Shown here: in pieces, positions 1 through 64,000 of the stretch
Layout of the letters: each line of letters starts with the position of its first letter
Position numbering within the stretch: position 1 is the stretch's first letter
Source: Spirosoma fluviale
GTDB lineage: Bacteria; Bacteroidota; Bacteroidia; Cytophagales; Spirosomataceae
Direction of reading: 5' to 3'
Length of the DNA: 64,000 nt
Assembly (NCBI RefSeq): GCF_900230225.1
Contig: NZ_OCNH01000001.1
Location: 1,364,001-1,428,000 of the forward strand
Translations under genes and position numbers: made by a program
The notes under the pieces: model-generated
The model's database searches: none
What the model was told of the DNA's origin: nothing
The model's input: only the letters and a program-made list of their open reading frames with translations

Positions 1-897
1 GATAGTACCGGGTTTCTGGAACTTCCTGAACTACCGGCCAATATCGTTATGGTGGGTGGAGGCTATATCGCTTTTGAGTTTGCTCATATTGCTGCCCGCG
101 CCGGAGCGAATGTTACTATTCTCCATCAGGGCCAGCGCCCGCTGGAGGGCTTCGATGCCGATCTGGTTAAGTTGCTTGTAAAGGCCATGGAATCCATTGG
201 GATTCACGTTGTTCTGGGCGCTAAAGTAATAGCTGTGCAAGGTAATCCAGATAAGCAGACTGTTTGGTATGAACAGAACGAAAAAGAACATACTGTCTTA
301 GCAAACGTAGTCGTTCATGCTGCCGGACGTATAGCCGATGTCGCTGAACTTAATCTGGAAAAAGCCGGTATTCGCGTTGGGAAGAAAGGTGTAACTGTAA
401 ATGAATACCTTCAAAGTGTATCGAACCCTGGTGTGTATGCCTGTGGCGATGTGGCCGATAAGGGGTTACCCCTCACACCCCTGGCTTCGTATGAAGGACG
501 TATTGTAGCCGGGAACATCCTGAATGGGAATAACCGGGTGTATGAAGATACTCCTGTGCCAACGGCGGTTTTTACTATCCCGACTTTGGCCTCGGTTGGC
601 CTGACTGAGGAACAGGCCAAAGAGAAAGGACTCAAGATTAAAGTAACGTTTCAGGAAACCAGTGACTGGTACAGCAGCCGACGCATCAATGAGTCGTTTA
701 CCGCATTCAAAACGATAGTCGATGCGCAAACCGATCAGATTCTTGGGGCGCATTTACTGGGGACTGGCAGCGAGGAAGTCATCAACTTATTTACGCTGGC
801 AATTAAACATCAAATCACCGCAAAAGACCTGAGAAATACGTTATTGGCTTACCCTACGCATGGGTCGGACTTGAGTTCGATGTTGCCTGAGGATTGA
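1..897 (+). CDS. FAD-dependent pyridine nucleotide-disulfide oxidoreductase, C-terminal part
   Basis: The gene enters the window from the left; the reading frame is open from base 1. What is visible is the NAD(P)H-binding Rossmann domain (VGGGYIAFEFAHIAARAGA, near the left edge), the return of the FAD domain (GVYACGDVADKG, the usual G-D motif contacting the flavin), and the dimerisation domain from about residue 180 of the visible part. The family (glutathione reductase, mercuric reductase, lipoamide dehydrogenase) ends with an HPT-x-x-E type motif that feeds the partner active site; here it reads YPTHGSDLSSML, so the usual His-Pro-Thr is altered. The CxxxxC redox pair would lie in the missing N-terminus, so the substrate cannot be named. 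A generic class I flavin disulfide reductase is the safest call. Confidence 0.85.
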   Translation, partial: DSTGFLELPELPANIVMVGGGYIAFEFAHIAARAGANVTILHQGQRPLEGFDADLVKLLVKAMESIGIHVVLGAKVIAVQGNPDKQTVWYEQNEKEHTVLANVVVHAAGRIADVAELNLEKAGIRVGKKGVTVNEYLQSVSNPGVYACGDVADKGLPLTPLASYEGRIVAGNILNGNNRVYEDTPVPTAVFTIPTLASVGLTEEQAKEKGLKIKVTFQETSDWYSSRRINESFTAFKTIVDAQTDQILGAHLLGTGSEEVINLFTLAIKHQITAKDLRNTLLAYPTHGSDLSSMLPED

Positions 898-1001
898 AAA
901 ACGGAATTAGCAGCATACTATCTATTCCGTAAATAAGCTTATTTCGTGTCATAAATGTCTGTTTACTTGTATACTTTTGCTTAGGTGTAATTACTAAAGA
1001 T

Positions 1002-1646
1002 TTGAGTATTTACAGCCGTGAAGTAATGAAAGAGAAAATTATAATTAGTGCACTTGAACAGTTTTTGCGCTTTGGGGTTCGAAAAGTAACGATACAGCAG
1101 ATAATATATCCATTGGGCTTATCGACACATGCCGTATACAAATATTTCGCCAGTAAAGAAGATCTGGTGGAAGCGTGTTTGTTAGTTCAATATGAGCGGC
1201 TGTTTCAACAATATCAAGAGATCGAAGGTCGGGTTACTAATCCTGTTCTGTTGCTTTTTCAGCTCTATCAAAAGCTTATGAGTCTGGATTTTGCGATCAA
1301 TCCCGTGTTTTATTCCGACTTGAATCGGTACTATCCTGAATTGCAGGATAAAGTACTTGACAACGAAATCAAAAGATTTGGCCCGTTCTTCTTCAAAATA
1401 ATAGAAGCCGGGAAAAAGCAAGGCTACATACAGGCCAATGTACCGACGGAAATATTTGCCGTAGCCCTAAATGCGGTGTATCGGCTACTGACCCGGTCGA
1501 ACACGTATGAGTTATTCGAATCAAGTCCTTTCGAACTGGCGAATCATACCGTTGGCCTGTATATACGAGGAGCTTGCACCGAAAAAGGTATTCGCGAAAT
1601 AGAAATCAATAAGTCATTAACTTTATTCGAAAAGCCAAGGGCGTAA
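1002..1646 (+). CDS. TetR/AcrR family transcriptional regulator
   Basis: A 214-residue protein of the usual TetR size. The N-terminal 60 residues hold the helix-turn-helix: IIISALEQFLRFGVRKVTIQ is helix 1-2, followed by the recognition region ending HAVYKYFASKEDLVEA, matching the common TetR signature (x-x-x-Y-x-x-F-x-x-K-E-x-L). The remaining two-thirds is helical ligand-binding domain with no family-specific motif I recognise. The TTG at 1002 gives the longest frame, but the ATG at 1026 (MKEKIIIS) is an equally good start. It lies about 100 bp after the oxidoreductase on the same strand; a target cannot be deduced. Confidence 0.88.
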   Translation: MSIYSREVMKEKIIISALEQFLRFGVRKVTIQQIIYPLGLSTHAVYKYFASKEDLVEACLLVQYERLFQQYQEIEGRVTNPVLLLFQLYQKLMSLDFAINPVFYSDLNRYYPELQDKVLDNEIKRFGPFFFKIIEAGKKQGYIQANVPTEIFAVALNAVYRLLTRSNTYELFESSPFELANHTVGLYIRGACTEKGIREIEINKSLTLFEKPRA

Positions 1647-1694
1647 CTCCCTTTGTCAACAGACGTTGTCATGTATGTAACAACGGTCTATTAC

Positions 1695-2138
1695 TCAACC
1701 CACAAAATTTACCTTCACATGCGATCCGTCGCAATAAGGTTTGTTGCTGCTGGCACCACAGCGGCAAAACGCGGTAACTTTGTTCTTCTTCGTTTCCTGT
1801 CCGTCGGCACTCTTTACAGTCAAATTGCCATATACCAGTAAGGGGCCATTGGGTAGTGGCTCCACAATGCTCTCAGCCTGTATATTTTCGGGTTGCAGGT
1901 TTTGTTCATTTCGGTAATAGCTCAACGCTCTCGAAGGACAACGGTCAACCTGTTCCACAATGCGTTCGGTGCTGGCACCGTCCATCTTTACCCATGGACG
2001 TTCTCTGGGGTTAAATACGTCAGTCAATTGGGTCCAGCAGAGTTTGGAGTGAATACAAACGGCAGGTTTCCAGATAACGGTAATTTCGCCGTTCGTATAC
2101 GTTTTGGTGATATCGGGGGGTGGCGTTAAGTCGGCCAT
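1695..2138 (-). CDS. (4Fe-4S) mono-cluster domain plus CDGSH iron-sulfur protein
   Basis: About 147 residues with two iron-sulfur modules. The first half resembles the Fer4_19 (divergent 4Fe-4S) domain, with cysteines in AVCIHSKLCW and VDRCPSRAL. The C-terminus is a complete CDGSH zinc-finger-like domain, CRCGASSNKPYCDGSH, whose three Cys and one His bind a 2Fe-2S cluster. The frame extends upstream to 2252, but that extension overlaps the OsmC gene and has poor character; ATG at 2138 (MADLTPPPD) is the better start. It lies just downstream of the OsmC gene on the same strand. A role in redox or iron-sulfur handling is inferred from the domains only. Confidence 0.85.
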   Translation of the reverse strand: MADLTPPPDITKTYTNGEITVIWKPAVCIHSKLCWTQLTDVFNPRERPWVKMDGASTERIVEQVDRCPSRALSYYRNEQNLQPENIQAESIVEPLPNGPLLVYGNLTVKSADGQETKKNKVTAFCRCGASSNKPYCDGSHVKVNFVG

Positions 2139-2205
2139 AAGCAGTAGTGCGTATTTGTGTTGTGATGTCGTAACGCTTCGAACGAAATCAGTGGCAAGTA
2201 AGTAC

Positions 2206-2619
2206 TTAATGCGCAGTGTGGCTATCTTCGATGAGAACCGTTTCAAAATCAATCGGATTCTGTAAGGTTCGATGAACGGGACAGCGGTCGGCTATTTCGG
2301 CAAGTCGGGTTCGTTGCTCGTCGGTGAGATCACCATTCAAAATGAGTTTCATCGTAAATAGCGACCGTTGGGCAATTGAATCATTCGTGTACTCAACGTG
2401 GGCAACGGCCGAGTCGAGGGGCCATCCTTTCCGATCGGCGTACATCCGTACGGTCATAACAGTACACGAGGCTAGTGAACCAGCCAGTAGCTCGCCCGGT
2501 CCCATGCCCCTGTCCTGACCACCAACCTCGATCGGCTCATCAGCAACAATGACTTGTGAAGCGGTCGATAGGTGCGTTTCATACGGGGTTCGCTCGATGC
2601 GGGCGGTAATCAGGGCCAT
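2206..2619 (-). CDS. OsmC/Ohr family protein
   Basis: A 137-residue protein, the normal length for OsmC. It carries the two conserved cysteines of the family: LASCTVMTVRMYADRKGW (about residue 52) and DRCPVHRTL (about residue 113). In Ohr/OsmC enzymes these reduce organic hydroperoxides. The context GMGPGELLAGSLASC is typical of the broader OsmC branch (YhfA-like) rather than of true Ohr, so the substrate is left open. ATG at 2619. Next on the same strand is the CDGSH protein; a shared transcript is likely. Confidence 0.88.
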   Translation of the reverse strand: MALITARIERTPYETHLSTASQVIVADEPIEVGGQDRGMGPGELLAGSLASCTVMTVRMYADRKGWPLDSAVAHVEYTNDSIAQRSLFTMKLILNGDLTDEQRTRLAEIADRCPVHRTLQNPIDFETVLIEDSHTAH

Positions 2620-2626
2620 GTTGTTG

Positions 2627-2719
2627 TGGTTATTAAGTTACTGGTCATTGGTTATTCATACCAAACTTATCCATTAAACACTGTCTATTGGCAGTCATTA
2701 ACCACTAACTTAATAACCA
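2627..2719. repeat. Inverted repeat in OsmC-pyrE gap
   Basis: A 14-nt inverted repeat, TGGTTATTAAGTTA at 2627-2640 and its exact complement at 2706-2719, with about 65 bp of A/T-rich sequence between. It fills the gap between pyrE and the OsmC gene on the minus strand. It may attenuate read-through, but has no T-run and could be a decayed repeat element. Confidence 0.45.
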
Positions 2720-2735
2720 GCAAACCAATAACCAA

Positions 2736-3374
2736 CTACTGCCCCCACTGCGCCGGATTCTGACGCCATGCTGCCAGCGACGCCATGGCTTCGGCCGGAA
2801 TATAATCCAGCTCCTGCGCTTCAAGCAAGAGCGCATCATAATTGCTCAGACAAACCAGCGGAATGTTTTTGTTGGCGAAGTTCTGGTCGGCTACCGAAAA
2901 TCCATAGGTGAAAATAGCCGCCATGCCCAACACTTCGGCACCCGCTGCCTGAAGGGCGTTGACGACTTTCAATGAACTGCCACCCGTGGAGATCAAGTCC
3001 TCAATAACAACCACACGTTGACCATTGGTCAGATGGCCTTCGATCTGCTTACCCATACCGTGCGACTTGGGCTCCGGCCGAACGTAGCAGTATGGGATGC
3101 CTAACACATCGGCCACTAATGCTCCCTGCGGAATACCCGCCGTGGCAACACCCGCAATGACTTCAACCGACGGAAAACGTTTTCGAATGGCATCAGCCAG
3201 TGCATTTTTGATGTAGGTACGTACGTCAGGATACGCCAGCGTAACCCGGTTGTCGCAATAAATGGGAGATTTCCAGCCTGAGCTCCAGGTGAAGGGTTCG
3301 TTTGGCTTAAGCCGGACAGCCTGTACCGCCAGCAGATGCCGCGCTACTGTTCTTTGAATGGACGATTGACTCAC
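2736..3374 (-). CDS. pyrE: Orotate phosphoribosyltransferase
   Basis: Makes OMP from orotate and PRPP in de novo pyrimidine synthesis; cytosolic. The 212-residue length is normal. The PRPP-binding signature is clear: RVVVIEDLISTGGSSLKVV (about residues 120-138), with the acidic pair followed by ST-GG-S. The substrate-proximal lysines KSPIYCDNR (about residue 34) and the flexible-loop segment PEPKSHGMGKQIEG are also present. It follows the CNNM/CorC gene by 34 bp on the same strand. This is a confident assignment. Confidence 0.96.
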   Translation of the reverse strand: MSQSSIQRTVARHLLAVQAVRLKPNEPFTWSSGWKSPIYCDNRVTLAYPDVRTYIKNALADAIRKRFPSVEVIAGVATAGIPQGALVADVLGIPYCYVRPEPKSHGMGKQIEGHLTNGQRVVVIEDLISTGGSSLKVVNALQAAGAEVLGMAAIFTYGFSVADQNFANKNIPLVCLSNYDALLLEAQELDYIPAEAMASLAAWRQNPAQWGQ

Positions 3375-3408
3375 GAGTTAGTAGTAAATAAATAAAAGCA
3401 ATGGTGGA

Positions 3409-4692
3409 CTACTCTTTGTTCAGATGGACCTTTACCGTGTCGATTCGAGTACCGTCCATCGAAACAATGGTAAACGTAAAAGGCGAAAACTCAATAATCT
3501 CGCCAACCCGGGGCACGTCCTCGTGGGTGGCCAGGATTAATCCGCCGAGGGTATCGTACTGGGGTGATTCGGGTATATGCCAGTCGTAGGTTTTGTTCAG
3601 ATCTTCGATTTCATGGCGAGCACTCAACAGCCAGTTCGCTTCATCGAGTTGTTGTTCAACCCAGTCTTCGTTCGTATCATATTCATCCTGAATCTCACCG
3701 AAAATCTGTTCGACCATATCTTCCACGCTTACGATACCGGCCGTACCCCCAAACTCATCGACAACCAGTGCCAGGCTTTTGCGTTCCGACAAAAAGCGCA
3801 ACAGTAAATCCTGAGCAGGCATGGTTTCAGGAACGGTAATAATGGGCGTAATGATTTCCTCGACAGTGGCGGGTTTTTTGAACAAAGCCAGCGCGTGGCA
3901 ATACCCAATCACGTCGTCGATGGTGTCGCGGTAGACAACAATTTTGGAGTGGCCACTGTCCTGAAATGCCTGCCGAAGCTCTTCGACGGTATCATCGACG
4001 GCAACGGCAGTAATTTCTGTGCGGGGCACTAAACAATCGCGCACGCGTACATCCCGAAATTCGATGGCGTTGTTAAAGATCTGTGTGTCTACCTCTACTT
4101 CCTTTTCAGCGTCTGCTTTTTGATTGAGCTGCTGAAGATAGTGGTTCAGGTCTGTCAGACCGAAAACAGGCCGGATTTCCGGATTCTTTTTACGTAATAC
4201 GTACCGAATAAAGAACCGCGCCGTGCCAACCAGTACCCGCACAACGGGCGCAATGGTCTTATAAATAATCCAGAGGGGCACCGCTAAGGCTTCCAAAAAC
4301 CGGTCGGGGTGAATAAGGGCCAGACTTTTTGGAATATAATCGGCCAGAGGCAGGAAAATTACGGTTAGAATCAGCGTTTCGATTCCAATAACGACAAACT
4401 CATGACCGGTCCAGGTGGCGGGTAAGTAGGCTGTCAGAAGCGGATTGAGAACGGTTACGCCCAGAACAGTGTATAGAACCAGAAAAAGTGTATTACCCGT
4501 TAGGGTTGTGCCAACAAAGAGAATGGGGTTTTTCAGAAAACCGGACACCAGTTTCTCACTAAGCGGCCCTTGTTTGCTATGAAGCTCGAAGTATAATCGG
4601 TTAACCGATACATAGGCCATTTCGACGGCCGAGAAAAAACCAGCCAGTACCAGGGCAAGTAAGGCACCGAATAAAAGAGCGTAGGGTTCCAT
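3409..4692 (-). CDS. CNNM/CorC (HlyC) family membrane protein, possibly GldE-like
   Basis: 427 residues in the order expected for the family: an N-terminal DUF21/CNNM transmembrane domain of 3-4 helices (residues 1-190, starting LLFGALLALVLAGFFSAVEMAYVS), a pair of CBS domains (about 200-325, with DCLVPRTEITAV and LALVVDEFGGTAGIVSVEDM), and a C-terminal CorC_HlyC domain (about 340-427). Family members are linked to Mg2+/Co2+ transport, and in Bacteroidota the same architecture includes the gliding protein GldE; which one this is cannot be settled from sequence alone. A second paralogue lies at 26128-27417. The gene sits between ccmF and pyrE in a long minus-strand run. Confidence 0.88.
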   Translation of the reverse strand: MEPYALLFGALLALVLAGFFSAVEMAYVSVNRLYFELHSKQGPLSEKLVSGFLKNPILFVGTTLTGNTLFLVLYTVLGVTVLNPLLTAYLPATWTGHEFVVIGIETLILTVIFLPLADYIPKSLALIHPDRFLEALAVPLWIIYKTIAPVVRVLVGTARFFIRYVLRKKNPEIRPVFGLTDLNHYLQQLNQKADAEKEVEVDTQIFNNAIEFRDVRVRDCLVPRTEITAVAVDDTVEELRQAFQDSGHSKIVVYRDTIDDVIGYCHALALFKKPATVEEIITPIITVPETMPAQDLLLRFLSERKSLALVVDEFGGTAGIVSVEDMVEQIFGEIQDEYDTNEDWVEQQLDEANWLLSARHEIEDLNKTYDWHIPESPQYDTLGGLILATHEDVPRVGEIIEFSPFTFTIVSMDGTRIDTVKVHLNKE

Positions 4693-4701
4693 TGTTTACT
4701 A

Positions 4702-4817
4702 ATGACCGGGTCACCGGTGCGATGATAAATGATGACCGGGTCGCCGGTGCGATGATGAATATTGTGCCTGTGCAAAGCATTCAATATTCATCATCGCACC
4801 GGCAACCCGGTCATCAT
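4702..4817. repeat. Long inverted repeat with duplicated left arm
   Basis: The arm at 4729-4764 pairs with 4782-4817 over 36 bases with a single mismatch, across a 17-nt loop. A second, partial copy of the left arm (ATGACCGGGTCACCGGTGCG) lies at 4702-4730, so the left side is tandemly duplicated. The core is ACCGGGT-n-CCGGTGCGATGAT. The right arm overlaps the stop codon of the small membrane protein gene (4814-5041). A strong RNA hairpin between that gene and the CNNM/CorC gene is expected. Confidence 0.8.
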
Positions 4818-5041
4818 TTCTTTTTTTTCTTCCGGTCTTCAACCATTTGTTTAATGGTTGGCGAGACCACTTTTTCACGTTCGAGCCGTTTGGTTCGAAC
4901 GTACTGAAAAGCCAGCAGAAAGCCTAAAAATAACATCAATAGCCAGTAACTATTGCCAAAGCTGGTTCGTTGGTACTCGGCAATCCAGATGACCAGAAAG
5001 CCGGCTGCAACAGCTAAGAGAAGTATTTCTGAAAGTTTCAT
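4814..5041 (-). CDS. Small two-helix membrane protein
   Basis: 75 residues. Two hydrophobic helices are visible: LLLAVAAGFLVIWIAEY (residues 6-22) and SYWLLMLFLGFLLAFQYV (about 31-48), followed by a strongly basic tail ending in DRKKKKK. This topology predicts a hairpin in the inner membrane with a positively charged cytosolic end. I do not recognise a family. It starts 4 bp after the ccmF stop on the same strand, so it is very likely translated from the ccm transcript. It could be an accessory to cytochrome c maturation, but that rests on position only. Confidence 0.65.
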   Translation of the reverse strand: MKLSEILLLAVAAGFLVIWIAEYQRTSFGNSYWLLMLFLGFLLAFQYVRTKRLEREKVVSPTIKQMVEDRKKKKK

Positions 5042-5045
5042 TTTG

Positions 5046-7709
5046 TTAGGCCTCCAGTTTACCTTTCATCTTGCTGAATTCCCGATACCGACGAATGGTA
5101 GCAATCAGGAAGCCAAGCACCACGACGAGAGTCCCAATCCAGAGAAGATTAATAAGCGGCTTCTCCAGGGCTTTCATTACGATGTAATCGCGTTGGGTCC
5201 GGTTAACGGCAAACGTAAATTTGCCGGTGCGTGGATCAATTTCATTCAATTGGATACGAACGCCCAGTTCATCGCTCATCTCGGCAGGGTGCGCCACCAT
5301 ACGGTCCTTAATAACAAAGGCCGGGTTTAGAATGTGTTCGCCATTTTTGTCGAGCACCCGAACTCTGGCCCGTACAGCGGCATCAGAAGCGCCAATTTCT
5401 ACGCCATCGACTTCATTGGTTCGAGCAACATCGTCCAGAATAGCTACGTAGTCGTTCAGGAAAAACGTGTCTTTAATGGCAACAGAATACGTCTCCGTTT
5501 TCTCCCACTTATTCTCGGCCGTTGGGTCAGGCACCGACGATACGAAGGTATACATATCGCGATCCGCTTTGTGCCGAATATCGGGTGAAGCCAGCAGGCC
5601 CATCCGCTCGTTTACCTGAGCACGTGGATACAGGTTAAAAATCTGGCCGTTGGGTTCGCGGTACTCAACTTCATAATAGGTGTTCTCCGGATATAAAGCC
5701 AGCGTATCGCCTTTTTTGTGGTAGAGCTTACCATTTTGCTCAAGGTCGCGGAGGGCAATTCCGTGGAAGTCACCTTCAATCACTTCAACATCATTACGGG
5801 AAATATAACCCGGCATATCGCGGGCTTCAATTCGCTGGCCACGGTAGGTTAGCTGATAAGGGCCCATCTTCTCGGGCTGGTTTAACCACAGCAGTGTGTT
5901 TTCCTTATTTTCCTTGTTGTCGTTCTTGGTGAACTCGTCCTGCTTCGAAATCAGTAGACCTGTATTATTGATGGAAATGACCTTCGAGAAACCGGCAGAA
6001 TACAGCACCCCGATCAGCATCAGTGCCATACCAATGTGCGCAATGGCACCACCCGATAACCGGTAATTACCACGGATAACACCCAATAGAATAGTGCCGT
6101 TGGTCATTAGTGCGAACACAGAAGCAACAAGCAGCGCCATATATACCGGGTTTTTCATCTCGCCAAAGGCGATGAGCGCGGCACTGATCAGTAAGGTCAG
6201 AATACCCGGCGTAATGAGTGCTTCGAATTTCTTGCCCTCGATTTTACGCCACCACATAAACTGACCAATGCCCGTGATTATGGCAATAACCACAAAGAAC
6301 CAAACCTGAAATTTGTTGTAGTGAGCGATCTGGTCGGCAGGTAAGGCAAGGTTGGATATCTTTCCGAATGCTTCCAGAATCTTGTTATAAACCGGGATAG
6401 ACGTTGTGGCAATTACCTGAAACGAGGCCAGACACAGGACAGTAGCGCCGATAAACACCCAGAACTCTTTGGTATAAACCGAAGCCTCTTCGGCATCCGA
6501 CGGAATTTGTTTCCATTTGCGGGCCGCCAGCAGTACAGACAACGCCACAAAGACCAGCAGATAGATCAGCAGCTGACCGGAGAGCCCCAAATCGGTAAAT
6601 GAGTGTACGGAGGCATTACCCAGAATACCGCTACGGGTCAGGAAGGTAGCGTAGAGGATAAGTAGGAATGTGCTGATGCTCAGAATGATAGCCGTTTTTA
6701 GGCCCGTCGATGAGCGTTTAGCAATGAGCATGGTGTGCAAAGCCGCCACCATAACGAGCCAGGGAACATACACCGCATTCTCGACAGGGTCCCAGTTCCA
6801 ATACCCGCCGAAGTTAAGCGTTTCATAGGCCCAGTAGCCACCCATCATGATACCGATACCCAGAATCATGGCACCAAAGAGAGTCCAGGGGAGAGCAGGA
6901 CGAATCCATTCGAGCGGTTGGTTGCGCCACAGACCGGCAATGCAGTAGGCAAACGGCACCAGCGTTAAGGCAAAACCAAGGAACAGGGTAGGGGGGTGAA
7001 TGACCATCCAGTAGTTCTGAAGCAGTGGATTCAGTCCTTTACCGTCTTTGGGTACAAAGTTAGGATCGGCAGCGAAAATGGGCGCTTCCGGCATGGCTTC
7101 ACTCAGCAGCAGGAAGGGCGAAGAGCCAATCTTAAACGAGTCGCCAAAAACGACGCCCAGAATCATTGACGCCAGGAACGCCTGTACCAACGCAAAAATT
7201 GCCATCATGGGCGCTTCCCATTTGGTACCCGCTTTTTGAATCAAAATAGCTCCTAAAAGGGCATTCCAGAATAGCCAAAGCAGGAATGAACCCTCCTGAC
7301 TTTCCCAGAAACAGGCAATCATGTATTGGACCGGCAACGCCTTCGACGAGTGGCTCCAGGCGTAGTGGTACTCAAAGTAATGGTTGAAGATGATGTAGAA
7401 AAGCGAAGCCGCTACGCCAACCACAGCCAGACCATGCAGGTAAAAAGCCCAGCGGGCCAGTGACCGCCAATCGTCTCGGGCAGGCGGCATGGCTGCCTTT
7501 GCGACGGATTTAGCCGAATGCTTCGCCTTTTTGTTGCCAAAGTTAGCTTCACCGGCATACGCAAGTTGAGGTTCTTCGACGGCTTCCGCCTGTAGGGAAC
7601 GACCCAGGCCAAGTGCCGAAATAAAATACGCTGCCGTTGCTACAAGCGCCGTAACGAACGAGAGAATAACGAAAAAGTGGCCGAGTTGCCCGACTGTGGT
7701 ATGTATCAT
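5046..7709 (-). CDS. ccmF: Cytochrome c maturation heme lyase CcmF/CcsA-type
   Basis: About 887 residues, with many transmembrane helices and a large soluble domain near the C-terminus (after about residue 580). The heme-handling WWD motif is intact: MMGGYWAYETLNFGGYWNWD followed by PVENAVYVPWL. Flanking histidines (WMVIHPPTLFLG) match the family's heme ligands. CcmF takes heme from CcmE and attaches it to apocytochrome c outside the membrane. The frame extends to 7754, but the added residues are low-complexity; the ATG at 7709 (MIHTTVGQLGHFF) starts directly at the first helix and is preferred. It is larger than enterobacterial CcmF, as is usual for Bacteroidota. ccmE lies upstream and a small membrane protein downstream. 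Confidence 0.92.
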   Translation of the reverse strand: MIHTTVGQLGHFFVILSFVTALVATAAYFISALGLGRSLQAEAVEEPQLAYAGEANFGNKKAKHSAKSVAKAAMPPARDDWRSLARWAFYLHGLAVVGVAASLFYIIFNHYFEYHYAWSHSSKALPVQYMIACFWESQEGSFLLWLFWNALLGAILIQKAGTKWEAPMMAIFALVQAFLASMILGVVFGDSFKIGSSPFLLLSEAMPEAPIFAADPNFVPKDGKGLNPLLQNYWMVIHPPTLFLGFALTLVPFAYCIAGLWRNQPLEWIRPALPWTLFGAMILGIGIMMGGYWAYETLNFGGYWNWDPVENAVYVPWLVMVAALHTMLIAKRSSTGLKTAIILSISTFLLILYATFLTRSGILGNASVHSFTDLGLSGQLLIYLLVFVALSVLLAARKWKQIPSDAEEASVYTKEFWVFIGATVLCLASFQVIATTSIPVYNKILEAFGKISNLALPADQIAHYNKFQVWFFVVIAIITGIGQFMWWRKIEGKKFEALITPGILTLLISAALIAFGEMKNPVYMALLVASVFALMTNGTILLGVIRGNYRLSGGAIAHIGMALMLIGVLYSAGFSKVISINNTGLLISKQDEFTKNDNKENKENTLLWLNQPEKMGPYQLTYRGQRIEARDMPGYISRNDVEVIEGDFHGIALRDLEQNGKLYHKKGDTLALYPENTYYEVEYREPNGQIFNLYPRAQVNERMGLLASPDIRHKADRDMYTFVSSVPDPTAENKWEKTETYSVAIKDTFFLNDYVAILDDVARTNEVDGVEIGASDAAVRARVRVLDKNGEHILNPAFVIKDRMVAHPAEMSDELGVRIQLNEIDPRTGKFTFAVNRTQRDYIVMKALEKPLINLLWIGTLVVVLGFLIATIRRYREFSKMKGKLEA

Positions 7710-7798
7710 GAATAGAATGAATGAATCGTTGAGTGAATGAATGAGAGAATGCACTGATTCACCGCCTTGGCGGCACGGTCATTCAATCATGCAGCCAA

Positions 7799-8239
7799 TT
7801 ACAACTGTGCCGTTTTGGCTTCGTGTTCCGTTGTTTCCAACTTACCATCCTGGTACTTCGATGGGCATTTCAGCAGAATCTTGTTGCACTGAAAATGATC
7901 GTCCTGCATAGCGCCAATGATCACAATCTGTTCCGACCGCTCGAAATCCTGGGGCTTTGGGCTGTTAAAGACGACCTTCTGCGCCCGGTTTTCGTTGTCG
8001 ATCAGCGTGAACTCGAAGTGGTTTGGATCAATAGCGGGGTTATATAGCATGTCAGTTATACGACCCTGGGCATCTTTCTGAACTTTACCGACAACGTGAA
8101 TCATCTTGTCGTCGCCATCCTTCTTCATCTGCTCCGCTTTGGTGAAAGTCGTGTAAACGCTGGCATCACCCGCTGTGCTGGCAATGACACCAATGGCTAC
8201 TGCAATAATAATAATACCGATTATGTGAGAGATTTTCAT
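7799..8239 (-). CDS. ccmE: Heme chaperone CcmE, CxxxY variant
   Basis: About 146 residues: an N-terminal anchor (SHIIGIIIIAVAIGVIAS) and an OB-fold periplasmic domain. CcmE carries heme covalently from CcmC to CcmF. In the classical protein the heme is bound to the His of an HxxxY motif near the C-terminus. The corresponding place here reads ILLKCPSKYQDG, a CxxxY, so the histidine is replaced by cysteine. Such variants are known in some other bacteria and archaea. The start is ATG 8239 (MKISHIIG) rather than the longer frame from 8278, which would add a polar stretch before the anchor. It sits between the CcmD-like gene and ccmF. Confidence 0.9.
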   Translation of the reverse strand: MKISHIIGIIIIAVAIGVIASTAGDASVYTTFTKAEQMKKDGDDKMIHVVGKVQKDAQGRITDMLYNPAIDPNHFEFTLIDNENRAQKVVFNSPKPQDFERSEQIVIIGAMQDDHFQCNKILLKCPSKYQDGKLETTEHEAKTAQL

Positions 8240-8296
8240 TTTGGTTAACTGGTTAGCGGGTGGTATGCTTTCGGGCATTCGACCACAGACAACGAA

Positions 8297-8551
8297 CTAT
8301 AAACTAAACTGCTTTTTTTTATCCTTTGCTTCTTCCTCCAATTTCCCGATCTGACGGTCGAGCCGGACCAGGTAAACAATAATGCCCGTGAACACAGCCG
8401 CAATGACGGCCACCACGACCCAGATTTTACCATCAGCCCGCAGTTGATCGGCCATCTCTACGCCGTTGGTAACGGGTTGTTGGGCGAGTAAATGCTGGCT
8501 AAATAGGAGGAAAGTCGCTAAGAGACAGATGAAGCGGGAAAACAGTCGCAT
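8297..8551 (-). CDS. ccmD: CcmD-like small membrane protein
   Basis: About 84 residues with a probable signal or first helix (RFICLLATFLLFSQHLLAQQ), a second hydrophobic helix (IWVVVAVIAAVFTGIIVYLV) and a short charged tail with RLDRQIGKLEEEAKDKKK. CcmD proteins are small, poorly conserved, single-helix partners of CcmC and CcmE with a basic cytosolic tail; the helix-tail half and the position between ccmC and ccmE fit. The added N-terminal signal-like segment is typical of Bacteroidota versions. Start ATG 8551; the frame extends upstream to 8626 but overlaps ccmC. Confidence 0.72.
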   Translation of the reverse strand: MRLFSRFICLLATFLLFSQHLLAQQPVTNGVEMADQLRADGKIWVVVAVIAAVFTGIIVYLVRLDRQIGKLEEEAKDKKKQFSL

Positions 8552-8618
8552 TGTTGTACGGGTTGTTAATAAAATAACACAAAAATAAGGGTAATCATTC
8601 CGAAAACGGTACATGACT

Positions 8619-9278
8619 TTAGTCATCCAAAGCCGCTTTCAACCGTCTGAATCGAACACGTAATTCCGTGACCCAGACACCCAGCAGGATAAACCCGATA
8701 ACCGCCGGGTAAAAGACCATACGCATCCGGTTGTCCATGTCATACTTACCAAAAGCCGGATTTCCACCATTGCCGGGGTGCAGGGAATCCGTTAGGCGCG
8801 GAACAATAAAAATGAGAGGAATAAAGACTGCAAAGGCAAAGATGTTATAAACGGCCGAGATTCGCCCCCGTCGTTGTTCATCATCGAACGAACCCCGCAG
8901 GACGAGGTAGGCCAGATACATCAGCATACCAATGGCAACGCTGTTCAGTTTGGGGTCGTTGGGCCAGGGCTCGCCCCAGGTGAAGTTAGCCCATATTGAC
9001 CCTGTCAGGCAACCCAGCAACCCGAACAGAATGGCTGTATTGGCAAACTCGACGGCAACCAGGTCATCGTCCAGCCGACCGCTGCGAAGGTACCGGATGG
9101 AGTAAACCGCTGAAGTTAGCAAGAGGGCAATCATGCTGAACCAAAGGGGAACGTGGAAATACACGTTCCGGATACTTTCGTTCAAAATCGGCTGTCGGGG
9201 CACTACACCCAGCAACCCCTGAAGAATGACGTACGTAAGGATGATGACCGCCAGGGCCTTCCACCAATTCTTTTTCAT
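8619..9278 (-). CDS. ccmC: Heme exporter/heme-handling protein CcmC (CcsA family)
   Basis: 219 residues with about six transmembrane helices, the right size for CcmC, which loads heme onto CcmE. The histidine NVYFHVPLWFSM (about residue 43) is the expected first heme ligand and SLHPGNGGNP (about residue 167) the second. The WWD segment between them is degenerate: TGSIWANFTWGEPWPNDPKL, keeping several tryptophans but not the W-x-W-D end. It lies downstream of ccmB and upstream of the CcmD-like gene, all on the minus strand. Confidence 0.9.
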   Translation of the reverse strand: MKKNWWKALAVIILTYVILQGLLGVVPRQPILNESIRNVYFHVPLWFSMIALLLTSAVYSIRYLRSGRLDDDLVAVEFANTAILFGLLGCLTGSIWANFTWGEPWPNDPKLNSVAIGMLMYLAYLVLRGSFDDEQRRGRISAVYNIFAFAVFIPLIFIVPRLTDSLHPGNGGNPAFGKYDMDNRMRMVFYPAVIGFILLGVWVTELRVRFRRLKAALDD

Positions 9279-9287
9279 ATAAGTAGC

Positions 9288-9350
9288 GCGGGAGAATCCC
9301 GCATTCTAGTCTAACAGCGCGGGTAACCCCGCAACGGCGGACTGCCCGCC
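9288..9350. repeat. Three tandem GC-rich mini-hairpins between ccmB and ccmC
   Basis: Three short palindromes in a row in the 77-bp gap: GCGGG-agaat-CCCGC (9288-9302), GCGGG-taac-CCCGC (9319-9332) and GGCGG-actgc-CCGCC (9336-9350). Each forms a 5-bp stem with a 4-5 nt loop. They could tune read-through or mRNA stability between ccmB and ccmC, or be relics of a dispersed palindrome family. Confidence 0.6.
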
Positions 9351-9355
9351 ATAAC

Positions 9356-10030
9356 TCAACTCCGCCATAAAAACGGAAACAATAACCAGGAAAGTGTCAG
9401 AACAATGGCGTCAATTGCCAGTATGGTACCTATTTCGCTCCAGCTTACACTTCTGTCGAGGCCATCAAGTGCATTTTTCGATACCTTGAGCAACATCAGC
9501 AGGAGTGGCAGAATGACCGGAAAACTTAGCACGGCCATCAGCGTAGCCGGATTCTCGGCTTTACTGGCAATACCCGATACAAGAGTTAAGGATGAAGCAA
9601 AGCCAACTGCCCCCAGCACCAGAGTCAGCAGGTAAAGCGGCACATCGTTGGCCTGGTTTCCCAGTACAAAGGCATACACGCTGAAACCCAAGAAGGCCAG
9701 TACCAGCATCAAGGCCGTGTTGTAGAGGATTTTCGAGAGGATAATCTGTTGCGGACTGGCGAGTGTGTAATAATACAACTGGCGTCCTGCCCGTTCCTGC
9801 ACAAAGCTCTTGGCAATGGCATTGATGGCCGTGAACAGCAGAATAATCCAGAACAACGTATTCCAGACAATGGGCGTTAGCTGACCACGTCGTGCATTAA
9901 AGCTCAGGTAACAAACAAACACGGCTCCCACCATGTACAGCAACATGCCGTTAAGCGCATACCGCTGACGCCACTCCAGCAGAAACTCCTTCCGCATCAG
10001 TGCACTCAGCTGTCGTACCGATTCTGCCAT
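9356..10030 (-). CDS. ccmB: Heme ABC exporter permease CcmB
   Basis: 224 residues with six hydrophobic helices, as in CcmB, the membrane subunit that works with the ATPase CcmA to release holo-CcmE from CcmC. The N-terminal segment SALMRKEFLLEWRQRYALNG is the usual cytosolic lead-in to the first helix. It is the first gene of the minus-strand run; about 280 bp of non-coding DNA separates it from the divergent TauE/SafE gene. No ccmA is present next to it or anywhere in the window, so the ATPase must be encoded elsewhere. Confidence 0.88.
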   Translation of the reverse strand: MAESVRQLSALMRKEFLLEWRQRYALNGMLLYMVGAVFVCYLSFNARRGQLTPIVWNTLFWIILLFTAINAIAKSFVQERAGRQLYYYTLASPQQIILSKILYNTALMLVLAFLGFSVYAFVLGNQANDVPLYLLTLVLGAVGFASSLTLVSGIASKAENPATLMAVLSFPVILPLLLMLLKVSKNALDGLDRSVSWSEIGTILAIDAIVLTLSWLLFPFLWRS

Positions 10031-10314
10031 ACTTTGTCTATTAATGCGGCAAATTTACGGCGCAATGCTGATGCGAAAAAGAAATAGTTTGTGGTTCTGC
10101 ATCCAGACGTTTTGTGCCATTACTGACGGAGTGGATTTATGGAATGATAATGCCCAATTAATCAGCCGAAAAGCCGGTTTGGTGAACGAAGCGACTGTTT
10201 TTATCCTTAATAGATCAACGTGGCAGGTTGGCTGATTTAGGTTGGATCCGGATAGATTTCCGACTAGGGGTAACCTGAAACCCCCTGTTTAGTAATGAAA
10301 GGAGTACGTTTTTA
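10031..10314. other. Divergent intergenic region ccmB / TauE
   Basis: A 284-bp gap between divergent genes that must hold both promoters. I see no convincing gene, hairpin or recognisable operator in it; the one open frame inside has no protein character. Confidence 0.5.
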
Positions 10315-11079
10315 ATGGATTTTTCTACGGTTCTTATTCTCTGCGGATTTTCATTCGTGGCTGGGTTTGTCGATGCGATCATTGGTGGAGGTGGGTTAAT
10401 TCAAACACCGGCTATTTTGTTCAGTCTGCCACAGTATCCAATTCCTACCCTTATTGGCACCACCAAAATACCCTCTTTAGCAGGCAGCCTGATGGGTGCC
10501 TTTCAGTATAGCCGACGGGTGGCGGTGGTAGGTCGGTTCATTGGGCCGATGATGGTGATCGCGTTTGCGGCTTCCTGGCTTGGGTCATGGACGCTCACGC
10601 GGGTACCGAATAGTTTTATGAAACCCCTCGCGCTGGGTATTCTAATAGGTGTGTTTATTTATACCCTTACCAAAAAAGATTTCGGGCAGGTGTCCCATCG
10701 GGTCGTTACCGCCCGACAGCAGCGAATACGCATGTGGCTAATGGGTGCCGGGATTGGTTTCTACGATGGATTTTTCGGTCCGGGAACCGGCAGCTTTCTG
10801 GTGCTCGGGTTCATCACCCTGATCGGCTTCGACTTCCTGAAAGCCAATGCCCATGCTAAGTTGGTTAATGCATCGACGAACCTGGCGAGCGCCCTATTCT
10901 TTTTTTATGAGGGCCGGATTCTTTTTATCTTTGCCTTGCCGATGGCCTTGGCAAATTTGTCAGGAGCTTTTTTTGGGGCGCGGCTGGCTATTTTGAAGGG
11001 TAATCGCTTTATCCGGGTGTTCTTTCTGGTCTTGATTGCCGCCACTATACTCCGATTTGCGTGGGATTTGATAAAGTAG
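10315..11079 (+). CDS. TauE/SafE family sulfite/anion exporter
   Basis: 254 residues with about eight hydrophobic helices. The two halves begin with the family's repeated glycine-rich motifs: AGFVDAIIGGGGLIQTPAIL (about residues 16-35) and GFYDGFFGPGTGSFLVLGF (about 148-166). TauE/SafE proteins export small organosulfur or carboxylate anions across the inner membrane; substrate cannot be assigned. It stands alone on the plus strand, 78 bp ahead of feoA. Confidence 0.9.
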   Translation: MDFSTVLILCGFSFVAGFVDAIIGGGGLIQTPAILFSLPQYPIPTLIGTTKIPSLAGSLMGAFQYSRRVAVVGRFIGPMMVIAFAASWLGSWTLTRVPNSFMKPLALGILIGVFIYTLTKKDFGQVSHRVVTARQQRIRMWLMGAGIGFYDGFFGPGTGSFLVLGFITLIGFDFLKANAHAKLVNASTNLASALFFFYEGRILFIFALPMALANLSGAFFGARLAILKGNRFIRVFFLVLIAATILRFAWDLIK

Positions 11080-11126
11080 ATTTGCATCAACAAACTTTCC
11101 GTCGTAAACTTGCGTTAATTAAACTG

Positions 11127-11142
11127 AATCTAAATAAAGATT
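11127..11142. promoter_or_regulatory. Possible operator ahead of feoA
   Basis: The palindrome AATCT-aaataa-AGATT lies 16 bp before the feoA start. Iron-uptake genes are normally repressed by Fur or DtxR-type metalloregulators, and the position suits an operator. The half-site is not one I can assign to a named regulator, so this is tentative. Confidence 0.3.
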
Positions 11143-11157
11143 AGACTCACAGACACC

Positions 11158-11385
11158 ATGAGCAAGCGTAGCGTAGCGGACCTGAAAATTGGAGAACGAG
11201 CCACCATCGAATCGTTTAATAATCAATTGATGTCGCTCAAACTGCTCGAAATGGGTTGTTTGCCCGGCGCGGAGGTTTGCCTTCACAGTAAAGCACCGCT
11301 TGGGGATCCCATTTGTCTAAACGTGGCCGGGTATTGTCTGGCTATGCGTAAGTCTGAAGCCGCTACGATTCTGATCGATAATTAA
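11158..11385 (+). CDS. feoA: Ferrous iron transport protein A
   Basis: 75 residues, the normal size of FeoA, an SH3-like cytosolic protein required for FeoB function. The pattern KIGERATIESFNN, then LLEMGCLPGAEV and the C-terminal LAMRKSEAATILID, is the family signature. feoB follows 57 bp downstream on the same strand. Confidence 0.92.
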   Translation: MSKRSVADLKIGERATIESFNNQLMSLKLLEMGCLPGAEVCLHSKAPLGDPICLNVAGYCLAMRKSEAATILIDN

Positions 11386-11442
11386 ACGTTTATAGGGTGT
11401 GGTTCACGACCGTGATCACTCTACTGTAAACCGTGAACTGCC

Positions 11443-13560
11443 TTGAAATCGTCTCCCACCATTGCCCTCGTTGGCAATCCCAATGCCGGTAAATCTTCCT
11501 TATTTAATCAGTTAACCGGTCTGCGTCAGAAAACGGGAAACTTTCCCGGTGTCACGATGGATAAAAAATCCGGAACGTGGCCGATTGATGCCCAATATAC
11601 GGCAACCGTAATTGACCTGCCCGGGGTTTACTCCATCTATCCAAAGTCGCTGGACGAACAGATTGTAACGGATATTCTGGCTAACCCCGCTCATCCGGAT
11701 TACCCGGACGTGTCGGTCGTGGTAGTCGATGCCTCCAACCTTCATCGAAATTTACTTTTATTTACGCAGGTAGCTGATCTGGGTGTGCCAACGGTACTGG
11801 CCCTCAACATGCTCGATGTTGCGCACCAACAAAGTAAGGTGGTTAATTCGGTGCGTCTGGCTATGAGCCTGGGGGTACCCGTTGTTCGCATCAATGCCCG
11901 GACGGGCGAAGGTGTCGATCTGCTGAAGAAAGCTGTTCTTGGTCAGATTCAGGAACCGGTCCTCCCCGGAAAGCTTTTCTTTGACCCGGCAGATGAAGCG
12001 TCTGGATTGATTGCTGACACTAAAACGCAGTACAAGCTTACCAATAATTACCTCGCCTTACAGTACATCATCCAGCACGACGGGTTCTCATTCCTCAATC
12101 AACCTCAGCGGAAAGCTCTGGATGTGATTATCCAAAAACATCAGTTTAGTGAGACCACTTTTCAGGCGGGCGAAACCATTACCCGTTATAAGCGAATTGC
12201 GGCCATTGTTACGGAAGTTGTAAGTGATCAGCGTCCGGCAAATCAACCAACCTGGAGCCAGAAACTGGATCGGGTACTGCTGCACCCTGTCTGGGGCTAC
12301 GCTATTTTTGGCTTCGTTCTACTCTTGATCTTTCAGGCCATTTTTGCCTGGGCACAACCCTTTATGGACGCCATCGACTCCGGTGTTGCCTGGCTAAATG
12401 GTCAACTAAAAGAAAGTCTGCCCGCTGGCCCGCTCACCGATTTGCTCACCGATGGCGTATTGGCTGGTCTGGGGGGTATTCTGGTCTTTATTCCGCAAAT
12501 CGCCTTTCTGTTCCTTCTGATTGCTCTACTGGAGGAGTCGGGATATATGTCGAGGGTGATGGTCATTATGGACCGTATCATGCGCAAGTTCGGCCTGAAT
12601 GGTCGGAGTGTGGTGCCGCTTATTTCTGGTGTGGCCTGTGCAGTTCCCGCTATTATGGCCACCCGTAGCATTGGCACCCGGCGCGACCGACTCATTACCA
12701 TACTGGTAACTCCGCTGATGAGTTGCTCTGCCCGATTGCCCATTTATACCATACTTATTGCGCTGGTTGTGCCAAGTACACGCATACTAGGGGTATTCAA
12801 CCTTCAGGGGTTAGCCTTAATGGGCTTGTATTTACTGGGGCTGGTAAGTGCCTTGCTGGCTGCTTATGTCCTGAAGGTCCTGCTCCGGACCAAAGAGCGG
12901 GGTTACTTCATTATGGAACTGCCAACCTTCAAACTGCCCCGCTGGAACCATGTCGGGCTAACGGTTTGGGAGAGTGTCCGGTCGTTTGTATGGGAAGCAG
13001 GGCGGGTTATCCTGGCCATTTCCATCGTCTTATGGGTTGTGGCGAGTTATGGCCCCGGCAACGACATGGAAGAAGCCGAAGCACGAGTGAAGCAGCAAAA
13101 CCCGACGGCTGCATCCGATGCGCTACAGGACCGAATTGCTTCCGAACGGCTGGAGGCATCCTACGCCGGAAACTTTGGCCATTTTATTGAACCCGTCATT
13201 CGCCCATTGGGCTACGACTGGAAGATCGGTATTGCGTTGCTTAGTTCATTTGCCGCCCGCGAAGTATTTGTTGGTACAATGTCAACAATCTACAGCATCG
13301 GGAGTGGCGCCGATGAGGAAGGCGTAACCATTCGGGAACGGCTTCGGCAGGAGCGAAATCCAGAAACGGGCGAGGCTATGTATACACCCGCGCTGGCCTG
13401 GTCGCTGTTGATTTTCTACGTATTTGCGATGATGTGCATGAGTACACTCGCTGCTACCCAACGCGAAACCAAGACCTGGAAATGGCCAGCCGTTCAATTG
13501 GTGTACATGATGGCACTGGCCTACGTAACTGCTTTTGCTACCTATCAGCTCCTTAAGTAA
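11443..13560 (+). CDS. feoB: Ferrous iron transporter B
   Basis: 705 residues. The N-terminal G domain shows G1 GNPNAGKSSLFNQLTG (about residues 10-25), G3 DLPGVYS and G4 LNMLDVA, followed by a helical regulatory domain and a C-terminal permease with the two Gate motifs (VPLISGVACAVPAIMATRS and the AAREVFVGTMSTIYS segment). FeoB imports Fe2+ across the inner membrane. The start is TTG at 11443, directly before the G domain; no ATG is better placed. It forms an operon with feoA. Confidence 0.96.
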   Translation: MKSSPTIALVGNPNAGKSSLFNQLTGLRQKTGNFPGVTMDKKSGTWPIDAQYTATVIDLPGVYSIYPKSLDEQIVTDILANPAHPDYPDVSVVVVDASNLHRNLLLFTQVADLGVPTVLALNMLDVAHQQSKVVNSVRLAMSLGVPVVRINARTGEGVDLLKKAVLGQIQEPVLPGKLFFDPADEASGLIADTKTQYKLTNNYLALQYIIQHDGFSFLNQPQRKALDVIIQKHQFSETTFQAGETITRYKRIAAIVTEVVSDQRPANQPTWSQKLDRVLLHPVWGYAIFGFVLLLIFQAIFAWAQPFMDAIDSGVAWLNGQLKESLPAGPLTDLLTDGVLAGLGGILVFIPQIAFLFLLIALLEESGYMSRVMVIMDRIMRKFGLNGRSVVPLISGVACAVPAIMATRSIGTRRDRLITILVTPLMSCSARLPIYTILIALVVPSTRILGVFNLQGLALMGLYLLGLVSALLAAYVLKVLLRTKERGYFIMELPTFKLPRWNHVGLTVWESVRSFVWEAGRVILAISIVLWVVASYGPGNDMEEAEARVKQQNPTAASDALQDRIASERLEASYAGNFGHFIEPVIRPLGYDWKIGIALLSSFAAREVFVGTMSTIYSIGSGADEEGVTIRERLRQERNPETGEAMYTPALAWSLLIFYVFAMMCMSTLAATQRETKTWKWPAVQLVYMMALAYVTAFATYQLLK

Positions 13561-13573
13561 AACGCAAAGGGCT

Positions 13574-13738
13574 TTACCAAAGAAGTCCTTTGGTGAGCAT
13601 CGGGTAAATAAAATAGCAAAGTATATAGGCAAATAGCGCCAATGTTAAACCGCCCAGAGCAGTCGTTTGATCTACAGTAAAACGATTTCTGCGGGCGGGG
13701 CGGCTTAAACGCCAATCTCTGTGGGTTGTATTTTTCAT
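13574..13738 (-). CDS. Small single-helix membrane protein
   Basis: 54 residues from ATG 13738. A basic N-terminal half (DWRLSRPARRNRFTVDQ) is followed by one hydrophobic helix, LALFAYILCYFIYPMLTKG. It is convergent with feoB, 13 bp away. I know no family for it. The frame reaches further upstream, to 13777, but the ATG at 13738 gives the typical short basic lead-in. It may be a real small membrane protein or a chance frame. Confidence 0.45.
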   Translation of the reverse strand: MKNTTHRDWRLSRPARRNRFTVDQTTALGGLTLALFAYILCYFIYPMLTKGLLW

Positions 13739-13959
13739 GGTGTGCCTTACTAAGAACTTGTAGTTTACTATACACAAATTTCAGGCCTTATTTATATCCA
13801 CGCTAGCGCAAAAACCCTGAATTTACTCAATAGGTATAACTACCTGTTTTCATAACCGTGAATTGATTATAATTCTACTCAAAACGGTTGTGTCTGTTTT
13901 AGGCTAAACGTATTCATAATGACAGTTGTGTAGAGTAAATTCTACATTTTTCGGGAAAA

Positions 13960-15465
13960 TTATTCCCAACTTAACGCATCAATTACGTCCGAAGCGATCA
14001 TGCCAATCGGCCCTCTTTTTCGGGCAACTGCATCGCCAGCCAGGCCATGCGCAAAAACACCCAGGACAGCAGCTTCAACAGATTCATAACTCTGAGCCAG
14101 CAGAGCTGTTAGAATACCCGTTAGTACATCGCCGGTGCCGCCGGTACTCAGGCCGGGATTACCTGTTGAATTGAAATGTATATCGCCCTCGGGTGTTGCA
14201 ATGGCCGAATAAGCCCCTTTTAAAACAACGACTACGCTATACTTTCGGGTAAATTCCCGCAGAAGGTCAAGCTTCTCGTAGTCATTATCCCACTTTTTAG
14301 TGAGTCGCTCAAACTCTTTTGGGTGGGGTGTAAGAATGCTGTTTTTAGGAAGATATTTCAGCAACTCGCGATTTTCAGAAAGTAGGTTCAACGCATCAGC
14401 ATCGACAACGATGGGCTTTTTTAACATGGGCAGTAGCTCTTTCAGCATCGCCAGCGTTTCGGGGGCTTTGCCAATGCCGGGCCCCAGACCAATGGTTGAA
14501 TAATCTGTTGGGTCGGGTACATCGTCCAGTTGGCTGCTTCCGGACAATACATGCTGATTTCGGTCCGGGCGGCACATCGCTTCCGGTACCATCGTTTGTA
14601 AGGCTACATAGCCGCATTGGGGTACCTGAACCGTCAATAACCCCACCCCCGATCGTAAACAGGCGCGGGCGGCCAGTATAGCGGCACCGATCTTCCCATA
14701 ACTGCCAACCAGTAACAAAGCATGGCCAAAGGTCCCTTTATTCGAAAAACGATCGCGTTTATGGAGCAGTAGACGGGCTTCTTTAGGTTGGGTAAAATAA
14801 TAAGGTGTAGGAGCCTGATCAATGAATCGTTTATGCAGTCCAATATCCAGAATGTGCCATTCACCAACAAAAGGGCCGTTTTTGGGCAGTACAAAAGCTA
14901 GTTTAGGCAGCTGAAACGAAACCGTGTAGTCGGGTTGGATAATTACGTCGGAGGGGCCGTTTGGCTGGTCGGTGTATAAGCCGCTGGCAATATCGACGGC
15001 TATTACAGTGGCGGGTGCCCGGTTAATTGCTTCGATAGACGCTTTGACGATGCCTTCGGTAGGACGGGATAAACCCGACCCTAAAATGGCATCGAGTACA
15101 ATTTCATTATGACGAATGGTGGGAATATCGGTAGCTGATTCGATGTAATGAACAGTATCCGTCAGGAGTTTTAACCGGCGATGGTTGTGCATAAAATCGT
15201 CAGATTCCCGTGGCGCGTAACGAACAACATACACCTCAATTGGGTAGGCTCGCTCTAGTAACAACCGGGCAATGGCCAGTCCATCCCCTCCATTATTACC
15301 CAGGCCGCAGAAAATTTTAGTTGACGTTTTATTGTTGAAACGATCAGCAAACCACTCGACAAACGTAAGGGCGGCTCGCTCCATCAAATTAATGGGTGCT
15401 ATTGGTTCATGTTGAATTGTATGTTGGTCAAGGGAACGGATTTGATCAACGTTCAGTATTTTCAT
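13960..15465 (-). CDS. nnr: Bifunctional NAD(P)H-hydrate epimerase / ADP-dependent dehydratase
   Basis: 501 residues, the two-domain fusion common in bacteria. The N-terminal YjeF domain (residues 1-210) epimerises damaged NAD(P)H hydrate, with FCGLGNNGGDGLAIARLL and VLDAILGSGL as its phosphate- and metal-site motifs. The C-terminal kinase-like domain (about 225-500) dehydrates the S-epimer with ADP, with TPHPKEFERL, VVVLKGAYSAIATPEG and the signature NSTGNPGLSTGGTGDVLTG. Acts in the cytosol in metabolite repair. Stands alone between a 220-bp gap and the divergent rplS gene. Confidence 0.95.
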   Translation of the reverse strand: MKILNVDQIRSLDQHTIQHEPIAPINLMERAALTFVEWFADRFNNKTSTKIFCGLGNNGGDGLAIARLLLERAYPIEVYVVRYAPRESDDFMHNHRRLKLLTDTVHYIESATDIPTIRHNEIVLDAILGSGLSRPTEGIVKASIEAINRAPATVIAVDIASGLYTDQPNGPSDVIIQPDYTVSFQLPKLAFVLPKNGPFVGEWHILDIGLHKRFIDQAPTPYYFTQPKEARLLLHKRDRFSNKGTFGHALLLVGSYGKIGAAILAARACLRSGVGLLTVQVPQCGYVALQTMVPEAMCRPDRNQHVLSGSSQLDDVPDPTDYSTIGLGPGIGKAPETLAMLKELLPMLKKPIVVDADALNLLSENRELLKYLPKNSILTPHPKEFERLTKKWDNDYEKLDLLREFTRKYSVVVVLKGAYSAIATPEGDIHFNSTGNPGLSTGGTGDVLTGILTALLAQSYESVEAAVLGVFAHGLAGDAVARKRGPIGMIASDVIDALSWE

Positions 15466-15528
15466 AAGCTAATGGATGACGTTGGAGCGTAATTTCACAA
15501 AAGTATTTTCTCCTACTGATAAATTTAC

Positions 15529-15536
15529 TATCTTTG
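15529..15536 (+). promoter_or_regulatory. Bacteroidota-type -7 box of rplS
   Basis: TATCTTTG matches the Bacteroidota -7 consensus TAnnTTTG. TTTT at 15506-15509 lies 19 nt upstream and is a 3-of-4 match to the -33 TTTG. The position, about 45 bp before the rplS start, fits a promoter with a short leader. Confidence 0.6.
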
Positions 15537-15579
15537 CGGCTCATTTCGCAAATACTTATCTGGCGATTTATATACGGTC

Positions 15580-15954
15580 ATGAGCGAGTTAATCAAATTA
15601 GTGGAGGCAGACAACGCGCAGCGTCGCACCGAGTTGCCCACATTCCGGGCGGGTGATACGGTAAACGTACACGTCAAAATCCGCGAAGGAAATAAGGAAC
15701 GGATTCAGGTATTCACGGGAACGGTTATCCAACGCCGGAACCCAAGTTCCGCCGGCGAGACTTTCACGGTCCGCAAAGTATCAAATGGCGTTGGCGTAGA
15801 GCGTATCTTCCCAATTCTGTCGCCTAACATCGACAAAATTGAGGTTGTTCGTCTGGGTAAAGTTCGCCGGGCACGGTTGTTCTACCTACGTGGTCGTCAG
15901 GGTAAAGCTGCTCGGGTTAAAGAGCGCAAGCCTAAAGCAGTTGTTGCCGCTTAA
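15580..15954 (+). CDS. rplS: 50S ribosomal protein L19
   Basis: 124 residues. The pattern [20 protein letters not shown], then [36 protein letters not shown] and [20 protein letters not shown] covers the whole L19 family. L19 sits at the 30S-50S interface of the ribosome. A short basic tail follows the conserved domain. It is monocistronic, with its own promoter box and terminator. Confidence 0.98.
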
Positions 15955-15982
15955 TTGCCACAATTGTTAGTCAATTCTGAAA

Positions 15983-16008
15983 AGCTGTCTGTAAAGACGG
16001 CTTTTTTT
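15983..16008 (+). terminator. Rho-independent terminator of rplS
   Basis: Stem AGCTGTCT (15983-15990), loop GTAA, and AGACGGCT (15995-16002) pair over 8 bp with one G-T, followed by seven T residues. It lies 29 bp after the rplS stop. Confidence 0.85.
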
Positions 16009-16084
16009 GTATTGACCGCAACAGGCTCCGGCTGTTGCCGTAACCCGTGAACCAGCAACAGCCGGAGCCTGTTGCGGTCAATAC
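16009..16084. repeat. Perfect 30-bp inverted repeat just before dapF
   Basis: Arms 16009-16038 and 16055-16084 are exact complements over 30 bases (core ACAGGCTCCGGCTGTTGC), with a 16-nt loop. The right arm ends one base before the ATG of dapF at 16086, so the structure would occupy the entire leader of any transcript that reads through from rplS. Confidence 0.85.
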
Positions 16085-16085
16085 T

Positions 16086-16859
16086 ATGGACTTCTTTAAA
16101 TACCAGGGCACCGGTAACGATTTCATCCTGATCGACGACCGGGCCAAAACTTTTCCCGCAGCCGATCAGGCCTTCATTGAACGGTTATGCCACCGGCGTT
16201 TCGGCATTGGGGCTGATGGGTTGATTCTCCTCCAAAACGATCCGGATTATGATTTTCGGATGGTGTATTTCAATGCCGACGGTGCCGAAGGCAGCATGTG
16301 CGGCAATGGTGGCCGGTGTATTGTCCGGTTTGCGCACGACTTAGGCCTGTTTGACAGTGAAACCCGTTTTGTCGCCGTAGACGGCGAACATCTGGCGATG
16401 GTTTCTGACGAACGTATTTCGTTGAAAATGAGTAATGTCTCTGGCATCGACGACCGGCAGGGGCTAACTTATCTGAACACGGGTTCGCCCCACGTTGTGT
16501 GCTTTGTCGATGACCTGGAGTCGTTTGATGTTGTAGCCGAAGGACGAGCTATTCGGTACAGCGAACCCTTTCGGCCGGGTGGTACAAACGTTAATTTTGC
16601 CCAGGTAACTGATGCAAATACCATGTTTGTCAGAACCTACGAACGGGGCGTAGAAGATGAAACCTATTCCTGTGGTACGGGTGTAACGGCTGTAGCCTTA
16701 GTCGCTCACCAGCAACTGGGTATGTCTGCTCCCGTCTTCATTCGAACCATCGGCGGCAACCTTCAAGTGTCTTTTAATCAGCAGGCCGAAAGCAGCTTCG
16801 ATTCCATTCACCTCATTGGTCCTGCCAATCGTGTTTTTGCCGGAACCATAACTGTTTAG
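16086..16859 (+). CDS. dapF: Diaminopimelate epimerase
   Basis: 257 residues from ATG 16086 (MDFFKYQGTGNDF). Converts LL- to meso-diaminopimelate for peptidoglycan and lysine synthesis. Both catalytic cysteines are in place: GSMCGNGGRCIVRFA (about residue 71) and ETYSCGTGVTAVAL (about residue 201). NVNFAQV and RTYERGVEDE are family motifs. The frame extends to 16047, but that extension is the translated arm of a 30-bp inverted repeat, so the later start is preferred. Confidence 0.95.
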   Translation: MDFFKYQGTGNDFILIDDRAKTFPAADQAFIERLCHRRFGIGADGLILLQNDPDYDFRMVYFNADGAEGSMCGNGGRCIVRFAHDLGLFDSETRFVAVDGEHLAMVSDERISLKMSNVSGIDDRQGLTYLNTGSPHVVCFVDDLESFDVVAEGRAIRYSEPFRPGGTNVNFAQVTDANTMFVRTYERGVEDETYSCGTGVTAVALVAHQQLGMSAPVFIRTIGGNLQVSFNQQAESSFDSIHLIGPANRVFAGTITV

Positions 16860-16902
16860 TGCATTGGGCAGTTAATTAAGTTGCCAGCACTAATACAGTA
16901 AA

Positions 16903-17832
16903 ATGATTATTTATAAGAATAAAGGATTGCTGCCATCTATTTGGCATTTTCACACCGGCCCAACCGCTAAAGCACTGTTAGGTCGATTGGTGGTCGTTGC
17001 CGTTTATGTGACCATCGTTACATTTGCCGAAATGCATTACACCGATCTGCGCCTGAAGGATACTCCGCCTTCATTCCTGGGTGCAATGGGTATTCTGCTT
17101 AGCCTACTGCTTATTTTTCGGACCAACACGGCTTATGACCGGTTTTATGAGGGGCGTCAGGCGTGGGGCGTACTGGTCAATAACTGCCGGAATCTGGCTA
17201 TTTATTTTAATGCCGTTTTACCGGAAGGAGATGTCTTAAGCCGGGAGTTTTATGCTAAAGCGATTTCCAACTTTCCCTTTGCACTAAAAAATCACCTGCG
17301 GGATGCCAATAAAATGGATGAACTGGATTTAGTGGAAGAAGGTGAACGGCGTGACCTGAGCCATTTTGACCACAAACCGGCTGGCGTATCAAATCAACTG
17401 TGGGTAAAAACAGAAATCCTTTACCGGGAGGGACAAATTTCAGAATCACAGCACATCAACCTGAATCAGTATTTAACTACGTTGATGGACGTGTGCGGTA
17501 TTTGTGAACGGATTAAGAGCACGCCAATTCCTTTCTCTTATACGCTGTTCATTAAACTCTTCATCATGCTCTATGTGACGCTTTTACCCTTTACTATCGT
17601 GACTGCGTTTGGGTACCTCACTATTCCGGCTGTTATAATCACGTCTTACATACTCGTCGGGCTCGAAATGATTGGCGAGGAAATTGAAGAACCATTTGGG
17701 CTTGAGCGTAATGATTTGCCCCTGAATCAGTTAAGTCAGTTAATTCGGGTAAATGTCCACGACATTTTGCAGATTTATTTACCCCATGTCGAAAAACAGG
17801 CCGCGAAGCCGGGTTTCACGATTGTGACTTAA
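16903..17832 (+). CDS. Bestrophin-like (UPF0187/RFP-TM) chloride channel family protein
   Basis: 309 residues with helices at about 25-45, 55-70, 210-230 and 235-255. The motif SLLLIFRTNTAYDRFYEGRQ (about residues 66-85) followed by AWGVLVNNCRNLA is diagnostic of bacterial bestrophin homologues, and EEIEEPFGLERNDLPL near the C-terminus is the second conserved block. Bestrophins form pentameric anion or cation channels. Ion selectivity cannot be judged from sequence. It follows dapF by 43 bp on the same strand; the rhodanese gene ends convergently 2 bp away. Confidence 0.9.
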   Translation: MIIYKNKGLLPSIWHFHTGPTAKALLGRLVVVAVYVTIVTFAEMHYTDLRLKDTPPSFLGAMGILLSLLLIFRTNTAYDRFYEGRQAWGVLVNNCRNLAIYFNAVLPEGDVLSREFYAKAISNFPFALKNHLRDANKMDELDLVEEGERRDLSHFDHKPAGVSNQLWVKTEILYREGQISESQHINLNQYLTTLMDVCGICERIKSTPIPFSYTLFIKLFIMLYVTLLPFTIVTAFGYLTIPAVIITSYILVGLEMIGEEIEEPFGLERNDLPLNQLSQLIRVNVHDILQIYLPHVEKQAAKPGFTIVT

Positions 17833-17834
17833 GA

Positions 17835-18143
17835 TCAATCGACGGCTTCGATGATGCCGCCGTGCAGGTGATAAATGGCTTTGGTCTGTAAGTCGGGCTG
17901 GCGGAGTAAATCTTTGGCCGCTACCCGGCTTCGAACGCCGTTGGTGCAAATGACAAGCAAGCTAGAATAGGGTAGAAGTTCTGCCTTGCGGGCTCGGATA
18001 TCGGGCAAGGGTATATTCAGGCCACCTATGTTGAACTCCTCAAACTCCCATTCATCACGCACGTCGACAACAGCCGTATCCGGTTGATGCCGTAATCTTT
18101 CGAGTTCGGGAAGTGTGATGTCCGTGAACGTGTGTGTGGTCAT
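17835..18143 (-). CDS. Single-domain rhodanese-like protein
   Basis: 102 residues, one rhodanese domain. VVDVRDEWEFEEFNIGGLNI is the substrate-side motif and the active-site loop is LLVICTNGVRSRVAAKDLL, with the catalytic Cys followed by the usual G-x-R-S. Such proteins move sulfane sulfur, but the acceptor is unknown. It converges on the bestrophin gene, with only 2 bp between the stops. Confidence 0.9.
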   Translation of the reverse strand: MTTHTFTDITLPELERLRHQPDTAVVDVRDEWEFEEFNIGGLNIPLPDIRARKAELLPYSSLLVICTNGVRSRVAAKDLLRQPDLQTKAIYHLHGGIIEAVD

Positions 18144-18321
18144 ACATAGAGGTAACAGCCTTTTGGGACCGGGTGTTCCTGAGCTATACCGGCCTGATAG
18201 GTTCCTGAAGCCTTTTGAGCGGGATTTATAAAGCTAAACTCTGTCAATCTGTCAGAAATGCACAGGCTGGAACAGGATTTGACGACCTCAAGACAGACTC
18301 ATAATCTTACTAACATAAATT

Positions 18322-20154
18322 ATGGAAGCTGTACAAACTGAAAAAGGGAAAATCTCAATCCATACCGAGAATATTTTTCCGATCATCAAGAAATTCCTGT
18401 ATTCCGACCACGAGATTTTTCTGCGTGAGTTAGTGTCAAACGCAGTCGATGCTACCCAGAAACTGCGCCAACTGGCTTCGTTCGGCGAATTTGGGGGTGA
18501 GTTGGGTGACCTGAAAGTGACGGTTTCGCTGGATGAAGAAGCCAAAACCATCACCATCAGCGATAATGGCATCGGCATGACCGCCGATGAGATCAAAAAA
18601 TACATTAACCAGATCGCCTTCTCCGGTGCCACCGATTTTCTGGAGAAATACAAGGACAAAACGGACGATAAGGGTCAGATCATCGGTCACTTTGGCTTAG
18701 GTTTTTACTCGGCGTTTATGGTGGCCGAGAAAGTTGATATCGTTACCAAATCGTACCGGGATGGGGCCGAAGGCGTGCGCTGGAGCTGCGATGGTTCTAC
18801 GGAGTTTGAGTTAACGCCCGCCGAGCGCGCTGACCGTGGAACGGATATAATTCTGCACATTGCACCCGATTCGGAGGAGTTTTTAAGCAAGAGCCGGTTG
18901 CAGGGGATTCTTGATAAATATGCTCGCTTCCTTCCCGTTGCCGTTGAATTTGATGAGAAAGTTGTCAATAACACGAACCCGATCTGGACGAAATCACCGG
19001 CCGATCTGACCGACGAAGATTACAAGAATTTCTACCGGGAACTGTACCCAATGGGGGAGGAGCCGCTGTTCTGGATTCACCTGAACGTGGATTACCCCTT
19101 CAATCTGACCGGTATTCTGTATTTCCCGCGCATCAAGAACGAGCTGCGGTTCCAGCGCGAAAAAATTCAACTCTATAGCCGCCAGGTGTTCATTACCGAT
19201 GAGGTGAAGGACGTGGTTCCCGATTTCCTCATGATGCTGCACGGCGTTATCGACTCGCCCGATATTCCGCTCAACGTATCGCGGAGTTTCCTGCAAGCCG
19301 ATAGTAATGTTAAAAAGATCAATGGCTATATCACCCGGAAGGTAGCTGACAAATTGAACGAGCTGTTCAACGCCGACCGCAAAGGGTTCGAAGAGAAGTT
19401 CGACGATATTGGTCTATTCATCAAGTACGGTATCCTGAGCGACGATAAATTCTGGGAGAAAGCCAAAAACTTCGTGTTGCTGAAGAACACCGAAGGCGTG
19501 TTCACCACGCTTGATGAATACCGGGAGAAAGTGCAGGCTAACCAGACCGATAAAAACGAAACGCTGGTTATGCTCTACACCTCCGACCGTAAGCAGCAGG
19601 ACGCTTATATTGAGTCGGCCCGGCGCCGGGGTTACGATGTGCTCCTGATGGATAATGTCATTGACGCACACTTTATCAACGCCCTGGAACAGAAACTGGA
19701 GAAAGTCCATTTCCAGCGTGTCGACGCCGATACGCTCGATAAATTGATCGACAAAGGGCTGAATAACGAAAGCGTTTTATCAGAAGCCGACCAGACGAAA
19801 CTGAAAGAGGTGTTTGAGCAGGTACTGGATAACAAAATGCTACAGGTGAGTGTAGAGGCCCAGCCAACCGACGAACTGCCCGTTACCATAACGATGCCTG
19901 AGTTTATGCGTCGAATGAAAGACATGTCCGCTCTCTCGGGTGAGCAGTCGTTCTACGGTAATCTGCCGGTCACCTACAATGTGGTTGTCAACGCAAACCA
20001 CCCACTCATCGGCAAAGTACTGGCCGAGTCAGATGCCGATGTACAGAAGGCGCTGGTGAAGCAGGTGTATGATCTGGCACTACTTTCGCAGAACATGCTG
20101 ACCGGTGCCGACTTAACCGCCTTTGTGAAACGGACGGTAGCTGGATTAGCTTAA
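18322..20154 (+). CDS. htpG: Molecular chaperone HtpG (Hsp90)
   Basis: 610 residues. The N-terminal ATPase domain has the GHKL motifs ELVSNAVDATQKLR (about residue 33), TISDNGIGMTADEI, and GHFGLGFYSAFMVA. The middle domain carries FPRIKNELRFQREKIQLYSR and PLNVSRSFLQADSNVKKIN with the catalytic Arg. The C-terminal dimerisation region is complete. It is alone on its strand with a strong terminator downstream, and is normally heat- or stress-induced, though no heat-shock promoter could be recognised here. Confidence 0.97.
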   Translation: MEAVQTEKGKISIHTENIFPIIKKFLYSDHEIFLRELVSNAVDATQKLRQLASFGEFGGELGDLKVTVSLDEEAKTITISDNGIGMTADEIKKYINQIAFSGATDFLEKYKDKTDDKGQIIGHFGLGFYSAFMVAEKVDIVTKSYRDGAEGVRWSCDGSTEFELTPAERADRGTDIILHIAPDSEEFLSKSRLQGILDKYARFLPVAVEFDEKVVNNTNPIWTKSPADLTDEDYKNFYRELYPMGEEPLFWIHLNVDYPFNLTGILYFPRIKNELRFQREKIQLYSRQVFITDEVKDVVPDFLMMLHGVIDSPDIPLNVSRSFLQADSNVKKINGYITRKVADKLNELFNADRKGFEEKFDDIGLFIKYGILSDDKFWEKAKNFVLLKNTEGVFTTLDEYREKVQANQTDKNETLVMLYTSDRKQQDAYIESARRRGYDVLLMDNVIDAHFINALEQKLEKVHFQRVDADTLDKLIDKGLNNESVLSEADQTKLKEVFEQVLDNKMLQVSVEAQPTDELPVTITMPEFMRRMKDMSALSGEQSFYGNLPVTYNVVVNANHPLIGKVLAESDADVQKALVKQVYDLALLSQNMLTGADLTAFVKRTVAGLA

Positions 20155-20176
20155 TAGTCAGTCTTTAGTAAGTAAA

Positions 20177-20228
20177 CGGGGCTGAAGTGATTTCAAACCA
20201 ATGAAATCGCTTCAGCCCCGTTTTATTT
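20177..20228 (+). terminator. Strong terminator of htpG
   Basis: A 19-bp stem, 20177-20195 paired with 20202-20220 (core CGGGGCTGAAG), broken only by a G-T pair, with a 6-nt loop and a TTTTATTT tail. It starts 22 bp after the htpG stop. Confidence 0.92.
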
Positions 20229-20280
20229 AATTAACTGGAAGTCCGGTAAGCACAACTCGGGCAACGCTGGTTCAAAAGTG

Positions 20281-20880
20281 CTATGGGCTAAGTCTAGGCG
20301 ACTTATCGGCGCGGGTAAACCAGACTTTTCGGCGGGCGACCAGTCGGCCGATTATGAAAATCAACACCAGGAAGATAACGACGGCTGCTACCAGTGGTAA
20401 AAAAATGCTGAAAATGGAGAGCCCTATAGAGGCCACATTTTCGCCCGTAGCCACAACAGGATTGGCAAGTCCGCCTGTGGTAGCGGTGGAACCGAGCCGC
20501 AGTAAACTCGTTCCGGCCTGTATGATTCCCGCTGTGCTGCCGCCCAGCATTAAGCCAAGTCCCCAGTGGAGCAACGGATTATCGATTTGAAGAAAAGATG
20601 TACTCAACAGGGTGCCGGCAATAATGGCAGTGGGGGTGGCAATGGTGTCGAGCACATTATCGAGCCAGGGAATGTAATAGGCACCAAGCTCAAAGATGGT
20701 AGCCACGCTTAGCCCCAGGAGGGCGGGCCAGCCGCTGAGCCACTCGAAGCCGGTCATTGTATTGATAAAGCCCAATTTAGTGGCCAGACTGGCAATCAAT
20801 AGCGGCACAAACACCCGAAAGCCACAGCAGGCCGCCAGACCGACGCCAACGCAGGCGCTCATTATCCATTCGAGAGACAT
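20281..20880 (-). CDS. DUF4126 family integral membrane protein
   Basis: 199 residues with five or six hydrophobic helices. ACVGVGLAACCGFRVFVPLL near the N-terminus, the segment YIPWLDNVLDTIATPTAI and LGLMLGGSTAGIIQAGTSLL are typical of the DUF4126 family, which has no established function. A basic tail (RLVARRKVWFTRADK) closes the protein. Upstream, a 20-bp inverted repeat separates it from the RecD-like helicase gene on the same strand. Confidence 0.85.
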   Translation of the reverse strand: MSLEWIMSACVGVGLAACCGFRVFVPLLIASLATKLGFINTMTGFEWLSGWPALLGLSVATIFELGAYYIPWLDNVLDTIATPTAIIAGTLLSTSFLQIDNPLLHWGLGLMLGGSTAGIIQAGTSLLRLGSTATTGGLANPVVATGENVASIGLSIFSIFLPLVAAVVIFLVLIFIIGRLVARRKVWFTRADKSPRLSP

Positions 20881-20892
20881 ATTATTTACAGA

Positions 20893-20951
20893 TTATGGTA
20901 GTTGGTTTACGGCATGCCAGTGGGTCAGTAACCGTAAACCAACTACCATAA
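20893..20951. repeat. 20-bp perfect inverted repeat
   Basis: TTATGGTAGTTGGTTTACGG at 20893-20912 pairs perfectly with 20932-20951 across a 19-nt loop. It fills the gap between the helicase gene stop and the start of the DUF4126 gene. Confidence 0.85.
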
Positions 20952-20967
20952 ACCCGAACCGATTGTT

Positions 20968-22458
20968 TTATCCGAAAAACTGAGAATTGAAATTCATCAG
21001 GAAGGCTTCGTCGGTGGCGCGGGTTAAGGCCGTGTACAACCAGCGAACGAATTCGTCGTTTACCTGGCCTTCGGGCAGAAATCCCTGATCAACAAAAACG
21101 GCACTCCATTGCCCGCCCTGCGCCTTATGACAGGTGAGGGCATACGCAAACTTTACCTGTAATGCGTTGAGGTAGGGGTCACGGCGAATCGCTTCCGAAC
21201 GCTCTTTCTTGCTTTTAATGTAAAAGTAGTCTTTGGCAACACTTTCGTACAACGCCTTGTATTGATCGGCCGTTAGTGAGGGTACTGGCGTGTGAAGCGT
21301 GTCGAGCATGATTTTAGCATCAAAATCAGGTTGCTCCTCGTAGTCAATCAATCGCAGTGTAACCGTGGCGAAGCGAAAACCATGCATCTCCTCCTTGTTG
21401 CGGATTTTTTGCACTTCCGCAAATTCACCATTGGCCAGAAAACCCGCCGGAGAGTCTTCCTCAAGCACCGTGTAATTGTTTCGGGCAATCATGAGCATAT
21501 CCCCGGCATCGAGTTCTTCCTCGCACTGGTCAATCATCCGTCGAACAAACTGGTTGTACTGCACCGCCGATTTGTTAGAACGGCAGATGATCGCTGTATT
21601 CTCCCTACCATATTTGTCGTACGCATACCGAATGCCATCTTCCAGCTTGGTCAACGGCATTTTATAGATATCATTGAACGAACGAACGTTGAGCTGAATG
21701 GGCGGTATTTCGCCGGTACCGGCAGAGGAGTCGTCATCAAGCAGGGCATCGAAACCAACCGCCTTAGGGGTAGGAGAGGTGCCATCGAGCAGCATCCTAA
21801 GGCCCGTTGCATTGTACAAAATACCCGACTCTTCGTCCTGCCGCATAACTTCGGTTAGTTCCTGTTCGTATACGGTCATATCAAAGGCACTGGCCAGAAA
21901 GCCCCGGTCGAGGGCGGGGCTTAACTCCCGGCCAACGGGGGGTAACTGGGCGGTGTCGCCTACAAGCATAAGTTTATTGCCAGGCCCTTCAAACACGTAA
22001 TCGATCAGGTCGGTCAGCAAGCCTTTCCCCCCAAAGTCGGCTTCATCGGAAATCATCGAAGCCTCATCGACAATGAACAGTGTGTCTTCGTGATAATTTT
22101 TCTGTCGTTGAAAAGCCAGACTACCCGATCCTGGGTCAGCTACCTGTCGGTATATTTTTCGGTGGATCGTCTGGGCTGGTTTCTTGGCATAGTTGGTCAT
22201 GACTTTTGCCGCCCGACCCGTGGGGGCCAGCAACACCGACTTATAGCCGAAACGGGGAAGCACTTTTATGAGGGTACCTACGAGGGTGGTTTTGCCGGTA
22301 CCGGCATAGCCGCGCAGTAAAAAACAATCTCGGTAATGGGCAACTTCTTCCTGGGAGATGAACTGGCCAATCTGTTCGAAAAACTGCTCCTGGCCCGGAG
22401 TAGGCTTAAAAGGGAAACGTTTGGCCAGCAAATGAGCGGCCGTTTGGGTTTCGTTCAT
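20968..22458 (-). CDS. RecD/Dda-like SF1B DNA helicase
   Basis: 496 residues. Walker A is LLRGYAGTGKTTLVGTLIKV (about residues 47-66), Walker B FIVDEASMISDE, motif III LMLVGDTAQLPPVG, and the C-terminal UvrD_C_2 motif FAYALTCHKAQGGQWSAVFV, followed by the arginine segment WLYTALTRAT. The size and the lack of a long N-terminal extension resemble phage Dda and the stand-alone RecD-like helicases rather than RecD2 or RecBCD RecD. 5'-3' translocation on DNA is expected from the family. The biological role is not known. Confidence 0.9.
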   Translation of the reverse strand: MNETQTAAHLLAKRFPFKPTPGQEQFFEQIGQFISQEEVAHYRDCFLLRGYAGTGKTTLVGTLIKVLPRFGYKSVLLAPTGRAAKVMTNYAKKPAQTIHRKIYRQVADPGSGSLAFQRQKNYHEDTLFIVDEASMISDEADFGGKGLLTDLIDYVFEGPGNKLMLVGDTAQLPPVGRELSPALDRGFLASAFDMTVYEQELTEVMRQDEESGILYNATGLRMLLDGTSPTPKAVGFDALLDDDSSAGTGEIPPIQLNVRSFNDIYKMPLTKLEDGIRYAYDKYGRENTAIICRSNKSAVQYNQFVRRMIDQCEEELDAGDMLMIARNNYTVLEEDSPAGFLANGEFAEVQKIRNKEEMHGFRFATVTLRLIDYEEQPDFDAKIMLDTLHTPVPSLTADQYKALYESVAKDYFYIKSKKERSEAIRRDPYLNALQVKFAYALTCHKAQGGQWSAVFVDQGFLPEGQVNDEFVRWLYTALTRATDEAFLMNFNSQFFG

Positions 22459-22608
22459 GGGTCTAATTTACGAAAAAAGGAGCAAAGTGAAAAGTAAAAA
22501 AACAGGCGAGGATGAGTCAGTTTTTTGTTTTTTTAATCCTTTTTTTATCTCACCTTTCCTGCCTTCATCCTTTTTCTTATCTTCACCCTATACTAATTAC
22601 CCTCCTAC

Positions 22609-23046
22609 ATGAACATACGCCAAATACTTCAGGGAAAGCGCATTAACGCGCTTTATAGTGTCTCCTCAGACCAAACGGTACTTGATGGACTTAAGGTCAT
22701 GGCCGAAAAAAATATCGGCGCTTTACTCGTGGTTGATAACGGGGAACTAACGGGCATATTTTCAGAACGGGATTACGCACGAAAAGTAATTCTGAAAGAC
22801 AGGCATTCCGATGATACGCGGATTGCTGATGTTATGACGGCCAGTGTAATTACCATCGGACCAGACCAGACACTGGAAGAGAGTATGGTAATCATGTCTG
22901 ACCGGCATATTCGCCACTTACCAGTTGTGGACAAAGGCGAGTTAATCGGAATCATTTCAATCAACGACATCGTTACCGCCATCATCCGAGATCAGAAAAC
23001 GCGTATCGACTCACTTGAAAGCTATATATCGGGAAGCCCGTATTGA
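22609..23046 (+). CDS. Tandem CBS-domain protein
   Basis: 145 residues made of two CBS domains (about 10-62 and 75-130), with no other catalytic domain. The domain ends read LTGIFSERDYARKVI and LIGIISINDIVTAII, the usual CBS boundary pattern. Stand-alone CBS pairs bind adenine nucleotides and act as energy sensors. A partner cannot be named. A long inverted repeat begins at its stop codon. Confidence 0.9.
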   Translation: MNIRQILQGKRINALYSVSSDQTVLDGLKVMAEKNIGALLVVDNGELTGIFSERDYARKVILKDRHSDDTRIADVMTASVITIGPDQTLEESMVIMSDRHIRHLPVVDKGELIGIISINDIVTAIIRDQKTRIDSLESYISGSPY

Positions 23047-23180
23047 GGATTAGTAGATAGGAGTTAGGAGCGAGGAGTGAGGAGTTGCTGACGTCAGCAA
23101 ACAAAGAACGCGTCAGCAACTCCTGACTCCTCACTCCTCGCTCCTAACTCCTACTACTACCTCAGTACCTACTAATCCTC
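23045..23180. repeat. Long imperfect inverted repeat after the CBS gene
   Basis: Outer arms GAGGATTAGTAG (23045-23056) and CTACTAATCCTC (23169-23180) enclose an inner pairing of about 35 bp: 23060-23093 (GGAGTTAGGAGCGAGGAGTG and on) with 23111-23151, interrupted by a 7-base insertion in the right arm. The loop contains AAACAAAGAACG. It occupies nearly the whole gap to the NUDIX gene; its left end includes the CBS stop codon. Confidence 0.8.
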
Positions 23181-23189
23181 AAAATCTGT

Positions 23190-23197
23190 TACCTTTG
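23190..23197 (+). promoter_or_regulatory. Bacteroidota-type -7 box of NUDIX gene
   Basis: TACCTTTG matches TAnnTTTG and is 23 bp ahead of the GTG start. No convincing -33 element at the normal distance was seen. Confidence 0.45.
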
Positions 23198-23220
23198 CGT
23201 CCCCAAATACGTTAAATATT

Positions 23221-23778
23221 GTGACAGAAGTAGCGGATAAGCCAAAGCGGGTAGATAAGGTTACTCACGGGAGTGACAAATTGGCCGACGATGTCGATTT
23301 GCCACGGGAAGAAGTACTTAAATTGTATGGTAACCGGCTCCGGCTTCGAGTTTGTGGATTATATCGGGAAGGTGATCAGTTATTGATGGTTCGCCACCGG
23401 GGAATTAGTCCGACCAATACATTTTGGTGTCCACCGGGCGGGGGAGCCCAGTTTGGTGAAAAAGCACCGGCAGCACTCACCCGCGAGTTTCTGGAAGAAA
23501 CAGGGCTGGAGATCGAACCAGGTGAGCTCTTGTTCGTGAATGAATTCATGCTGCCCCCTCTGCACGCTATGGAATTGTTCTTTACCGTTACCGTAACGGG
23601 TGGTCAGCTCCATCAGGGAACAGATCCTGAAATGAGTATCGATGGTCAAATTATAGAAGAGGTACGCTTAATGACGTTTGCCGAAATAAAGAGCTACCCC
23701 CCCGAGGAGGTACACGATCTGTTTCGGTATTGTAACTCACTCGACGAGGTGTTTCAACTCAAAGGGTACCTGAAATAA
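23221..23778 (+). CDS. NUDIX hydrolase
   Basis: 185 residues from GTG 23221; a charged N-terminal lead of about 35 residues precedes the NUDIX fold. The NUDIX box reads GGGAQFGEKAPAALTREFLE followed by ETGLE, with the catalytic R-E-x-x-E-E core. Substrate is a nucleoside diphosphate linked to X and cannot be narrowed. The starting position is a guess: no ATG is available near the fold. Confidence 0.88.
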   Translation: MTEVADKPKRVDKVTHGSDKLADDVDLPREEVLKLYGNRLRLRVCGLYREGDQLLMVRHRGISPTNTFWCPPGGGAQFGEKAPAALTREFLEETGLEIEPGELLFVNEFMLPPLHAMELFFTVTVTGGQLHQGTDPEMSIDGQIIEEVRLMTFAEIKSYPPEEVHDLFRYCNSLDEVFQLKGYLK

Positions 23779-23853
23779 ACCCGTCGCCATAAATGGTCAG
23801 CTTTTTGTAGATTTACTGTTCAACATCAACTAAAACCTGCTTGCCCCGATACC

Positions 23854-24744
23854 GTGCAAATCGCTGTTACCCTATCTCCGACCGTACAAATTAGTGCCGA
23901 TTCGTTCGACGCTGGGCTTGCCAGTAAATCTGTATTGAGTCTGGAAGTGGGCCGCGAAAGGTTTCGGTTTATGGTACAGGATAGTCGTGGACAGGGTTTA
24001 TATCTGGAAGATTATACGTTTCCATCTCTGCTTACCGAGCGCTCGGTAACGGGTGTGCTGCCTGATGTGTTTCGCGAGCACCCGGTATTATCGGCAGGGC
24101 CCTGGCAGGAAATTCGCATTGGGGTCAACTCCCCTTCGTTTACGTTGATTCCGGCTCCGCTCTTTCGTAAAGAATACGCCGGAAGCTACTTGGCACTCAT
24201 GCGCGGCAGTGCATTACCGGCCCATGAGTTTGCCCAGTCCTACACCCATGCAGCCGAAGGGTTTTTATCTGTATTCAATATGGAGCATCCTTTGGCCGAT
24301 TTCTTTTCTGAAATTTACCCGCTTCAGCCGCTGGTCTACATCCACCAGGTTGGTACATTGATCCAGGCAACGGCCGATCTGGATCGGCACGCGTTGACGT
24401 CGGCTAACGTTTATTTATTCTTCGAGGACGAATTCGTTACCATCATCTGCCGAAACGCACGTAAAGTAAGTTTCTGCAATCGGTTTGGGTATAAAAACGT
24501 GCAGGATCTGGCCTACTATATTCTGTACGTCTTTGAAGAACAAACTCTGGCACCGGAGTCAACGCCCATCTTTTTATACGGGGAAATCACCCCTTTTGCC
24601 GAGGCTTACGCCGAATTAAGCCGATTTATGCCGAATCTGACGTTCGGGCAGATACCGCCCGGCTTACGATTATCCCCGGCATTTGACGACCTGCCCAACC
24701 ATCGATACCTGAGTCTGTATGGGTTAGGCTTACTGAGTGAATAA
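23854..24744 (+). CDS. DUF3822 family protein
   Basis: 296 residues, GTG start. The sequence LYLEDYTFPSLL, YVYHQ-like LVYIHQVGTLIQATADL, and NVYLFFEDEFVTIICRNARK resembles DUF3822, a family confined to Bacteroidota and structurally similar to actin/Hsp70 folds of the PilM type (family knowledge). It precedes coaD by 50 bp, an arrangement conserved across the phylum. Its function is unknown. Confidence 0.8.
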   Translation: MQIAVTLSPTVQISADSFDAGLASKSVLSLEVGRERFRFMVQDSRGQGLYLEDYTFPSLLTERSVTGVLPDVFREHPVLSAGPWQEIRIGVNSPSFTLIPAPLFRKEYAGSYLALMRGSALPAHEFAQSYTHAAEGFLSVFNMEHPLADFFSEIYPLQPLVYIHQVGTLIQATADLDRHALTSANVYLFFEDEFVTIICRNARKVSFCNRFGYKNVQDLAYYILYVFEEQTLAPESTPIFLYGEITPFAEAYAELSRFMPNLTFGQIPPGLRLSPAFDDLPNHRYLSLYGLGLLSE

Positions 24745-24794
24745 AGAGTACGATATGTAGACTCTCATTGACTCAATTCACTCATTCTCTCTAT

Positions 24795-25268
24795 ATGAAG
24801 CGTATTGCCCTATTCCCCGGTTCATTCGACCCATTTACACGTGGTCACGAAGACATCGTTCTGCGCGGATTGCAGTTATTCGACGAAGTTATCATTGGTA
24901 TCGGACGAAATGCCCGAAAAGAGCGGTATTTCCCGCTCGAACAGATGACCGGATTAATTGAGGAAGCTTTCCGCTCTACACCAGCCGTTCGGGTTATTAG
25001 TTACGACGATCTGACCGCTAATGTGGCCCGAAAGGTGGGTGCCCGATTTCTTTTGCGAGGGCTACGAAATACCACCGACTTCGAATACGAAAACGGAATT
25101 TCGCAGGTTAACCGCTATGTATATGAAGACGTCGAAACGGTGTTCCTGATCACCTCGCCACATCTGGCCCCAATCAGTTCCAGCATCATTCGCGATCTAC
25201 ACCGGTATGGGCAGGACGTCGACGCGTTTTTGCCTTATCAGTTAGAAAAGTTGGCAAACGAAAAGTAA
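24795..25268 (+). CDS. coaD: Phosphopantetheine adenylyltransferase
   Basis: 157 residues from ATG 24795 (MKRIALFPGSFDPFTRGHED). Catalyses the penultimate step of CoA synthesis from ATP and 4'-phosphopantetheine. The nucleotidyltransferase T/HxGH-type motif is TRGHEDI, and the C-terminal motif is ISSSIIRDLHRYG. A TTG at 24768 opens the frame earlier but the added residues have no counterpart in the family. Confidence 0.95.
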   Translation: MKRIALFPGSFDPFTRGHEDIVLRGLQLFDEVIIGIGRNARKERYFPLEQMTGLIEEAFRSTPAVRVISYDDLTANVARKVGARFLLRGLRNTTDFEYENGISQVNRYVYEDVETVFLITSPHLAPISSSIIRDLHRYGQDVDAFLPYQLEKLANEK

Positions 25269-25296
25269 CTGACGGCAGAGCAGTTACTTATACTGA

Positions 25297-26010
25297 TTAA
25301 ACCTTGCCGTTCACGAGCTTGTTGACTTCATCGATAACGTACCGAATCGAACTGAAGGAATTCGCCAGGGCCAGCTTGGTTTCGCGCTGGTCGAACCAGA
25401 CGAGCTTCTCAATATCTTCTTCTACCTGTGGGGCCATACGGCTATCATCGAGGGCCTTCATGCGGTACCATTTAGTACGCTTCAGGATACGACTACCATT
25501 AAGGGTGTAGGTGTGCCAGGTTGTACAAATGCGTTCGCCGATAGCTACCCGAACCCCCGTTTCTTCTTTCACTTCCCGAACGGCTCCCTGCCGGGAGGAT
25601 TCGCCATCATCCAGTTTCCCTTTCGGTAAGTCCCATACACCCCGGCGGAACATCAACAGCATTTTATCGCCTTTGAAGACGACTCCACCACCAGCTTTGA
25701 TGATCTTGAATGGTTTTTTTATGGCTTCCTCGCAGGCTTCTTTATCCAGGCAACCCAGCGTAATGGAAAGCAACTGATCGGCATCGCTTTTCTGCAATAG
25801 GGTTAACAGCTTGCTGACCGTGGCCGGGGTAGCGTTCAATACCAGCAAGTGACCGTTTAAGGAATCTTGTTTCAGCAGTTCCAAACGAGCATCGACGATT
25901 AGATCGTAATCCACGAATGTCGGGTGATTTGCCAATGCTGGATTGGTCAGTTGGGTAGCGGCTTTGGGGCCAACGAGCCGGACTGGGCGGTCGTTTATGA
26001 AAACAATCAT
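25297..26010 (-). CDS. NUDIX hydrolase with N-terminal extension
   Basis: 237 residues. The C-terminal half is a NUDIX domain with box GKLDDGESSRQGAVREVKEE followed by TGV, ahead of WHTYTL. The N-terminal 105 residues (starting MIVFINDRPVRLVGPKAATQ) form a small alpha/beta domain found in Bacteroidota homologues of unknown role. Convergent with coaD. Substrate is not predictable. Confidence 0.88.
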   Translation of the reverse strand: MIVFINDRPVRLVGPKAATQLTNPALANHPTFVDYDLIVDARLELLKQDSLNGHLLVLNATPATVSKLLTLLQKSDADQLLSITLGCLDKEACEEAIKKPFKIIKAGGGVVFKGDKMLLMFRRGVWDLPKGKLDDGESSRQGAVREVKEETGVRVAIGERICTTWHTYTLNGSRILKRTKWYRMKALDDSRMAPQVEEDIEKLVWFDQRETKLALANSFSSIRYVIDEVNKLVNGKV

Positions 26011-26074
26011 TAGAAGATAAGCGGTTCGAACTGTAAAAGTACTAAAACAGATGGTCTATCATACGGTTATATCT

Positions 26075-26105
26075 GTTGCAAACCAGTTCCATTTCTATAT
26101 TTTTG
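26075..26105 (+). promoter_or_regulatory. Promoter of second CNNM/CorC gene
   Basis: TATTTTTG (26098-26105) is a perfect -7 box; GTTG at 26075-26078 is a 3-of-4 match to the -33 TTTG with a 19-bp spacer. The GTG start at 26128 is 22 bp further. Confidence 0.55.
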
Positions 26106-26127
26106 CAACAGGTCAATCATCCTCTTT

Positions 26128-27417
26128 GTGGAACTTCTAATTATTTTTCTTCTGACACTGCTAAATGGTGTGTTTTCGATGTCAGAAATTGCCCTGGTAT
26201 CCTCCCGTCGGTCAAAACTGGAAACAGCCGCTAAAAATGGGGATCGACAGGCGCAGGTTGCCCTCGATTTATCGAACTCCCCCAACCGCTTTCTGTCGAC
26301 CGTACAGATTGGTATTACCCTGATTGGTATATTACTGGGTATTTTCTCGGGCGACAAACTCACTACCGATGTTCAGGCGTTTGTGGCTCAGGTTGACGTT
26401 ATCCGGCCGTACGCACACTCCGTAGCTGTGGTATTGGTGCTGTTGCTGCTGACCTACCTTTCGCTGGTCTTTGGTGAGTTAGTGCCCAAACGAATTGGTC
26501 TCTCAAATCCCGAAGGGATTGCCAAAACCATGGCAGCCCCCATGATTTTTCTCTCCCGATTAACATCCCCCTTTATTGCGCTCCTAACGGTATCGAGCGA
26601 TTTACTGCTTAAAATACTGAACATTAGGCCAAACGAGAGTGCGGTAACGGAAGAAGAAATAAAAAGTCTGATTCAGGAAGGAACCTCCGGTGGGGCTATC
26701 GAAGAAATTGAACAGGAAATTGTTCAGAATGTTTTTCAACTCGGCGATCGTAAGATCACATCACTCATGACCAACCGGCAGGAAATTGTTTTCCTGGACA
26801 TGGAAGATGAACCCGCCGAAAATAAAGCGCGTATTCTGGAGCACAAACACTCGGTGTATCCGCTCTGTAACGGGGGAGTCGACGAGGTGGTTGGGTTAAT
26901 TTATACGAAAGATTTTTTGGGTAGAGATCTGGATAATGAACTCCTACACCTGACCGACATGAAGCGGGATGCGCTCTTTATTCCTGAAAACAACAAAGCC
27001 TATCAGGTGCTGGAGCGGTTTCGGGAGCGCCGACAATACGTTGGAGTTATTGTTGACGAATACGGTGGCGTGTTAGGCATAATAACCCTGAACGACATTC
27101 TGGACGTACTGGTGGGCGATATCAACGACGATGTAAATTCCGATTACGAAATCCGGGAGCGCGAGGATGGAACCTTCCTGATTGACGCTCAATTGCCTTT
27201 CGAGGATTTTCTATCCTACTTTACAATCAATATAAATGCGCAGGCTCGTCGTGAACTGACGGGATTTGATACCCTCGGCGGTTTTGCACTCCATATTCTT
27301 AAGGACATTCCCAAAGCGGGCGAAACTTTTGTCTGGCAAAACTACCGGTTTGAGATTATCGACATGGATAAAAGCCGAATCGATAAAATTCTGGTTAAGA
27401 AGCTGGTAGAAGAGTAA
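26128..27417 (+). CDS. CNNM/CorC (HlyC) family membrane protein, second copy
   Basis: 429 residues with the full family order: N-terminal DUF21 transmembrane domain (residues 1-190, with LLTLLNGVFSMSEIALVSSR and the proline-containing EIALV region), two CBS domains (about 200-330, with GVIVDEYGGVLGIITLNDIL) and the CorC_HlyC domain (about 345-429). Cation export or Mg2+ homeostasis is the family theme. The GTG start at 26128 is supported by the promoter ahead of it. The paralogue at 3409-4692 is clearly related but not identical. Confidence 0.92.
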   Translation: MELLIIFLLTLLNGVFSMSEIALVSSRRSKLETAAKNGDRQAQVALDLSNSPNRFLSTVQIGITLIGILLGIFSGDKLTTDVQAFVAQVDVIRPYAHSVAVVLVLLLLTYLSLVFGELVPKRIGLSNPEGIAKTMAAPMIFLSRLTSPFIALLTVSSDLLLKILNIRPNESAVTEEEIKSLIQEGTSGGAIEEIEQEIVQNVFQLGDRKITSLMTNRQEIVFLDMEDEPAENKARILEHKHSVYPLCNGGVDEVVGLIYTKDFLGRDLDNELLHLTDMKRDALFIPENNKAYQVLERFRERRQYVGVIVDEYGGVLGIITLNDILDVLVGDINDDVNSDYEIREREDGTFLIDAQLPFEDFLSYFTININAQARRELTGFDTLGGFALHILKDIPKAGETFVWQNYRFEIIDMDKSRIDKILVKKLVEE

Positions 27418-27443
27418 ACAACCAGTAAGAAAATGAGTTATAG

Positions 27444-27794
27444 ATGAAAACAAATTCATCAATACTCATGCGACACTTCAGCCCCGATGCCAATGAGTTG
27501 ACCGGTAGCACATCCAGTCGTGTTCCGACCGGTATGGAAAACGATCCGAATGCTGATGAAGAAGTAATTAACCAGCAGGAAGGTGATTTGTCCGCACGGG
27601 AAGTTTATCCGAAACCCGTTGAAAAACCAGCGAAAATAGCCCCGGACGATTTAGCTGCTTCGATCGCCTACGCCCTCGATGGCAGTGGCCCCGGTCCAAC
27701 CAATGACAAACCGAATGTATCGGGTCATAAGGTGATTTCTGAAGGAATTACGGGTGCCGGGCCAGAGGACGAAGAAGATGCGTTACGCGCGTAA
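27444..27794 (+). CDS. Small acidic, probably disordered protein
   Basis: 116 residues, rich in D, E, P, S and G, with no hydrophobic core; the C-terminus reads GPEDEEDALRA. It follows the CNNM/CorC gene by 26 bp on the same strand. I do not recognise a family. Segments such as DDLAASIAYALDGSGPGPTN may form one short helix in an otherwise unstructured chain. Confidence 0.5.
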   Translation: MKTNSSILMRHFSPDANELTGSTSSRVPTGMENDPNADEEVINQQEGDLSAREVYPKPVEKPAKIAPDDLAASIAYALDGSGPGPTNDKPNVSGHKVISEGITGAGPEDEEDALRA

Positions 27795-27800
27795 GTAAAT

Positions 27801-29561
27801 CTACACCACTTCTTTATACTGCATCCGGTAGAGGTTCGCGTAGAAGCCCTCCTGCTGAAGCAGCTCTTCGTGATTACCCTGCTCAACAATGCGGCCTTTG
27901 TCCACAACGATAATATTGTTCGCTTTCTGAATTGTAGACAAACGGTGGGCAATAACGATGGCCGTACGGCCCTTCATCAGTTTCCCGATAGCATCCTGAA
28001 TCATTTCCTCGGTTTCCGTATCGACTGATGAGGTCGCTTCGTCAAGAACAATGATTTTCGGGTCTTGAACCATGGCCCGAACGAACGAAATCAACTGGCG
28101 TTGCCCTACAGACAGGGTCGAGCCACGTTCCATGACGTTGTACTCATATCCGCCGGGCAATCGTTCGATAAAGTCATGAACACCAACCAGTTTGGCTGCC
28201 TCAACTATTTTCTCCCGGCTGATTCGCTTGTCGCCCAGCGTAATGTTATTCTCGATGGTGTCGGAAAACAGGAAAACATCCTGAAGCACAACGCCGATAT
28301 TCCGCCGGAGGTGGCCTAATTCGTATTCGTGTACATCGACATCGTCGACCTTAATTTCGCCTTTATTAATGTCATAAAAGCGGCTCAGTAGGTTGATGAT
28401 GGATGATTTGCCTGCGCCCGTAGCACCCACAAATGCCACCGTTTCGCCGGAGCTGACCCGAAACGAAATATCCCTGAGTACCCAGTCTTCATTATTGTAG
28501 GCAAACCAGACATGGTTAAACTCGACATCACCGCGGATGGCCGTGGGTGCGTAGGTTCCGTTGTTGGCCGTGAACTCATCGCTGTCCAGTAATTTAAGAA
28601 TACGGTCGGTACTGACAATGCCCATCTGAAGGGTGTTGAAGCGGTCGGCCAGCATCCGGATCGGGCGAAAGAACAGATTGATAAACATCACGAAGGCCGT
28701 AACCGTCCCGAACGTAACATCCGAACTAATGATCTGCTGAGCACCGTACCAGACCACCAGACCAACGGCCACCGCCGAAATAATATCAGCAACGGGGTAA
28801 TATACCGAGTAGTACCAGATAGAACGGATGTTGGCCGCGCGGTGCTCATCGTTGATAACCCGGAATTTTTCGGCTTCAATTTTCTCACTGCCGAAAATCT
28901 GGACGATGTTCATGCCGGTGATATGCTCCTGAACGAAGGAGTTCAGATTGGCCACCGCCGTCCGGACTTCATTGAACGATTTCTTAATCTTTTCTTTGAA
29001 TACATAGGTGCTGAACAGCATCAGCGGGATGGTCGATAAACTGATGGCTGCTAGCCGCCAGTCGGTGTAAAACATCACGCCGATGATCAGAACCAGTTGC
29101 AGAATATCGCCCGCAATGGCTGCCATGCCTTCGCTGAACACATCGGCCAGGGTTTCAACGTCCGAAATAGAACGGGTCACTAACCGACCAATGGGTGTGT
29201 TGTCGAAGAACTTGAGACGCAGACGAAGAATTTTCTGGTACAACTGCACCCGAATATCGCGGATAACGTATTGCCCCAGCCACCCGGACAGATAGGTGTT
29301 AAGAAACTGAATAAGCGCCTGTGCAACCAGCACGCCAATCATAATGACCAGCATGGTTGTCAGTTGTGGATAATCGCCCACGGCGATCACGTTATCTATG
29401 GTATAGCGAATAAGCAGGGGCGTCAGCGGAGCCAGGCAGGCCGCCAGCATAATGATGCCGATCAGCGCGTAAAAACGGGTCTGATAGGGTTTTATAAACG
29501 CGTATAATCGTCGGAGGATGGCTAAGTCGAAAATCCGACCTGACTTTTGTTCTTCGTTCAC
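27801..29561 (-). CDS. ABC exporter (fused permease-ATPase)
   Basis: 586 residues: six-helix exporter domain (about residues 20-310) and an ATPase domain (about 345-580). Walker A GATGAGKSSIINLL, signature STLSVGQRQLISFV, Walker B KIIVLDEATSSVD and the H-loop IAHRLS are complete. MsbA/LmrA-like half-transporter expected to work as a homodimer; cargo unknown. Convergent with the small acidic gene. Confidence 0.95.
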   Translation of the reverse strand: MNEEQKSGRIFDLAILRRLYAFIKPYQTRFYALIGIIMLAACLAPLTPLLIRYTIDNVIAVGDYPQLTTMLVIMIGVLVAQALIQFLNTYLSGWLGQYVIRDIRVQLYQKILRLRLKFFDNTPIGRLVTRSISDVETLADVFSEGMAAIAGDILQLVLIIGVMFYTDWRLAAISLSTIPLMLFSTYVFKEKIKKSFNEVRTAVANLNSFVQEHITGMNIVQIFGSEKIEAEKFRVINDEHRAANIRSIWYYSVYYPVADIISAVAVGLVVWYGAQQIISSDVTFGTVTAFVMFINLFFRPIRMLADRFNTLQMGIVSTDRILKLLDSDEFTANNGTYAPTAIRGDVEFNHVWFAYNNEDWVLRDISFRVSSGETVAFVGATGAGKSSIINLLSRFYDINKGEIKVDDVDVHEYELGHLRRNIGVVLQDVFLFSDTIENNITLGDKRISREKIVEAAKLVGVHDFIERLPGGYEYNVMERGSTLSVGQRQLISFVRAMVQDPKIIVLDEATSSVDTETEEMIQDAIGKLMKGRTAIVIAHRLSTIQKANNIIVVDKGRIVEQGNHEELLQQEGFYANLYRMQYKEVV

Positions 29562-29719
29562 GGGGCAACCAGAAAGGGCAAGTTCAGAATTGTAACAGCG
29601 TTTTCAGCCCGAACGTTTCAGCCGAAATAGGATTTGACTTGGCGTAGATTGGAATCAGGTAGCAGTAAAAACGGACTACAGTCGCTTTATTTGCGAAAGA
29701 CCTGATGTAGAAACGATTT

Positions 29720-30979
29720 ATGAAACGGCGTATGTTCACCCGGCTGGTTACCGCCCTGCCGGTTAGTCTGGGAATTAGTCAAGTAAAGGCAAACGATAGT
29801 TTTTCACAACTGGTACCGGCTGCCAATGTTGCCAATGAAGACCGGGCCTACTGGTTGCAAACCTTACTTAAAGTTGTCGACCCGGTGCTAGCGGCCCTGG
29901 CGCAGAATCGGTTGAAAGCAACCATGCCCGTAGAATCGGCGCCGGGGCAACAGCCGGGTCGCCTGGTGGTATCGCACCTCGAAGCACTGGGACGGACCAT
30001 GGCCGGACTGGCTCCCTGGCTCGAACTCAGTGCCGACGACGATGTGCGGGAAAGCCTGCTCCGCCAGCGCTACCTCGACCTGGCCCGACAGGCAATTGCC
30101 AACGGTGTGAATCCCAAATCGCCCGATTATCTGAATTTTACTAAAGGTGGTCAGCCATTAGTAGATGCCGCTTTTCTGGCGCACGGCCTGGTTCGTTCTC
30201 CAAAATTATGGCATGCCCTAAGTACCACCGAACAGGCTAACGTAGTGAAGGCCCTACAGGCCAGCCGGGTTATTAAACCGGGTTATAATAATTGGCTGTT
30301 GTTCAGCGGCATGGTGGAAGCTGCCTTGTTGAAATACGGCGGTGCTGGCGATGAACTTCGTATGGATTATGCCATAAAACAGCACCAGGCCTGGTACAAA
30401 GGTGATGGCGCTTACGGCGACGGCCCCGATTTTCACTGGGATTATTACAATAGCTACGTCATTCAGCCTATGCTGCTGGACATTGTCAAGACCCTTGCTG
30501 ACGCCGGAAAAGCTGAGAAGGGCTTATATGAAACGCTGCTGGCCCGTGCTCAGCGGTACGCCATCATTCAGGAGCGGTTGATTGCGCCCGACGGCTCGTT
30601 TGCCGCTTTTGGCCGGTCGCTGGCCTACCGATGCGGGGGGTTTCAGTTACTGGCGCAGGTGGCGTTGCAGAGGAATCTACCGCCGGAGTTGTCGCCCGGT
30701 CAGGTACGCTCCGCGCTGACGGCGGTCATTCACCGGACAATGGATATGGCCGGTACTTTCGATGCCAAAGGCTGGCTTCAGATTGGCTTGTGCGGTCATC
30801 AGCCTGGCATCGGCGAAACCTACATTTCGACGGGTAGCCTGTATCTGTGTTCGGTCGCGTTTCTGCCGCTGGGTTTATCGGCAATCGACCCGTTCTGGTC
30901 GAGTCCCTCCACCGACTGGACGGCGAAGAAAATATGGTCGGGTCAAAATGTGCAAACCGACCATGCGATAAAGGGGTGA
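29720..30979 (+). CDS. DUF2264 family protein, secreted
   Basis: 419 residues with an N-terminal signal (MKRRMFTRLVTALPVSLGIS), then a helical-barrel protein: PDYLNFTKGGQPLVDAAFLA, GDGAYGDGPDFHWDYYNSYV and SFAAFGRSLAYRCGGFQLLA are conserved in DUF2264, an alpha/alpha-toroid family seen in polysaccharide-degrading Bacteroidota. The acidic/aromatic GDGPDFHWDYYNS cluster could be a substrate site. No catalytic activity is established for the family. Confidence 0.82.
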   Translation: MKRRMFTRLVTALPVSLGISQVKANDSFSQLVPAANVANEDRAYWLQTLLKVVDPVLAALAQNRLKATMPVESAPGQQPGRLVVSHLEALGRTMAGLAPWLELSADDDVRESLLRQRYLDLARQAIANGVNPKSPDYLNFTKGGQPLVDAAFLAHGLVRSPKLWHALSTTEQANVVKALQASRVIKPGYNNWLLFSGMVEAALLKYGGAGDELRMDYAIKQHQAWYKGDGAYGDGPDFHWDYYNSYVIQPMLLDIVKTLADAGKAEKGLYETLLARAQRYAIIQERLIAPDGSFAAFGRSLAYRCGGFQLLAQVALQRNLPPELSPGQVRSALTAVIHRTMDMAGTFDAKGWLQIGLCGHQPGIGETYISTGSLYLCSVAFLPLGLSAIDPFWSSPSTDWTAKKIWSGQNVQTDHAIKG

Positions 30980-31005
30980 ATTATTGAAAAGTATGGCTTC
31001 GCGAC

Positions 31006-31072
31006 GTAGTACCGACCGTCCCGGTCGGGTGTGCATTCATCTTTCTCGCCCGACCGGGACGGTCGGTACTAC
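31006..31072. repeat. REP-like palindromic element, copy 1
   Basis: Two 24-nt arms (31006-31029 and 31049-31072) are exact complements, each with an internal hairpin CCGACCG-TCC-CGGTCGG. The 19-nt spacer starts TGTG and ends TCTCG. A second copy with the same spacer ends is at 54637-54705, so this is a dispersed family. Confidence 0.85.
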
Positions 31073-31189
31073 AGTCGCGATGCCACCCTTCATTCAACCT
31101 ATTTTAGGAAAATTTAAAAATAGGTTCTCCTCCTATGCAAAAGCCGGAAACGTGTGTCTCCGGCTTTCAGTATATTGTTTATGAATGGC

Positions 31190-33241
31190 TTAACTCACGG
31201 TTCCGCCATTCCAGACTGCGTCGCCGGGGGCGATGAGGGCTAGTTTGCCGTCGCGGTCTTCGGCCATCAGGATCATCCCCTGCGATTCGAAGCCCATCAT
31301 CTTGCGCGGAGCCAAATTGGCCAGAAAGGTAACCTGTTTGCCAATGATTTCCTCGGGCGAAAAGTGCTTGGCGATACCACTCAGAATTTGTCGGCCGCCC
31401 AGGCCATCATCTACTTTTAATTTGAGCAGTTTATCGCTTTTAGGAACCCGCTCGGCTTCGGTGATGGTACCGATGCGGATGTCCATTTTGGCGAAATCAT
31501 CGTAGGTAATTTCGTCCCGTAGGGCCGGAACGGTCTTTGTTTCTAACTCATTCATGCGTTTCGCATTTAATAATTTCTGAATCTGGGTATTGATCTCGTC
31601 GTCTTCTATTTTAGCGAACAGTAACTCGCCTTTGCCTAATTCGGTACCCGTAACCAGCAAATCAGCCCGGCCCGCGTTGGTCCAGTTGAAATGCTCGGTA
31701 ATGTTTAACTGGCTGCGTAATTTCTGCGTTGTGAAGGGCAGAAACGGTTCGCACACGATACTCAGGTTGGCCGAGATTTGCAGGGCAATGTTCAGGATCG
31801 TGTTGGCGCGGATCGGATCGGTTTTTACCACCTTCCAGGGTTCTGTTTCGGCCAGGTATTTATTACCCAGTCGGGCCAAATCCATCAGATGGCCCAGTGC
31901 TTCCCGGAATTTATACGCACCAATTGACTGCCCGATTCGATCGGGAAAGAGAGCCAGTTCGTCCAGTACCTGTTGGTCGTAAGCGGTCAACTCGCCACTA
32001 ATGGCCGGTACTTTTCCATCGCAGAATTTTTGCGTCAGCACCACCGCCCGGTTCACGAAGTTGCCGAATATGCCGACGAGTTCGGCGTTGTTCCGCGTCT
32101 GGAAATCCTTCCAGGTAAACTCGCTGTCTTTGGTTTCGGGGGCATTAGCTGCCAATACATACCGTAATACATCCTGCTTGCCGGGTAATTCCTCCAGATA
32201 CTCATGGAGCCAGACCGCCCAGTTGCGCGACGTACTGATTTTATCCCCTTCCAGGTTCATAAACTCATTGGCGGGCACATTATCGGCCAGGATAAAGCTG
32301 CCCTCGGCCATAAGCATGGCGGGGAAGATAATGCAATGGAAAACGATGTTGTCCTTCCCGATAAAATGGACCAGCTTGGTGTGCTCATCGCGCCAGTACA
32401 GTTCCCAATCCCGGCCCTGTTCAGCCGCCCATTCCTTGGTCATGGAAATATAGCCGATGGGCGCGTCGAACCAGACGTACAAAACTTTACCGTCGGCATC
32501 GGGTAGGGGGACTTTAATGCCCCAGTCGAGGTCGCGGGTCATGGCACGGGGGCGCAAGCCTTCCTTCAGCCACGACTGACATTGTCCGGATACGTTCGTT
32601 TTCCACTCGGGATGGCTGTTGACGTATTCTTCAATTTTGGGCTGCATCCGATCCAGCGGCAGGAACCAGTTTTTGGTCGAACGCAGCACCGGTTTCGAGC
32701 CGGAGAGGGTGGAATGCGGCTCAATAAGTTCAGTAGGGCTCAGGGCGGTACCGCAGCGTTCGCACTGGTCGCCATAAGCGTTGGGATTGCCACATACGGG
32801 ACAGGTTCCCACAATGTAGCGGTCGGCCAGGAACTGCCCGGCTACTTCATCATAATATTGCTCCGTTACTTCTTCATCGAAATCGCCCTTTTCGTAGAGA
32901 TTGGTGAAAAACTCCTGCGACGTTTCGTGGTGAATCTGGTTCGACGTACGGGAATAGATATCGAAGGAGATACCAAAGTCGCTGAAAGCCTGCTTGATCT
33001 GCCCGTAGTATTTATCGACGACTTCCTGCGGAGTAATGCCTTCTTTTTTTGCCTTGATGGTAATCGGCACGCCGTGTTCGTCGGTGCCGCTGATAAAGGC
33101 GACATCCTTACCCGTTGAGCGAAGGTAACGAACATAAATATCGGCGGGCAGGTAGCATCCGGCAATATGACCGATGTGAATCGGGCCGTTGGCGTAGATC
33201 AGGGCCGCCGTAACGGTATAGCGTTGTGGATTCTCTAACAT
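31190..33241 (-). CDS. metG: Methionyl-tRNA synthetase
   Basis: 683 residues. Class I motifs: HIGH in [20 protein letters not shown] and the KMSKS equivalent [16 protein letters not shown] (KISTS). A zinc-knuckle [18 protein letters not shown] sits at about residue 145, and the C-terminal EMAP/tRBD tRNA-binding domain is present ([18 protein letters not shown] through the end). The KISTS form is common in Bacteroidota. Confidence 0.97.
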
Positions 33242-33484
33242 AGTCAGTGGTTAGTAATCAGGGGTTGGTGGTTCGTGTAGGCGTCAGGAGTTTGACCCAT
33301 GCGACGACATACTACCCACTAATTGGCCGCAAAATTAGCAATTCAGGGCCGAACGTTGTTATGTTTACGCAAACAGATGGCGCAAAACGCCCTGCGCTGA
33401 ATGAATAAAAAGACGGGCCGCTATGGAGAACACCACGCCGAATACAAATAATTTCCTCAACCGGGTCGAAATCAAAAACTTCAA

Positions 33485-34525
33485 TTGACATCATCACTAC
33501 CTAAATCGGTTTTTATCACGGGTGCTACCGGCTTCGTCGGTTCGCACATTGCCCGACGTTACCTGGCTGATGGTTATGCCGTTACGGTACTCCACCGCCC
33601 GGCCAATGGGTATGGACTGCTGACCGATGTAGCCAGTCAGCTTACCTGGTGCGAAGGCGATGTTATGGACATTCCATCGCTCGAAGCGGCTATTGGGGCA
33701 GCACAGTCCGACACTTCGGTGGACGTTATTCATGCGGCTGCCGTTGTTTCATTCGTCCCGAAAGATCGCGACCGGATGGAACGTATCAATGTGGAAGGGA
33801 CAGCCAATATCGTCAACGTCTGTCTGAAAGCGGGCGTACGGAAGCTGGGCTATGTAAGCTCCGTGGCTGCTCTTGGCCGACCGGTAACTAAAGGAGGGAA
33901 GTCTAATACACCAATTGTGATCGACGAAGAGCAGAAATGGGAAGAATCGCCGAATAACTCTATGTACGCCAAAACGAAGTACTGGGCAGAATTGGAAGTC
34001 TGGCGGGGCGTTGCCGAAGGGTTAAATGCCGTGATCGTCAACCCGTCTCTGGTTTTGGGCGTGGGCGACTGGAACAAAAGCAGCCTGCAACTCATAAACT
34101 ACGTTCAGTCTGAAAAACCCTTTTACCCGGCGGGGCTCGTCAATTACGTAGATGTGCTCGACGTGGCCGATAGTCTCGTCGATCTAATGCAGTCCGACAT
34201 CATGGCGCAGCGGTTCATCGTAAATGGGGGCACCATTCCGTATCGTTCCTTGTTAGAACAGATAGCGGCCGTACTGGGTAAACGTCCTCCCGGTTGGCGG
34301 GTTCCGGCCACGTTGACACGCCTGCTTTGGCCTTTAGAGGCTATCCGGGCACGGTTGACCGGCAAGGCCCCGTTAATAACTCGTGAAACAGCCCGGTCGG
34401 CAAGTTCGTTGTATCAGTACGACGGACGTAAAATCGGGCAGGTACTTGATACTCAGTATCGGCCATTAAGTGAGACGCTGGAGCGTGTGGCAAACGCTTT
34501 TGGACGGCCATCGAACGGTATGTAA
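33485..34525 (+). CDS. NAD-dependent epimerase/dehydratase (extended SDR)
   Basis: 346 residues from TTG 33485. N-terminal NAD-binding motif SVFITGATGFVGSHIARRYL; catalytic Y-x-x-x-K in NNSMYAKTKYWAELEVW. The overall layout resembles dihydroflavonol-4-reductase-like and hydroxysteroid-type extended SDRs. The substrate cannot be assigned. Confidence 0.88.
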   Translation: MTSSLPKSVFITGATGFVGSHIARRYLADGYAVTVLHRPANGYGLLTDVASQLTWCEGDVMDIPSLEAAIGAAQSDTSVDVIHAAAVVSFVPKDRDRMERINVEGTANIVNVCLKAGVRKLGYVSSVAALGRPVTKGGKSNTPIVIDEEQKWEESPNNSMYAKTKYWAELEVWRGVAEGLNAVIVNPSLVLGVGDWNKSSLQLINYVQSEKPFYPAGLVNYVDVLDVADSLVDLMQSDIMAQRFIVNGGTIPYRSLLEQIAAVLGKRPPGWRVPATLTRLLWPLEAIRARLTGKAPLITRETARSASSLYQYDGRKIGQVLDTQYRPLSETLERVANAFGRPSNGM

Positions 34526-34637
34526 ATTTTCCGTTCCCAGGTTGGAGTTCTGCTTTTTTGAGTTTATATTTCACTGCCAAAGGATAAATCGCACCGTTGG
34601 TGCGGCCCCTATCCGCCCACATTTTGAAGGCAATAGC

Positions 34638-36041
34638 ATGGAGCAAGAGTTCGAAGAACGAGAAGGCGATATTAAAGAATCAATCCGGCGTTTTGAGCAA
34701 ATGCTGGATCAGCAGCAAAGCCAGTTTTTCGACCTGGACGTCTATGAACAAATGGTTGAGCATTACCTCAATCAGGGTGATTTAGACAAGGCACTTAAAG
34801 CCGCCGAATCCGGTCTGGAAAACTTCCCGTATGCGCTGGAACTTATGCTCGACAAAGCCCAGATTATGGCTAACTTTCAACGGTTCGATGAGTCGTTGGA
34901 TTTGCTGGAACGGGCTTCACTATTTAACCCCGGCGATCTCGATGTTCCCTTTATGCAGGGCTCCGTCCTGAATATGGCCGGTCGGTACGAAGAATCAATC
35001 CGGGTGCTGGAAGAACTGCTCGACCGGGCTGAAGAAAAGGATGATATTCTGTTCCAGTTAGGGCAGAGCTATCAGAACTGGGGTAAGTACGACGAGGCTA
35101 TCACGCAGTATAAAAAGTCAATTGCGCTGAATATTAATAACGAAAATGCGCTTTATGAACTCGCATTCTGTCTGGATGTAACGGGTGAACTGGAAAATAG
35201 TCTGGCGTATTACCAGCAACTCATTGATTCCGATCCATATTCGTACAACGCCTGGTATAACATTGGTATCGCTTACAGCAAACTTGGGCGTTACGCCGAA
35301 GCCGCTGAAGCCTACGATTATGCTGTAATCATCAAAGGGGATTTTGCGTCGGCACACTTCAATCTGGGCAACACCTATATGAACCTGGGGTTGTTCGAGA
35401 AAGCAGAGAGCTGTTACCGTGAAACGCTGAAGTACGAAGAAGCAACTGCCGATACATACTGCCATCTGGGTGCCAGTCTGGAAAAGCAGGACCGCATCAC
35501 GGAAGCCATCAAGGAATACCGGGAAGCCATTAAACTGGATGCCATGTGGGACGAAGCCTGGTATGGTATCGGTGTTTGTCTGAGCGAATCGGGCAAGTGG
35601 TACGAAGCGCTGCCATTTTTGCAGAAAGCCGTCAAACTTAGCGACCAGAACGGAGAGTACTACCTGGCAGTGGCCGAAACGGAGTATAAGATCGGGAATG
35701 TGCTGTCGAGTGTCGAGGCTTTCGAGAAAGCTGCCGAAGTAGATGCTGAAAATCCCGATGTGTACCTAACCTGGTCACTCGTTCCCTTCGATCAGGGCGA
35801 TTTCCTGCGGGCCAACGACATCATTCAGTCGGGTATCAACGACATGCCCGCTGAAGCGGATCTATATTACCGCTCAGCCGTTTATCTGATTCATGCCGGT
35901 CATTACCGCGAATCACTGATTCAGTTGGAAGCCGCTCTTTCGCTGGATTACGACGCACACGTTCAGCTGTTCGAGTTCTTCCCCGAACTGGAGAAGCAGA
36001 AAGCGCTGTATAAAATCATCCAGCAGTACAAAAAAGACTAG
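34638..36041 (+). CDS. Tetratricopeptide repeat protein
   Basis: 467 residues from ATG 34638 (MEQEFEEREGD), built of at least ten TPR units (for example YQNWGKYDEAITQYKKSIAL, YEEATADTYCHLGASLEKQD). No signal peptide or transmembrane helix, so cytosolic. The frame extends further upstream to 34470 without support. Bacteroidota have many such proteins; no specific partner is suggested. Confidence 0.9.
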   Translation: MEQEFEEREGDIKESIRRFEQMLDQQQSQFFDLDVYEQMVEHYLNQGDLDKALKAAESGLENFPYALELMLDKAQIMANFQRFDESLDLLERASLFNPGDLDVPFMQGSVLNMAGRYEESIRVLEELLDRAEEKDDILFQLGQSYQNWGKYDEAITQYKKSIALNINNENALYELAFCLDVTGELENSLAYYQQLIDSDPYSYNAWYNIGIAYSKLGRYAEAAEAYDYAVIIKGDFASAHFNLGNTYMNLGLFEKAESCYRETLKYEEATADTYCHLGASLEKQDRITEAIKEYREAIKLDAMWDEAWYGIGVCLSESGKWYEALPFLQKAVKLSDQNGEYYLAVAETEYKIGNVLSSVEAFEKAAEVDAENPDVYLTWSLVPFDQGDFLRANDIIQSGINDMPAEADLYYRSAVYLIHAGHYRESLIQLEAALSLDYDAHVQLFEFFPELEKQKALYKIIQQYKKD

Positions 36042-36061
36042 GTTAACCATAGTGTATCAAT

Positions 36062-36093
36062 AAAAAGAGCTGCCTATCCGGGCAGCTCTTTTT
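36062..36093. terminator. Bidirectional terminator after the TPR gene
   Basis: AAAAAGAGCTGCC (36062-36074) and its complement at 36081-36093 pair over 13 bp with a 6-nt loop; the stem ends in T-run on one strand and A-run on the other, typical of a bidirectional terminator. It starts 20 bp after the TPR stop. Confidence 0.9.
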
Positions 36094-36232
36094 GTTGGTA
36101 AGTAACGCATAAGTATCGTTTTGAGTAGAGCCTGGTTTTATTAACATTAGTACAGGCAAGACGTATGGTTAAGTTGTAATGTGTTTGTTTATTTGGGGAT
36201 ATTTTTAGTAAAGATCGCCTTATATCAAACGT

Positions 36233-36961
36233 ATGAAAAACAGCACGCTATACTTTCTGAGCACCTTTATACTATTGGGTAGTCAATTGAGTTGGGGTCA
36301 GATAATTACCCAACAAACTGGTATCCGTCATACCGTACGAATTGACGATACTATTCCCATCACCAATGCTGAGACCGGCAAGCCGGCAACGTTGAAGGAA
36401 TTCAAAGAATTGACCAGCGTAGACCCATATGGTTACCATTTGATTCCTGATTATAATGAATCTGGACAACCCAAGGCCTATACGATACGAAAAGCTACGG
36501 TCGAGGAGAGGGAAATACGCGGATTTCGTGACCGTGACCCGAACAAGCAGCCTAAAGTTGGAAAACCGATCGCGCCCTTTGTGATGACAGGTATGGATAA
36601 GAAAGTTTATCGCTCAGTTGATTTGGTTGGAAACGTAATTGTTCTAAGTTTTTTGGTGAACCTTAACAGGCCCTTTTGGGGTGATAAAGATGCGGCAAAA
36701 CTGACTGATGCTTTGCGGCCTTACCAGTCAGAAAACGGACCTATCGTATTAGGCGTCATGGCGGATGAAGCGGAAGTTCCCAATGGTAGTACATTGCCGT
36801 TTATGCCCATTCTTAATGGGCACGGTTTTCATGGGAAATACCACATCACCTCGATTCCGACAATTATTGTCATCGACAAGAAGGGAAATGTAGCGGCTTC
36901 TCTGGAAGGAGGAAGCGCTTTTGACGAGTTGAAACAAGTGCTCTCAACCGTATCCCGTTAA
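36233..36961 (+). CDS. Secreted thioredoxin-fold protein lacking all cysteines
   Basis: 242 residues with a signal peptide (NSTLYFLSTFILLGSQLSWG). The second half has a thioredoxin/AhpC-TSA layout: KPIAPFVMTGMDKKVYRSVD, then VIVLSFLVNLNRPFWGDKDA where FWATWCGPC normally stands, then GVMADE, the cis-Pro segment YHITSIPTIIVIDKKG and GSAFDELKQVL. No cysteine occurs in the whole sequence, so it cannot be a redox enzyme; a binding or structural role is the remaining option. No close neighbour points to a partner. Confidence 0.75.
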   Translation: MKNSTLYFLSTFILLGSQLSWGQIITQQTGIRHTVRIDDTIPITNAETGKPATLKEFKELTSVDPYGYHLIPDYNESGQPKAYTIRKATVEEREIRGFRDRDPNKQPKVGKPIAPFVMTGMDKKVYRSVDLVGNVIVLSFLVNLNRPFWGDKDAAKLTDALRPYQSENGPIVLGVMADEAEVPNGSTLPFMPILNGHGFHGKYHITSIPTIIVIDKKGNVAASLEGGSAFDELKQVLSTVSR

Positions 36962-36980
36962 TATAAATAGAGTAGCAACC

Positions 36981-38228
36981 TTACGAAAACCGATCCGGGC
37001 TAAAAGCGGATATGTCCATACTGGTCGCTTTACCGCTGATTTCTTCGCTGACCAGTTTGCCCGTGCCCGGACCAAGACTCAGGCCCATCATGCCGTGTCC
37101 GGTGGCCAAAACCACGTTTTCGTACCGTCGTGGCCGACCAATATAGGGCAGACCATCGGGTGAGCAGGGTCGTAAACCGCGCCAGACCACATCGACTTCG
37201 GGCATGGTAACCGGAATGTCGGGGTAGTACTGGTTGATCGACTGGACAATGCCGCGTACCCGGTTCATGTTTACTGTCATGTCGGTGCCCGCCACTTCAA
37301 GCGTACCGGCAAAACGCAGGTCGCTGCCCATGGGCGTTGCCGTCGCGCGTGCTTCGAGCATGATGGCCGGAATACGCACGTTGTTCGTCAGGTTTCGAAG
37401 GACAAAGCTGTACCCTTTTCCGCCCTGCATGGACAAGCTCAGGTCCAGCATACGGGCCAGCGCGGGCGACCAGGCACCACCCGCCACCACAAGCTGGTCA
37501 ACGGGATAGTCGCCCTGGGCTGTCTGAACGGATTGTATGCGAGAACCCGTCTTGCCAAAACCCGTAACCGCCTGACTTTCGAGAATGGTAACGCCTTGTT
37601 TTCGCAGGTAGGTCACCAGCGAACGAACCAGCTCGCCGGGATTGAGATGGGCATCGCCGGGGTACAATACCGCTCCCCGAACATCGACACGGGCTTTGGG
37701 CTCCAGGTCCTGAACCTGCTGGCTATTCAGTATCCGGGCTTCGATACCCGCCCGGTTGGCAACATCGGCTTCTTCTGCCATTTCGTGCTCGGCCGATGCC
37801 GTTTTGTAGAGCATCATGAGCCCCCGTTCCTGCCATTCGAAGTCCAGATCGCCATTGGCGGCCAAATCCTGATACAGCGCCTTGCTGAGCAGGCTAATGT
37901 CGCGCAGGACCGGAATCGACCGCTCAACGTGCTCGGGGGTTGAGTTTCTGAAAAAGAGCCAGCCCCAGCGGGCCAGTTCCAGATTCAATCTTGGTTTGAC
38001 GTAGAACGGGCTGGTCGAGTTGAGCATCCAGCGCATACCTTTGGCAATCATGCCCGGCTGAGCCAGCGGAATGATGTGGCTGGGCACAATCATGCCGGCA
38101 TTACCGAACGAGCAACCGTCTGAAATGGGGTTCTGATCAAAGAGTGTGACCTTGTGGCCCGCCTTGTGCAGGTAATAGGCTGAACTTAACCCAATGATGC
38201 CTCCGCCAACAATACCGACATTTATCAT
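36981..38228 (-). CDS. D-amino acid (hydroxyproline) oxidase/dehydrogenase, FAD-dependent
   Basis: 415 residues of the DadA/D-amino-acid-dehydrogenase family. FAD Rossmann motif NVGIVGGGIIGLSSAYYLHK at the N-terminus and VVLATGHGMMGLSLGPGTGK near the C-terminus. In hydroxyproline catabolism the enzyme oxidises cis-4-hydroxy-D-proline to a pyrroline carboxylate. It overlaps the epimerase gene by 4 bp, so the two are translationally coupled. Confidence 0.85.
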   Translation of the reverse strand: MINVGIVGGGIIGLSSAYYLHKAGHKVTLFDQNPISDGCSFGNAGMIVPSHIIPLAQPGMIAKGMRWMLNSTSPFYVKPRLNLELARWGWLFFRNSTPEHVERSIPVLRDISLLSKALYQDLAANGDLDFEWQERGLMMLYKTASAEHEMAEEADVANRAGIEARILNSQQVQDLEPKARVDVRGAVLYPGDAHLNPGELVRSLVTYLRKQGVTILESQAVTGFGKTGSRIQSVQTAQGDYPVDQLVVAGGAWSPALARMLDLSLSMQGGKGYSFVLRNLTNNVRIPAIMLEARATATPMGSDLRFAGTLEVAGTDMTVNMNRVRGIVQSINQYYPDIPVTMPEVDVVWRGLRPCSPDGLPYIGRPRRYENVVLATGHGMMGLSLGPGTGKLVSEEISGKATSMDISAFSPDRFS

Positions 38229-39229
38229 ATTACCTGAAAACCAAATACGTAAGGGTCCTCTTCATCCAGAATAAGGTGATTGTAGCCATGAATTCTGGCC
38301 CAGCCTTCAATGCTCGGAACGATGGCCGGTTGATTGGCCAGCTCCGTTTCGGCTTCGATACGCCCGTTAAAAATTGACCCGATAATGCTCTCATGCACAA
38401 AGGTTTCGCCCGGTTTCAGGCGTCCCTGCGCGTACCATTGCGCCATTCTGGCCGATGTACCGGTGCCGCAGGGCGAACGGTCAATGGCCTTGTCGCCGTA
38501 AAAAACAGCGTTTCGGGCCGTCGATGTTTCCTTGATCGGCTTGCCGGTCCACAGAATGTGACTCAGGCCATTGATGGTCGGGTTTTCGGGATGAACGAAG
38601 GTATACTGTTCATTCATGCGTTCGCGCATAACCCGCGCCCAGGCAATGAGTTGCTCGGCTTTGTAGTGCTCCAGGCCGGGGAAGTTGGGCTGGGGGTCAA
38701 CGATGGCGTAGAAATTACCGCCGTAAGCTACATCGACCGTCAGTAACCCTAAATCCGGGCAGTCGACGGTGAGCTTTTCGGCCGCGAGATACGACTTGAT
38801 ATTCGTGATCTTCACCGACGTTACCTTTTTGCCTTCCTGCCGGTATTCGGCCCGAACCAGTCCGGCGGGTACTTCCAGATTGAGTACACCCGGCGTTTTA
38901 GGCCGGATAAGGTTTTGCTCGATAGCCACCGTAACCGTGCCAATGGTACCATGACCGCACATGGGCAAACAGCCGGATGTTTCGATGAACAGTACGCCCG
39001 CATCATTGGCGGGGTCGGTAGGCGGGTAGAGAATACTGCCCGACATCATGTCGTGACCCCGTGGCTCAAACATCAACCCCTTCCGAATCCAGTCGAACTC
39101 ACGCAGAAAATGCTGCCGTTTTTCGCTCATGGAGTCACCTTGCAGGAAGGGAATGCTGCCGCCCGTAACCACCCGAACCGGATTGCCGCAGGTATGAGCG
39201 TCGATACAGAAAAAATGAAATTCGGCCAT
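38225..39229 (-). CDS. 4-Hydroxyproline 2-epimerase / proline racemase family
   Basis: 334 residues. The catalytic cysteines are in place: TSGCLPMCGHGTIGTVTVAI (about residue 88-91) and RSPCGTGTSARMAQWYA (about residue 253). A Cys-Cys pair identifies epimerase/racemase members as opposed to the dehydratases, which have Thr. The N-terminal motif is FFCIDAHTCGNPVRVVTGG. Given the neighbours, the epimerisation of trans-4-hydroxy-L-proline to cis-4-hydroxy-D-proline is the likely reaction. Confidence 0.88.
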   Translation of the reverse strand: MAEFHFFCIDAHTCGNPVRVVTGGSIPFLQGDSMSEKRQHFLREFDWIRKGLMFEPRGHDMMSGSILYPPTDPANDAGVLFIETSGCLPMCGHGTIGTVTVAIEQNLIRPKTPGVLNLEVPAGLVRAEYRQEGKKVTSVKITNIKSYLAAEKLTVDCPDLGLLTVDVAYGGNFYAIVDPQPNFPGLEHYKAEQLIAWARVMRERMNEQYTFVHPENPTINGLSHILWTGKPIKETSTARNAVFYGDKAIDRSPCGTGTSARMAQWYAQGRLKPGETFVHESIIGSIFNGRIEAETELANQPAIVPSIEGWARIHGYNHLILDEEDPYVFGFQVI

Positions 39230-39232
39230 GAT

Positions 39233-40147
39233 CTAGTGAACCGTCGTTAGCACCGGCCGATTGACCAGCGCCGTTTGAATAACCTGAAGTACCTGCTCGC
39301 GTTCAGCACCAACGAGCGTAAGCCGGGGAGCCCGAACGTACTCTGAGCCAATACCCGTTGCCGTGGCGGCCAGCTTGATGTACTGAACAAGTTTGGGATG
39401 AATATCCAGCTCCAGCAGGGGCATAAACCAGCGGTAAATAGCCAGTGCTTCGGCCACCTGACCGGCTTTTGTCAGTTCATAAATAGCCATTGTTTCCTGC
39501 GGGAAGGCATCAACAAGGCCACCAACCCAACCATCGCAGCCCAGTAACAACGCTTCAAGCGCGAGCGTATCAACACCACCCATCAGCTTAAAACGATCGC
39601 CGAAGGCGTTCCGCATCCGGGTAATATTGGTCAGGTCGCGGGTCGATTCTTTAACCGCCTGAATGTTGGATAGTTCGGCCAGTTCCTCAAACATGGCCAC
39701 GGTCGTCATGATCTTGTAATCGTAGGGATTGTTGTAGATCATGACGGGCAGCGATGTTTCCTGGGCAACGGCCTTGAAGAAGGTGACCGTTTCGCGGGCG
39801 TCGGCGGGGTAGCGCATGGGCGGAAGCAGCATCAGCCCATCGGCTCCGTTGCTTTCTGCTTCGTGGGCGCGCGCAATGGCTTGTTTGGTGCCCTGTTCGG
39901 CAATGTTTACCAGTACGGGTACGCGCCCCTCGCAGACGCCAAGGGCCGTTTCGAGCAGGGCGATTTTCTCGTCGTTGAGCAGTGTACTGGCTTCGCCCAG
40001 CGAGCCGCCAATGATGAAGCCATGAATACCCGCGTCGAGTTGAGCGTGCAGGTTTTTTTCGAAAAGCGGCAGATCAAGCTGGTCGTCGGCGGTAAACGGA
40101 GTCAGCAGGGCGGGGTAAACACCGTCCCATTTTACAGAAACATTCAT
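39233..40147 (-). CDS. DapA-family aldolase/deaminase (pyrroline-4-hydroxy-2-carboxylate deaminase)
   Basis: 304 residues of the DHDPS/NAL family. Key residues: Tyr in PVMIYNNPYDYKIM and the Schiff-base Lys in NIQAVKESTRDLTNI, with GGVDTLALEALLLGCDGWVG downstream. Members next to hydroxyproline epimerases convert the pyrroline product to alpha-ketoglutarate semialdehyde. No semialdehyde dehydrogenase is in the window. It is the first gene of the minus-strand cluster, divergent from an AraC regulator. Confidence 0.85.
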   Translation of the reverse strand: MNVSVKWDGVYPALLTPFTADDQLDLPLFEKNLHAQLDAGIHGFIIGGSLGEASTLLNDEKIALLETALGVCEGRVPVLVNIAEQGTKQAIARAHEAESNGADGLMLLPPMRYPADARETVTFFKAVAQETSLPVMIYNNPYDYKIMTTVAMFEELAELSNIQAVKESTRDLTNITRMRNAFGDRFKLMGGVDTLALEALLLGCDGWVGGLVDAFPQETMAIYELTKAGQVAEALAIYRWFMPLLELDIHPKLVQYIKLAATATGIGSEYVRAPRLTLVGAEREQVLQVIQTALVNRPVLTTVH

Positions 40148-40285
40148 TGGCGTAGTAGCTATTCATTTAAGTCAATCAAAGTTCTGCAATAGTTTGCCAA
40201 TGGCTTTACGAATAATTCATGGATACTGATACTATTTTCACTCATTATCGCGATTATTGCAAAAAAATAGGTAAAGTATGTATTG

Positions 40286-41152
40286 ATGAAGGCACTTCTT
40301 TTCCGTGTTCCTGCCGTTGATGATCGCTCATTTCGAATTGAGCAGGATAACGCTCCTCACTTTTATGGTCAATTGCATTTCCACCCCGAAATTCAGTTGA
40401 CACTTATTCAGCAGGGGGAGGGGACGCTGATTGTGGGGGATAAGATTGATCGGTTCGATCCGTATGACGTCTTGTTACTGGGCGCTAACCTGCCTCATGT
40501 TTTGCGTAGCGATACCGATTACTATCAGCCTGACTCCACCCGCCGGGCTACCTCCGTTTCCGTATTGTTCAAGCCTGAGCATTTGGAAAAGACGATGCTC
40601 AACCTCCCCGAAACCCGGCATCTGACAACGCTTTTGCAGGAAGCACAGCATGGCGTTCGGCTGCGGTGCGGGACGGGGAATGCCCTTACGCAACTATTGG
40701 AGGAGATTCCGGAAAAACGTCCGTTCGAACAATTGCTTAGTTTGTTGCAGGTGCTGGATAATCTGGCGGCTAATTCTGAGCGGGAGGTACTGTCGGCCAC
40801 GGCTTATGCCCAGCCGCAGCGCCCCGACGATCAGCGTCGGCTGGAGCAGGTTTTCTCGTACATTCTTCAGCGGTACGCGTCTCCAATTTCGCTGGATGAT
40901 GTAGCAAATGTGGCTAACCTGACACCCGGTGCATTTTGCCGGTTTTTCCGGCAGCACACGCGAAAAACGTTCTCGCAGTTGCTCAACGAAGTCCGCATCG
41001 AACATGCCTGCCGGGATCTGCGCGAATCGCAGGAGAACATCAGCCAGATTGCCCTGAATTGCGGGTTTACAAACCTGTCGAACTTCAACCGTCAGTTCAA
41101 AGAGATCGTTGGCATGCCACCCGGTGAATACATTCGTAGTTACCGACTATAA
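40286..41152 (+). CDS. AraC family transcriptional regulator
   Basis: 288 residues: an N-terminal cupin-like sensing domain (FYGQLHFHPEIQLTLIQQGE) and two C-terminal helix-turn-helix motifs (ISLDDVANVANLTPGAFCRF and ISQIALNCGFTNLSNFNRQF). ATG 40286; the frame also offers a TTG three bases earlier. It is divergent from the hydroxyproline cluster, which it most probably controls. Confidence 0.92.
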   Translation: MKALLFRVPAVDDRSFRIEQDNAPHFYGQLHFHPEIQLTLIQQGEGTLIVGDKIDRFDPYDVLLLGANLPHVLRSDTDYYQPDSTRRATSVSVLFKPEHLEKTMLNLPETRHLTTLLQEAQHGVRLRCGTGNALTQLLEEIPEKRPFEQLLSLLQVLDNLAANSEREVLSATAYAQPQRPDDQRRLEQVFSYILQRYASPISLDDVANVANLTPGAFCRFFRQHTRKTFSQLLNEVRIEHACRDLRESQENISQIALNCGFTNLSNFNRQFKEIVGMPPGEYIRSYRL

Positions 41153-41171
41153 CTGGCCTGGGATAGTGCGT

Positions 41172-42200
41172 TTAGGAGCGTGGGCGCAGGGAGGATGCCC
41201 GCACGATCAGTTGGGTTTCCAGTACTTTCGTTTCTCTGGGAACCAGGGTATGGGTTGAGTCCAGTTGTTTGAGTAATAGCCGAACGGTTTCTGTCCCCAT
41301 CTCCTGAATTGGCTGGCTGATGCTGCTGATGCCGGGCGAAAAAAACGCCGATACCGGTTCATTATTAAAGCTCACAATGGCCACATCTTCCGGAATACGA
41401 AGGCCTTTCTGCTTCATGGCATAGATAGCCGGGTACGCTACCCGGTCACTGATCGTAACTACCCCATCCGGCGGTTGCGGCTGGCTCATCAGGACCAGCG
41501 TTTGCAGGATGGTGTTCTCCTGGGTGTAGTCGCAATGCAGTACATATTGATCGCTCACGGGCAGACTGTGCTTCTCCAGAGCCGCCCGATAGCCTTTTAC
41601 GCGTTGATTGCTCAGTAAAAGCTGAGCGGGTCCCGCTAGAAACCCAATCCGTCGACAGCCGTTTTCGATCAGGTGCTCAGTCGCTTTGAAGGCAGCCGCT
41701 TCATTGTCGACGATGACTTTCGACACGTCGATACTTTCCACATACCGGTCGAACAGTACCAGTGGAATATTCTTCCGGGCCAACCGCTCCACATGCTCGT
41801 AGTTGTCGGTATCGCGGGAGAGGGAGATGATAAACCCCTCTACCTGACTGCGAAGCAGGTTCTGAATGTTCGTGATTTCGCGCAGGTACGATTCATTTGT
41901 CTGGCAAACCAGCACACTGTAGCCTGCTTGCAGGGCAGCTTCCTCAATACTGTTCAGCATGGCCGAGAAGTAGTGATAACTCAGGTTGGGTACAATGACC
42001 CCAATCGTTTTTGTACGGCTCTTGGCCAGGTTTTTGGCGAGTTGGTTGGGTTGGTAATCAAGCTCTTCGGCGAGTTTCACAACAGCTGCTCTGGTATCCG
42101 GATGAATCTCCGGTAACCCCCGTAACGCCCGCGATACCGTTGAGATGGAGATATTCAGAGAACGGGCAATGTCTTTAATCGTTACGGGTGTATTTTTCAT
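41172..42200 (-). CDS. LacI family transcriptional regulator
   Basis: 342 residues. N-terminal HTH with hinge: TIKDIARSLNISISTVSRAL, then KLAEELDYQPNQLAKNLAKS. The periplasmic-binding-protein-like core follows (TIGVIVPNLSYHYFSAMLNS). Such regulators usually control sugar genes; the divergent membrane gene, the GH95 gene and the distant fucose symporter are candidates. Confidence 0.93.
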   Translation of the reverse strand: MKNTPVTIKDIARSLNISISTVSRALRGLPEIHPDTRAAVVKLAEELDYQPNQLAKNLAKSRTKTIGVIVPNLSYHYFSAMLNSIEEAALQAGYSVLVCQTNESYLREITNIQNLLRSQVEGFIISLSRDTDNYEHVERLARKNIPLVLFDRYVESIDVSKVIVDNEAAAFKATEHLIENGCRRIGFLAGPAQLLLSNQRVKGYRAALEKHSLPVSDQYVLHCDYTQENTILQTLVLMSQPQPPDGVVTISDRVAYPAIYAMKQKGLRIPEDVAIVSFNNEPVSAFFSPGISSISQPIQEMGTETVRLLLKQLDSTHTLVPRETKVLETQLIVRASSLRPRS

Positions 42201-42397
42201 TCTAAATGGAAAAAAATGCTCAACTGTGTTTCTTAAGCCGGTGACGGGTATTCAGACGTAACAATTGGCAGGCAGGTTGTTCGATCACTTGTCAATATTA
42301 GCCAAAAAAACGTAAAGCCTTATTGCGACTGAAGCAATTGCCAGACGGGAAAGCTTGTAACTTCGCGGGCAAATAGGCCGCAAATGAAGTTTCTCGC

Positions 42398-43150
42398 ATG
42401 AATGTACTCCTGCTCAAAGTAACACTAATGCCCTCCGTCATTGCCCTGATTACCCTGGCAATTCGAAAATGGGGTGGTAAAATAGGGGGTCTGATCGGGA
42501 GTATGCCCTGGGTAGCCGGACCGATTCTGTTCTTTTTTATTCTGGAACAGGGCAAGCCGTTCGGCATTTACTCCATTCAGGGATCAATGATTGGGATTCT
42601 AGCTTTAATTAGTTTCTGCGTAAGCTACTCGGCATTTTCTCGCCGGTTAAAGTGGTTTCCCACACTATTGCTTTCCTATTCGTTGTACACCCTTACGGCA
42701 GTGGTATTCAATTACCTCCAGCTGAATTTGTATGTAAGCTATGCCCTCGTTATCGTCAGCGTCCTGCTGAGTTTACGGTTTTACCCGGTGCCCAACGGAC
42801 CACCCGTCAGCACCCGCCGTTTGCCGTTCGATATTCCCATCCGGATGGTCGTAGCAACGTTGTTTGTGCTGGCAGTCACCGGATTAGCGGGGCTATTAGG
42901 TCCGCAATGGAGTGGTATTTTAACCCCATTTCCCATCATGACGACCATTCTGGCTATTTTCTCGCATACGCTTCAGGGGAGTACGGCAACGATTTCAACG
43001 CTTCGTGGGCTGGTCATCGGGCTACTGGGATTTACCACTTTTCTGTTCCTGCAAGCCTTTCTACTCAGGGAGTTTTCGGTTGCGGCCTCTTTTGGTCTTG
43101 CGTTTATTGTAAACGTTCTGATCAACCTAATTTCAAGTCGCATATGGTGA
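42398..43150 (+). CDS. Conserved integral membrane protein of unknown function
   Basis: 250 residues with seven or eight hydrophobic helices (for example FFFILEQGKPFG ahead of MIGILALISFCVSYSAF, and FLFLQAFLLREFSVAASFGL). No motif I can name. Divergent from the LacI regulator and 58 bp upstream of the GH95 gene. Confidence 0.72.
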   Translation: MNVLLLKVTLMPSVIALITLAIRKWGGKIGGLIGSMPWVAGPILFFFILEQGKPFGIYSIQGSMIGILALISFCVSYSAFSRRLKWFPTLLLSYSLYTLTAVVFNYLQLNLYVSYALVIVSVLLSLRFYPVPNGPPVSTRRLPFDIPIRMVVATLFVLAVTGLAGLLGPQWSGILTPFPIMTTILAIFSHTLQGSTATISTLRGLVIGLLGFTTFLFLQAFLLREFSVAASFGLAFIVNVLINLISSRIW

Positions 43151-43208
43151 TAAATCGAGTCCGTTTTACTTATGATAGTCTAGTTGAATCTATTCCTTTT
43201 TATCCTGC

Positions 43209-45701
43209 GTGAAAAACTTTCAAAAGACCTTCTTTTTATGCCTGCTGGCGGCTGGCGTTCAAGCCCAGCAACCCACTGCCCTGAAACTATGGTACAAACA
43301 ACCGGCCGGAAAAACCTGGACCAATGCGCTGCCCGTTGGCAATGGTCGGCTTGGGGGCATGGTGTACGGCAATCCGGAGCAGGAAATTATTAAATTGAAT
43401 GAAATAACCGTTTGGTCGGGTGGGCCGAACCGGAACGAAAACCCCGATGCGCTGGCTGCCCTGCCCGAAATTCGGCGGTTGATCTTTTCCGGTAAACAGG
43501 CCGAAGCCCAGAAGCTGGCCGCTGCCAAGATTGAGTCGAAGAAAAACAACGGCATGAAATACCAGCCGGTGGGTAACCTGCTGTTGTCGTTTCCGGGGCA
43601 TGAATCATTCACGGATTACTACCGCGACCTCGATATTGAAAAGGCCGTCGCCACAACGATGTATACGGTCGATGGGGTTCGGTACACGCGTCAGGTTATC
43701 GCGTCGGCTCCCGATCAGGTGATTGCCGTTCGACTGACGGCTGATAAGCCGGGTAAATTGTCATTTACGACATTCCTCAACAGCCCCCAGAAGGTTCAGC
43801 GGAGTATCGACGGAACTGGTAAACTGGTGATGACCGGTACCACCAGCGATCATGAGGGCGTGAAGGGACAGGTGAATTTCAACGCCCACGTTCGGGTAGT
43901 GCCGGAGGGCGGGCAAACCACCAAAACGGATACATCGGTGGTGATCAGCGGGGCCAATGCCGCTACGCTGTACGTCTCGATGGCAACCAACGTTGTGGAT
44001 TACAAAACCCTCACCGCCAACCCCAAAACGCTGGCCGATTCGTATTTGACCCGTGTGGAAAAACGTCCGTTCAGCGCTGTTCTGGCGGCCCATGTGGCGG
44101 CCTATCAGCGCTATTTCAGGCGGGTTGCTCTGAATCTGGGCACATCGGAAGCCGCCAAACTGCCCACGGATGAGCGTATCCGGCAGTTTGCCTCGGGGGA
44201 TGATCCACAATTGGTGTCGCTCTATTTTCAGTTCGGGCGTTACCTGCTGATTTCGGCTTCGCAGCCTGTCCGCAACGGAGTTGTAGGGCAACCGGCTACC
44301 CTACAGGGGCTCTGGAATGACCGGATGGACCCACCCTGGGATAGTAAATACACCATCAACATCAACACCGAAATGAACTACTGGCCCGCCGAAGTGACCA
44401 ACCTCACGGAGCTGCATGAGCCTTTGGTACAGATGGTGAAGGAACTTTCGCAGGCGGGTAAGGAAACGGCCAACGTCATGTACGGTGCCAAAGGGTGGGT
44501 GGCGCACCACAACACCGACCTCTGGCGCATTACCGGCACCGTCGATGCCATTTTTTACTCGATGTGGCCAATGGGTGGGGCGTGGCTGAGCCAGCATTTG
44601 TGGGAGAAATACCAGTATTCGGGCGATAAAGCCTACCTGAAATCGGTCTATCCGGCCATGAAAGGAGCCGCCGAGTTTTTTGTCGATTACCTCGTTGAAG
44701 ACCCAAATCATCATTATCTGGTCGTCTGTCCCGGAATGTCGCCCGAGAACGCGCCGTCCACCCGGCCCGGTATATCCATCGATGCGGGTGTCACGATGGA
44801 TAATCAGCTTGTTTTCGATATTTTTACCAATACCATCCGGGCCGCGAAAGCCCTTAATGTCGATGCTGAGTTTGTGAAAATTGTGGCCTCGAAACTGGCG
44901 CAGTTACCTCCCATGCAGGTTGGTAAACACGGCCAGTTGCAGGAGTGGATTGATGACCTGGATAGTCCGGACGATAAGCACCGGCATATTTCGCACCTCT
45001 ACGGCCTCTATCCATCGGCGCAGTTTTCGGCTTTCCGCACACCGCAGTTATTCCGGGCCGCCCGCAATACGTTAGAACAACGGGGCGACGCGTCGACGGG
45101 CTGGTCGATGGGCTGGAAAGTAAACTGGTGGGCGCGGCTGTTGGATGGAAACCGGGCCTATCGGCTCATTACCAATCAGCTATCGCCCGTTAGTGAAGCG
45201 GGCAGAAACCGGCCGGGTGGAACAGGGGTTGGCGGTACGTATAACAACCTGTTCGATGCCCATCCGCCATTTCAGATCGATGGGAATTTTGGCTGCACGG
45301 CGGGAATCGCCGAAATGCTCATGCAAAGTCATGACGAAGCCATTCACTTGCTGCCTGCCTTGCCCGACCGCTGGCCTGCGGGGACCATCAGCGGCCTTCG
45401 GGCGCGGGGTGGTTTTGAAATCGTTTCGCTCAACTGGAAAGAGGGCAAGGTGGCCAGCGTAACCATCAAATCGACGCTGGGCGGCAACTGCCGGATTCGC
45501 GTACCCAATGAATTACAGGCAAAAGGTTTCAAAACCGTTCTGAACGCAGCGACGAACACGAATCCATTTTATCAGCCGGTTGTTGTTAAAGAAGCGATTG
45601 TTTCGCCCCAGGCGCAACTTATTCTGGCAAAACCTCAAATCGGACAGGTGTACGACTTTGCTACCCAAGCCGGAAAAAGCTATATACTCATCATGAAGTA
45701 A
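43209..45701 (+). CDS. Glycoside hydrolase family 95 (alpha-L-fucosidase type)
   Basis: 830 residues from GTG 43209, with a signal peptide (NFQKTFFLCLLAAGVQAQQP). GH95 enzymes invert at alpha-1,2-linked fucose. Three active-site blocks known from the family are visible: TININTEMNYWPAEVTN with the paired Asn, GMSPENAPSTRPG with the general acid Glu, and FQIDGNFGCTAGIAEML with the Asp that activates water. The domain order (N-terminal beta sandwich, helical barrel, C-terminal beta) fits the length. Confidence 0.93.
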   Translation: MKNFQKTFFLCLLAAGVQAQQPTALKLWYKQPAGKTWTNALPVGNGRLGGMVYGNPEQEIIKLNEITVWSGGPNRNENPDALAALPEIRRLIFSGKQAEAQKLAAAKIESKKNNGMKYQPVGNLLLSFPGHESFTDYYRDLDIEKAVATTMYTVDGVRYTRQVIASAPDQVIAVRLTADKPGKLSFTTFLNSPQKVQRSIDGTGKLVMTGTTSDHEGVKGQVNFNAHVRVVPEGGQTTKTDTSVVISGANAATLYVSMATNVVDYKTLTANPKTLADSYLTRVEKRPFSAVLAAHVAAYQRYFRRVALNLGTSEAAKLPTDERIRQFASGDDPQLVSLYFQFGRYLLISASQPVRNGVVGQPATLQGLWNDRMDPPWDSKYTININTEMNYWPAEVTNLTELHEPLVQMVKELSQAGKETANVMYGAKGWVAHHNTDLWRITGTVDAIFYSMWPMGGAWLSQHLWEKYQYSGDKAYLKSVYPAMKGAAEFFVDYLVEDPNHHYLVVCPGMSPENAPSTRPGISIDAGVTMDNQLVFDIFTNTIRAAKALNVDAEFVKIVASKLAQLPPMQVGKHGQLQEWIDDLDSPDDKHRHISHLYGLYPSAQFSAFRTPQLFRAARNTLEQRGDASTGWSMGWKVNWWARLLDGNRAYRLITNQLSPVSEAGRNRPGGTGVGGTYNNLFDAHPPFQIDGNFGCTAGIAEMLMQSHDEAIHLLPALPDRWPAGTISGLRARGGFEIVSLNWKEGKVASVTIKSTLGGNCRIRVPNELQAKGFKTVLNAATNTNPFYQPVVVKEAIVSPQAQLILAKPQIGQVYDFATQAGKSYILIMK

Positions 45702-45737
45702 CGGAAGCCCGGTATCTATCAACCATTACCTACTCAA

Positions 45738-45779
45738 TATGCCGCTTAAGCCTGCGTAATGCATGGTTTAGGCGGCATA
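45738..45779. terminator. Convergent-gene hairpin after the fucosidase gene
   Basis: Arms ATATGCCGCTTAAGCC and GGTTTAGGCGGCATAT pair with two mismatches over 16 bp and a 12-nt loop. It lies between the stops of two convergent genes; its right side overlaps the 3' end of the TPR membrane protein gene. There is no clear T-run, so termination is inferred from position. Confidence 0.55.
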
Positions 45780-46682
45780 TGCTTTTCGAAGTACGCTGCC
45801 AATCAGGCTACCGGCAAAGGTGAGCCCCACCGAACCGAACAGGCTGAATACTTCAACCTCCTGATGGGTACTGACCGGGTCTGGCCCGACCAGTCCATAA
45901 TATCCTGCCAGAATAACAAACGCCTGTAGTAAGGCAAGCATCCATCCTTTTCGCGGCTCAAGAAAGCCAAGGCCAACCGCCGAAGCCGCAGCCCACAGAT
46001 AGGGCCAGTGAATAACCGGACTCTTTTTTATGATGTAAAGCAGGATCAATCCGCTCATAAACGTTACGCCAGCATTCAGCACAAGTTGCCGATCAATGAA
46101 TGCGCGTTTGCCGGGTGGCTGAATCAAGGCCCTGCTACGGCCTTCTGCTTCGAGTTGGCTGGCTTTGTCGAGGTCCTGCTGAGCGTCCAGGTTCTGCCGC
46201 AATTGCTGACGCGTCAGTCCACGCCAGCGGTAGGGCTCGGCGGCTTCACCGTGGGAGTGAAAAATAGCTTTATCGAAATCCTGAAAAGCTGTAACATAGT
46301 CATGAGCCTGGTAGTGGATCTGCCCACTTTCGGAATGCAACTCAGCGAGGGTATCGTCGTAGCTTTTTCCCCGGCTGAGATCATCGAGTGCCGCCTTCGT
46401 ATCGCCCAATGACCGATAAATTCGAGCCCGGTACAGATAAGCTACTGACGAATCAGGCTTGGTTCGAATCACGTCATTGAAATAGGCCAGCGCTTCGGAA
46501 TAGTGATCGTTCTGGAAAAGCGTAATTCCATCCCGTAGTCTGTCGGCCTCGATTTCAGCTTTAGACCGTTGGTCGGCATAGTAGCGTAAATAAAGGATAT
46601 ACCCGATAAAAGCAGTGAGGGCCGTGAGTTCAAGCATAAGCGTACAGATAAACAGCCAGCAAAATTGGCATGAATCGGTCAT
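45768..46682 (-). CDS. Membrane-anchored TPR protein
   Basis: 304 residues. One N-terminal helix (LMLELTALTAFIGYILYLRY), three to four TPR units (about 50-170, for example HYSEALAYFNDVIRTKPDSS), and then three helices (VTFMSGLILLYII, WPYLWAAASAVGLGFLE and LALLQAFVILAGYYGLVG). An alternative start is ATG 46637 (MLELTALTAF). No family function known. Confidence 0.75.
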   Translation of the reverse strand: MTDSCQFCWLFICTLMLELTALTAFIGYILYLRYYADQRSKAEIEADRLRDGITLFQNDHYSEALAYFNDVIRTKPDSSVAYLYRARIYRSLGDTKAALDDLSRGKSYDDTLAELHSESGQIHYQAHDYVTAFQDFDKAIFHSHGEAAEPYRWRGLTRQQLRQNLDAQQDLDKASQLEAEGRSRALIQPPGKRAFIDRQLVLNAGVTFMSGLILLYIIKKSPVIHWPYLWAAASAVGLGFLEPRKGWMLALLQAFVILAGYYGLVGPDPVSTHQEVEVFSLFGSVGLTFAGSLIGSVLRKAYAA

Positions 46683-46902
46683 TTAAACACACGCATACAA
46701 CCAATAAACAGGCGCCCTTCTTGCCCGAATGAGTGTTTGTTGGCTAATGGGGTTAGGCTTACGCAGGATTAATGCATCTGCACCTGATCAGGTAAGCAAC
46801 CTTACTGAAAAAACGCTGCAATAGTAGACAGTAGCTTGAGTAGGAAACTAATCGTTTGATCGGAAATTTGTTAAATTTAAGGGCAAACGAATTCAGACGA
46901 AC

Positions 46903-47790
46903 ATGAGCGATATTAAGAAGGAAGACCTCAAGCAGGAAGTGTTTGACCTGTACGATGATTACGCCCACGACCGCATCGACCGGCGTGACTTTGTGCAGAA
47001 GCTATCTACGTATGCCGTAGGCGGTATTACGGTAGCTTCGTTGATGGGTTTTCTCATGCCCGACTATAAAGGCACTATTCAAATTAAAGAAGACGACCCC
47101 CGCATAACATCGGAGTACGTCACCTATCAGTCTCCCAAAGGCGGTGGTCCGATCAAAGCGTTACTGTCAAAACCCGCCAATGCCAAAGGTAAGCTTGGGG
47201 GTATTGTTGTGGTTCACGAAAACCGGGGTCTAAATCCGCATATTGCCGATGTAGCCCGCCGAGCGGCACTAGCCGGTTTTGTTTCGATTGCCCCCGATGC
47301 GCTGAGCCCTTTAGGTGGCTATCCGGGTAATGATGACGACGGTCGTGCGCTGCAAAGTAAACGGGACAGAAATGAAATGCTGGAAGATTTCATAGCGGCC
47401 AATGATTATCTGGAAACCCAAAAAGACTGTAATGGGAAAGTGGGCGTTGTTGGGTTTTGCTTTGGGGGTTGGATTGCCAACATGATGGCGGTGCGGCTTC
47501 CCGATTTGGCAGCTTCGGTTCCATTTTATGGCGGTCAGCCAACGGGCGATGATGTGGCCAAAATCAAAGCGCCCCTGCTGTTGCACTATGGCGAACTGGA
47601 CAAAGGAGTTAATGCGGGCTGGCCAGCCTACGAAGCAGCTCTAAAAGAGAATAAAAAGGAATATACCGCTTATGTATATCCCAGCGCGAACCACGGCTTT
47701 CATAACGACACTACCCCTCGTTACGACAAAGCAGCGGCCGAACTGGCCTGGAAACGCACCATCGATTTCTTTAAGGCTAAATTGGCTTGA
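46903..47790 (+). CDS. Dienelactone hydrolase family protein, probably Tat-exported
   Basis: 295 residues. The alpha/beta-hydrolase triad is clear: Cys in [20 protein letters not shown], Asp in [13 protein letters not shown] and His in [12 protein letters not shown], the order seen in dienelactone hydrolases. The N-terminus carries [20 protein letters not shown], which resembles a twin-arginine signal although it begins about 25 residues in. The natural ester substrate is unknown. Confidence 0.87.
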
Positions 47791-47834
47791 TACGCTTTTG
47801 AAGTGAGTAGGTACCTGTACGTATATTGAAAACT

Positions 47835-48623
47835 ATGCCCTTAAAAACCTCACGGCGAATATTTCTCAAATCGTCGGCTCTTGTTGGGCTGGCCCCCGGT
47901 TTAATTCCCGAACCGAGCGGGGCTGATGCATTATTCGCCCTGAAACAGAAAGAAACCGGTCTCGTCTTCCTGTTTCAGGGCGACTCAATAACTGATGGTA
48001 ACCGGGGCCGAAACACCGATCCCAACCACATTATGGGTCACGGCTATGCGTATTCCATCGCCAGTCGAATTGGAGCCGATTTTCCGGATCTGGCGTTTTC
48101 GTTTTACAACCGGGGTATTAGCGGCAACAAAATTACGGACCTCCAGAAACGCTGGCAACCCGATACGCTGGCCCTCAAACCGGACGTGCTCAGTATCCTG
48201 ATTGGAATTAACGATACGGCTGCGGCCATCAATAAACCCGCCGAAGCGACAACCCCGGAGCAGTTCGAAATAATCTATCGGAGTTTACTTGATGAATGCC
48301 GACGGGCCAATCCGGACACGCTTTTTGTATTGGGTATTCCATTTGTGTATCCGGTAGGAAGTCGGAAGGATAATTGGGAGCGCTGGCAGAGTGATACCCA
48401 AAGTCGGCAGGTGGCCATTCGGAAACTGTCGGTCGAATTCAACGCGGTCGTTGTCGATTACCCTGCCATCCTCGATAAAGCCATTTCTGGTAAAAGCATT
48501 GACTATTGGGTGTGGGATGGTATTCACCCAACGGTGTTCGCTCATGAACTGATGGCGCGCGAATGGATTCAGCAGGTGAGCCACCGGCTGAAGTTTTTAA
48601 GGAAATACAAGCGTAGTTTCTGA
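47835..48623 (+). CDS. SGNH/GDSL family lipase/esterase, Tat signal
   Basis: 262 residues. N-terminal Tat motif SRRIFLKSSALVGLAPGL. The SGNH blocks are all present: FQGDSITDGNRG (Ser), RGISGNKITDLQ (Gly), IGINDTA (Asn) and WDGIHPTVFAHELMAREW (Asp-His). Probably deacetylates or cleaves an ester in polysaccharides; Bacteroidota use such enzymes beside glycosidases. It follows the dienelactone hydrolase gene by 44 bp and starts at ATG 47835. Confidence 0.9.
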   Translation: MPLKTSRRIFLKSSALVGLAPGLIPEPSGADALFALKQKETGLVFLFQGDSITDGNRGRNTDPNHIMGHGYAYSIASRIGADFPDLAFSFYNRGISGNKITDLQKRWQPDTLALKPDVLSILIGINDTAAAINKPAEATTPEQFEIIYRSLLDECRRANPDTLFVLGIPFVYPVGSRKDNWERWQSDTQSRQVAIRKLSVEFNAVVVDYPAILDKAISGKSIDYWVWDGIHPTVFAHELMAREWIQQVSHRLKFLRKYKRSF

Positions 48624-48630
48624 ATCTTAT

Positions 48631-48668
48631 ATCGTGGAAAGGCTCACCCTGGTAAGCCTTTCCACGAT
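48631..48668. terminator. Hairpin between convergent SGNH and DsbA-like genes
   Basis: ATCGTGGAAAGGCT (48631-48644) pairs perfectly over 14 bp with 48655-48668, loop CACCCTGGTA. It sits in the 53-bp gap between convergent stops. No long T-run on the plus strand. Confidence 0.7.
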
Positions 48669-48676
48669 ACGTTTAC

Positions 48677-49381
48677 CTAGCAAACTTCACCGGGCGTACA
48701 AACTGGGCCGTCTGCCTGTACTTCGGTAAGAACGGGATTCGCTTTCTCCCACTCAGTCCAGGCGGTGTTGAGTGCCCCCAGGAAGGTTTCGGGCTGTTGC
48801 GCACCCGACACGGCATACCGGCGGTTTAGTACGAAGAACGGAACGCCCCGCGCACCAACCTGCTGCGCTTCGTAGATATCCCGGTTAACAGCCTCGGCAT
48901 ACTGATCGCTGTCCAGCAGTTGCTGAACGGCAGTGGCGTCAAGGCCAATTTCGGTGCCCAGTTCCAGGAGGGTGGCCTGGTCGGAGGTGTCGCGGCCTTC
49001 GGTGAAATAGGCCTTGAACAATCGTTCTTCAATGGCATCACCCAGGCCCTGTTGTTTGGCTAGTTGGATGAGCCGGTGAGCATCCCGGGAGTTCGCCACC
49101 ACCGCCTTGTTGAGGTCGTAAGACAGCCCCACTTCGCGGGCCATGCCGGTCACGTGATCGTTCATGCGCTGGGCTTCGGCCAGGCTCCAGCCTTTTACTT
49201 CGGCCAGGTATTGGTTGATGCTCTTGCCGGGTTGCGTTTCCATGTCCGGATTCAACTGAAAACTTTTCCAGATAATATTTATCTGCTCTTTGTGGGCAAA
49301 TTGGTCGAGCGCCTGCTCAAATTTCCGTTTGCCGATGTAGCAGAACGGGCACATGATATCACTCCAGATTTCTACGTCCAT
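48677..49381 (-). CDS. DsbA/FrnE-family thiol oxidoreductase
   Basis: 234 residues. Thioredoxin-fold with an inserted helical domain; active site DVEIWSDIMCPFCYIGKRKF (CPFC), and a cis-Pro in VGARGVPFFVLNRRYAVSGA. The cytosolic FrnE branch (no signal peptide) is the better match than periplasmic DsbA. Two further cysteines lie at the C-terminus (GPVCTPGEVC). Downstream in the same run as the pentapeptide gene. Confidence 0.9.
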   Translation of the reverse strand: MDVEIWSDIMCPFCYIGKRKFEQALDQFAHKEQINIIWKSFQLNPDMETQPGKSINQYLAEVKGWSLAEAQRMNDHVTGMAREVGLSYDLNKAVVANSRDAHRLIQLAKQQGLGDAIEERLFKAYFTEGRDTSDQATLLELGTEIGLDATAVQQLLDSDQYAEAVNRDIYEAQQVGARGVPFFVLNRRYAVSGAQQPETFLGALNTAWTEWEKANPVLTEVQADGPVCTPGEVC

Positions 49382-49409
49382 GATGATTTTTTATTTAATA
49401 ATCAGTGCT

Positions 49410-50045
49410 TTATGTGATGATGAGGTCGTATTTGGTCAATAGGCCGGGCAGACTATGCAGCGAAAACTTTGTTTTTCGGATCTTGTTGTTGTCGGGGTCA
49501 AGGCTCAGGTTGTACGAACTCGAAAAGTCAGTTTGCGTCAGGGTGTTGGTGGCAAAAACCGTCAATTCGAGGTTACAATTTTTGAACAAAGCCCCGCTCA
49601 GATCGCAGTTCAGAAAACGAGCTTCACGCAGAGAACAATCGACAAACCGGGTCTTTTTCAGATTTCGGCTGAAAAACGAAGCATAATCGAGCTGGCACGT
49701 CTGAAAGTCGACATGGAAGCCAAATGCGCTGCATTGACCAAAGTTGACACCGTTCAGTTTACAGTCGGTAAACAGCACATCGTCGAGCTTAGTGCCCTCC
49801 AGTACCGCCATACCCAGATTGCAGTCGACAAAGCGGCAGTTGACGAAGCTTGTCCCGGCAAACGCTACTTTGGCCAGATCGAGGTTTTTAAACGTGCATT
49901 GCTCAAAACTATGGCGGTACCACTGGTCTGGTTCGTCTGTTGTCTGGTCAAAAAGCTGGTCGCAAAAATCCATTAATGGGCGGTTGTAAAGGATATAATC
50001 CGTTTTGGAAATAACATCAAACCTACCGCTGGTTTTGATAAACAT
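49410..50045 (-). CDS. Pentapeptide-repeat protein (Qnr/McbG-like)
   Basis: 211 residues from ATG 50045, whose first A is the last base of the WYL gene TGA (TGATG overlap). Most of the length is A(D/N)LxX-type repeats (for example FVNCRFVDCNLGMAVLEGTK, FVDCSLREARFLNCDLSGAL), predicting a right-handed beta helix. The C-terminal segment LDPDNNKIRKTKFSLHSLPG is like the dimerisation end of Qnr proteins, which protect gyrase. That function is not established here. Translationally coupled to the WYL regulator. Confidence 0.85.
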   Translation of the reverse strand: MFIKTSGRFDVISKTDYILYNRPLMDFCDQLFDQTTDEPDQWYRHSFEQCTFKNLDLAKVAFAGTSFVNCRFVDCNLGMAVLEGTKLDDVLFTDCKLNGVNFGQCSAFGFHVDFQTCQLDYASFFSRNLKKTRFVDCSLREARFLNCDLSGALFKNCNLELTVFATNTLTQTDFSSSYNLSLDPDNNKIRKTKFSLHSLPGLLTKYDLIIT

Positions 50046-51091
50046 CAAATTGAATCGGTTGCTGGCGGGTCTGCCTGGGGCTCGGTATAGGCATCCACGC
50101 CAGCCTTTAAGCGCCTGATAATGACACGGCGCAGGCGCTCCGGCTCAAGGACCTGCATCCCATCGCCAAAGCCCAGAATTTCTTTTTCCAGCTCAAAATT
50201 GTGTTGAACACTAAGCTGGATAACGATGCCATCCGGCCTTCGTTCAACCACCTCCTGCGATTGGTGAAGCGGTTTAGTTTCGACATAAGGTGCGTGCAAC
50301 TGGCTGACAAACAGCCTGACCCGGATGGGGCGCATCCGCTCGCTGACCGACACACCGATCACATCGCGGTAGTAGCGGTCGGGGTCCAGGTGCTGGTTGG
50401 CGATGTAGTCAATGTCGGGCGCTGGTGTGATAGCCAGCATGCGGTCGAGAGCCAGGTTCATGGTATAGCGTTTGCCATCGCATACACCCACGGCAAACCA
50501 GCGGTTCTTGAACTCTTTCAGCCACCAAACGTGAAAGGTGAACGTTTGGGGCAATCGCGCTGAAAACGACTGGTAATCGATCCGAAGCACCCGCTGCTGA
50601 ATTACTGCCTGATACAGCTCATCCAGAAAGTGAAGGCCTTTCAGGTTCTCGTTTTTTTCGAAGTCAATGACCGGGGCCGACTTCCGGGCGGTTGAATACA
50701 CATGGTCTTCCAGCTTCTGAACTACTTCATTCAGCGCTGTAAAATGCGAGAAACCCTTGAACTGCTTGAGCACTTCGACCGCTTCGTTCATCCGCGACAG
50801 ATCGCCATCCGACAGGGGAATGTTGGTAATGCTGTAAGCGGGGTCTTCGTACGTATAGTACTTTTTGTCGAGAACTATGATGGGTGCAAAATACCCCAGC
50901 TTATCACTGCGCATCATCTGAAGGTCGGCCTGAACGGTACGGCGACTGATGCCTTTGTCCAGTCCTTCGTACTCATACAGGGCTTCGGACACTTTCGCCA
51001 TCAGGTCGTCGAGCGTCCATTTGCGTTGGCGGTTGCGCAGGCAGGCATCCAGCGTTTTATATCGGACAAGGGCGTTTCGGTTGGCGGGCAC
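50045..51091 (-). CDS. WYL-domain transcriptional regulator
   Basis: 348 residues. N-terminal winged HTH (RKWTLDDLMAKVSEALYEYE and ISRRTVQADLQMMRSDKLGY), then the WYL domain (about residues 170-260, with VLRIDYQSFSARLP and WFAVGVCDGKRYTMNLALDR) and a WCX-like C-terminus. WYL domains bind nucleic acids or nucleotides and commonly control defence or repair genes. It is divergent from the RNA-rich interval and the slipin-rtcB pair and is the obvious candidate controller. Coupled downstream to the pentapeptide gene. Confidence 0.9.
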   Translation of the reverse strand: MPANRNALVRYKTLDACLRNRQRKWTLDDLMAKVSEALYEYEGLDKGISRRTVQADLQMMRSDKLGYFAPIIVLDKKYYTYEDPAYSITNIPLSDGDLSRMNEAVEVLKQFKGFSHFTALNEVVQKLEDHVYSTARKSAPVIDFEKNENLKGLHFLDELYQAVIQQRVLRIDYQSFSARLPQTFTFHVWWLKEFKNRWFAVGVCDGKRYTMNLALDRMLAITPAPDIDYIANQHLDPDRYYRDVIGVSVSERMRPIRVRLFVSQLHAPYVETKPLHQSQEVVERRPDGIVIQLSVQHNFELEKEILGFGDGMQVLEPERLRRVIIRRLKAGVDAYTEPQADPPATDSI

Positions 51092-51311
51092 GGGGAGAGG
51101 GATGTATGATGTAGGATATAAGATGTATGAGTATAGAGTGGGTACACTGATTTTTTTGAAAAGTTAGAAAATAGTTTCATCTGCGCAAAAACACTGCGTA
51201 GTGATGATAAACCTTTGTAGCGACGGGAAGGTCCATTACCAAACCTGACGCGGGTTTCTGTATAGCCCCGTAGTAGCGTCACCGCTGGTGTGCGCTATGC
51301 TGTTGGTTCTG

Positions 51312-51425
51312 GTTGATTTCGTCTCTAATCTGTCGGTCGGAGGTTCGAATCCTCCTCCTGTTTCGGCGGGGTAGCTCAGTGGGTAGAGCAGCAGGGAAAC
51401 GCAGGTTCGAATCCTGCTATCAACT
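51312..51425 (+). ncRNA. Circularly permuted tRNA-mimic RNA (YrlA / Y-RNA-like)
   Basis: A hand-paired fold. Core module 51329-51395: strand TCTGT (51329-51333), variable CGGTC, T-arm GGAGG-TTCGAAT-CCTCC (51339-51355), then a six-pair stem (51356-51361 with 51366-51371) capped by a UUCG tetraloop (51362-51365), the TA linker, D-arm GCTC-AGTGGGTA-GAGC (51374-51389), one A, and GCAGG (51391-51395), which pairs fully with TCTGT as the anticodon stem. So the D-arm follows the T-arm and the acceptor stem is closed: no free CCA end. T-loop and D-loop keep the tRNA residues for elbow contacts. A second T-arm, GCAGG-TTCGAAT-CCTGC (51401-51417), lies inside an outer stem GTTGAT/ATCAAC (51312-51317, 51419-51424). 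YrlA Y RNAs have this permuted design; the second T-arm is unusual. Confidence 0.72.
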
Positions 51426-51499
51426 CTAAAAAAGTTGATCCGTTGGTTGGGAAGATGGCCACTTCTAAAAAGGTCACCATAGGTCAAAATCAGTGAGGA

Positions 51500-51562
51500 G
51501 TTATCCGGTTGTGTGGCTGTCAGGGCTACGCAGCCGTCGTTTCGGCGACCGGATTGGATAAC
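51500..51562 (+). ncRNA. Structured RNA element, three-way junction
   Basis: GTTATCC (51500-51506) pairs with GGATAAC (51556-51562); inside are GGCTGT (51515-51520) / GCAGCC (51530-51535) and GTCGT-UUCG-GCGAC (51536-51549), the latter again with a UUCG cap. Together a closing stem with two hairpins. It may belong to the same transcript as the tRNA-mimic or be a separate small RNA or leader structure. Confidence 0.5.
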
Positions 51563-51563
51563 G

Positions 51564-51590
51564 CCAGCAAGCGGGTTTCGCGGTTGTTGG
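51564..51590 (+). ncRNA. Long hairpin following the three-way junction
   Basis: CCAGCAAGCG (51564-51573) and CGGTTGTTGG (51581-51590) pair in nine of ten positions, with a GGTTTCG loop. It starts two bases after the previous element, suggesting one continuous folded RNA. Confidence 0.45.
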
Positions 51591-51841
51591 GTGTGCGTCG
51601 TGACAGAACAGAACGTTGGATAGGTTGTCTGAAAGTGCCTTGGGGCACCGACGAAACGTAGTCAACCAATTTTCTGAACCATCGCACCAGGGCAATTGCT
51701 CACCCGCTTCCGCAATGCCCAAACGGGAGGCTTCTTACTGGTTTTGTTAATCGTTAATCGGGTTTTGGCAGTGGATATATGGTGCTGAGTAGCGCGCACT
51801 TAGCCCCAAATCTGTAAACCGACGCCCACAACTAAGTATCA

Positions 51842-52948
51842 ATGATGAAAACTGTACGCATTAAGGCCCTGCAAATCGGGTTAGTTTTTAAACATGGTGA
51901 TTTTAAGCAACTGCTCTCGGCGGGCCAGTACTGGCTTTGGTCGAACGAGACGGTGCATATCTATAATCAGGGCGAGCTATTGCAAAACCCGCCTTACGAT
52001 CTGGCTATGTTGCTTGAGTACCCGGACGTTGCCGCTGCGCTCGATGTCGTTGAGGTAGCCGATAATGAAATTGTGCTGCAATATGAGCATGGTCTTTTTC
52101 AGACGATTCTGCGCAAAGGTCGCTGGGCGTTCTGGAAGGGCGTGAAGCAGTATCAGTACATACGGGCTGATCTGAGCCAGTTGGACATACCGGCCACAAT
52201 CGACCTGGTTTCGCTGATGCCGCTGCCATTATCGACCTATGTGCGAGCCTTTACGGTAGAGGCTCACGAGCAGGGTGTGTTGTTCATCGACTGGAAATTC
52301 GACCGGGTGTTAACCCCCGGAACGTACTACTGGTGGAAAAATACGACGCCCGTCCATGTCCTGAAAGCCGACATGCGCCAGCAACAACTGGAAGTCTCCG
52401 GGCAGGAAATTCTGACTAAAGACAAAGCCTCGCTGCGGCTGAGCTTCTACGTTCAGTATCAGGTTCTGGATGTGAGTAAAGCATTAGTTGAGAATAAGGA
52501 CTTCGATAAACAACTGTATGTGTTGGTGCAACTGGCACTGCGTGAATACGTTGGCGGATTTACCCTCGACGAATTGCTGGATAAGAAGGGAGAAATAGCC
52601 CCGTTTGTCGTTAAAGCTACAGCGGATAAAGCAGCCCAGCTTGGTGTCGAGCTTCGAACGGGTGGTATTCGGGACATTATCCTGCCCGGCGACATGCGCG
52701 ATATCATGAATCAGGTGTTGATGGCCGAGAAAAAAGCGCAGGCAAACGTCATCATGCGCCGGGAAGAAACCGCGTCGACCCGGAGCTTGCTGAACACCGC
52801 CAAGCTGATGGAAGACAATGAAATGCTGTGGAAGTTGAAAGAGATGGAGTATGTTGAGAAGATTGCGGATAAAATCAGCTCCATCTCCGTCTCGAACAAC
52901 GGCTCGATGGTCGATCAGCTAAAGCAGATTTTAGGGCGCGGGAATTGA
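51842..52948 (+). CDS. Slipin/SPFH-domain protein without membrane segment
   Basis: 368 residues. SPFH/band-7 domain at about 180-310 (SLRLSFYVQYQVLDVSKALV, LREYVGGFTLDELLDKKGEI, VELRTGGIRDIILPGDMRDI), followed by a helical tail (MNQVLMAEKKAQANVIMRRE) that in relatives drives oligomerisation. No N-terminal transmembrane helix is present. Instead the first 165 residues contain three related units: IGLVFKHGDFKQLLSAGQYW, IVLQYEHGLFQTILRKGRWA and GVLFIDWKFDRVLTPGTYYW. It is 125 bp upstream of rtcB on the same strand. Confidence 0.9.
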   Translation: MMKTVRIKALQIGLVFKHGDFKQLLSAGQYWLWSNETVHIYNQGELLQNPPYDLAMLLEYPDVAAALDVVEVADNEIVLQYEHGLFQTILRKGRWAFWKGVKQYQYIRADLSQLDIPATIDLVSLMPLPLSTYVRAFTVEAHEQGVLFIDWKFDRVLTPGTYYWWKNTTPVHVLKADMRQQQLEVSGQEILTKDKASLRLSFYVQYQVLDVSKALVENKDFDKQLYVLVQLALREYVGGFTLDELLDKKGEIAPFVVKATADKAAQLGVELRTGGIRDIILPGDMRDIMNQVLMAEKKAQANVIMRREETASTRSLLNTAKLMEDNEMLWKLKEMEYVEKIADKISSISVSNNGSMVDQLKQILGRGN

Positions 52949-52971
52949 TGGGCGCTGTTTGACGGTCAGCC

Positions 52972-53056
52972 GTATCGCGGGTGGAAACCCGTGTAGCCGA
53001 AGGCTAAAAAAAGGATAGAGTTAGGCTTTGGCTACACGGGTTTCCACCCGCGATAC
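52972..53056. repeat. 27-bp perfect inverted repeat between slipin gene and rtcB
   Basis: Arms 52972-52998 and 53030-53056 (core GCGGGTGGAAACCCGTGTAG) are exact complements over 27 bases and continue imperfectly inward (GAAGGCTAA / TTAGGCTTTG). The loop is A-rich. It fills most of the gap and may attenuate or stabilise the transcript between the two genes. Confidence 0.85.
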
Positions 53057-53073
53057 TTGTAAAACTAAACCAA

Positions 53074-54612
53074 ATGGAAACACTTATTTCACTAGACGAT
53101 ATTTTAACATTAGGCCCCATTCCGGAGTCGCTACAGGCGGGATTTCTACGGGTGGCGAATGGGCTAATGCAACGGGGTAACTATCCTAAAGAGAAAGTGA
53201 TGACGCTTTTGGCGCAGATGCTCCAGAACCCGAAGAAGTTTGCTTTCTCGAAAAACAAAGTCACGAATCTGGCGCAGGCGATTTATAGTCTGAACAAACA
53301 GGGCATCGCCGTTCCGCTCAGCGAAACCGGTGCTGAGTACTTGCCCGCCGAACCCGCGCCTTATGCCTTGGCGAGTTCAGAGAAACAGGCCGAACAAACC
53401 ATTGGTCTGCGGGAGGGACCTTTACCCTATGCCGTTTTCGGTCGTGATTTTATTGAAGAAGGGGCGCTGAAACAGATGGAAACGGCCGCCAGCCTGCCTA
53501 TTTCGGTGGCGGGGGCACTCATGCCCGATGCGCACCAGGGGTACGGGCTTCCCATTGGCGGTGTGCTGGCTACGGAAGCAAATAGGGTTATTCCCTTTGC
53601 AGTGGGCGTCGATATTGCCTGCCGGATGTGCCTGTCGGTGTTCGACCTGCCCCCGACCTTTCTAACGCGCGAACCACACTTATTGAAGAGGGTTTTGATG
53701 GAGCAAACCAAGTTCGGCATGGGGGGCGAAACCCGCGAGAAGTTCGATGAGAGCGTGATGGACTTGCCCGAGTGGCAGGCTACTAAAGTTATTCGCGACC
53801 TGAAAGACAAAGCGTATCGCCAGCTGGGAAGCTCGGGAACGGGGAATCACTTCGTGGAGTGGGGCATTGTGGAGGTACATGAGGATAGCCTGACAAAAGA
53901 ATCTGGTTTGAATCTGCCACCGGGCGAATACCTTGCGCTGTTGTCTCACTCGGGTTCTCGCGGATTTGGGGCCAATATCGCCAACACCTATTCCAAACTG
54001 GCGATGCAGAAAACCAAACTGCCCCGGGAGGCCGCTCACCTCGCCTGGCTCGATCTGAATACGCAGGAGGGGCAGGAGTACTGGATCGGGATGAATCTGG
54101 CGGGGGAGTATGCCTCGGCCAACCACCACGAGATTCACAATAAACTGGCCAAAGCGTTACGGGAGAAACCGCTGCTCATGGTTGAGAATCACCATAATTT
54201 TGCCTGGAAAGAGCAACTGGCCGATGGCCGGGAGGTGCTTGTGCACCGAAAGGGCGCAACCCCCGCCGGGTCGGGTGTGCTGGGCATCATTCCGGGATCG
54301 ATGACGCAGCCGGGCTTTGTGGTACGCGGGAGAGGCAACGCCGAATCGATCAACTCAGCCTCGCACGGGGCCGGACGGCTTATGTCGAGAACGAAGGCGT
54401 TCAACAGCATCACCCGCTCGCAGTGGAACAAAGCCCTTGTAGAAGCCGGTGTTCAACTCGTGGGTGGCGATCTGGATGAAGCGCCAATGGCCTATAAAAA
54501 CATCGACACCGTTATTGAAGCCCAGCACGATCTGGTGGACGTACTGGCGAAATTCACCCCCAAAATCGTCCGCATGGCCGACGCGAACCGGAAAGAAGGA
54601 CGGGAGGATTGA
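53074..54612 (+). CDS. rtcB: RtcB-family RNA-splicing ligase
   Basis: 512 residues. RtcB joins RNA 2',3'-cyclic phosphate or 3'-phosphate ends to 5'-OH ends using GTP and Mn2+. Metal and guanylate-binding segments visible in order: AGALMPDAHQGYGLPIGGVL, IPFAVGVDIACRMCLSVF, LGSSGTGNHFVEWGIVEVH, LLSHSGSRGFGANIAN, MNLAGEYASANHHEIHN and SINSASHGAGRLMSRTKAF (guanylated His). The GNHF block reads GTGNHF rather than the usual GGGNHF, and GVDIACRM replaces GVDIGCGM, so this is a divergent branch. About 100 residues precede the catalytic core. No archease or rtcA is nearby. Confidence 0.93.
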   Translation: METLISLDDILTLGPIPESLQAGFLRVANGLMQRGNYPKEKVMTLLAQMLQNPKKFAFSKNKVTNLAQAIYSLNKQGIAVPLSETGAEYLPAEPAPYALASSEKQAEQTIGLREGPLPYAVFGRDFIEEGALKQMETAASLPISVAGALMPDAHQGYGLPIGGVLATEANRVIPFAVGVDIACRMCLSVFDLPPTFLTREPHLLKRVLMEQTKFGMGGETREKFDESVMDLPEWQATKVIRDLKDKAYRQLGSSGTGNHFVEWGIVEVHEDSLTKESGLNLPPGEYLALLSHSGSRGFGANIANTYSKLAMQKTKLPREAAHLAWLDLNTQEGQEYWIGMNLAGEYASANHHEIHNKLAKALREKPLLMVENHHNFAWKEQLADGREVLVHRKGATPAGSGVLGIIPGSMTQPGFVVRGRGNAESINSASHGAGRLMSRTKAFNSITRSQWNKALVEAGVQLVGGDLDEAPMAYKNIDTVIEAQHDLVDVLAKFTPKIVRMADANRKEGRED

Positions 54613-54636
54613 GTTTGGTAGCGGAGTGAAGAATCT

Positions 54637-54705
54637 GTAGTGCCGACCGTCCCGGTCGGGTGTGTATCTAATTGCTTCTCGCCCGACCGTCCCGGTCGGC
54701 ACTAC
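54637..54705. repeat. REP-like palindromic element, copy 2
   Basis: Arms 54637-54660 and 54682-54705, each with hairpin CCGACCG-TCC-CGGTCGG. The arms are inverted copies except that the core of the right arm is itself flipped. Same spacer ends (TGTG, TCTCG) as the copy at 31006-31072. Confidence 0.85.
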
Positions 54706-54830
54706 GACAATGACCGGTTCTTGAAGAAATCCCGGATAAGATCATTGTTCAAAACCCATGTTAGAATGGCGTGGCTTGATCGCGGGTTCTAGCCGCATAG
54801 CGATAGCGATCAAACTTATACAAAATTTAT

Positions 54831-54952
54831 TTAACCACAGAGACGGTCCGCCGTTGCGGCACGGAGTGCACAGAGTCCTATCAGGGAAGACTATAACCCG
54901 TTAGAACCTCTGTACCCTCTGTGCCGCAACGGCGGACCGTCTCTGTGGTTAA
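54831..54952. repeat. 32-bp perfect inverted repeat before the restriction gene
   Basis: Arms 54831-54862 and 54921-54952 are exact complements over 32 bases (core GAGACGGTCCGCCGTTGCGG), with a 58-nt spacer that partly pairs inside. It lies 34 bp from the stop codon of the res gene (minus strand). Confidence 0.9.
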
Positions 54953-54985
54953 CTATTTTTGTTCAATTACTTATCAATCCAACCC

Positions 54986-57625
54986 TTACAACTGCCGTAT
55001 CAGCTCCTTTGCTTCCGCAATCGTGTAGGTGTCGACCAGCCGGTTCGTCTCGAATACCATAAAATAGGTGTACTGCCGACCGGCTTGCTGAGCCCATTTT
55101 TGCCCGAGCCGGTTCTTGGCGGCACTGTCGGAGTTGTCGCGGTCGTCGCCTTTGGTTTCGAGGAGAATCAACGTGCCGTTTTGGGTGTAAAGGATAAAAT
55201 CGGGGTAGTGGTTTGACTTATAGCCGTTGATGGCGAACCCTTTTCCCCGGCCCAAATTCCGGTGCCAGAACAGCACGTTAGGCAGCGCGGCCAGTTCGCT
55301 AATTACGCGTTCCTCGAAGCCGTTCATGCTGCCTTCCCGTTCATAGAGCGACTTGCCGAGTGATTTTCCCAGCAAACCCGGCACAATAGTTTTCTTAAAA
55401 ACGAAGCCCTGCTCCACCGAAATCTTCCCGATAACCAGCAGTTTTTTAAACTGGTCTTCGGCATATACATCCGCCAGCGCCCGAATTTTCTTCCTGATCT
55501 TGTCGCGATAGGTGTATTCCCGCGCCAGCAGATCCTTGATGCGTTCGGCGTCGAAACTGCTTAGAATGCGCTCCAGATACAGCCTGATCTGCTGGTCGGG
55601 AATGGGGTACATGTTGCCGATTAATTGCAGCATCCGGTGGGCGAGGTCTTTTACCTGGCCCGCTTTCGGCTTGGTCAGGATATAATCCACAAAGGCTTCT
55701 TTCACCTGTAAGTTGTCGATCTGTAGAAAAACCGGGCGGTACTGGTTGCCCTGCGTGCGTTCGATGTCGATTTTGTAGAGGTCGGTTTCCACCGTATCCC
55801 AGTCGATCTTTATATCTTCATCGGCCAGTCGGAAGCCTTTCAACAACACCTCCTGATTAAGTAGTACGCGTTCGCCCTGACCAAAGAGCCCCGTTTGCGG
55901 CACGTTTAAATAAAACTGCGGCAACCTGAGCTGCTGGGCAATGGCTGCAAAATCCTGATTGAGCGAGATCTTTTTCACGGTAGAGCCGAGTTCCTGAAAC
56001 AGGGGCGATGAATTGTCCGATCCCTGCTGATTGAGTTGCTTTTCAAATTCCTGATTCTTCTCAAGCGCAATCTGGGTGATGGCCGTCAGCGCGGGCGGTA
56101 GTTCGGCGGGTGCTTCGTCGGACGTAAGAGTTGGATCGAACTGGATTTTTTCCGGCTCAATCTCGTCGCTGGCGGTGTCTTCCCGTTCAGGAAACAGAAA
56201 GCCCTGCAAGGCCTGGGCTTTGGTGGTGGGCTGTTCCTCAATTTTCTGCTCATCCGTAGAACGGTAATCGTTGCGGCTGAACCCGGCCGATTCCAGTCCC
56301 CGAATGATGCTTTGCAGGGTTTCGTTGAATTTGGCCGAGGCCGTGAGCACATACGATACGTTGAGCAGGTCGCTCTGGTGGCGCATGACGTAGGGCTGCC
56401 GTAACACCCGCCCAAGAATCTGCTCGATGTCAACCGCCGACGACCGGTCGGCCAGCGATGCCAGTATGTACGCAAAAGGACAGTCCCAGCCTTCTTTCAG
56501 CGCGTTGACCGTAATGATGTAGCGCACCGGGCATTTGGGGCTCATCAGATCGACGTCTTTGAGTTCGTTGATGTCGGCGGTCTTGATCTTGATCTGCTCT
56601 TCCGGAATTTTGAGTTTGAGCAACTGCTGTTTTAATTTCTCAAACGTGGTGTTATCGTCTCCCGTTTTGGGTTGCGCCTGGAACAGTACAATGGGCCTGA
56701 TGTAGCGTCCGCCCGCTTTTTGCTCGGCTTTGGCCAGCTGTTCCAACTGCCGCTGGAGGTTCAGCGCGCTCTCTACCACCTGCGATTTCTCCTTGTGATT
56801 ATAGGCAATGACCGGCAGCTTCACCATTTGCTCTTTCTTGAGTTCGATGGCCGATACAAAGCTGACGATGTTGGCATTTTTCTTGGGCGTTGCCGTCAGA
56901 TCGAGGATGAACGATGGGTTCAGATCCCGAAGCATATCAACGCTCAGGTCGCTCTCGGCATTGTGACTTTCGTCGACGACAACGACTGGCGTCAGACTAC
57001 GGATTACGTTGATCAGGGCCGTTTGGTCGGTATCGGCCAGCAGGTGATCGTCGGAATCGTACTGACTGGCGAAGGTAGCCAACGCGCCATTTTCCTCGAA
57101 AATCTTACGGTCTTCTTTCTTTTTGGCCCGTAAGCTGCCAAAGCTCAGAACAAAAATGCTGAGTTGCTCCTGTACCACGGCCGGACTGAAATTAGCCCCC
57201 TGCAACAGGTCCTTTTTCTGGTAAACGGCCACGCGGTGGTTAAACAGGCTGTTCAGTTTCTGGCGGTAGGGGTGGGCCGGGTTCGACAGGTTCCGCACGG
57301 TCTGGTCGAGGAGGTTGCTCCAGGGAACCAGCCAGACCACCGCCTTAGGTTTGTCAAGCGCAAAGGCGTCGAACAGCGTGTGGAGGGCGTTGACGGCAAT
57401 AAACGTTTTGCCGCCCGCCGTGGGTACCTTCACACAAACGTGCGGTGCGCCGGGTACGTTGTTCTGGTAAGGCCGCATCCCGGTGTTATTCAGTGGGTCG
57501 TAGTCGCCCACTTCATCCCGCCAATAGCGGTTGTAAGCCACGTCATAGCGGTGTTCCTGCTGAATGTAATGCAGGTAGCGGTCAAGGTCGCGGATAACGC
57601 CCGCCTGGTAGGGTTTGAGTTCCAT
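54986..57625 (-). CDS. res: Type III restriction enzyme, Res subunit
   Basis: 879 residues. N-terminal SF2 helicase: Walker A CVKVPTAGGKTFIAVNALHT (about residue 64), DExH box PVVVVDESHNAESD, motif VI region QILGRVLRQPYV. The C-terminal endonuclease domain is recognised by the PD...E-x-K pattern: NHYPDFILYTQNGTLILLET followed by KGDD. Res cleaves 25-27 bp from unmethylated sites after ATP-driven sliding. It begins immediately (0 bp) after mod, so the two are co-expressed. Confidence 0.93.
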   Translation of the reverse strand: MELKPYQAGVIRDLDRYLHYIQQEHRYDVAYNRYWRDEVGDYDPLNNTGMRPYQNNVPGAPHVCVKVPTAGGKTFIAVNALHTLFDAFALDKPKAVVWLVPWSNLLDQTVRNLSNPAHPYRQKLNSLFNHRVAVYQKKDLLQGANFSPAVVQEQLSIFVLSFGSLRAKKKEDRKIFEENGALATFASQYDSDDHLLADTDQTALINVIRSLTPVVVVDESHNAESDLSVDMLRDLNPSFILDLTATPKKNANIVSFVSAIELKKEQMVKLPVIAYNHKEKSQVVESALNLQRQLEQLAKAEQKAGGRYIRPIVLFQAQPKTGDDNTTFEKLKQQLLKLKIPEEQIKIKTADINELKDVDLMSPKCPVRYIITVNALKEGWDCPFAYILASLADRSSAVDIEQILGRVLRQPYVMRHQSDLLNVSYVLTASAKFNETLQSIIRGLESAGFSRNDYRSTDEQKIEEQPTTKAQALQGFLFPEREDTASDEIEPEKIQFDPTLTSDEAPAELPPALTAITQIALEKNQEFEKQLNQQGSDNSSPLFQELGSTVKKISLNQDFAAIAQQLRLPQFYLNVPQTGLFGQGERVLLNQEVLLKGFRLADEDIKIDWDTVETDLYKIDIERTQGNQYRPVFLQIDNLQVKEAFVDYILTKPKAGQVKDLAHRMLQLIGNMYPIPDQQIRLYLERILSSFDAERIKDLLAREYTYRDKIRKKIRALADVYAEDQFKKLLVIGKISVEQGFVFKKTIVPGLLGKSLGKSLYEREGSMNGFEERVISELAALPNVLFWHRNLGRGKGFAINGYKSNHYPDFILYTQNGTLILLETKGDDRDNSDSAAKNRLGQKWAQQAGRQYTYFMVFETNRLVDTYTIAEAKELIRQL

Positions 57626-59218
57626 CTAAAACCGGCTTATGTCCCGTGGGATTTTCTTGAAAATGATGTGCCGTTGCTGGAGCCATTCGCGGCCGACCAG
57701 GCAGTTGTCGGCGTAGATAACGTACTGTTCGGCCACGGTCTGAATGGTCGACAGGAAGTCGTAATCCAGCGTGGTCAGGTCGTCGGGTTCGAAATAGAAG
57801 TAGTAAGCTGTTTCGTAGAGCTTACCCAGAAAGTGCGGGCTTTCGGTCACAATGAAAGGGCATTCAGAAAACGGGGTTCGGGTTTCGGAATACCAGATAT
57901 ACTCCCGGATGCGGTCCGGCGGCAGGGCTTCGTTGAGCTGGCCGTCATCGGTAAACAGGGCCGGGCCGAGTTCGTAATAGGTGAAGCTGCCCCCGGTGCC
58001 TTCTTTATCGCCGTAGCCGTCGATCACCCGCCGAACGCGTTCGGCCGTGATGGTTTCGGCATAGTCTTCCATCTCCACCAGAATAAACTGCCGATTCCCC
58101 GCGTCCTGTTTGTTTAAATTCAACACCGCATGGGCTGTAGTGCCCGAACCAGCAAAGGAGTCGAGAATGATGTCGTTTGGGCCGGTAGCAATTTGGAGGA
58201 TGCGCTCAATTAATAAAGAAGGCTTAGGAGTAATAAATAGATCTTCATTACTCGTCGCAGACATAACCTTACTTAATTCTTGCTTAGAGTTTCGAGTACT
58301 TCCGACGTCTTTCCAATGCCATAGTGTTTGTGGTACCACACCATCTTGAACCTCTGTAAGAAATCTTTTTACACCAGGCCTATTATCTCCGTTTTTACCC
58401 CAATATATTCTGTTGTCTTTATCTAGTTGGTCAAATTTTTCCCTACTAATTCGCCAGTAACTACCAGCAGGAGGGCCTTGAATTATGCGGCCAATTTTTG
58501 TTGTAATTGGATACTGGCCAAGACTATAAAAGTTGCGTGCTGCTAGATCGCTAAGAAGCCAGGGACCTCTTGGGTCGTTGTCTGGATTCTTATATCTCGC
58601 ATTCATTGCATCCGTTCTAGGTAATTTTTTCGGACGCCAAATCGTACTATCTTTTGCGTAGACGGCGATATAATCATGATCCTCACTAAAATGAATTGCC
58701 GTGTTTTTGGGGCTGTCCATTTTATGCCAAATAATGGTAGTGATAAAGTTACGGTCGCCCCATATCTCATCCATCATCAGCTTCAAACTGGCCTGTTCAT
58801 TATCGTCGATGGACACGAAAATAGCACCATCATCGGCCAGCAACCGATGGAGCAGTTGAAGCCGGGGGTACATCATGCATAGCCATTTGTCGTGGCGGCT
58901 AAGGTCTTCGCTTTCTTTGCCTACAACTTTGCCGAGCCACCGTTTTAGTTTCGGGTCGCTGACATTGTCATTATATACCCAGTTTTCGTTGCCGGTGTTG
59001 TAGGGAGGGTCAATGTAAATGCACTTGATCCGGCCTTCGTAGTAGGGCAGGAGGGCTTTCAGAGCTTCCAGATTGTCGCCGTGAATAATGCGGTTTGGAC
59101 GGTCCGTCGCACGGGAGTCGGCTTGTCCGTAGGTGTATTGCTGGTCGAGAACCCGAAACGGAACGTCGTGGTGATGATTGACTACTTTATCTTTCCCAAT
59201 CCAGGTAAGTGTGGGCAT
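57626..59218 (-). CDS. mod: Type III DNA N6-adenine methyltransferase, Mod subunit
   Basis: 530 residues from ATG 59218 (MPTLTWIGKDKVVNHHHDVP). Beta-class adenine methyltransferase: catalytic IKCIYIDPPYNTGNENWVY (DPPY) first, and the SAM motif DIILDSFAGSGTTAHAVLNL later. The variable target-recognition region lies between (about residues 150-340) and is visibly lower in GC than the flanks, as expected for an exchangeable specificity domain. The frame extends to 59323, but the extension lacks family support. Confidence 0.93.
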   Translation of the reverse strand: MPTLTWIGKDKVVNHHHDVPFRVLDQQYTYGQADSRATDRPNRIIHGDNLEALKALLPYYEGRIKCIYIDPPYNTGNENWVYNDNVSDPKLKRWLGKVVGKESEDLSRHDKWLCMMYPRLQLLHRLLADDGAIFVSIDDNEQASLKLMMDEIWGDRNFITTIIWHKMDSPKNTAIHFSEDHDYIAVYAKDSTIWRPKKLPRTDAMNARYKNPDNDPRGPWLLSDLAARNFYSLGQYPITTKIGRIIQGPPAGSYWRISREKFDQLDKDNRIYWGKNGDNRPGVKRFLTEVQDGVVPQTLWHWKDVGSTRNSKQELSKVMSATSNEDLFITPKPSLLIERILQIATGPNDIILDSFAGSGTTAHAVLNLNKQDAGNRQFILVEMEDYAETITAERVRRVIDGYGDKEGTGGSFTYYELGPALFTDDGQLNEALPPDRIREYIWYSETRTPFSECPFIVTESPHFLGKLYETAYYFYFEPDDLTTLDYDFLSTIQTVAEQYVIYADNCLVGREWLQQRHIIFKKIPRDISRF

Positions 59219-59534
59219 TATGAGCGTCGGGATAATACAGGTGAACGCCCCGAGGCTCAATAGAGGGCAAAAAAAAACGGGCGGCCTCCGCTGTTCGTAG
59301 TTACCAGTCTGAGGCACGGCCATGCCATTGCAGGATAGTACGAAAACAGCAAGAGAACACGCCCTTTCGAGCGCGTCCTGCTTAACTGTTTCCTCCTGCT
59401 TAAAAATTGGCCGTTTTCAGACTGGAGAAACTGTTAGCAACGCTATGTCTTTATGTAAGAATGACTTGTCTTTTTTGCGCTATACGTGTCGAAATTTTAG
59501 CCAGCAAGTTAGCCCGATTAACCGAATTGCCCAA

Positions 59535-59842
59535 GTAGAGACGCAATACCTTGCGTCTCGGGCCCGCGTTATAGTCAAGCGTCTTGCGCTTTATATCGTG
59601 CGTCTTGGACCTGCGTCATAGTCAAGTGTCTTGCGTTTTATACCTTGCGTCTCGGACCCGCGTTATAGTCAAGTGTCTTGCGTTTTATATCGTGCGTCTT
59701 GGACCTGCACCTTAGTCAAGCGGCTTAATACCTTGCGTCTTGGGCCGTCGTATTCTTTTTTATGCGTCTCCCGCTATCCTTTACACCTTCTGCTGGGTCG
59801 TCTGGCTGACGCGAAAGGAGACGCAAGGTATTGCGTCTCTAC
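59535..59842. repeat. REP/BIME-like element: two inverted palindromes around a 47-nt tandem repeat
   Basis: GTAGAGACGCAATACCTTGC (start of a 25-nt element, 59535-59559) and its exact complement at 59818-59842 bound the region. Each folds as GAGACGCAA-TACC-TTGCGTCTC (9-bp stem). Inside, 59546-59759 holds about 4.5 copies of a 47-nt unit beginning TACCTTGCGTCTCGG or TATCGTGCGTCTTGG in alternation, i.e. a higher-order unit of about 95 nt. No unique spacers. Confidence 0.85.
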
Positions 59843-59905
59843 ATATTGGATTGATTACCAGACGCACTTTTGTCGTCTAAGGGTACTACGAATACCTTAG
59901 ATACA

Positions 59906-60442
59906 ATGGATGATCTGTACCAAAACAACTATCGCGTACCGTCGGCCAGGCTGGTAGAATACGACTATGGGTCGAATGGTATGTATTTCGTTACAATTTG
60001 TACACGAAAGAAAGAGTTTTTTTTCGGCGATGTTGATGTCGAAACGGCACGAATCAAGCCTACATTGATTGGGCAGGTAGCTATGGATTGCTGGTTGTCT
60101 ATTCCAGATTTTTTTCCTTTCGTACTACTTGATGCGTTTCAGTTAATGCCAAATCATGTTCATGGGGTTCTTTGGATTTGCAAACCTGAAACCGACACGC
60201 CGAACTGGCAACCGAACCGGTTTGGACCGCAGCGGCAGAATCTGGCCTCTATCCTGCGAGGATTTAAGGCAGGGGTAAAAAAATACGCTACTATGCATAA
60301 GATCGATTTTGGCTGGCAACCACGGTACTACGACCGTGTTGTTCGTAATAACAATGAACTGAATCGTATACGGGCCTATATCGAAAACAATCCGGCGAAA
60401 TGGATAGACGAATGTAACAACCCGGAAAGCCTGTATATGTAA
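59906..60442 (+). CDS. REP-associated tyrosine transposase (RAYT, Y1/IS200-like)
   Basis: 178 residues from ATG 59906. HUH motif in FQLMPNHVHGVLWICKP; the catalytic Tyr is in WQPRYYDRVVRNNNELNRIR and the domain ends YIENNPAKWIDE, the hallmark of the RAYT group of Y1 transposases. RAYTs are thought to mobilise REP palindromes rather than themselves. It starts 64 bp after the REP pair described above. An upstream TTG at 59870 is possible but less likely. Confidence 0.92.
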   Translation: MDDLYQNNYRVPSARLVEYDYGSNGMYFVTICTRKKEFFFGDVDVETARIKPTLIGQVAMDCWLSIPDFFPFVLLDAFQLMPNHVHGVLWICKPETDTPNWQPNRFGPQRQNLASILRGFKAGVKKYATMHKIDFGWQPRYYDRVVRNNNELNRIRAYIENNPAKWIDECNNPESLYM

Positions 60443-60610
60443 ATATGTACCCGTGCCAAAACAATAAGCTTTAGCACCCCAAAAAGAGCAACTTAAGTGG
60501 GAAAGCGGTAATTTGGCCCTTCAAAAGACTTTACAACCGTGGATGGACGTGTAGAGCAGGAAATGTTTAATACAGCCGACCCGTAAACAGCGTATAATAA
60601 ACCCTAAACC

Positions 60611-61855
60611 ATGCAGGCAACCCCTATCGCAGGCCAGTCAAAAGCTGCCTTTACTGAAAACAAGTACCTCATTACCCTCGTCTTCGTTACGTCTCTTTTC
60701 ATGTTCTGGGGCGTCGCCATTACCATGGGCGATGTCTTGAACAAGCACTTTCAGCATGTGCTGAGCCTGACCAAAACGCAATCGGCCTTTGTCCAGTTTG
60801 CCATTTTCGGGGCTTACTTTGTAATGGGTATTCCGGCGGGATTGTTCATGAAACGGTTCGGTTATAAAAACGGTGTTTTGTTGGGCCTGGGCCTTTTTGC
60901 TACCGGTTCGTTTCTGTTCGTTCCGGCTGCTGCGGCTGCTTCGTTTACCTACTTCGGCATTGCCCTCTTCATTTTAGGCTGCGGCATCTCCACCCTCGAA
61001 ACGGTTGCTCACCCATTTGTGGCCTCCCTCGGCGACCAGCGCACCAGCGACCAGCGCATCAATTTCGCTCAGGCGTTCAATGCGCTGGGTGCCATTATCG
61101 GGCCTGCCATTGGCTCGTATTTTCTCTTGCGCAACAACACGCCGGGCAGCACCGATCTTACCTCGGTAAAGACCCTGTACATCGTCATTGGCAGTGTTAT
61201 TACCACGATAGCGATCCTTTTCTCGTTTGTGAAAGTCCCCGCATTGACCGATCCCCATGCCAGCGTTGCCGATCCCGATGCGGCCAATGTGGATGTGGCC
61301 CCCGGCAAGTCACTCTTCGACCACAAACATTTCCGATGGGCTGTGGCTGCTCAGTTCTTCAACGTGGCCGCGCAGGGTGGAACCTGGGCGTTTTTTATCA
61401 ACTACGGCCACGAGAAAATGGGCTTCACCGATGCGGTAGCCGGTAATTACATGGTGCTATTTATGGGCCTGATGCTGGCCGGACGTTTCGTTGGCACCTT
61501 CCTGATGCGCGTAATTGCACCGCACACCTTGCTGGCCATTTTTGCGGGCTGTAATATTCTTATGTGTCTTATTATTACGCAGAGTTTCGGCTGGCCGTCG
61601 TTCATTGCGTTGATGATGCTCAATTTCTTCTTTAGCATTATGTTCCCGACCATCTTCAGCCTGGGCCTGAAAAACCTGGGTTCGCACACGCAGCAGGCAT
61701 CATCATTCATTTCGATGGGTGTCGTTGGCGGGGCCATATTCCCTTTCCTGATGGGTATGGCCGCTGAGAAAGATGTGGCCAACGCCTATTATCTGCCCAT
61801 TATCTGCTACGCAGTTATCCTCCTGTTTGGGGCTAAGTTTTACAAGGTGAGGTAA
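60611..61855 (+). CDS. Sugar MFS transporter, FucP-like (L-fucose:H+ symporter family)
   Basis: 414 residues with 12 transmembrane helices. LITLVFVTSLFMFWGVAITM, FGAYFVMGIPAGLFMKRFGY and FILGCGISTLETVAHPFVAS match the FHS/FucP family, which carries fucose, glucose/galactose or related sugars with H+. The substrate is not decided by sequence, but a GH95 fucosidase at 43209 makes fucose attractive. Its terminator hairpin overlaps the end of the next gene. Confidence 0.88.
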   Translation: MQATPIAGQSKAAFTENKYLITLVFVTSLFMFWGVAITMGDVLNKHFQHVLSLTKTQSAFVQFAIFGAYFVMGIPAGLFMKRFGYKNGVLLGLGLFATGSFLFVPAAAAASFTYFGIALFILGCGISTLETVAHPFVASLGDQRTSDQRINFAQAFNALGAIIGPAIGSYFLLRNNTPGSTDLTSVKTLYIVIGSVITTIAILFSFVKVPALTDPHASVADPDAANVDVAPGKSLFDHKHFRWAVAAQFFNVAAQGGTWAFFINYGHEKMGFTDAVAGNYMVLFMGLMLAGRFVGTFLMRVIAPHTLLAIFAGCNILMCLIITQSFGWPSFIALMMLNFFFSIMFPTIFSLGLKNLGSHTQQASSFISMGVVGGAIFPFLMGMAAEKDVANAYYLPIICYAVILLFGAKFYKVR

Positions 61856-61908
61856 TTTGTATTGCTCAATAATAGACACAAGGCCAGAGCCTTGCGCTAT
61901 CGAGAATA

Positions 61909-61957
61909 AACGAGCCTGTGGTGAGAGACTAATTTAGTCTTTCACCACAGGCTCGTT
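61909..61957. terminator. 24-bp hairpin at the fucP-type gene / mscS convergent junction
   Basis: 61909-61932 (AACGAGCCTGTGGTGAGAGA and on) pairs with 61934-61957 over 24 bp with a single G-T wobble. The right arm is the last 24 bases of the MscS gene including its stop. Either strand could use it as terminator; the near-zero loop means the tip must open. Confidence 0.7.
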
Positions 61958-62806
61958 CAAAAGCTTTTGCTTCAGATCAAACGTTTGTCCGGCGAAGACG
62001 ATCAGTATTTGATGGGCATCGAACGCCCGTTTCACCGCCATGATCGCTTCGCTGAGGGCAAGATTTGGATTGGTTGCCGCTGGGTTGATCCAGAACCAGA
62101 GCACAAATTGAATGTTGGCATCGGCGAAATTACGGTAGTGCAGATCGACCGGGTGGTTTTTCAGGACAAACGGCAATTGGGAAACGGCAGCCCTGGCAAT
62201 TTTCTGGGCGGTGGCTAAATCATCCAGGTACGAAACCCCCGCAGCCAGTTCGATCCGGCGCTGACCAATGCGGGAGAAGTTGGTGATCGGTTTCTGGAAA
62301 ACGTCTTTACTGGGAATCTCCACGGTTTGCCCCTGCCCGTTGTCGATTACAATCGACCGAAGTTTAATGTCGAGCACTTTGCCCGTGTAACCGTTGGTTT
62401 CGACCGTATCGCCCACCTGAATGGGGCGGGCCAGCGCAATCATCGTCCCCGAAATAAAGTTGGCGGTCAGATCCTGAAAGGCAAACCCAACGGCCAGTGC
62501 AATGACGCCCGCGCCCGCCAGCAGCGACGTAACGGTTTTGTCGAGCCCTAAAATGCCCAGCGCAATAAAGAGACCAATTGAGACGACCACGAACCGAAGA
62601 ACGGCCCCCGTCAGGTTGATGACCGACTCATTGTTGCTAACCCTTCTCAGCCCGTTTACAAACCCCCGGCTTATCCATCGGGACGCAAAGGTGAAGAGGA
62701 CGAAGATGATAATTGCCACCGCCAGTTCGGGCAAATAACGAATGGCGTTGCGTAACCAAAGCGAGATTTCGGCGTAAATAAGGCCCGGTGCCTGAGAAAA
62801 ATCCAT
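61934..62806 (-). CDS. Small-conductance mechanosensitive channel (MscS family)
   Basis: 290 residues from ATG 62806. Three helices: ELAVAIIIFVLFTFASRWIS, AVLRFVVVSIGLFIALGILG and the pore-lining TM3 LLAGAGVIALAVGFAFQDLT, followed by the beta domain with ARPIQVGDTVETNGYTGKVL. The 12-residue extension to 62842 is less likely. A standard emergency-valve channel in osmotic downshock. Confidence 0.93.
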   Translation of the reverse strand: MDFSQAPGLIYAEISLWLRNAIRYLPELAVAIIIFVLFTFASRWISRGFVNGLRRVSNNESVINLTGAVLRFVVVSIGLFIALGILGLDKTVTSLLAGAGVIALAVGFAFQDLTANFISGTMIALARPIQVGDTVETNGYTGKVLDIKLRSIVIDNGQGQTVEIPSKDVFQKPITNFSRIGQRRIELAAGVSYLDDLATAQKIARAAVSQLPFVLKNHPVDLHYRNFADANIQFVLWFWINPAATNPNLALSEAIMAVKRAFDAHQILIVFAGQTFDLKQKLLNEPVVKD

Positions 62807-62880
62807 AAAGTCCAAGTTACAATCGTAGCCGTAGAACGACACCAGCCTGTATTCTGTTTCATTGACAGGGCCTTTCGCCG

Positions 62881-62888
62881 TATCTTTG
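62881..62888 (+). promoter_or_regulatory. Bacteroidota-type -7 box of the cysteine desulfurase gene
   Basis: TATCTTTG matches TAnnTTTG, 23 bp before the ATG. TTG at 62862 is too close (16 bp) for a standard -33, so only the -7 element is supported. Confidence 0.5.
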
Positions 62889-62911
62889 TGGGCGATATTA
62901 ATGGAAAAATA

Positions 62912-64000
62912 ATGAAACCGACCGCTGCTATTTACCTCGATAATGCCGCTACGACCCGGCTCGACCCCGAAGTCCTGGACGCTATGCTACCGCTCATGAC
63001 CGAGCAGTTTGGCAACCCATCGTCCATCCATAGTCACGGGCGGACGGTGCGGACGGCTATCGAAAAAGCACGCAAAACGGTAGCCATGCTCCTCAACACA
63101 TCGCCCGCCGAAATCTTCTTCACCTCGGGCGGTACCGAAGCGGACAATACCGCCATTCGGAGCAGTATCGAAACCTATGGCCTTACCCACGCCATCACCT
63201 CGCCCCTGGAACACCATGCCGTGCTGCACACGCTGGAGCATCTGGCAAAACAGGGGACTATCAAGTTAAGTCTGGTGACTATCGATGAAAAAGGCCATGT
63301 TGACCTGGGGCATCTGGACGAGTTACTGAAAGCGCATCAGGGGCGTTCGCTGGTGTCGCTCATGCACGGAAATAATGAAATTGGTAATCTGCTGGACCTG
63401 AATCGGGTAGGGGAGATCTGCCGGGCGCACGACGCCATTTTTCATTCCGATACGGTGCAGACCATGGGCCATTTTCGACATAATCTGCAACAACTTCCGG
63501 TCGATTTCATCGTGGGTGCCGGGCATAAATTTCATGGTCCCAAAGGCGTTGGCTTCCTGTACTCCAATGCCGAGCGGGTAAAAATTCATCCCTTTGTGTA
63601 CGGTGGTGCTCAGGAACGCAACATGCGGGGCGGTACCGAAAACGTGTACGGCATTGTGGGGCTGGCGAAAGCACTCGAAATTGCCTACCGCGACATGGAC
63701 GCCCACCGGCAGCAGATCACCTCCCTGAAACGCCGGATGATCGACCAGCTCCAGGCCAAAATGCCCGATGTACGGTTTAACGGCGACTCCGCCGATGTAG
63801 ACAATAGTTTGTATACCGTGCTGAATGTCAGCTTGCCTGCATCGGACATGAGCGACATGTTGTTGTTCAGCCTCGACATTGCCCGGATTTCAGCATCGGG
63901 CGGGTCGGCCTGTTCGAGTGGCTCCAACGTAGGCTCGCACGTGCTGGCGGCTTTGCCCGGATTCGATTCCGAACGGGGCTATGTCCGGTTCTCGTTTGGG
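62912..64000 (+). CDS. Cysteine desulfurase (IscS/NifS family), truncated by window end
   Basis: At least 363 residues in frame, running off the end. PLP enzyme that takes sulfur from cysteine for Fe-S cluster and tRNA thiolation. Family markers: N-terminal AIYLDNAATTRLDPEVLDAM, NNEIGNLLDLN (Asn contacting PLP), PLP Lys in VGAGHKFHGPKGVGFLY, catalytic Cys in ASGGSACSSGSNVGSHVL, and RFSFG at the window edge. The start at ATG 62912 is directly after the -7 box. Confidence 0.95.
   Translation, partial: MKPTAAIYLDNAATTRLDPEVLDAMLPLMTEQFGNPSSIHSHGRTVRTAIEKARKTVAMLLNTSPAEIFFTSGGTEADNTAIRSSIETYGLTHAITSPLEHHAVLHTLEHLAKQGTIKLSLVTIDEKGHVDLGHLDELLKAHQGRSLVSLMHGNNEIGNLLDLNRVGEICRAHDAIFHSDTVQTMGHFRHNLQQLPVDFIVGAGHKFHGPKGVGFLYSNAERVKIHPFVYGGAQERNMRGGTENVYGIVGLAKALEIAYRDMDAHRQQITSLKRRMIDQLQAKMPDVRFNGDSADVDNSLYTVLNVSLPASDMSDMLLFSLDIARISASGGSACSSGSNVGSHVLAALPGFDSERGYVRFSFG

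What the first reader, a model, noticed from the sequence alone, without database searches (positions are those of the whole stretch)
50045..54612. Candidate RNA-repair module: WYL regulator / tRNA-mimic RNA / slipin / RtcB
Four elements lie together: a WYL regulator on the minus strand, a 750-bp interval with a tRNA-mimic RNA on the plus strand, a soluble SPFH/slipin and a divergent RtcB ligase. Known RNA-repair operons (for example rsr-yrlBA-rtcBA in Salmonella) combine a Y RNA, a Ro60 protein and RtcB, controlled by RtcR, which senses tRNA fragments. Here the regulator would be WYL, and no Ro60 (TROVE) or RtcA gene is in the window. Inference: the slipin may replace Ro60 as RNA- or ligase-binding partner, and WYL may sense broken RNA ends. 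The pentapeptide gene, coupled to WYL, may be part of the module.
Basis: partly seen in the sequence, partly recalled or inferred. Interest (0 to 1): 0.9.

Follow-up and report, generated by a model that had tools for sequence, protein, structure and literature searches.

The report
Slipin RNA-repair locus with permuted tRNA
A soil bacterium carries a switchable set of genes that looks built to mend cut transfer RNAs: a regulator, an RNA shaped like a rearranged tRNA, a scaffold protein of a ring-forming family and an RNA ligase.

Summary
In detail: WYL regulator (-), a 750-nt gap with a tRNA-mimic RNA (+), SPFH/slipin and RtcB. The RNA is conserved, not decay. It holds a circularly permuted tRNA unit: T-arm, acceptor stem closed by a loop, D-arm, split anticodon stem. 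Covariation supports it (58 sequences, 96.9% of cells paired, 74.7% shuffled). Sense-strand T-arms lie in the kilobase before 78 of 80 related slipin genes, none antisense. The genome has no Ro60. Among 36 genus genomes this WYL occurs in exactly the 24 with slipin (16) or Ro60 (9, one has both). One palindrome, TRCGCA-N7-TGCGYA, marks promoters of both kinds. Slipin and Ro60 thus look like alternative partners under one regulator. E. coli has slipin with a T-arm leader and RNA-repair polymerase RlaP (slipin in 1623 of 5426 genomes); Citrobacter has RtcR beside it. The class SPFH + tRNA-like RNA + ligase is, from recall, already described (Burroughs & Aravind 2016, not held). Apparently added here: permuted fold, WYL regulon, tRNA-gene arrays. 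No binding or expression data. New variant of a known kind.

The parts
50045..51091 (-). WYL regulator (WYL + WCX domains), divergent from the RNA
   Evidence: family tally
51182..51200 (.). palindrome TGCGCA-N7-TGCGTA, predicted WYL operator; the only exact match to TRCGCA-N7-TGCGYA in the genome
51214..51217 (+). TTTG resembling the Bacteroidota -7 element (element type recalled); same distance from the palindrome in 19 of 19 aligned Spirosomataceae loci
51242..51321 (+). 5' RNA domain: hairpin with TTTCTGTATAG loop region, then a covarying stem
51326..51396 (+). circularly permuted tRNA unit (AC-stem 3' strand, variable loop, T-arm, closed acceptor hairpin, D-arm, AC-stem 5' strand)
51339..51355 (+). 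T-arm 1
51356..51371 (+). acceptor-like stem closed by a short loop
51372..51389 (+). D-arm with preceding TA
51401..51417 (+). T-arm 2, the more constant one in the genus
51419..51439 (+). closed hairpin ATCAAC/GTTGAT after T-arm 2 (capped minihelix, inferred)
51440..51841 (+). rest of the leader up to the slipin start; the scan shows no terminator-like site here
51842..52948 (+). SPFH/slipin protein: three five-stranded beta units (first and third SPFH1-like), SPFH2 domain, C-terminal helix
53074..54612 (+). RtcB-family RNA ligase; motifs aligned with the Pyrococcus active site are kept

Best explanation
This is an inducible tRNA-repair locus. WYL binds the palindrome at 51182-51200 and controls one rightward transcript: a structured leader RNA with a permuted-tRNA unit, then the SPFH scaffold, then RtcB. 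The SPFH protein oligomerises and holds the RNA. The RNA presents a T-arm/D-arm elbow and a capped acceptor stem without a charging end, so it works as a tRNA dummy that recruits or positions the ligase, and perhaps decoys tRNA-cutting nucleases. RtcB reseals cut tRNAs. Shown by sequence: the parts, their conservation, the RNA fold, the shared palindrome and the exchange with Ro60/Y RNA. Inferred: WYL binding and its signal, the single transcript, RNA-SPFH and SPFH-RtcB contact, the decoy role and the substrate.
For: Permuted fold: acceptor pairing 4.80 of 5 against 3.62 mate-shuffled (maximum of 500: 3.98; n 60); the ordinary tRNA pairing is at chance (3.28 against 3.31). Pair count on 58 units: 16 of 18 pairs with double changes. 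Covarying 5' domain. T-arms before 78 of 80 slipin genes, 179 sense to 0 antisense. WYL set equals the slipin-or-Ro60 set in 36 genomes (hypergeometric 8e-10 with relatedness ignored). Palindrome once in the own genome, in this gap; 45 upstream and 4 downstream of slipin in 80 loci; before Ro60 in 7 of 7 long loci; before both RtcB and a distant Ro60 in G001, G005, G014, G019, G032. RtcB-family hits in 53 of 80 loci. Loci without RtcB nearby carry a T4-Rnl1-type ligase with PNKP (L099) or an RLIG1-type ligase with an exonuclease (L106); E. coli has RlaP. Divergent RtcR at the Citrobacter slipin. Upstream arrays of normal tRNA genes in the same orientation: 214 genes beyond 1 kb, in 42 of 80 loci.
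Against: No expression, binding or activity data. The permuted unit is missing from 6 of 15 genus loci, which keep T-arm 2 and its hairpin; L127 (Arsenicibacter) has the unit but no T-arm 2. Two of 80 loci (L128, L144) have no perfect T-arm in the last kilobase. WYL lies in the fetched flank in only 29 of 80 loci, RtcB in 53 of 80 (some contigs end early). The palindrome is not exclusive: 16 matches in the 12 genus genomes without this WYL against 55 in the 24 with it (backward control 2 in those 12); of three short Ro60 loci outside the family only L064 shows it, L054 and L063 do not. G023 has slipin and RNA but no RtcB of this branch. The slipin is split in G016 (RtcB too; assembly error possible) and a C-terminal remnant in G006 while RtcB and WYL remain. 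The window has no tRNA array.
Confidence: 0.72

Rival explanations
1. The leader is only a cis-acting sensor (T-box-like or attenuator) that turns slipin-rtcB on when tRNAs are cut; it has no life apart from the mRNA.
For: It lies between a promoter-like site and the slipin start with no terminator-like site at its end, and pairings around T-arm 2 could switch (inference). In L122 a unit lies just before rtcB.
Against: The same fold occurs after the Ro60 gene, in two units at 5 of 7 long loci, not as its leader, and unit number varies while the genes stay.
Confidence: 0.17
2. Remnants of tandem tRNA genes with no function of their own.
For: A permuted unit is what spans the junction of two head-to-tail tRNAs; the Rfam YrlA model and my model R1 both respond to such tandems, and real tRNA arrays lie upstream in relatives.
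Against: Covariation of the permuted pairs, chance-level canonical pairing and a separate covarying 5' domain; no ARAGORN tRNA in the 16 genus slipin loci L001-L016.
Confidence: 0.04
3. The SPFH protein works at membranes as ordinary stomatins do, and its place beside RtcB is incidental.
Against: Linkage to RNA ligases, RlaP, WYL or RtcR and the RNA in several phyla; no transmembrane stretch seen on reading the sequence (no predictor was run).
Confidence: 0.07

Closest known systems
SPFH/Band-7 + tRNA-like RNA + RNA ligase systems (Burroughs & Aravind 2016, NAR 44:8525; content recalled, paper not held, only its citation seen)
   Same: SPFH protein, tRNA-like RNA and RtcB together, read as a repair scaffold.
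   Different: WYL with a candidate operator, permuted topology, exchange with Ro60 under one regulator, tRNA arrays. Whether that paper reports any of these could not be checked.
rsr-yrlBA-rtcBA operon of Salmonella (PMC7790460, passages read)
   Same: RtcB with a tRNA-mimic RNA, a partner protein and a divergent dedicated regulator; the Rfam YrlA consensus has the same order of arms.
   Different: SPFH instead of Ro60, WYL instead of RtcR, and the RNA lies in a long leader of the scaffold gene.
PaFlo8 in the rtc locus of Pseudomonas aeruginosa PA14 (PMC13086221, one passage read)
   Same: An SPFH gene among RtcA, RtcB and RtcR genes.
   Different: The passage names no RNA and no WYL.
Anabaena TrcR regulon with the trn tRNA operon (PMC10272220, passages read)
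   Same: rtcB, a slipin-family gene and a tRNA operon are controlled by one repressor tied to translational stress.
   Different: The genes are scattered; another regulator family.
Eukaryotic vault (MVP, TEP1 with TROVE domain, vault RNA; composition from passages of PMC13174449)
   Same: Beta units + SPFH shoulder, a TROVE protein, a small RNA; among the 50 rows shown only MVP aligns along nearly the whole model.
   Different: The window protein matches only Band_7 in Pfam; its first beta unit fits Erlin and prohibitin at least as well; no cage shown.

Membership tests
SPFH + tRNA-like RNA + ligase repair systems (definition recalled) | SPFH gene next to an RNA ligase gene | tested here: met
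SPFH + tRNA-like RNA + ligase repair systems (definition recalled) | cognate tRNA-like RNA, conserved | tested here: met
Ro60-Y RNA-RtcBA operon | Ro60/TROVE protein | tested here: not met
   no match in the own genome
Ro60-Y RNA-RtcBA operon | RtcR as the adjacent divergent regulator | tested here: not met
   the divergent neighbour is WYL; RtcR not searched genome-wide
Ro60-Y RNA-RtcBA operon | RtcA | not tested
   no search made
YrlA (RF02553) | gathering score | tested here: not met
   39.4 against 69 bits
YrlA-type permuted tRNA fold | T-arm, closed acceptor, D-arm, in this order | tested here: met
   model R1 also finds RNAs at 7 of 7 long Ro60 loci, but responds to tandem tRNAs too
RtcB ligase (PF01139) | family score and catalytic Cys/His motifs (residue roles recalled) | tested here: met
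   288 bits; aligned motifs
Major vault protein | vault families by sequence | tested here: not met
   window protein: Band_7 only at E up to 5; none among the 25 of 30 families listed for 64 members
Major vault protein | serial beta units followed by an SPFH shoulder and helix | tested here: inconclusive
Major vault protein | large closed cage | not testable with these tools
   needs purified protein

The most novel reading that the evidence does not exclude
The SPFH protein forms a vault-like RNA particle. Bacterial tRNA repair thus has the vault's kit: an MVP-like shell (SPFH), a TROVE protein and a small permuted-tRNA RNA, used together or in exchange. The particle shelters cut tRNAs for the ligase, while the same loci hold a reserve of diverged tRNA genes of the kinds that nucleases attack. 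Vault and Ro60 particles would then descend from bacterial tRNA-repair particles.
Probability: 0.15. Interest if true: 0.93.

Novelty: new variant of a known kind. Interest (0 to 1): 0.7.

Why it matters
How bacteria outlive tRNA-cutting toxins, and what Y RNAs and vault RNAs are for, are open questions. Here one regulator and one palindrome seem to tie together two alternative repair particles that share a permuted-tRNA RNA, and relatives add arrays of spare tRNA genes. A form of the locus sits in about 30% of complete E. coli genomes (1623 of 5426) and is absent from that site in MG1655, so tests can be done in ordinary hosts. Rfam release 15 gives no gathering-level match anywhere in the window, so the RNA may lack a family of its own there.
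Full report
What is there. The window lies in a 7.8-Mb genome (99.98% complete) of the genus Spirosoma; the genus is read from L123 (S. utsteinense), whose contig equals that of same-genus genome G013 in length and slipin position. A WYL+WCX regulator (50045-51091, -), a 750-nt gap, an SPFH protein (51842-52948, +) and an RtcB (53074-54612, +) follow each other. RtcB keeps the motifs that align with the active-site motifs of the Pyrococcus enzyme (residue roles recalled).

The gap RNA. Rfam sees a full-length but sub-threshold YrlA (39.4 of 69 bits) and a tRNA at its cut-off. Before 80 related slipin genes, the best 80 of 533 found in a capped scan, at least one perfect T-arm lies in the last kilobase in 78, with 179 on the sense strand and none on the antisense strand; downstream there are 15 in about 529 kb. 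The T-arms belong to a permuted tRNA: anticodon-stem 3' strand, variable loop, T-arm, acceptor stem closed by a short loop, D-arm, anticodon-stem 5' strand. Mates in the permuted acceptor pair at 4.80 of 5 against 3.62 when mates are shuffled between loci; the ordinary tRNA pairing stays at chance. In 58 aligned units 16 of 18 pairs show changes on both sides, and every slid control falls to 53% paired or less. T- and D-stems were selected as paired; the other two helices were not. A separate 5' domain covaries too (9 of 12 pairs with double changes, 21 sequences). The leader folds better than 20 of 20 shuffles (z -3.3). A model of the unit scores this place 75.4 bits and nothing else above 24.7 in the genome.

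Within the genus the permuted unit comes and goes as a clean block (9 of 15 loci have it), while T-arm 2 with its closed hairpin is kept in all 15, with one weak outer pair in L094 and L095; outside the genus L127 has the unit without T-arm 2. The E. coli and Citrobacter leaders have a similar minimum: a T-arm (4 of 5 pairs) followed at once by a closed hairpin. The core may be a capped minihelix to which permuted tRNA units are added (inference). In 51 of 81 loci a complete anticodon arm follows T-arm 2, with 25 different anticodons; the window lacks it.

The regulator. In 36 genus genomes (G000-G035) this WYL (E below 1e-130) occurs in 24, exactly those with the slipin (16) or Ro60/TROVE (9), G027 having both. 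RtcB of this branch occurs in 20, all inside the 24. The palindrome TRCGCA-N7-TGCGYA occurs once in the own genome, at 51182-51200. In 80 loci it occurs 45 times upstream and 4 times downstream of the slipin start, and of the spacers 3 to 12 only 7 recurs. It stands at one distance from a TTTG in 19 of 19 aligned Spirosomataceae loci and within one base of that in 29 of 33 wider loci. The same palindrome stands before Ro60 in 7 of 7 long loci of this family; of three short Ro60 loci from elsewhere one has it. In G001, G005, G014, G019 and G032 it stands both before rtcB beside WYL and before a distant Ro60 locus. It is not exclusive: the 12 genus genomes without this WYL hold 16 matches, against 55 in the 24 with it. 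Model R1 finds permuted units at all seven long Ro60 loci (48-64 bits). So one WYL appears to run two repair particles, slipin with its RNA or Ro60 with Y RNAs. WYL binding to this palindrome is inferred.

Wider setting. Among the 80 loci an RtcB-family hit is found in 53 and WYL in 29. Other loci, from unnamed Bacteroidota genomes, carry a T4-Rnl1-type ligase with PNKP (L099), an RLIG1-type ligase with an exonuclease (L106), a calcineurin-type phosphoesterase (L109) or an RNase H-like protein with an AAA ATPase (L098). Normal tRNA genes lie upstream in the same orientation: 242 sense, 4 antisense, 17 downstream, 12 of these in L188 alone; 214 lie beyond 1 kb, in 42 of 80 loci. Nearer ones may partly be the RNA itself. 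Lys, Arg, Phe, Asn, Asp and Gln lead; Ala, Gly, Val and Thr together are 6 of 214, against 10 of 33 other tRNA genes fetched from one genome. In that genome the 9 of 12 array tRNAs with a same-anticodon partner among those 33 share at most 60-75% identity with it, so they are not recent copies. Tyr, His, Asn, Asp, Arg and Lys tRNAs are known nuclease targets (recalled). The window itself has no such array.

Outside Bacteroidota, a search of plasmid records found the slipin in 9 (Burkholderia 4, Escherichia 2, Citrobacter, Photobacterium and Subdoligranulum 1 each); each of the five loci fetched has a T-arm upstream. Citrobacter has a divergent rtcR. A GG-N10-GC (sigma-54-like; consensus recalled) element stands upstream in Citrobacter, E. 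coli and Burkholderia, not in the other two. The gene after the slipin is RlaP in E. coli and is annotated as a nucleotidyltransferase in Citrobacter. The E. coli slipin is in 1623 of 5426 complete genomes, its leader region in 1624 and RlaP in 1624; MG1655 has nothing between yjbD and lysC.

Known or new. From recall, the abstract of Burroughs & Aravind 2016 names SPFH/Band-7 modules with a novel tRNA-like RNA beside Ro60 with Y RNAs; the paper was not held. An SPFH gene inside the rtc locus of P. aeruginosa is in print (one passage). YrlA as a possible inhibitor of an anticodon nuclease is suggested in PMC7790460 (passages). I therefore file this as a new variant of a known kind.

Noticed in passing
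L131, L134, L135, L137, L138, L140, L145, L153, L179, L188 upstream of the slipin: Arrays of 8 to 15 ordinary tRNA genes on the same strand, up to about 5.5 kb from the slipin. In all 80 loci 224 of 242 such genes lack an encoded CCA, and Ala/Gly/Val/Thr are rare.
   Followed up: partly
L144 (-168 to 0), L155 (-171 to 0): The palindrome lies only about 170 nt before the slipin, so the long leader has no room; a tRNA-Tyr call (L144) or a lone T-arm (L155) stands in its place.
   Followed up: no
L131 and L161: Both TROVE and SPFH genes in one locus with permuted RNA units.
   Followed up: partly
window 52975-53060, 54635-54705, 54835-54955: Large inverted repeats between genes (for example GCGGGTGGAAACCCGTGTAGCC and its complement), REP-like by eye.
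   Followed up: no
window 54986-59323: Type III restriction enzyme and methyltransferase after rtcB on the other strand.
   Followed up: partly
L097 (G006) and L096 (G016): Slipin reduced to its C-terminal end (G006) or split (G016, where RtcB is split too), with WYL kept.
   Followed up: no
L252 6961-7887: Zeta-toxin family gene beside slipin-RlaP on the other strand in one E. coli genome.
   Followed up: no
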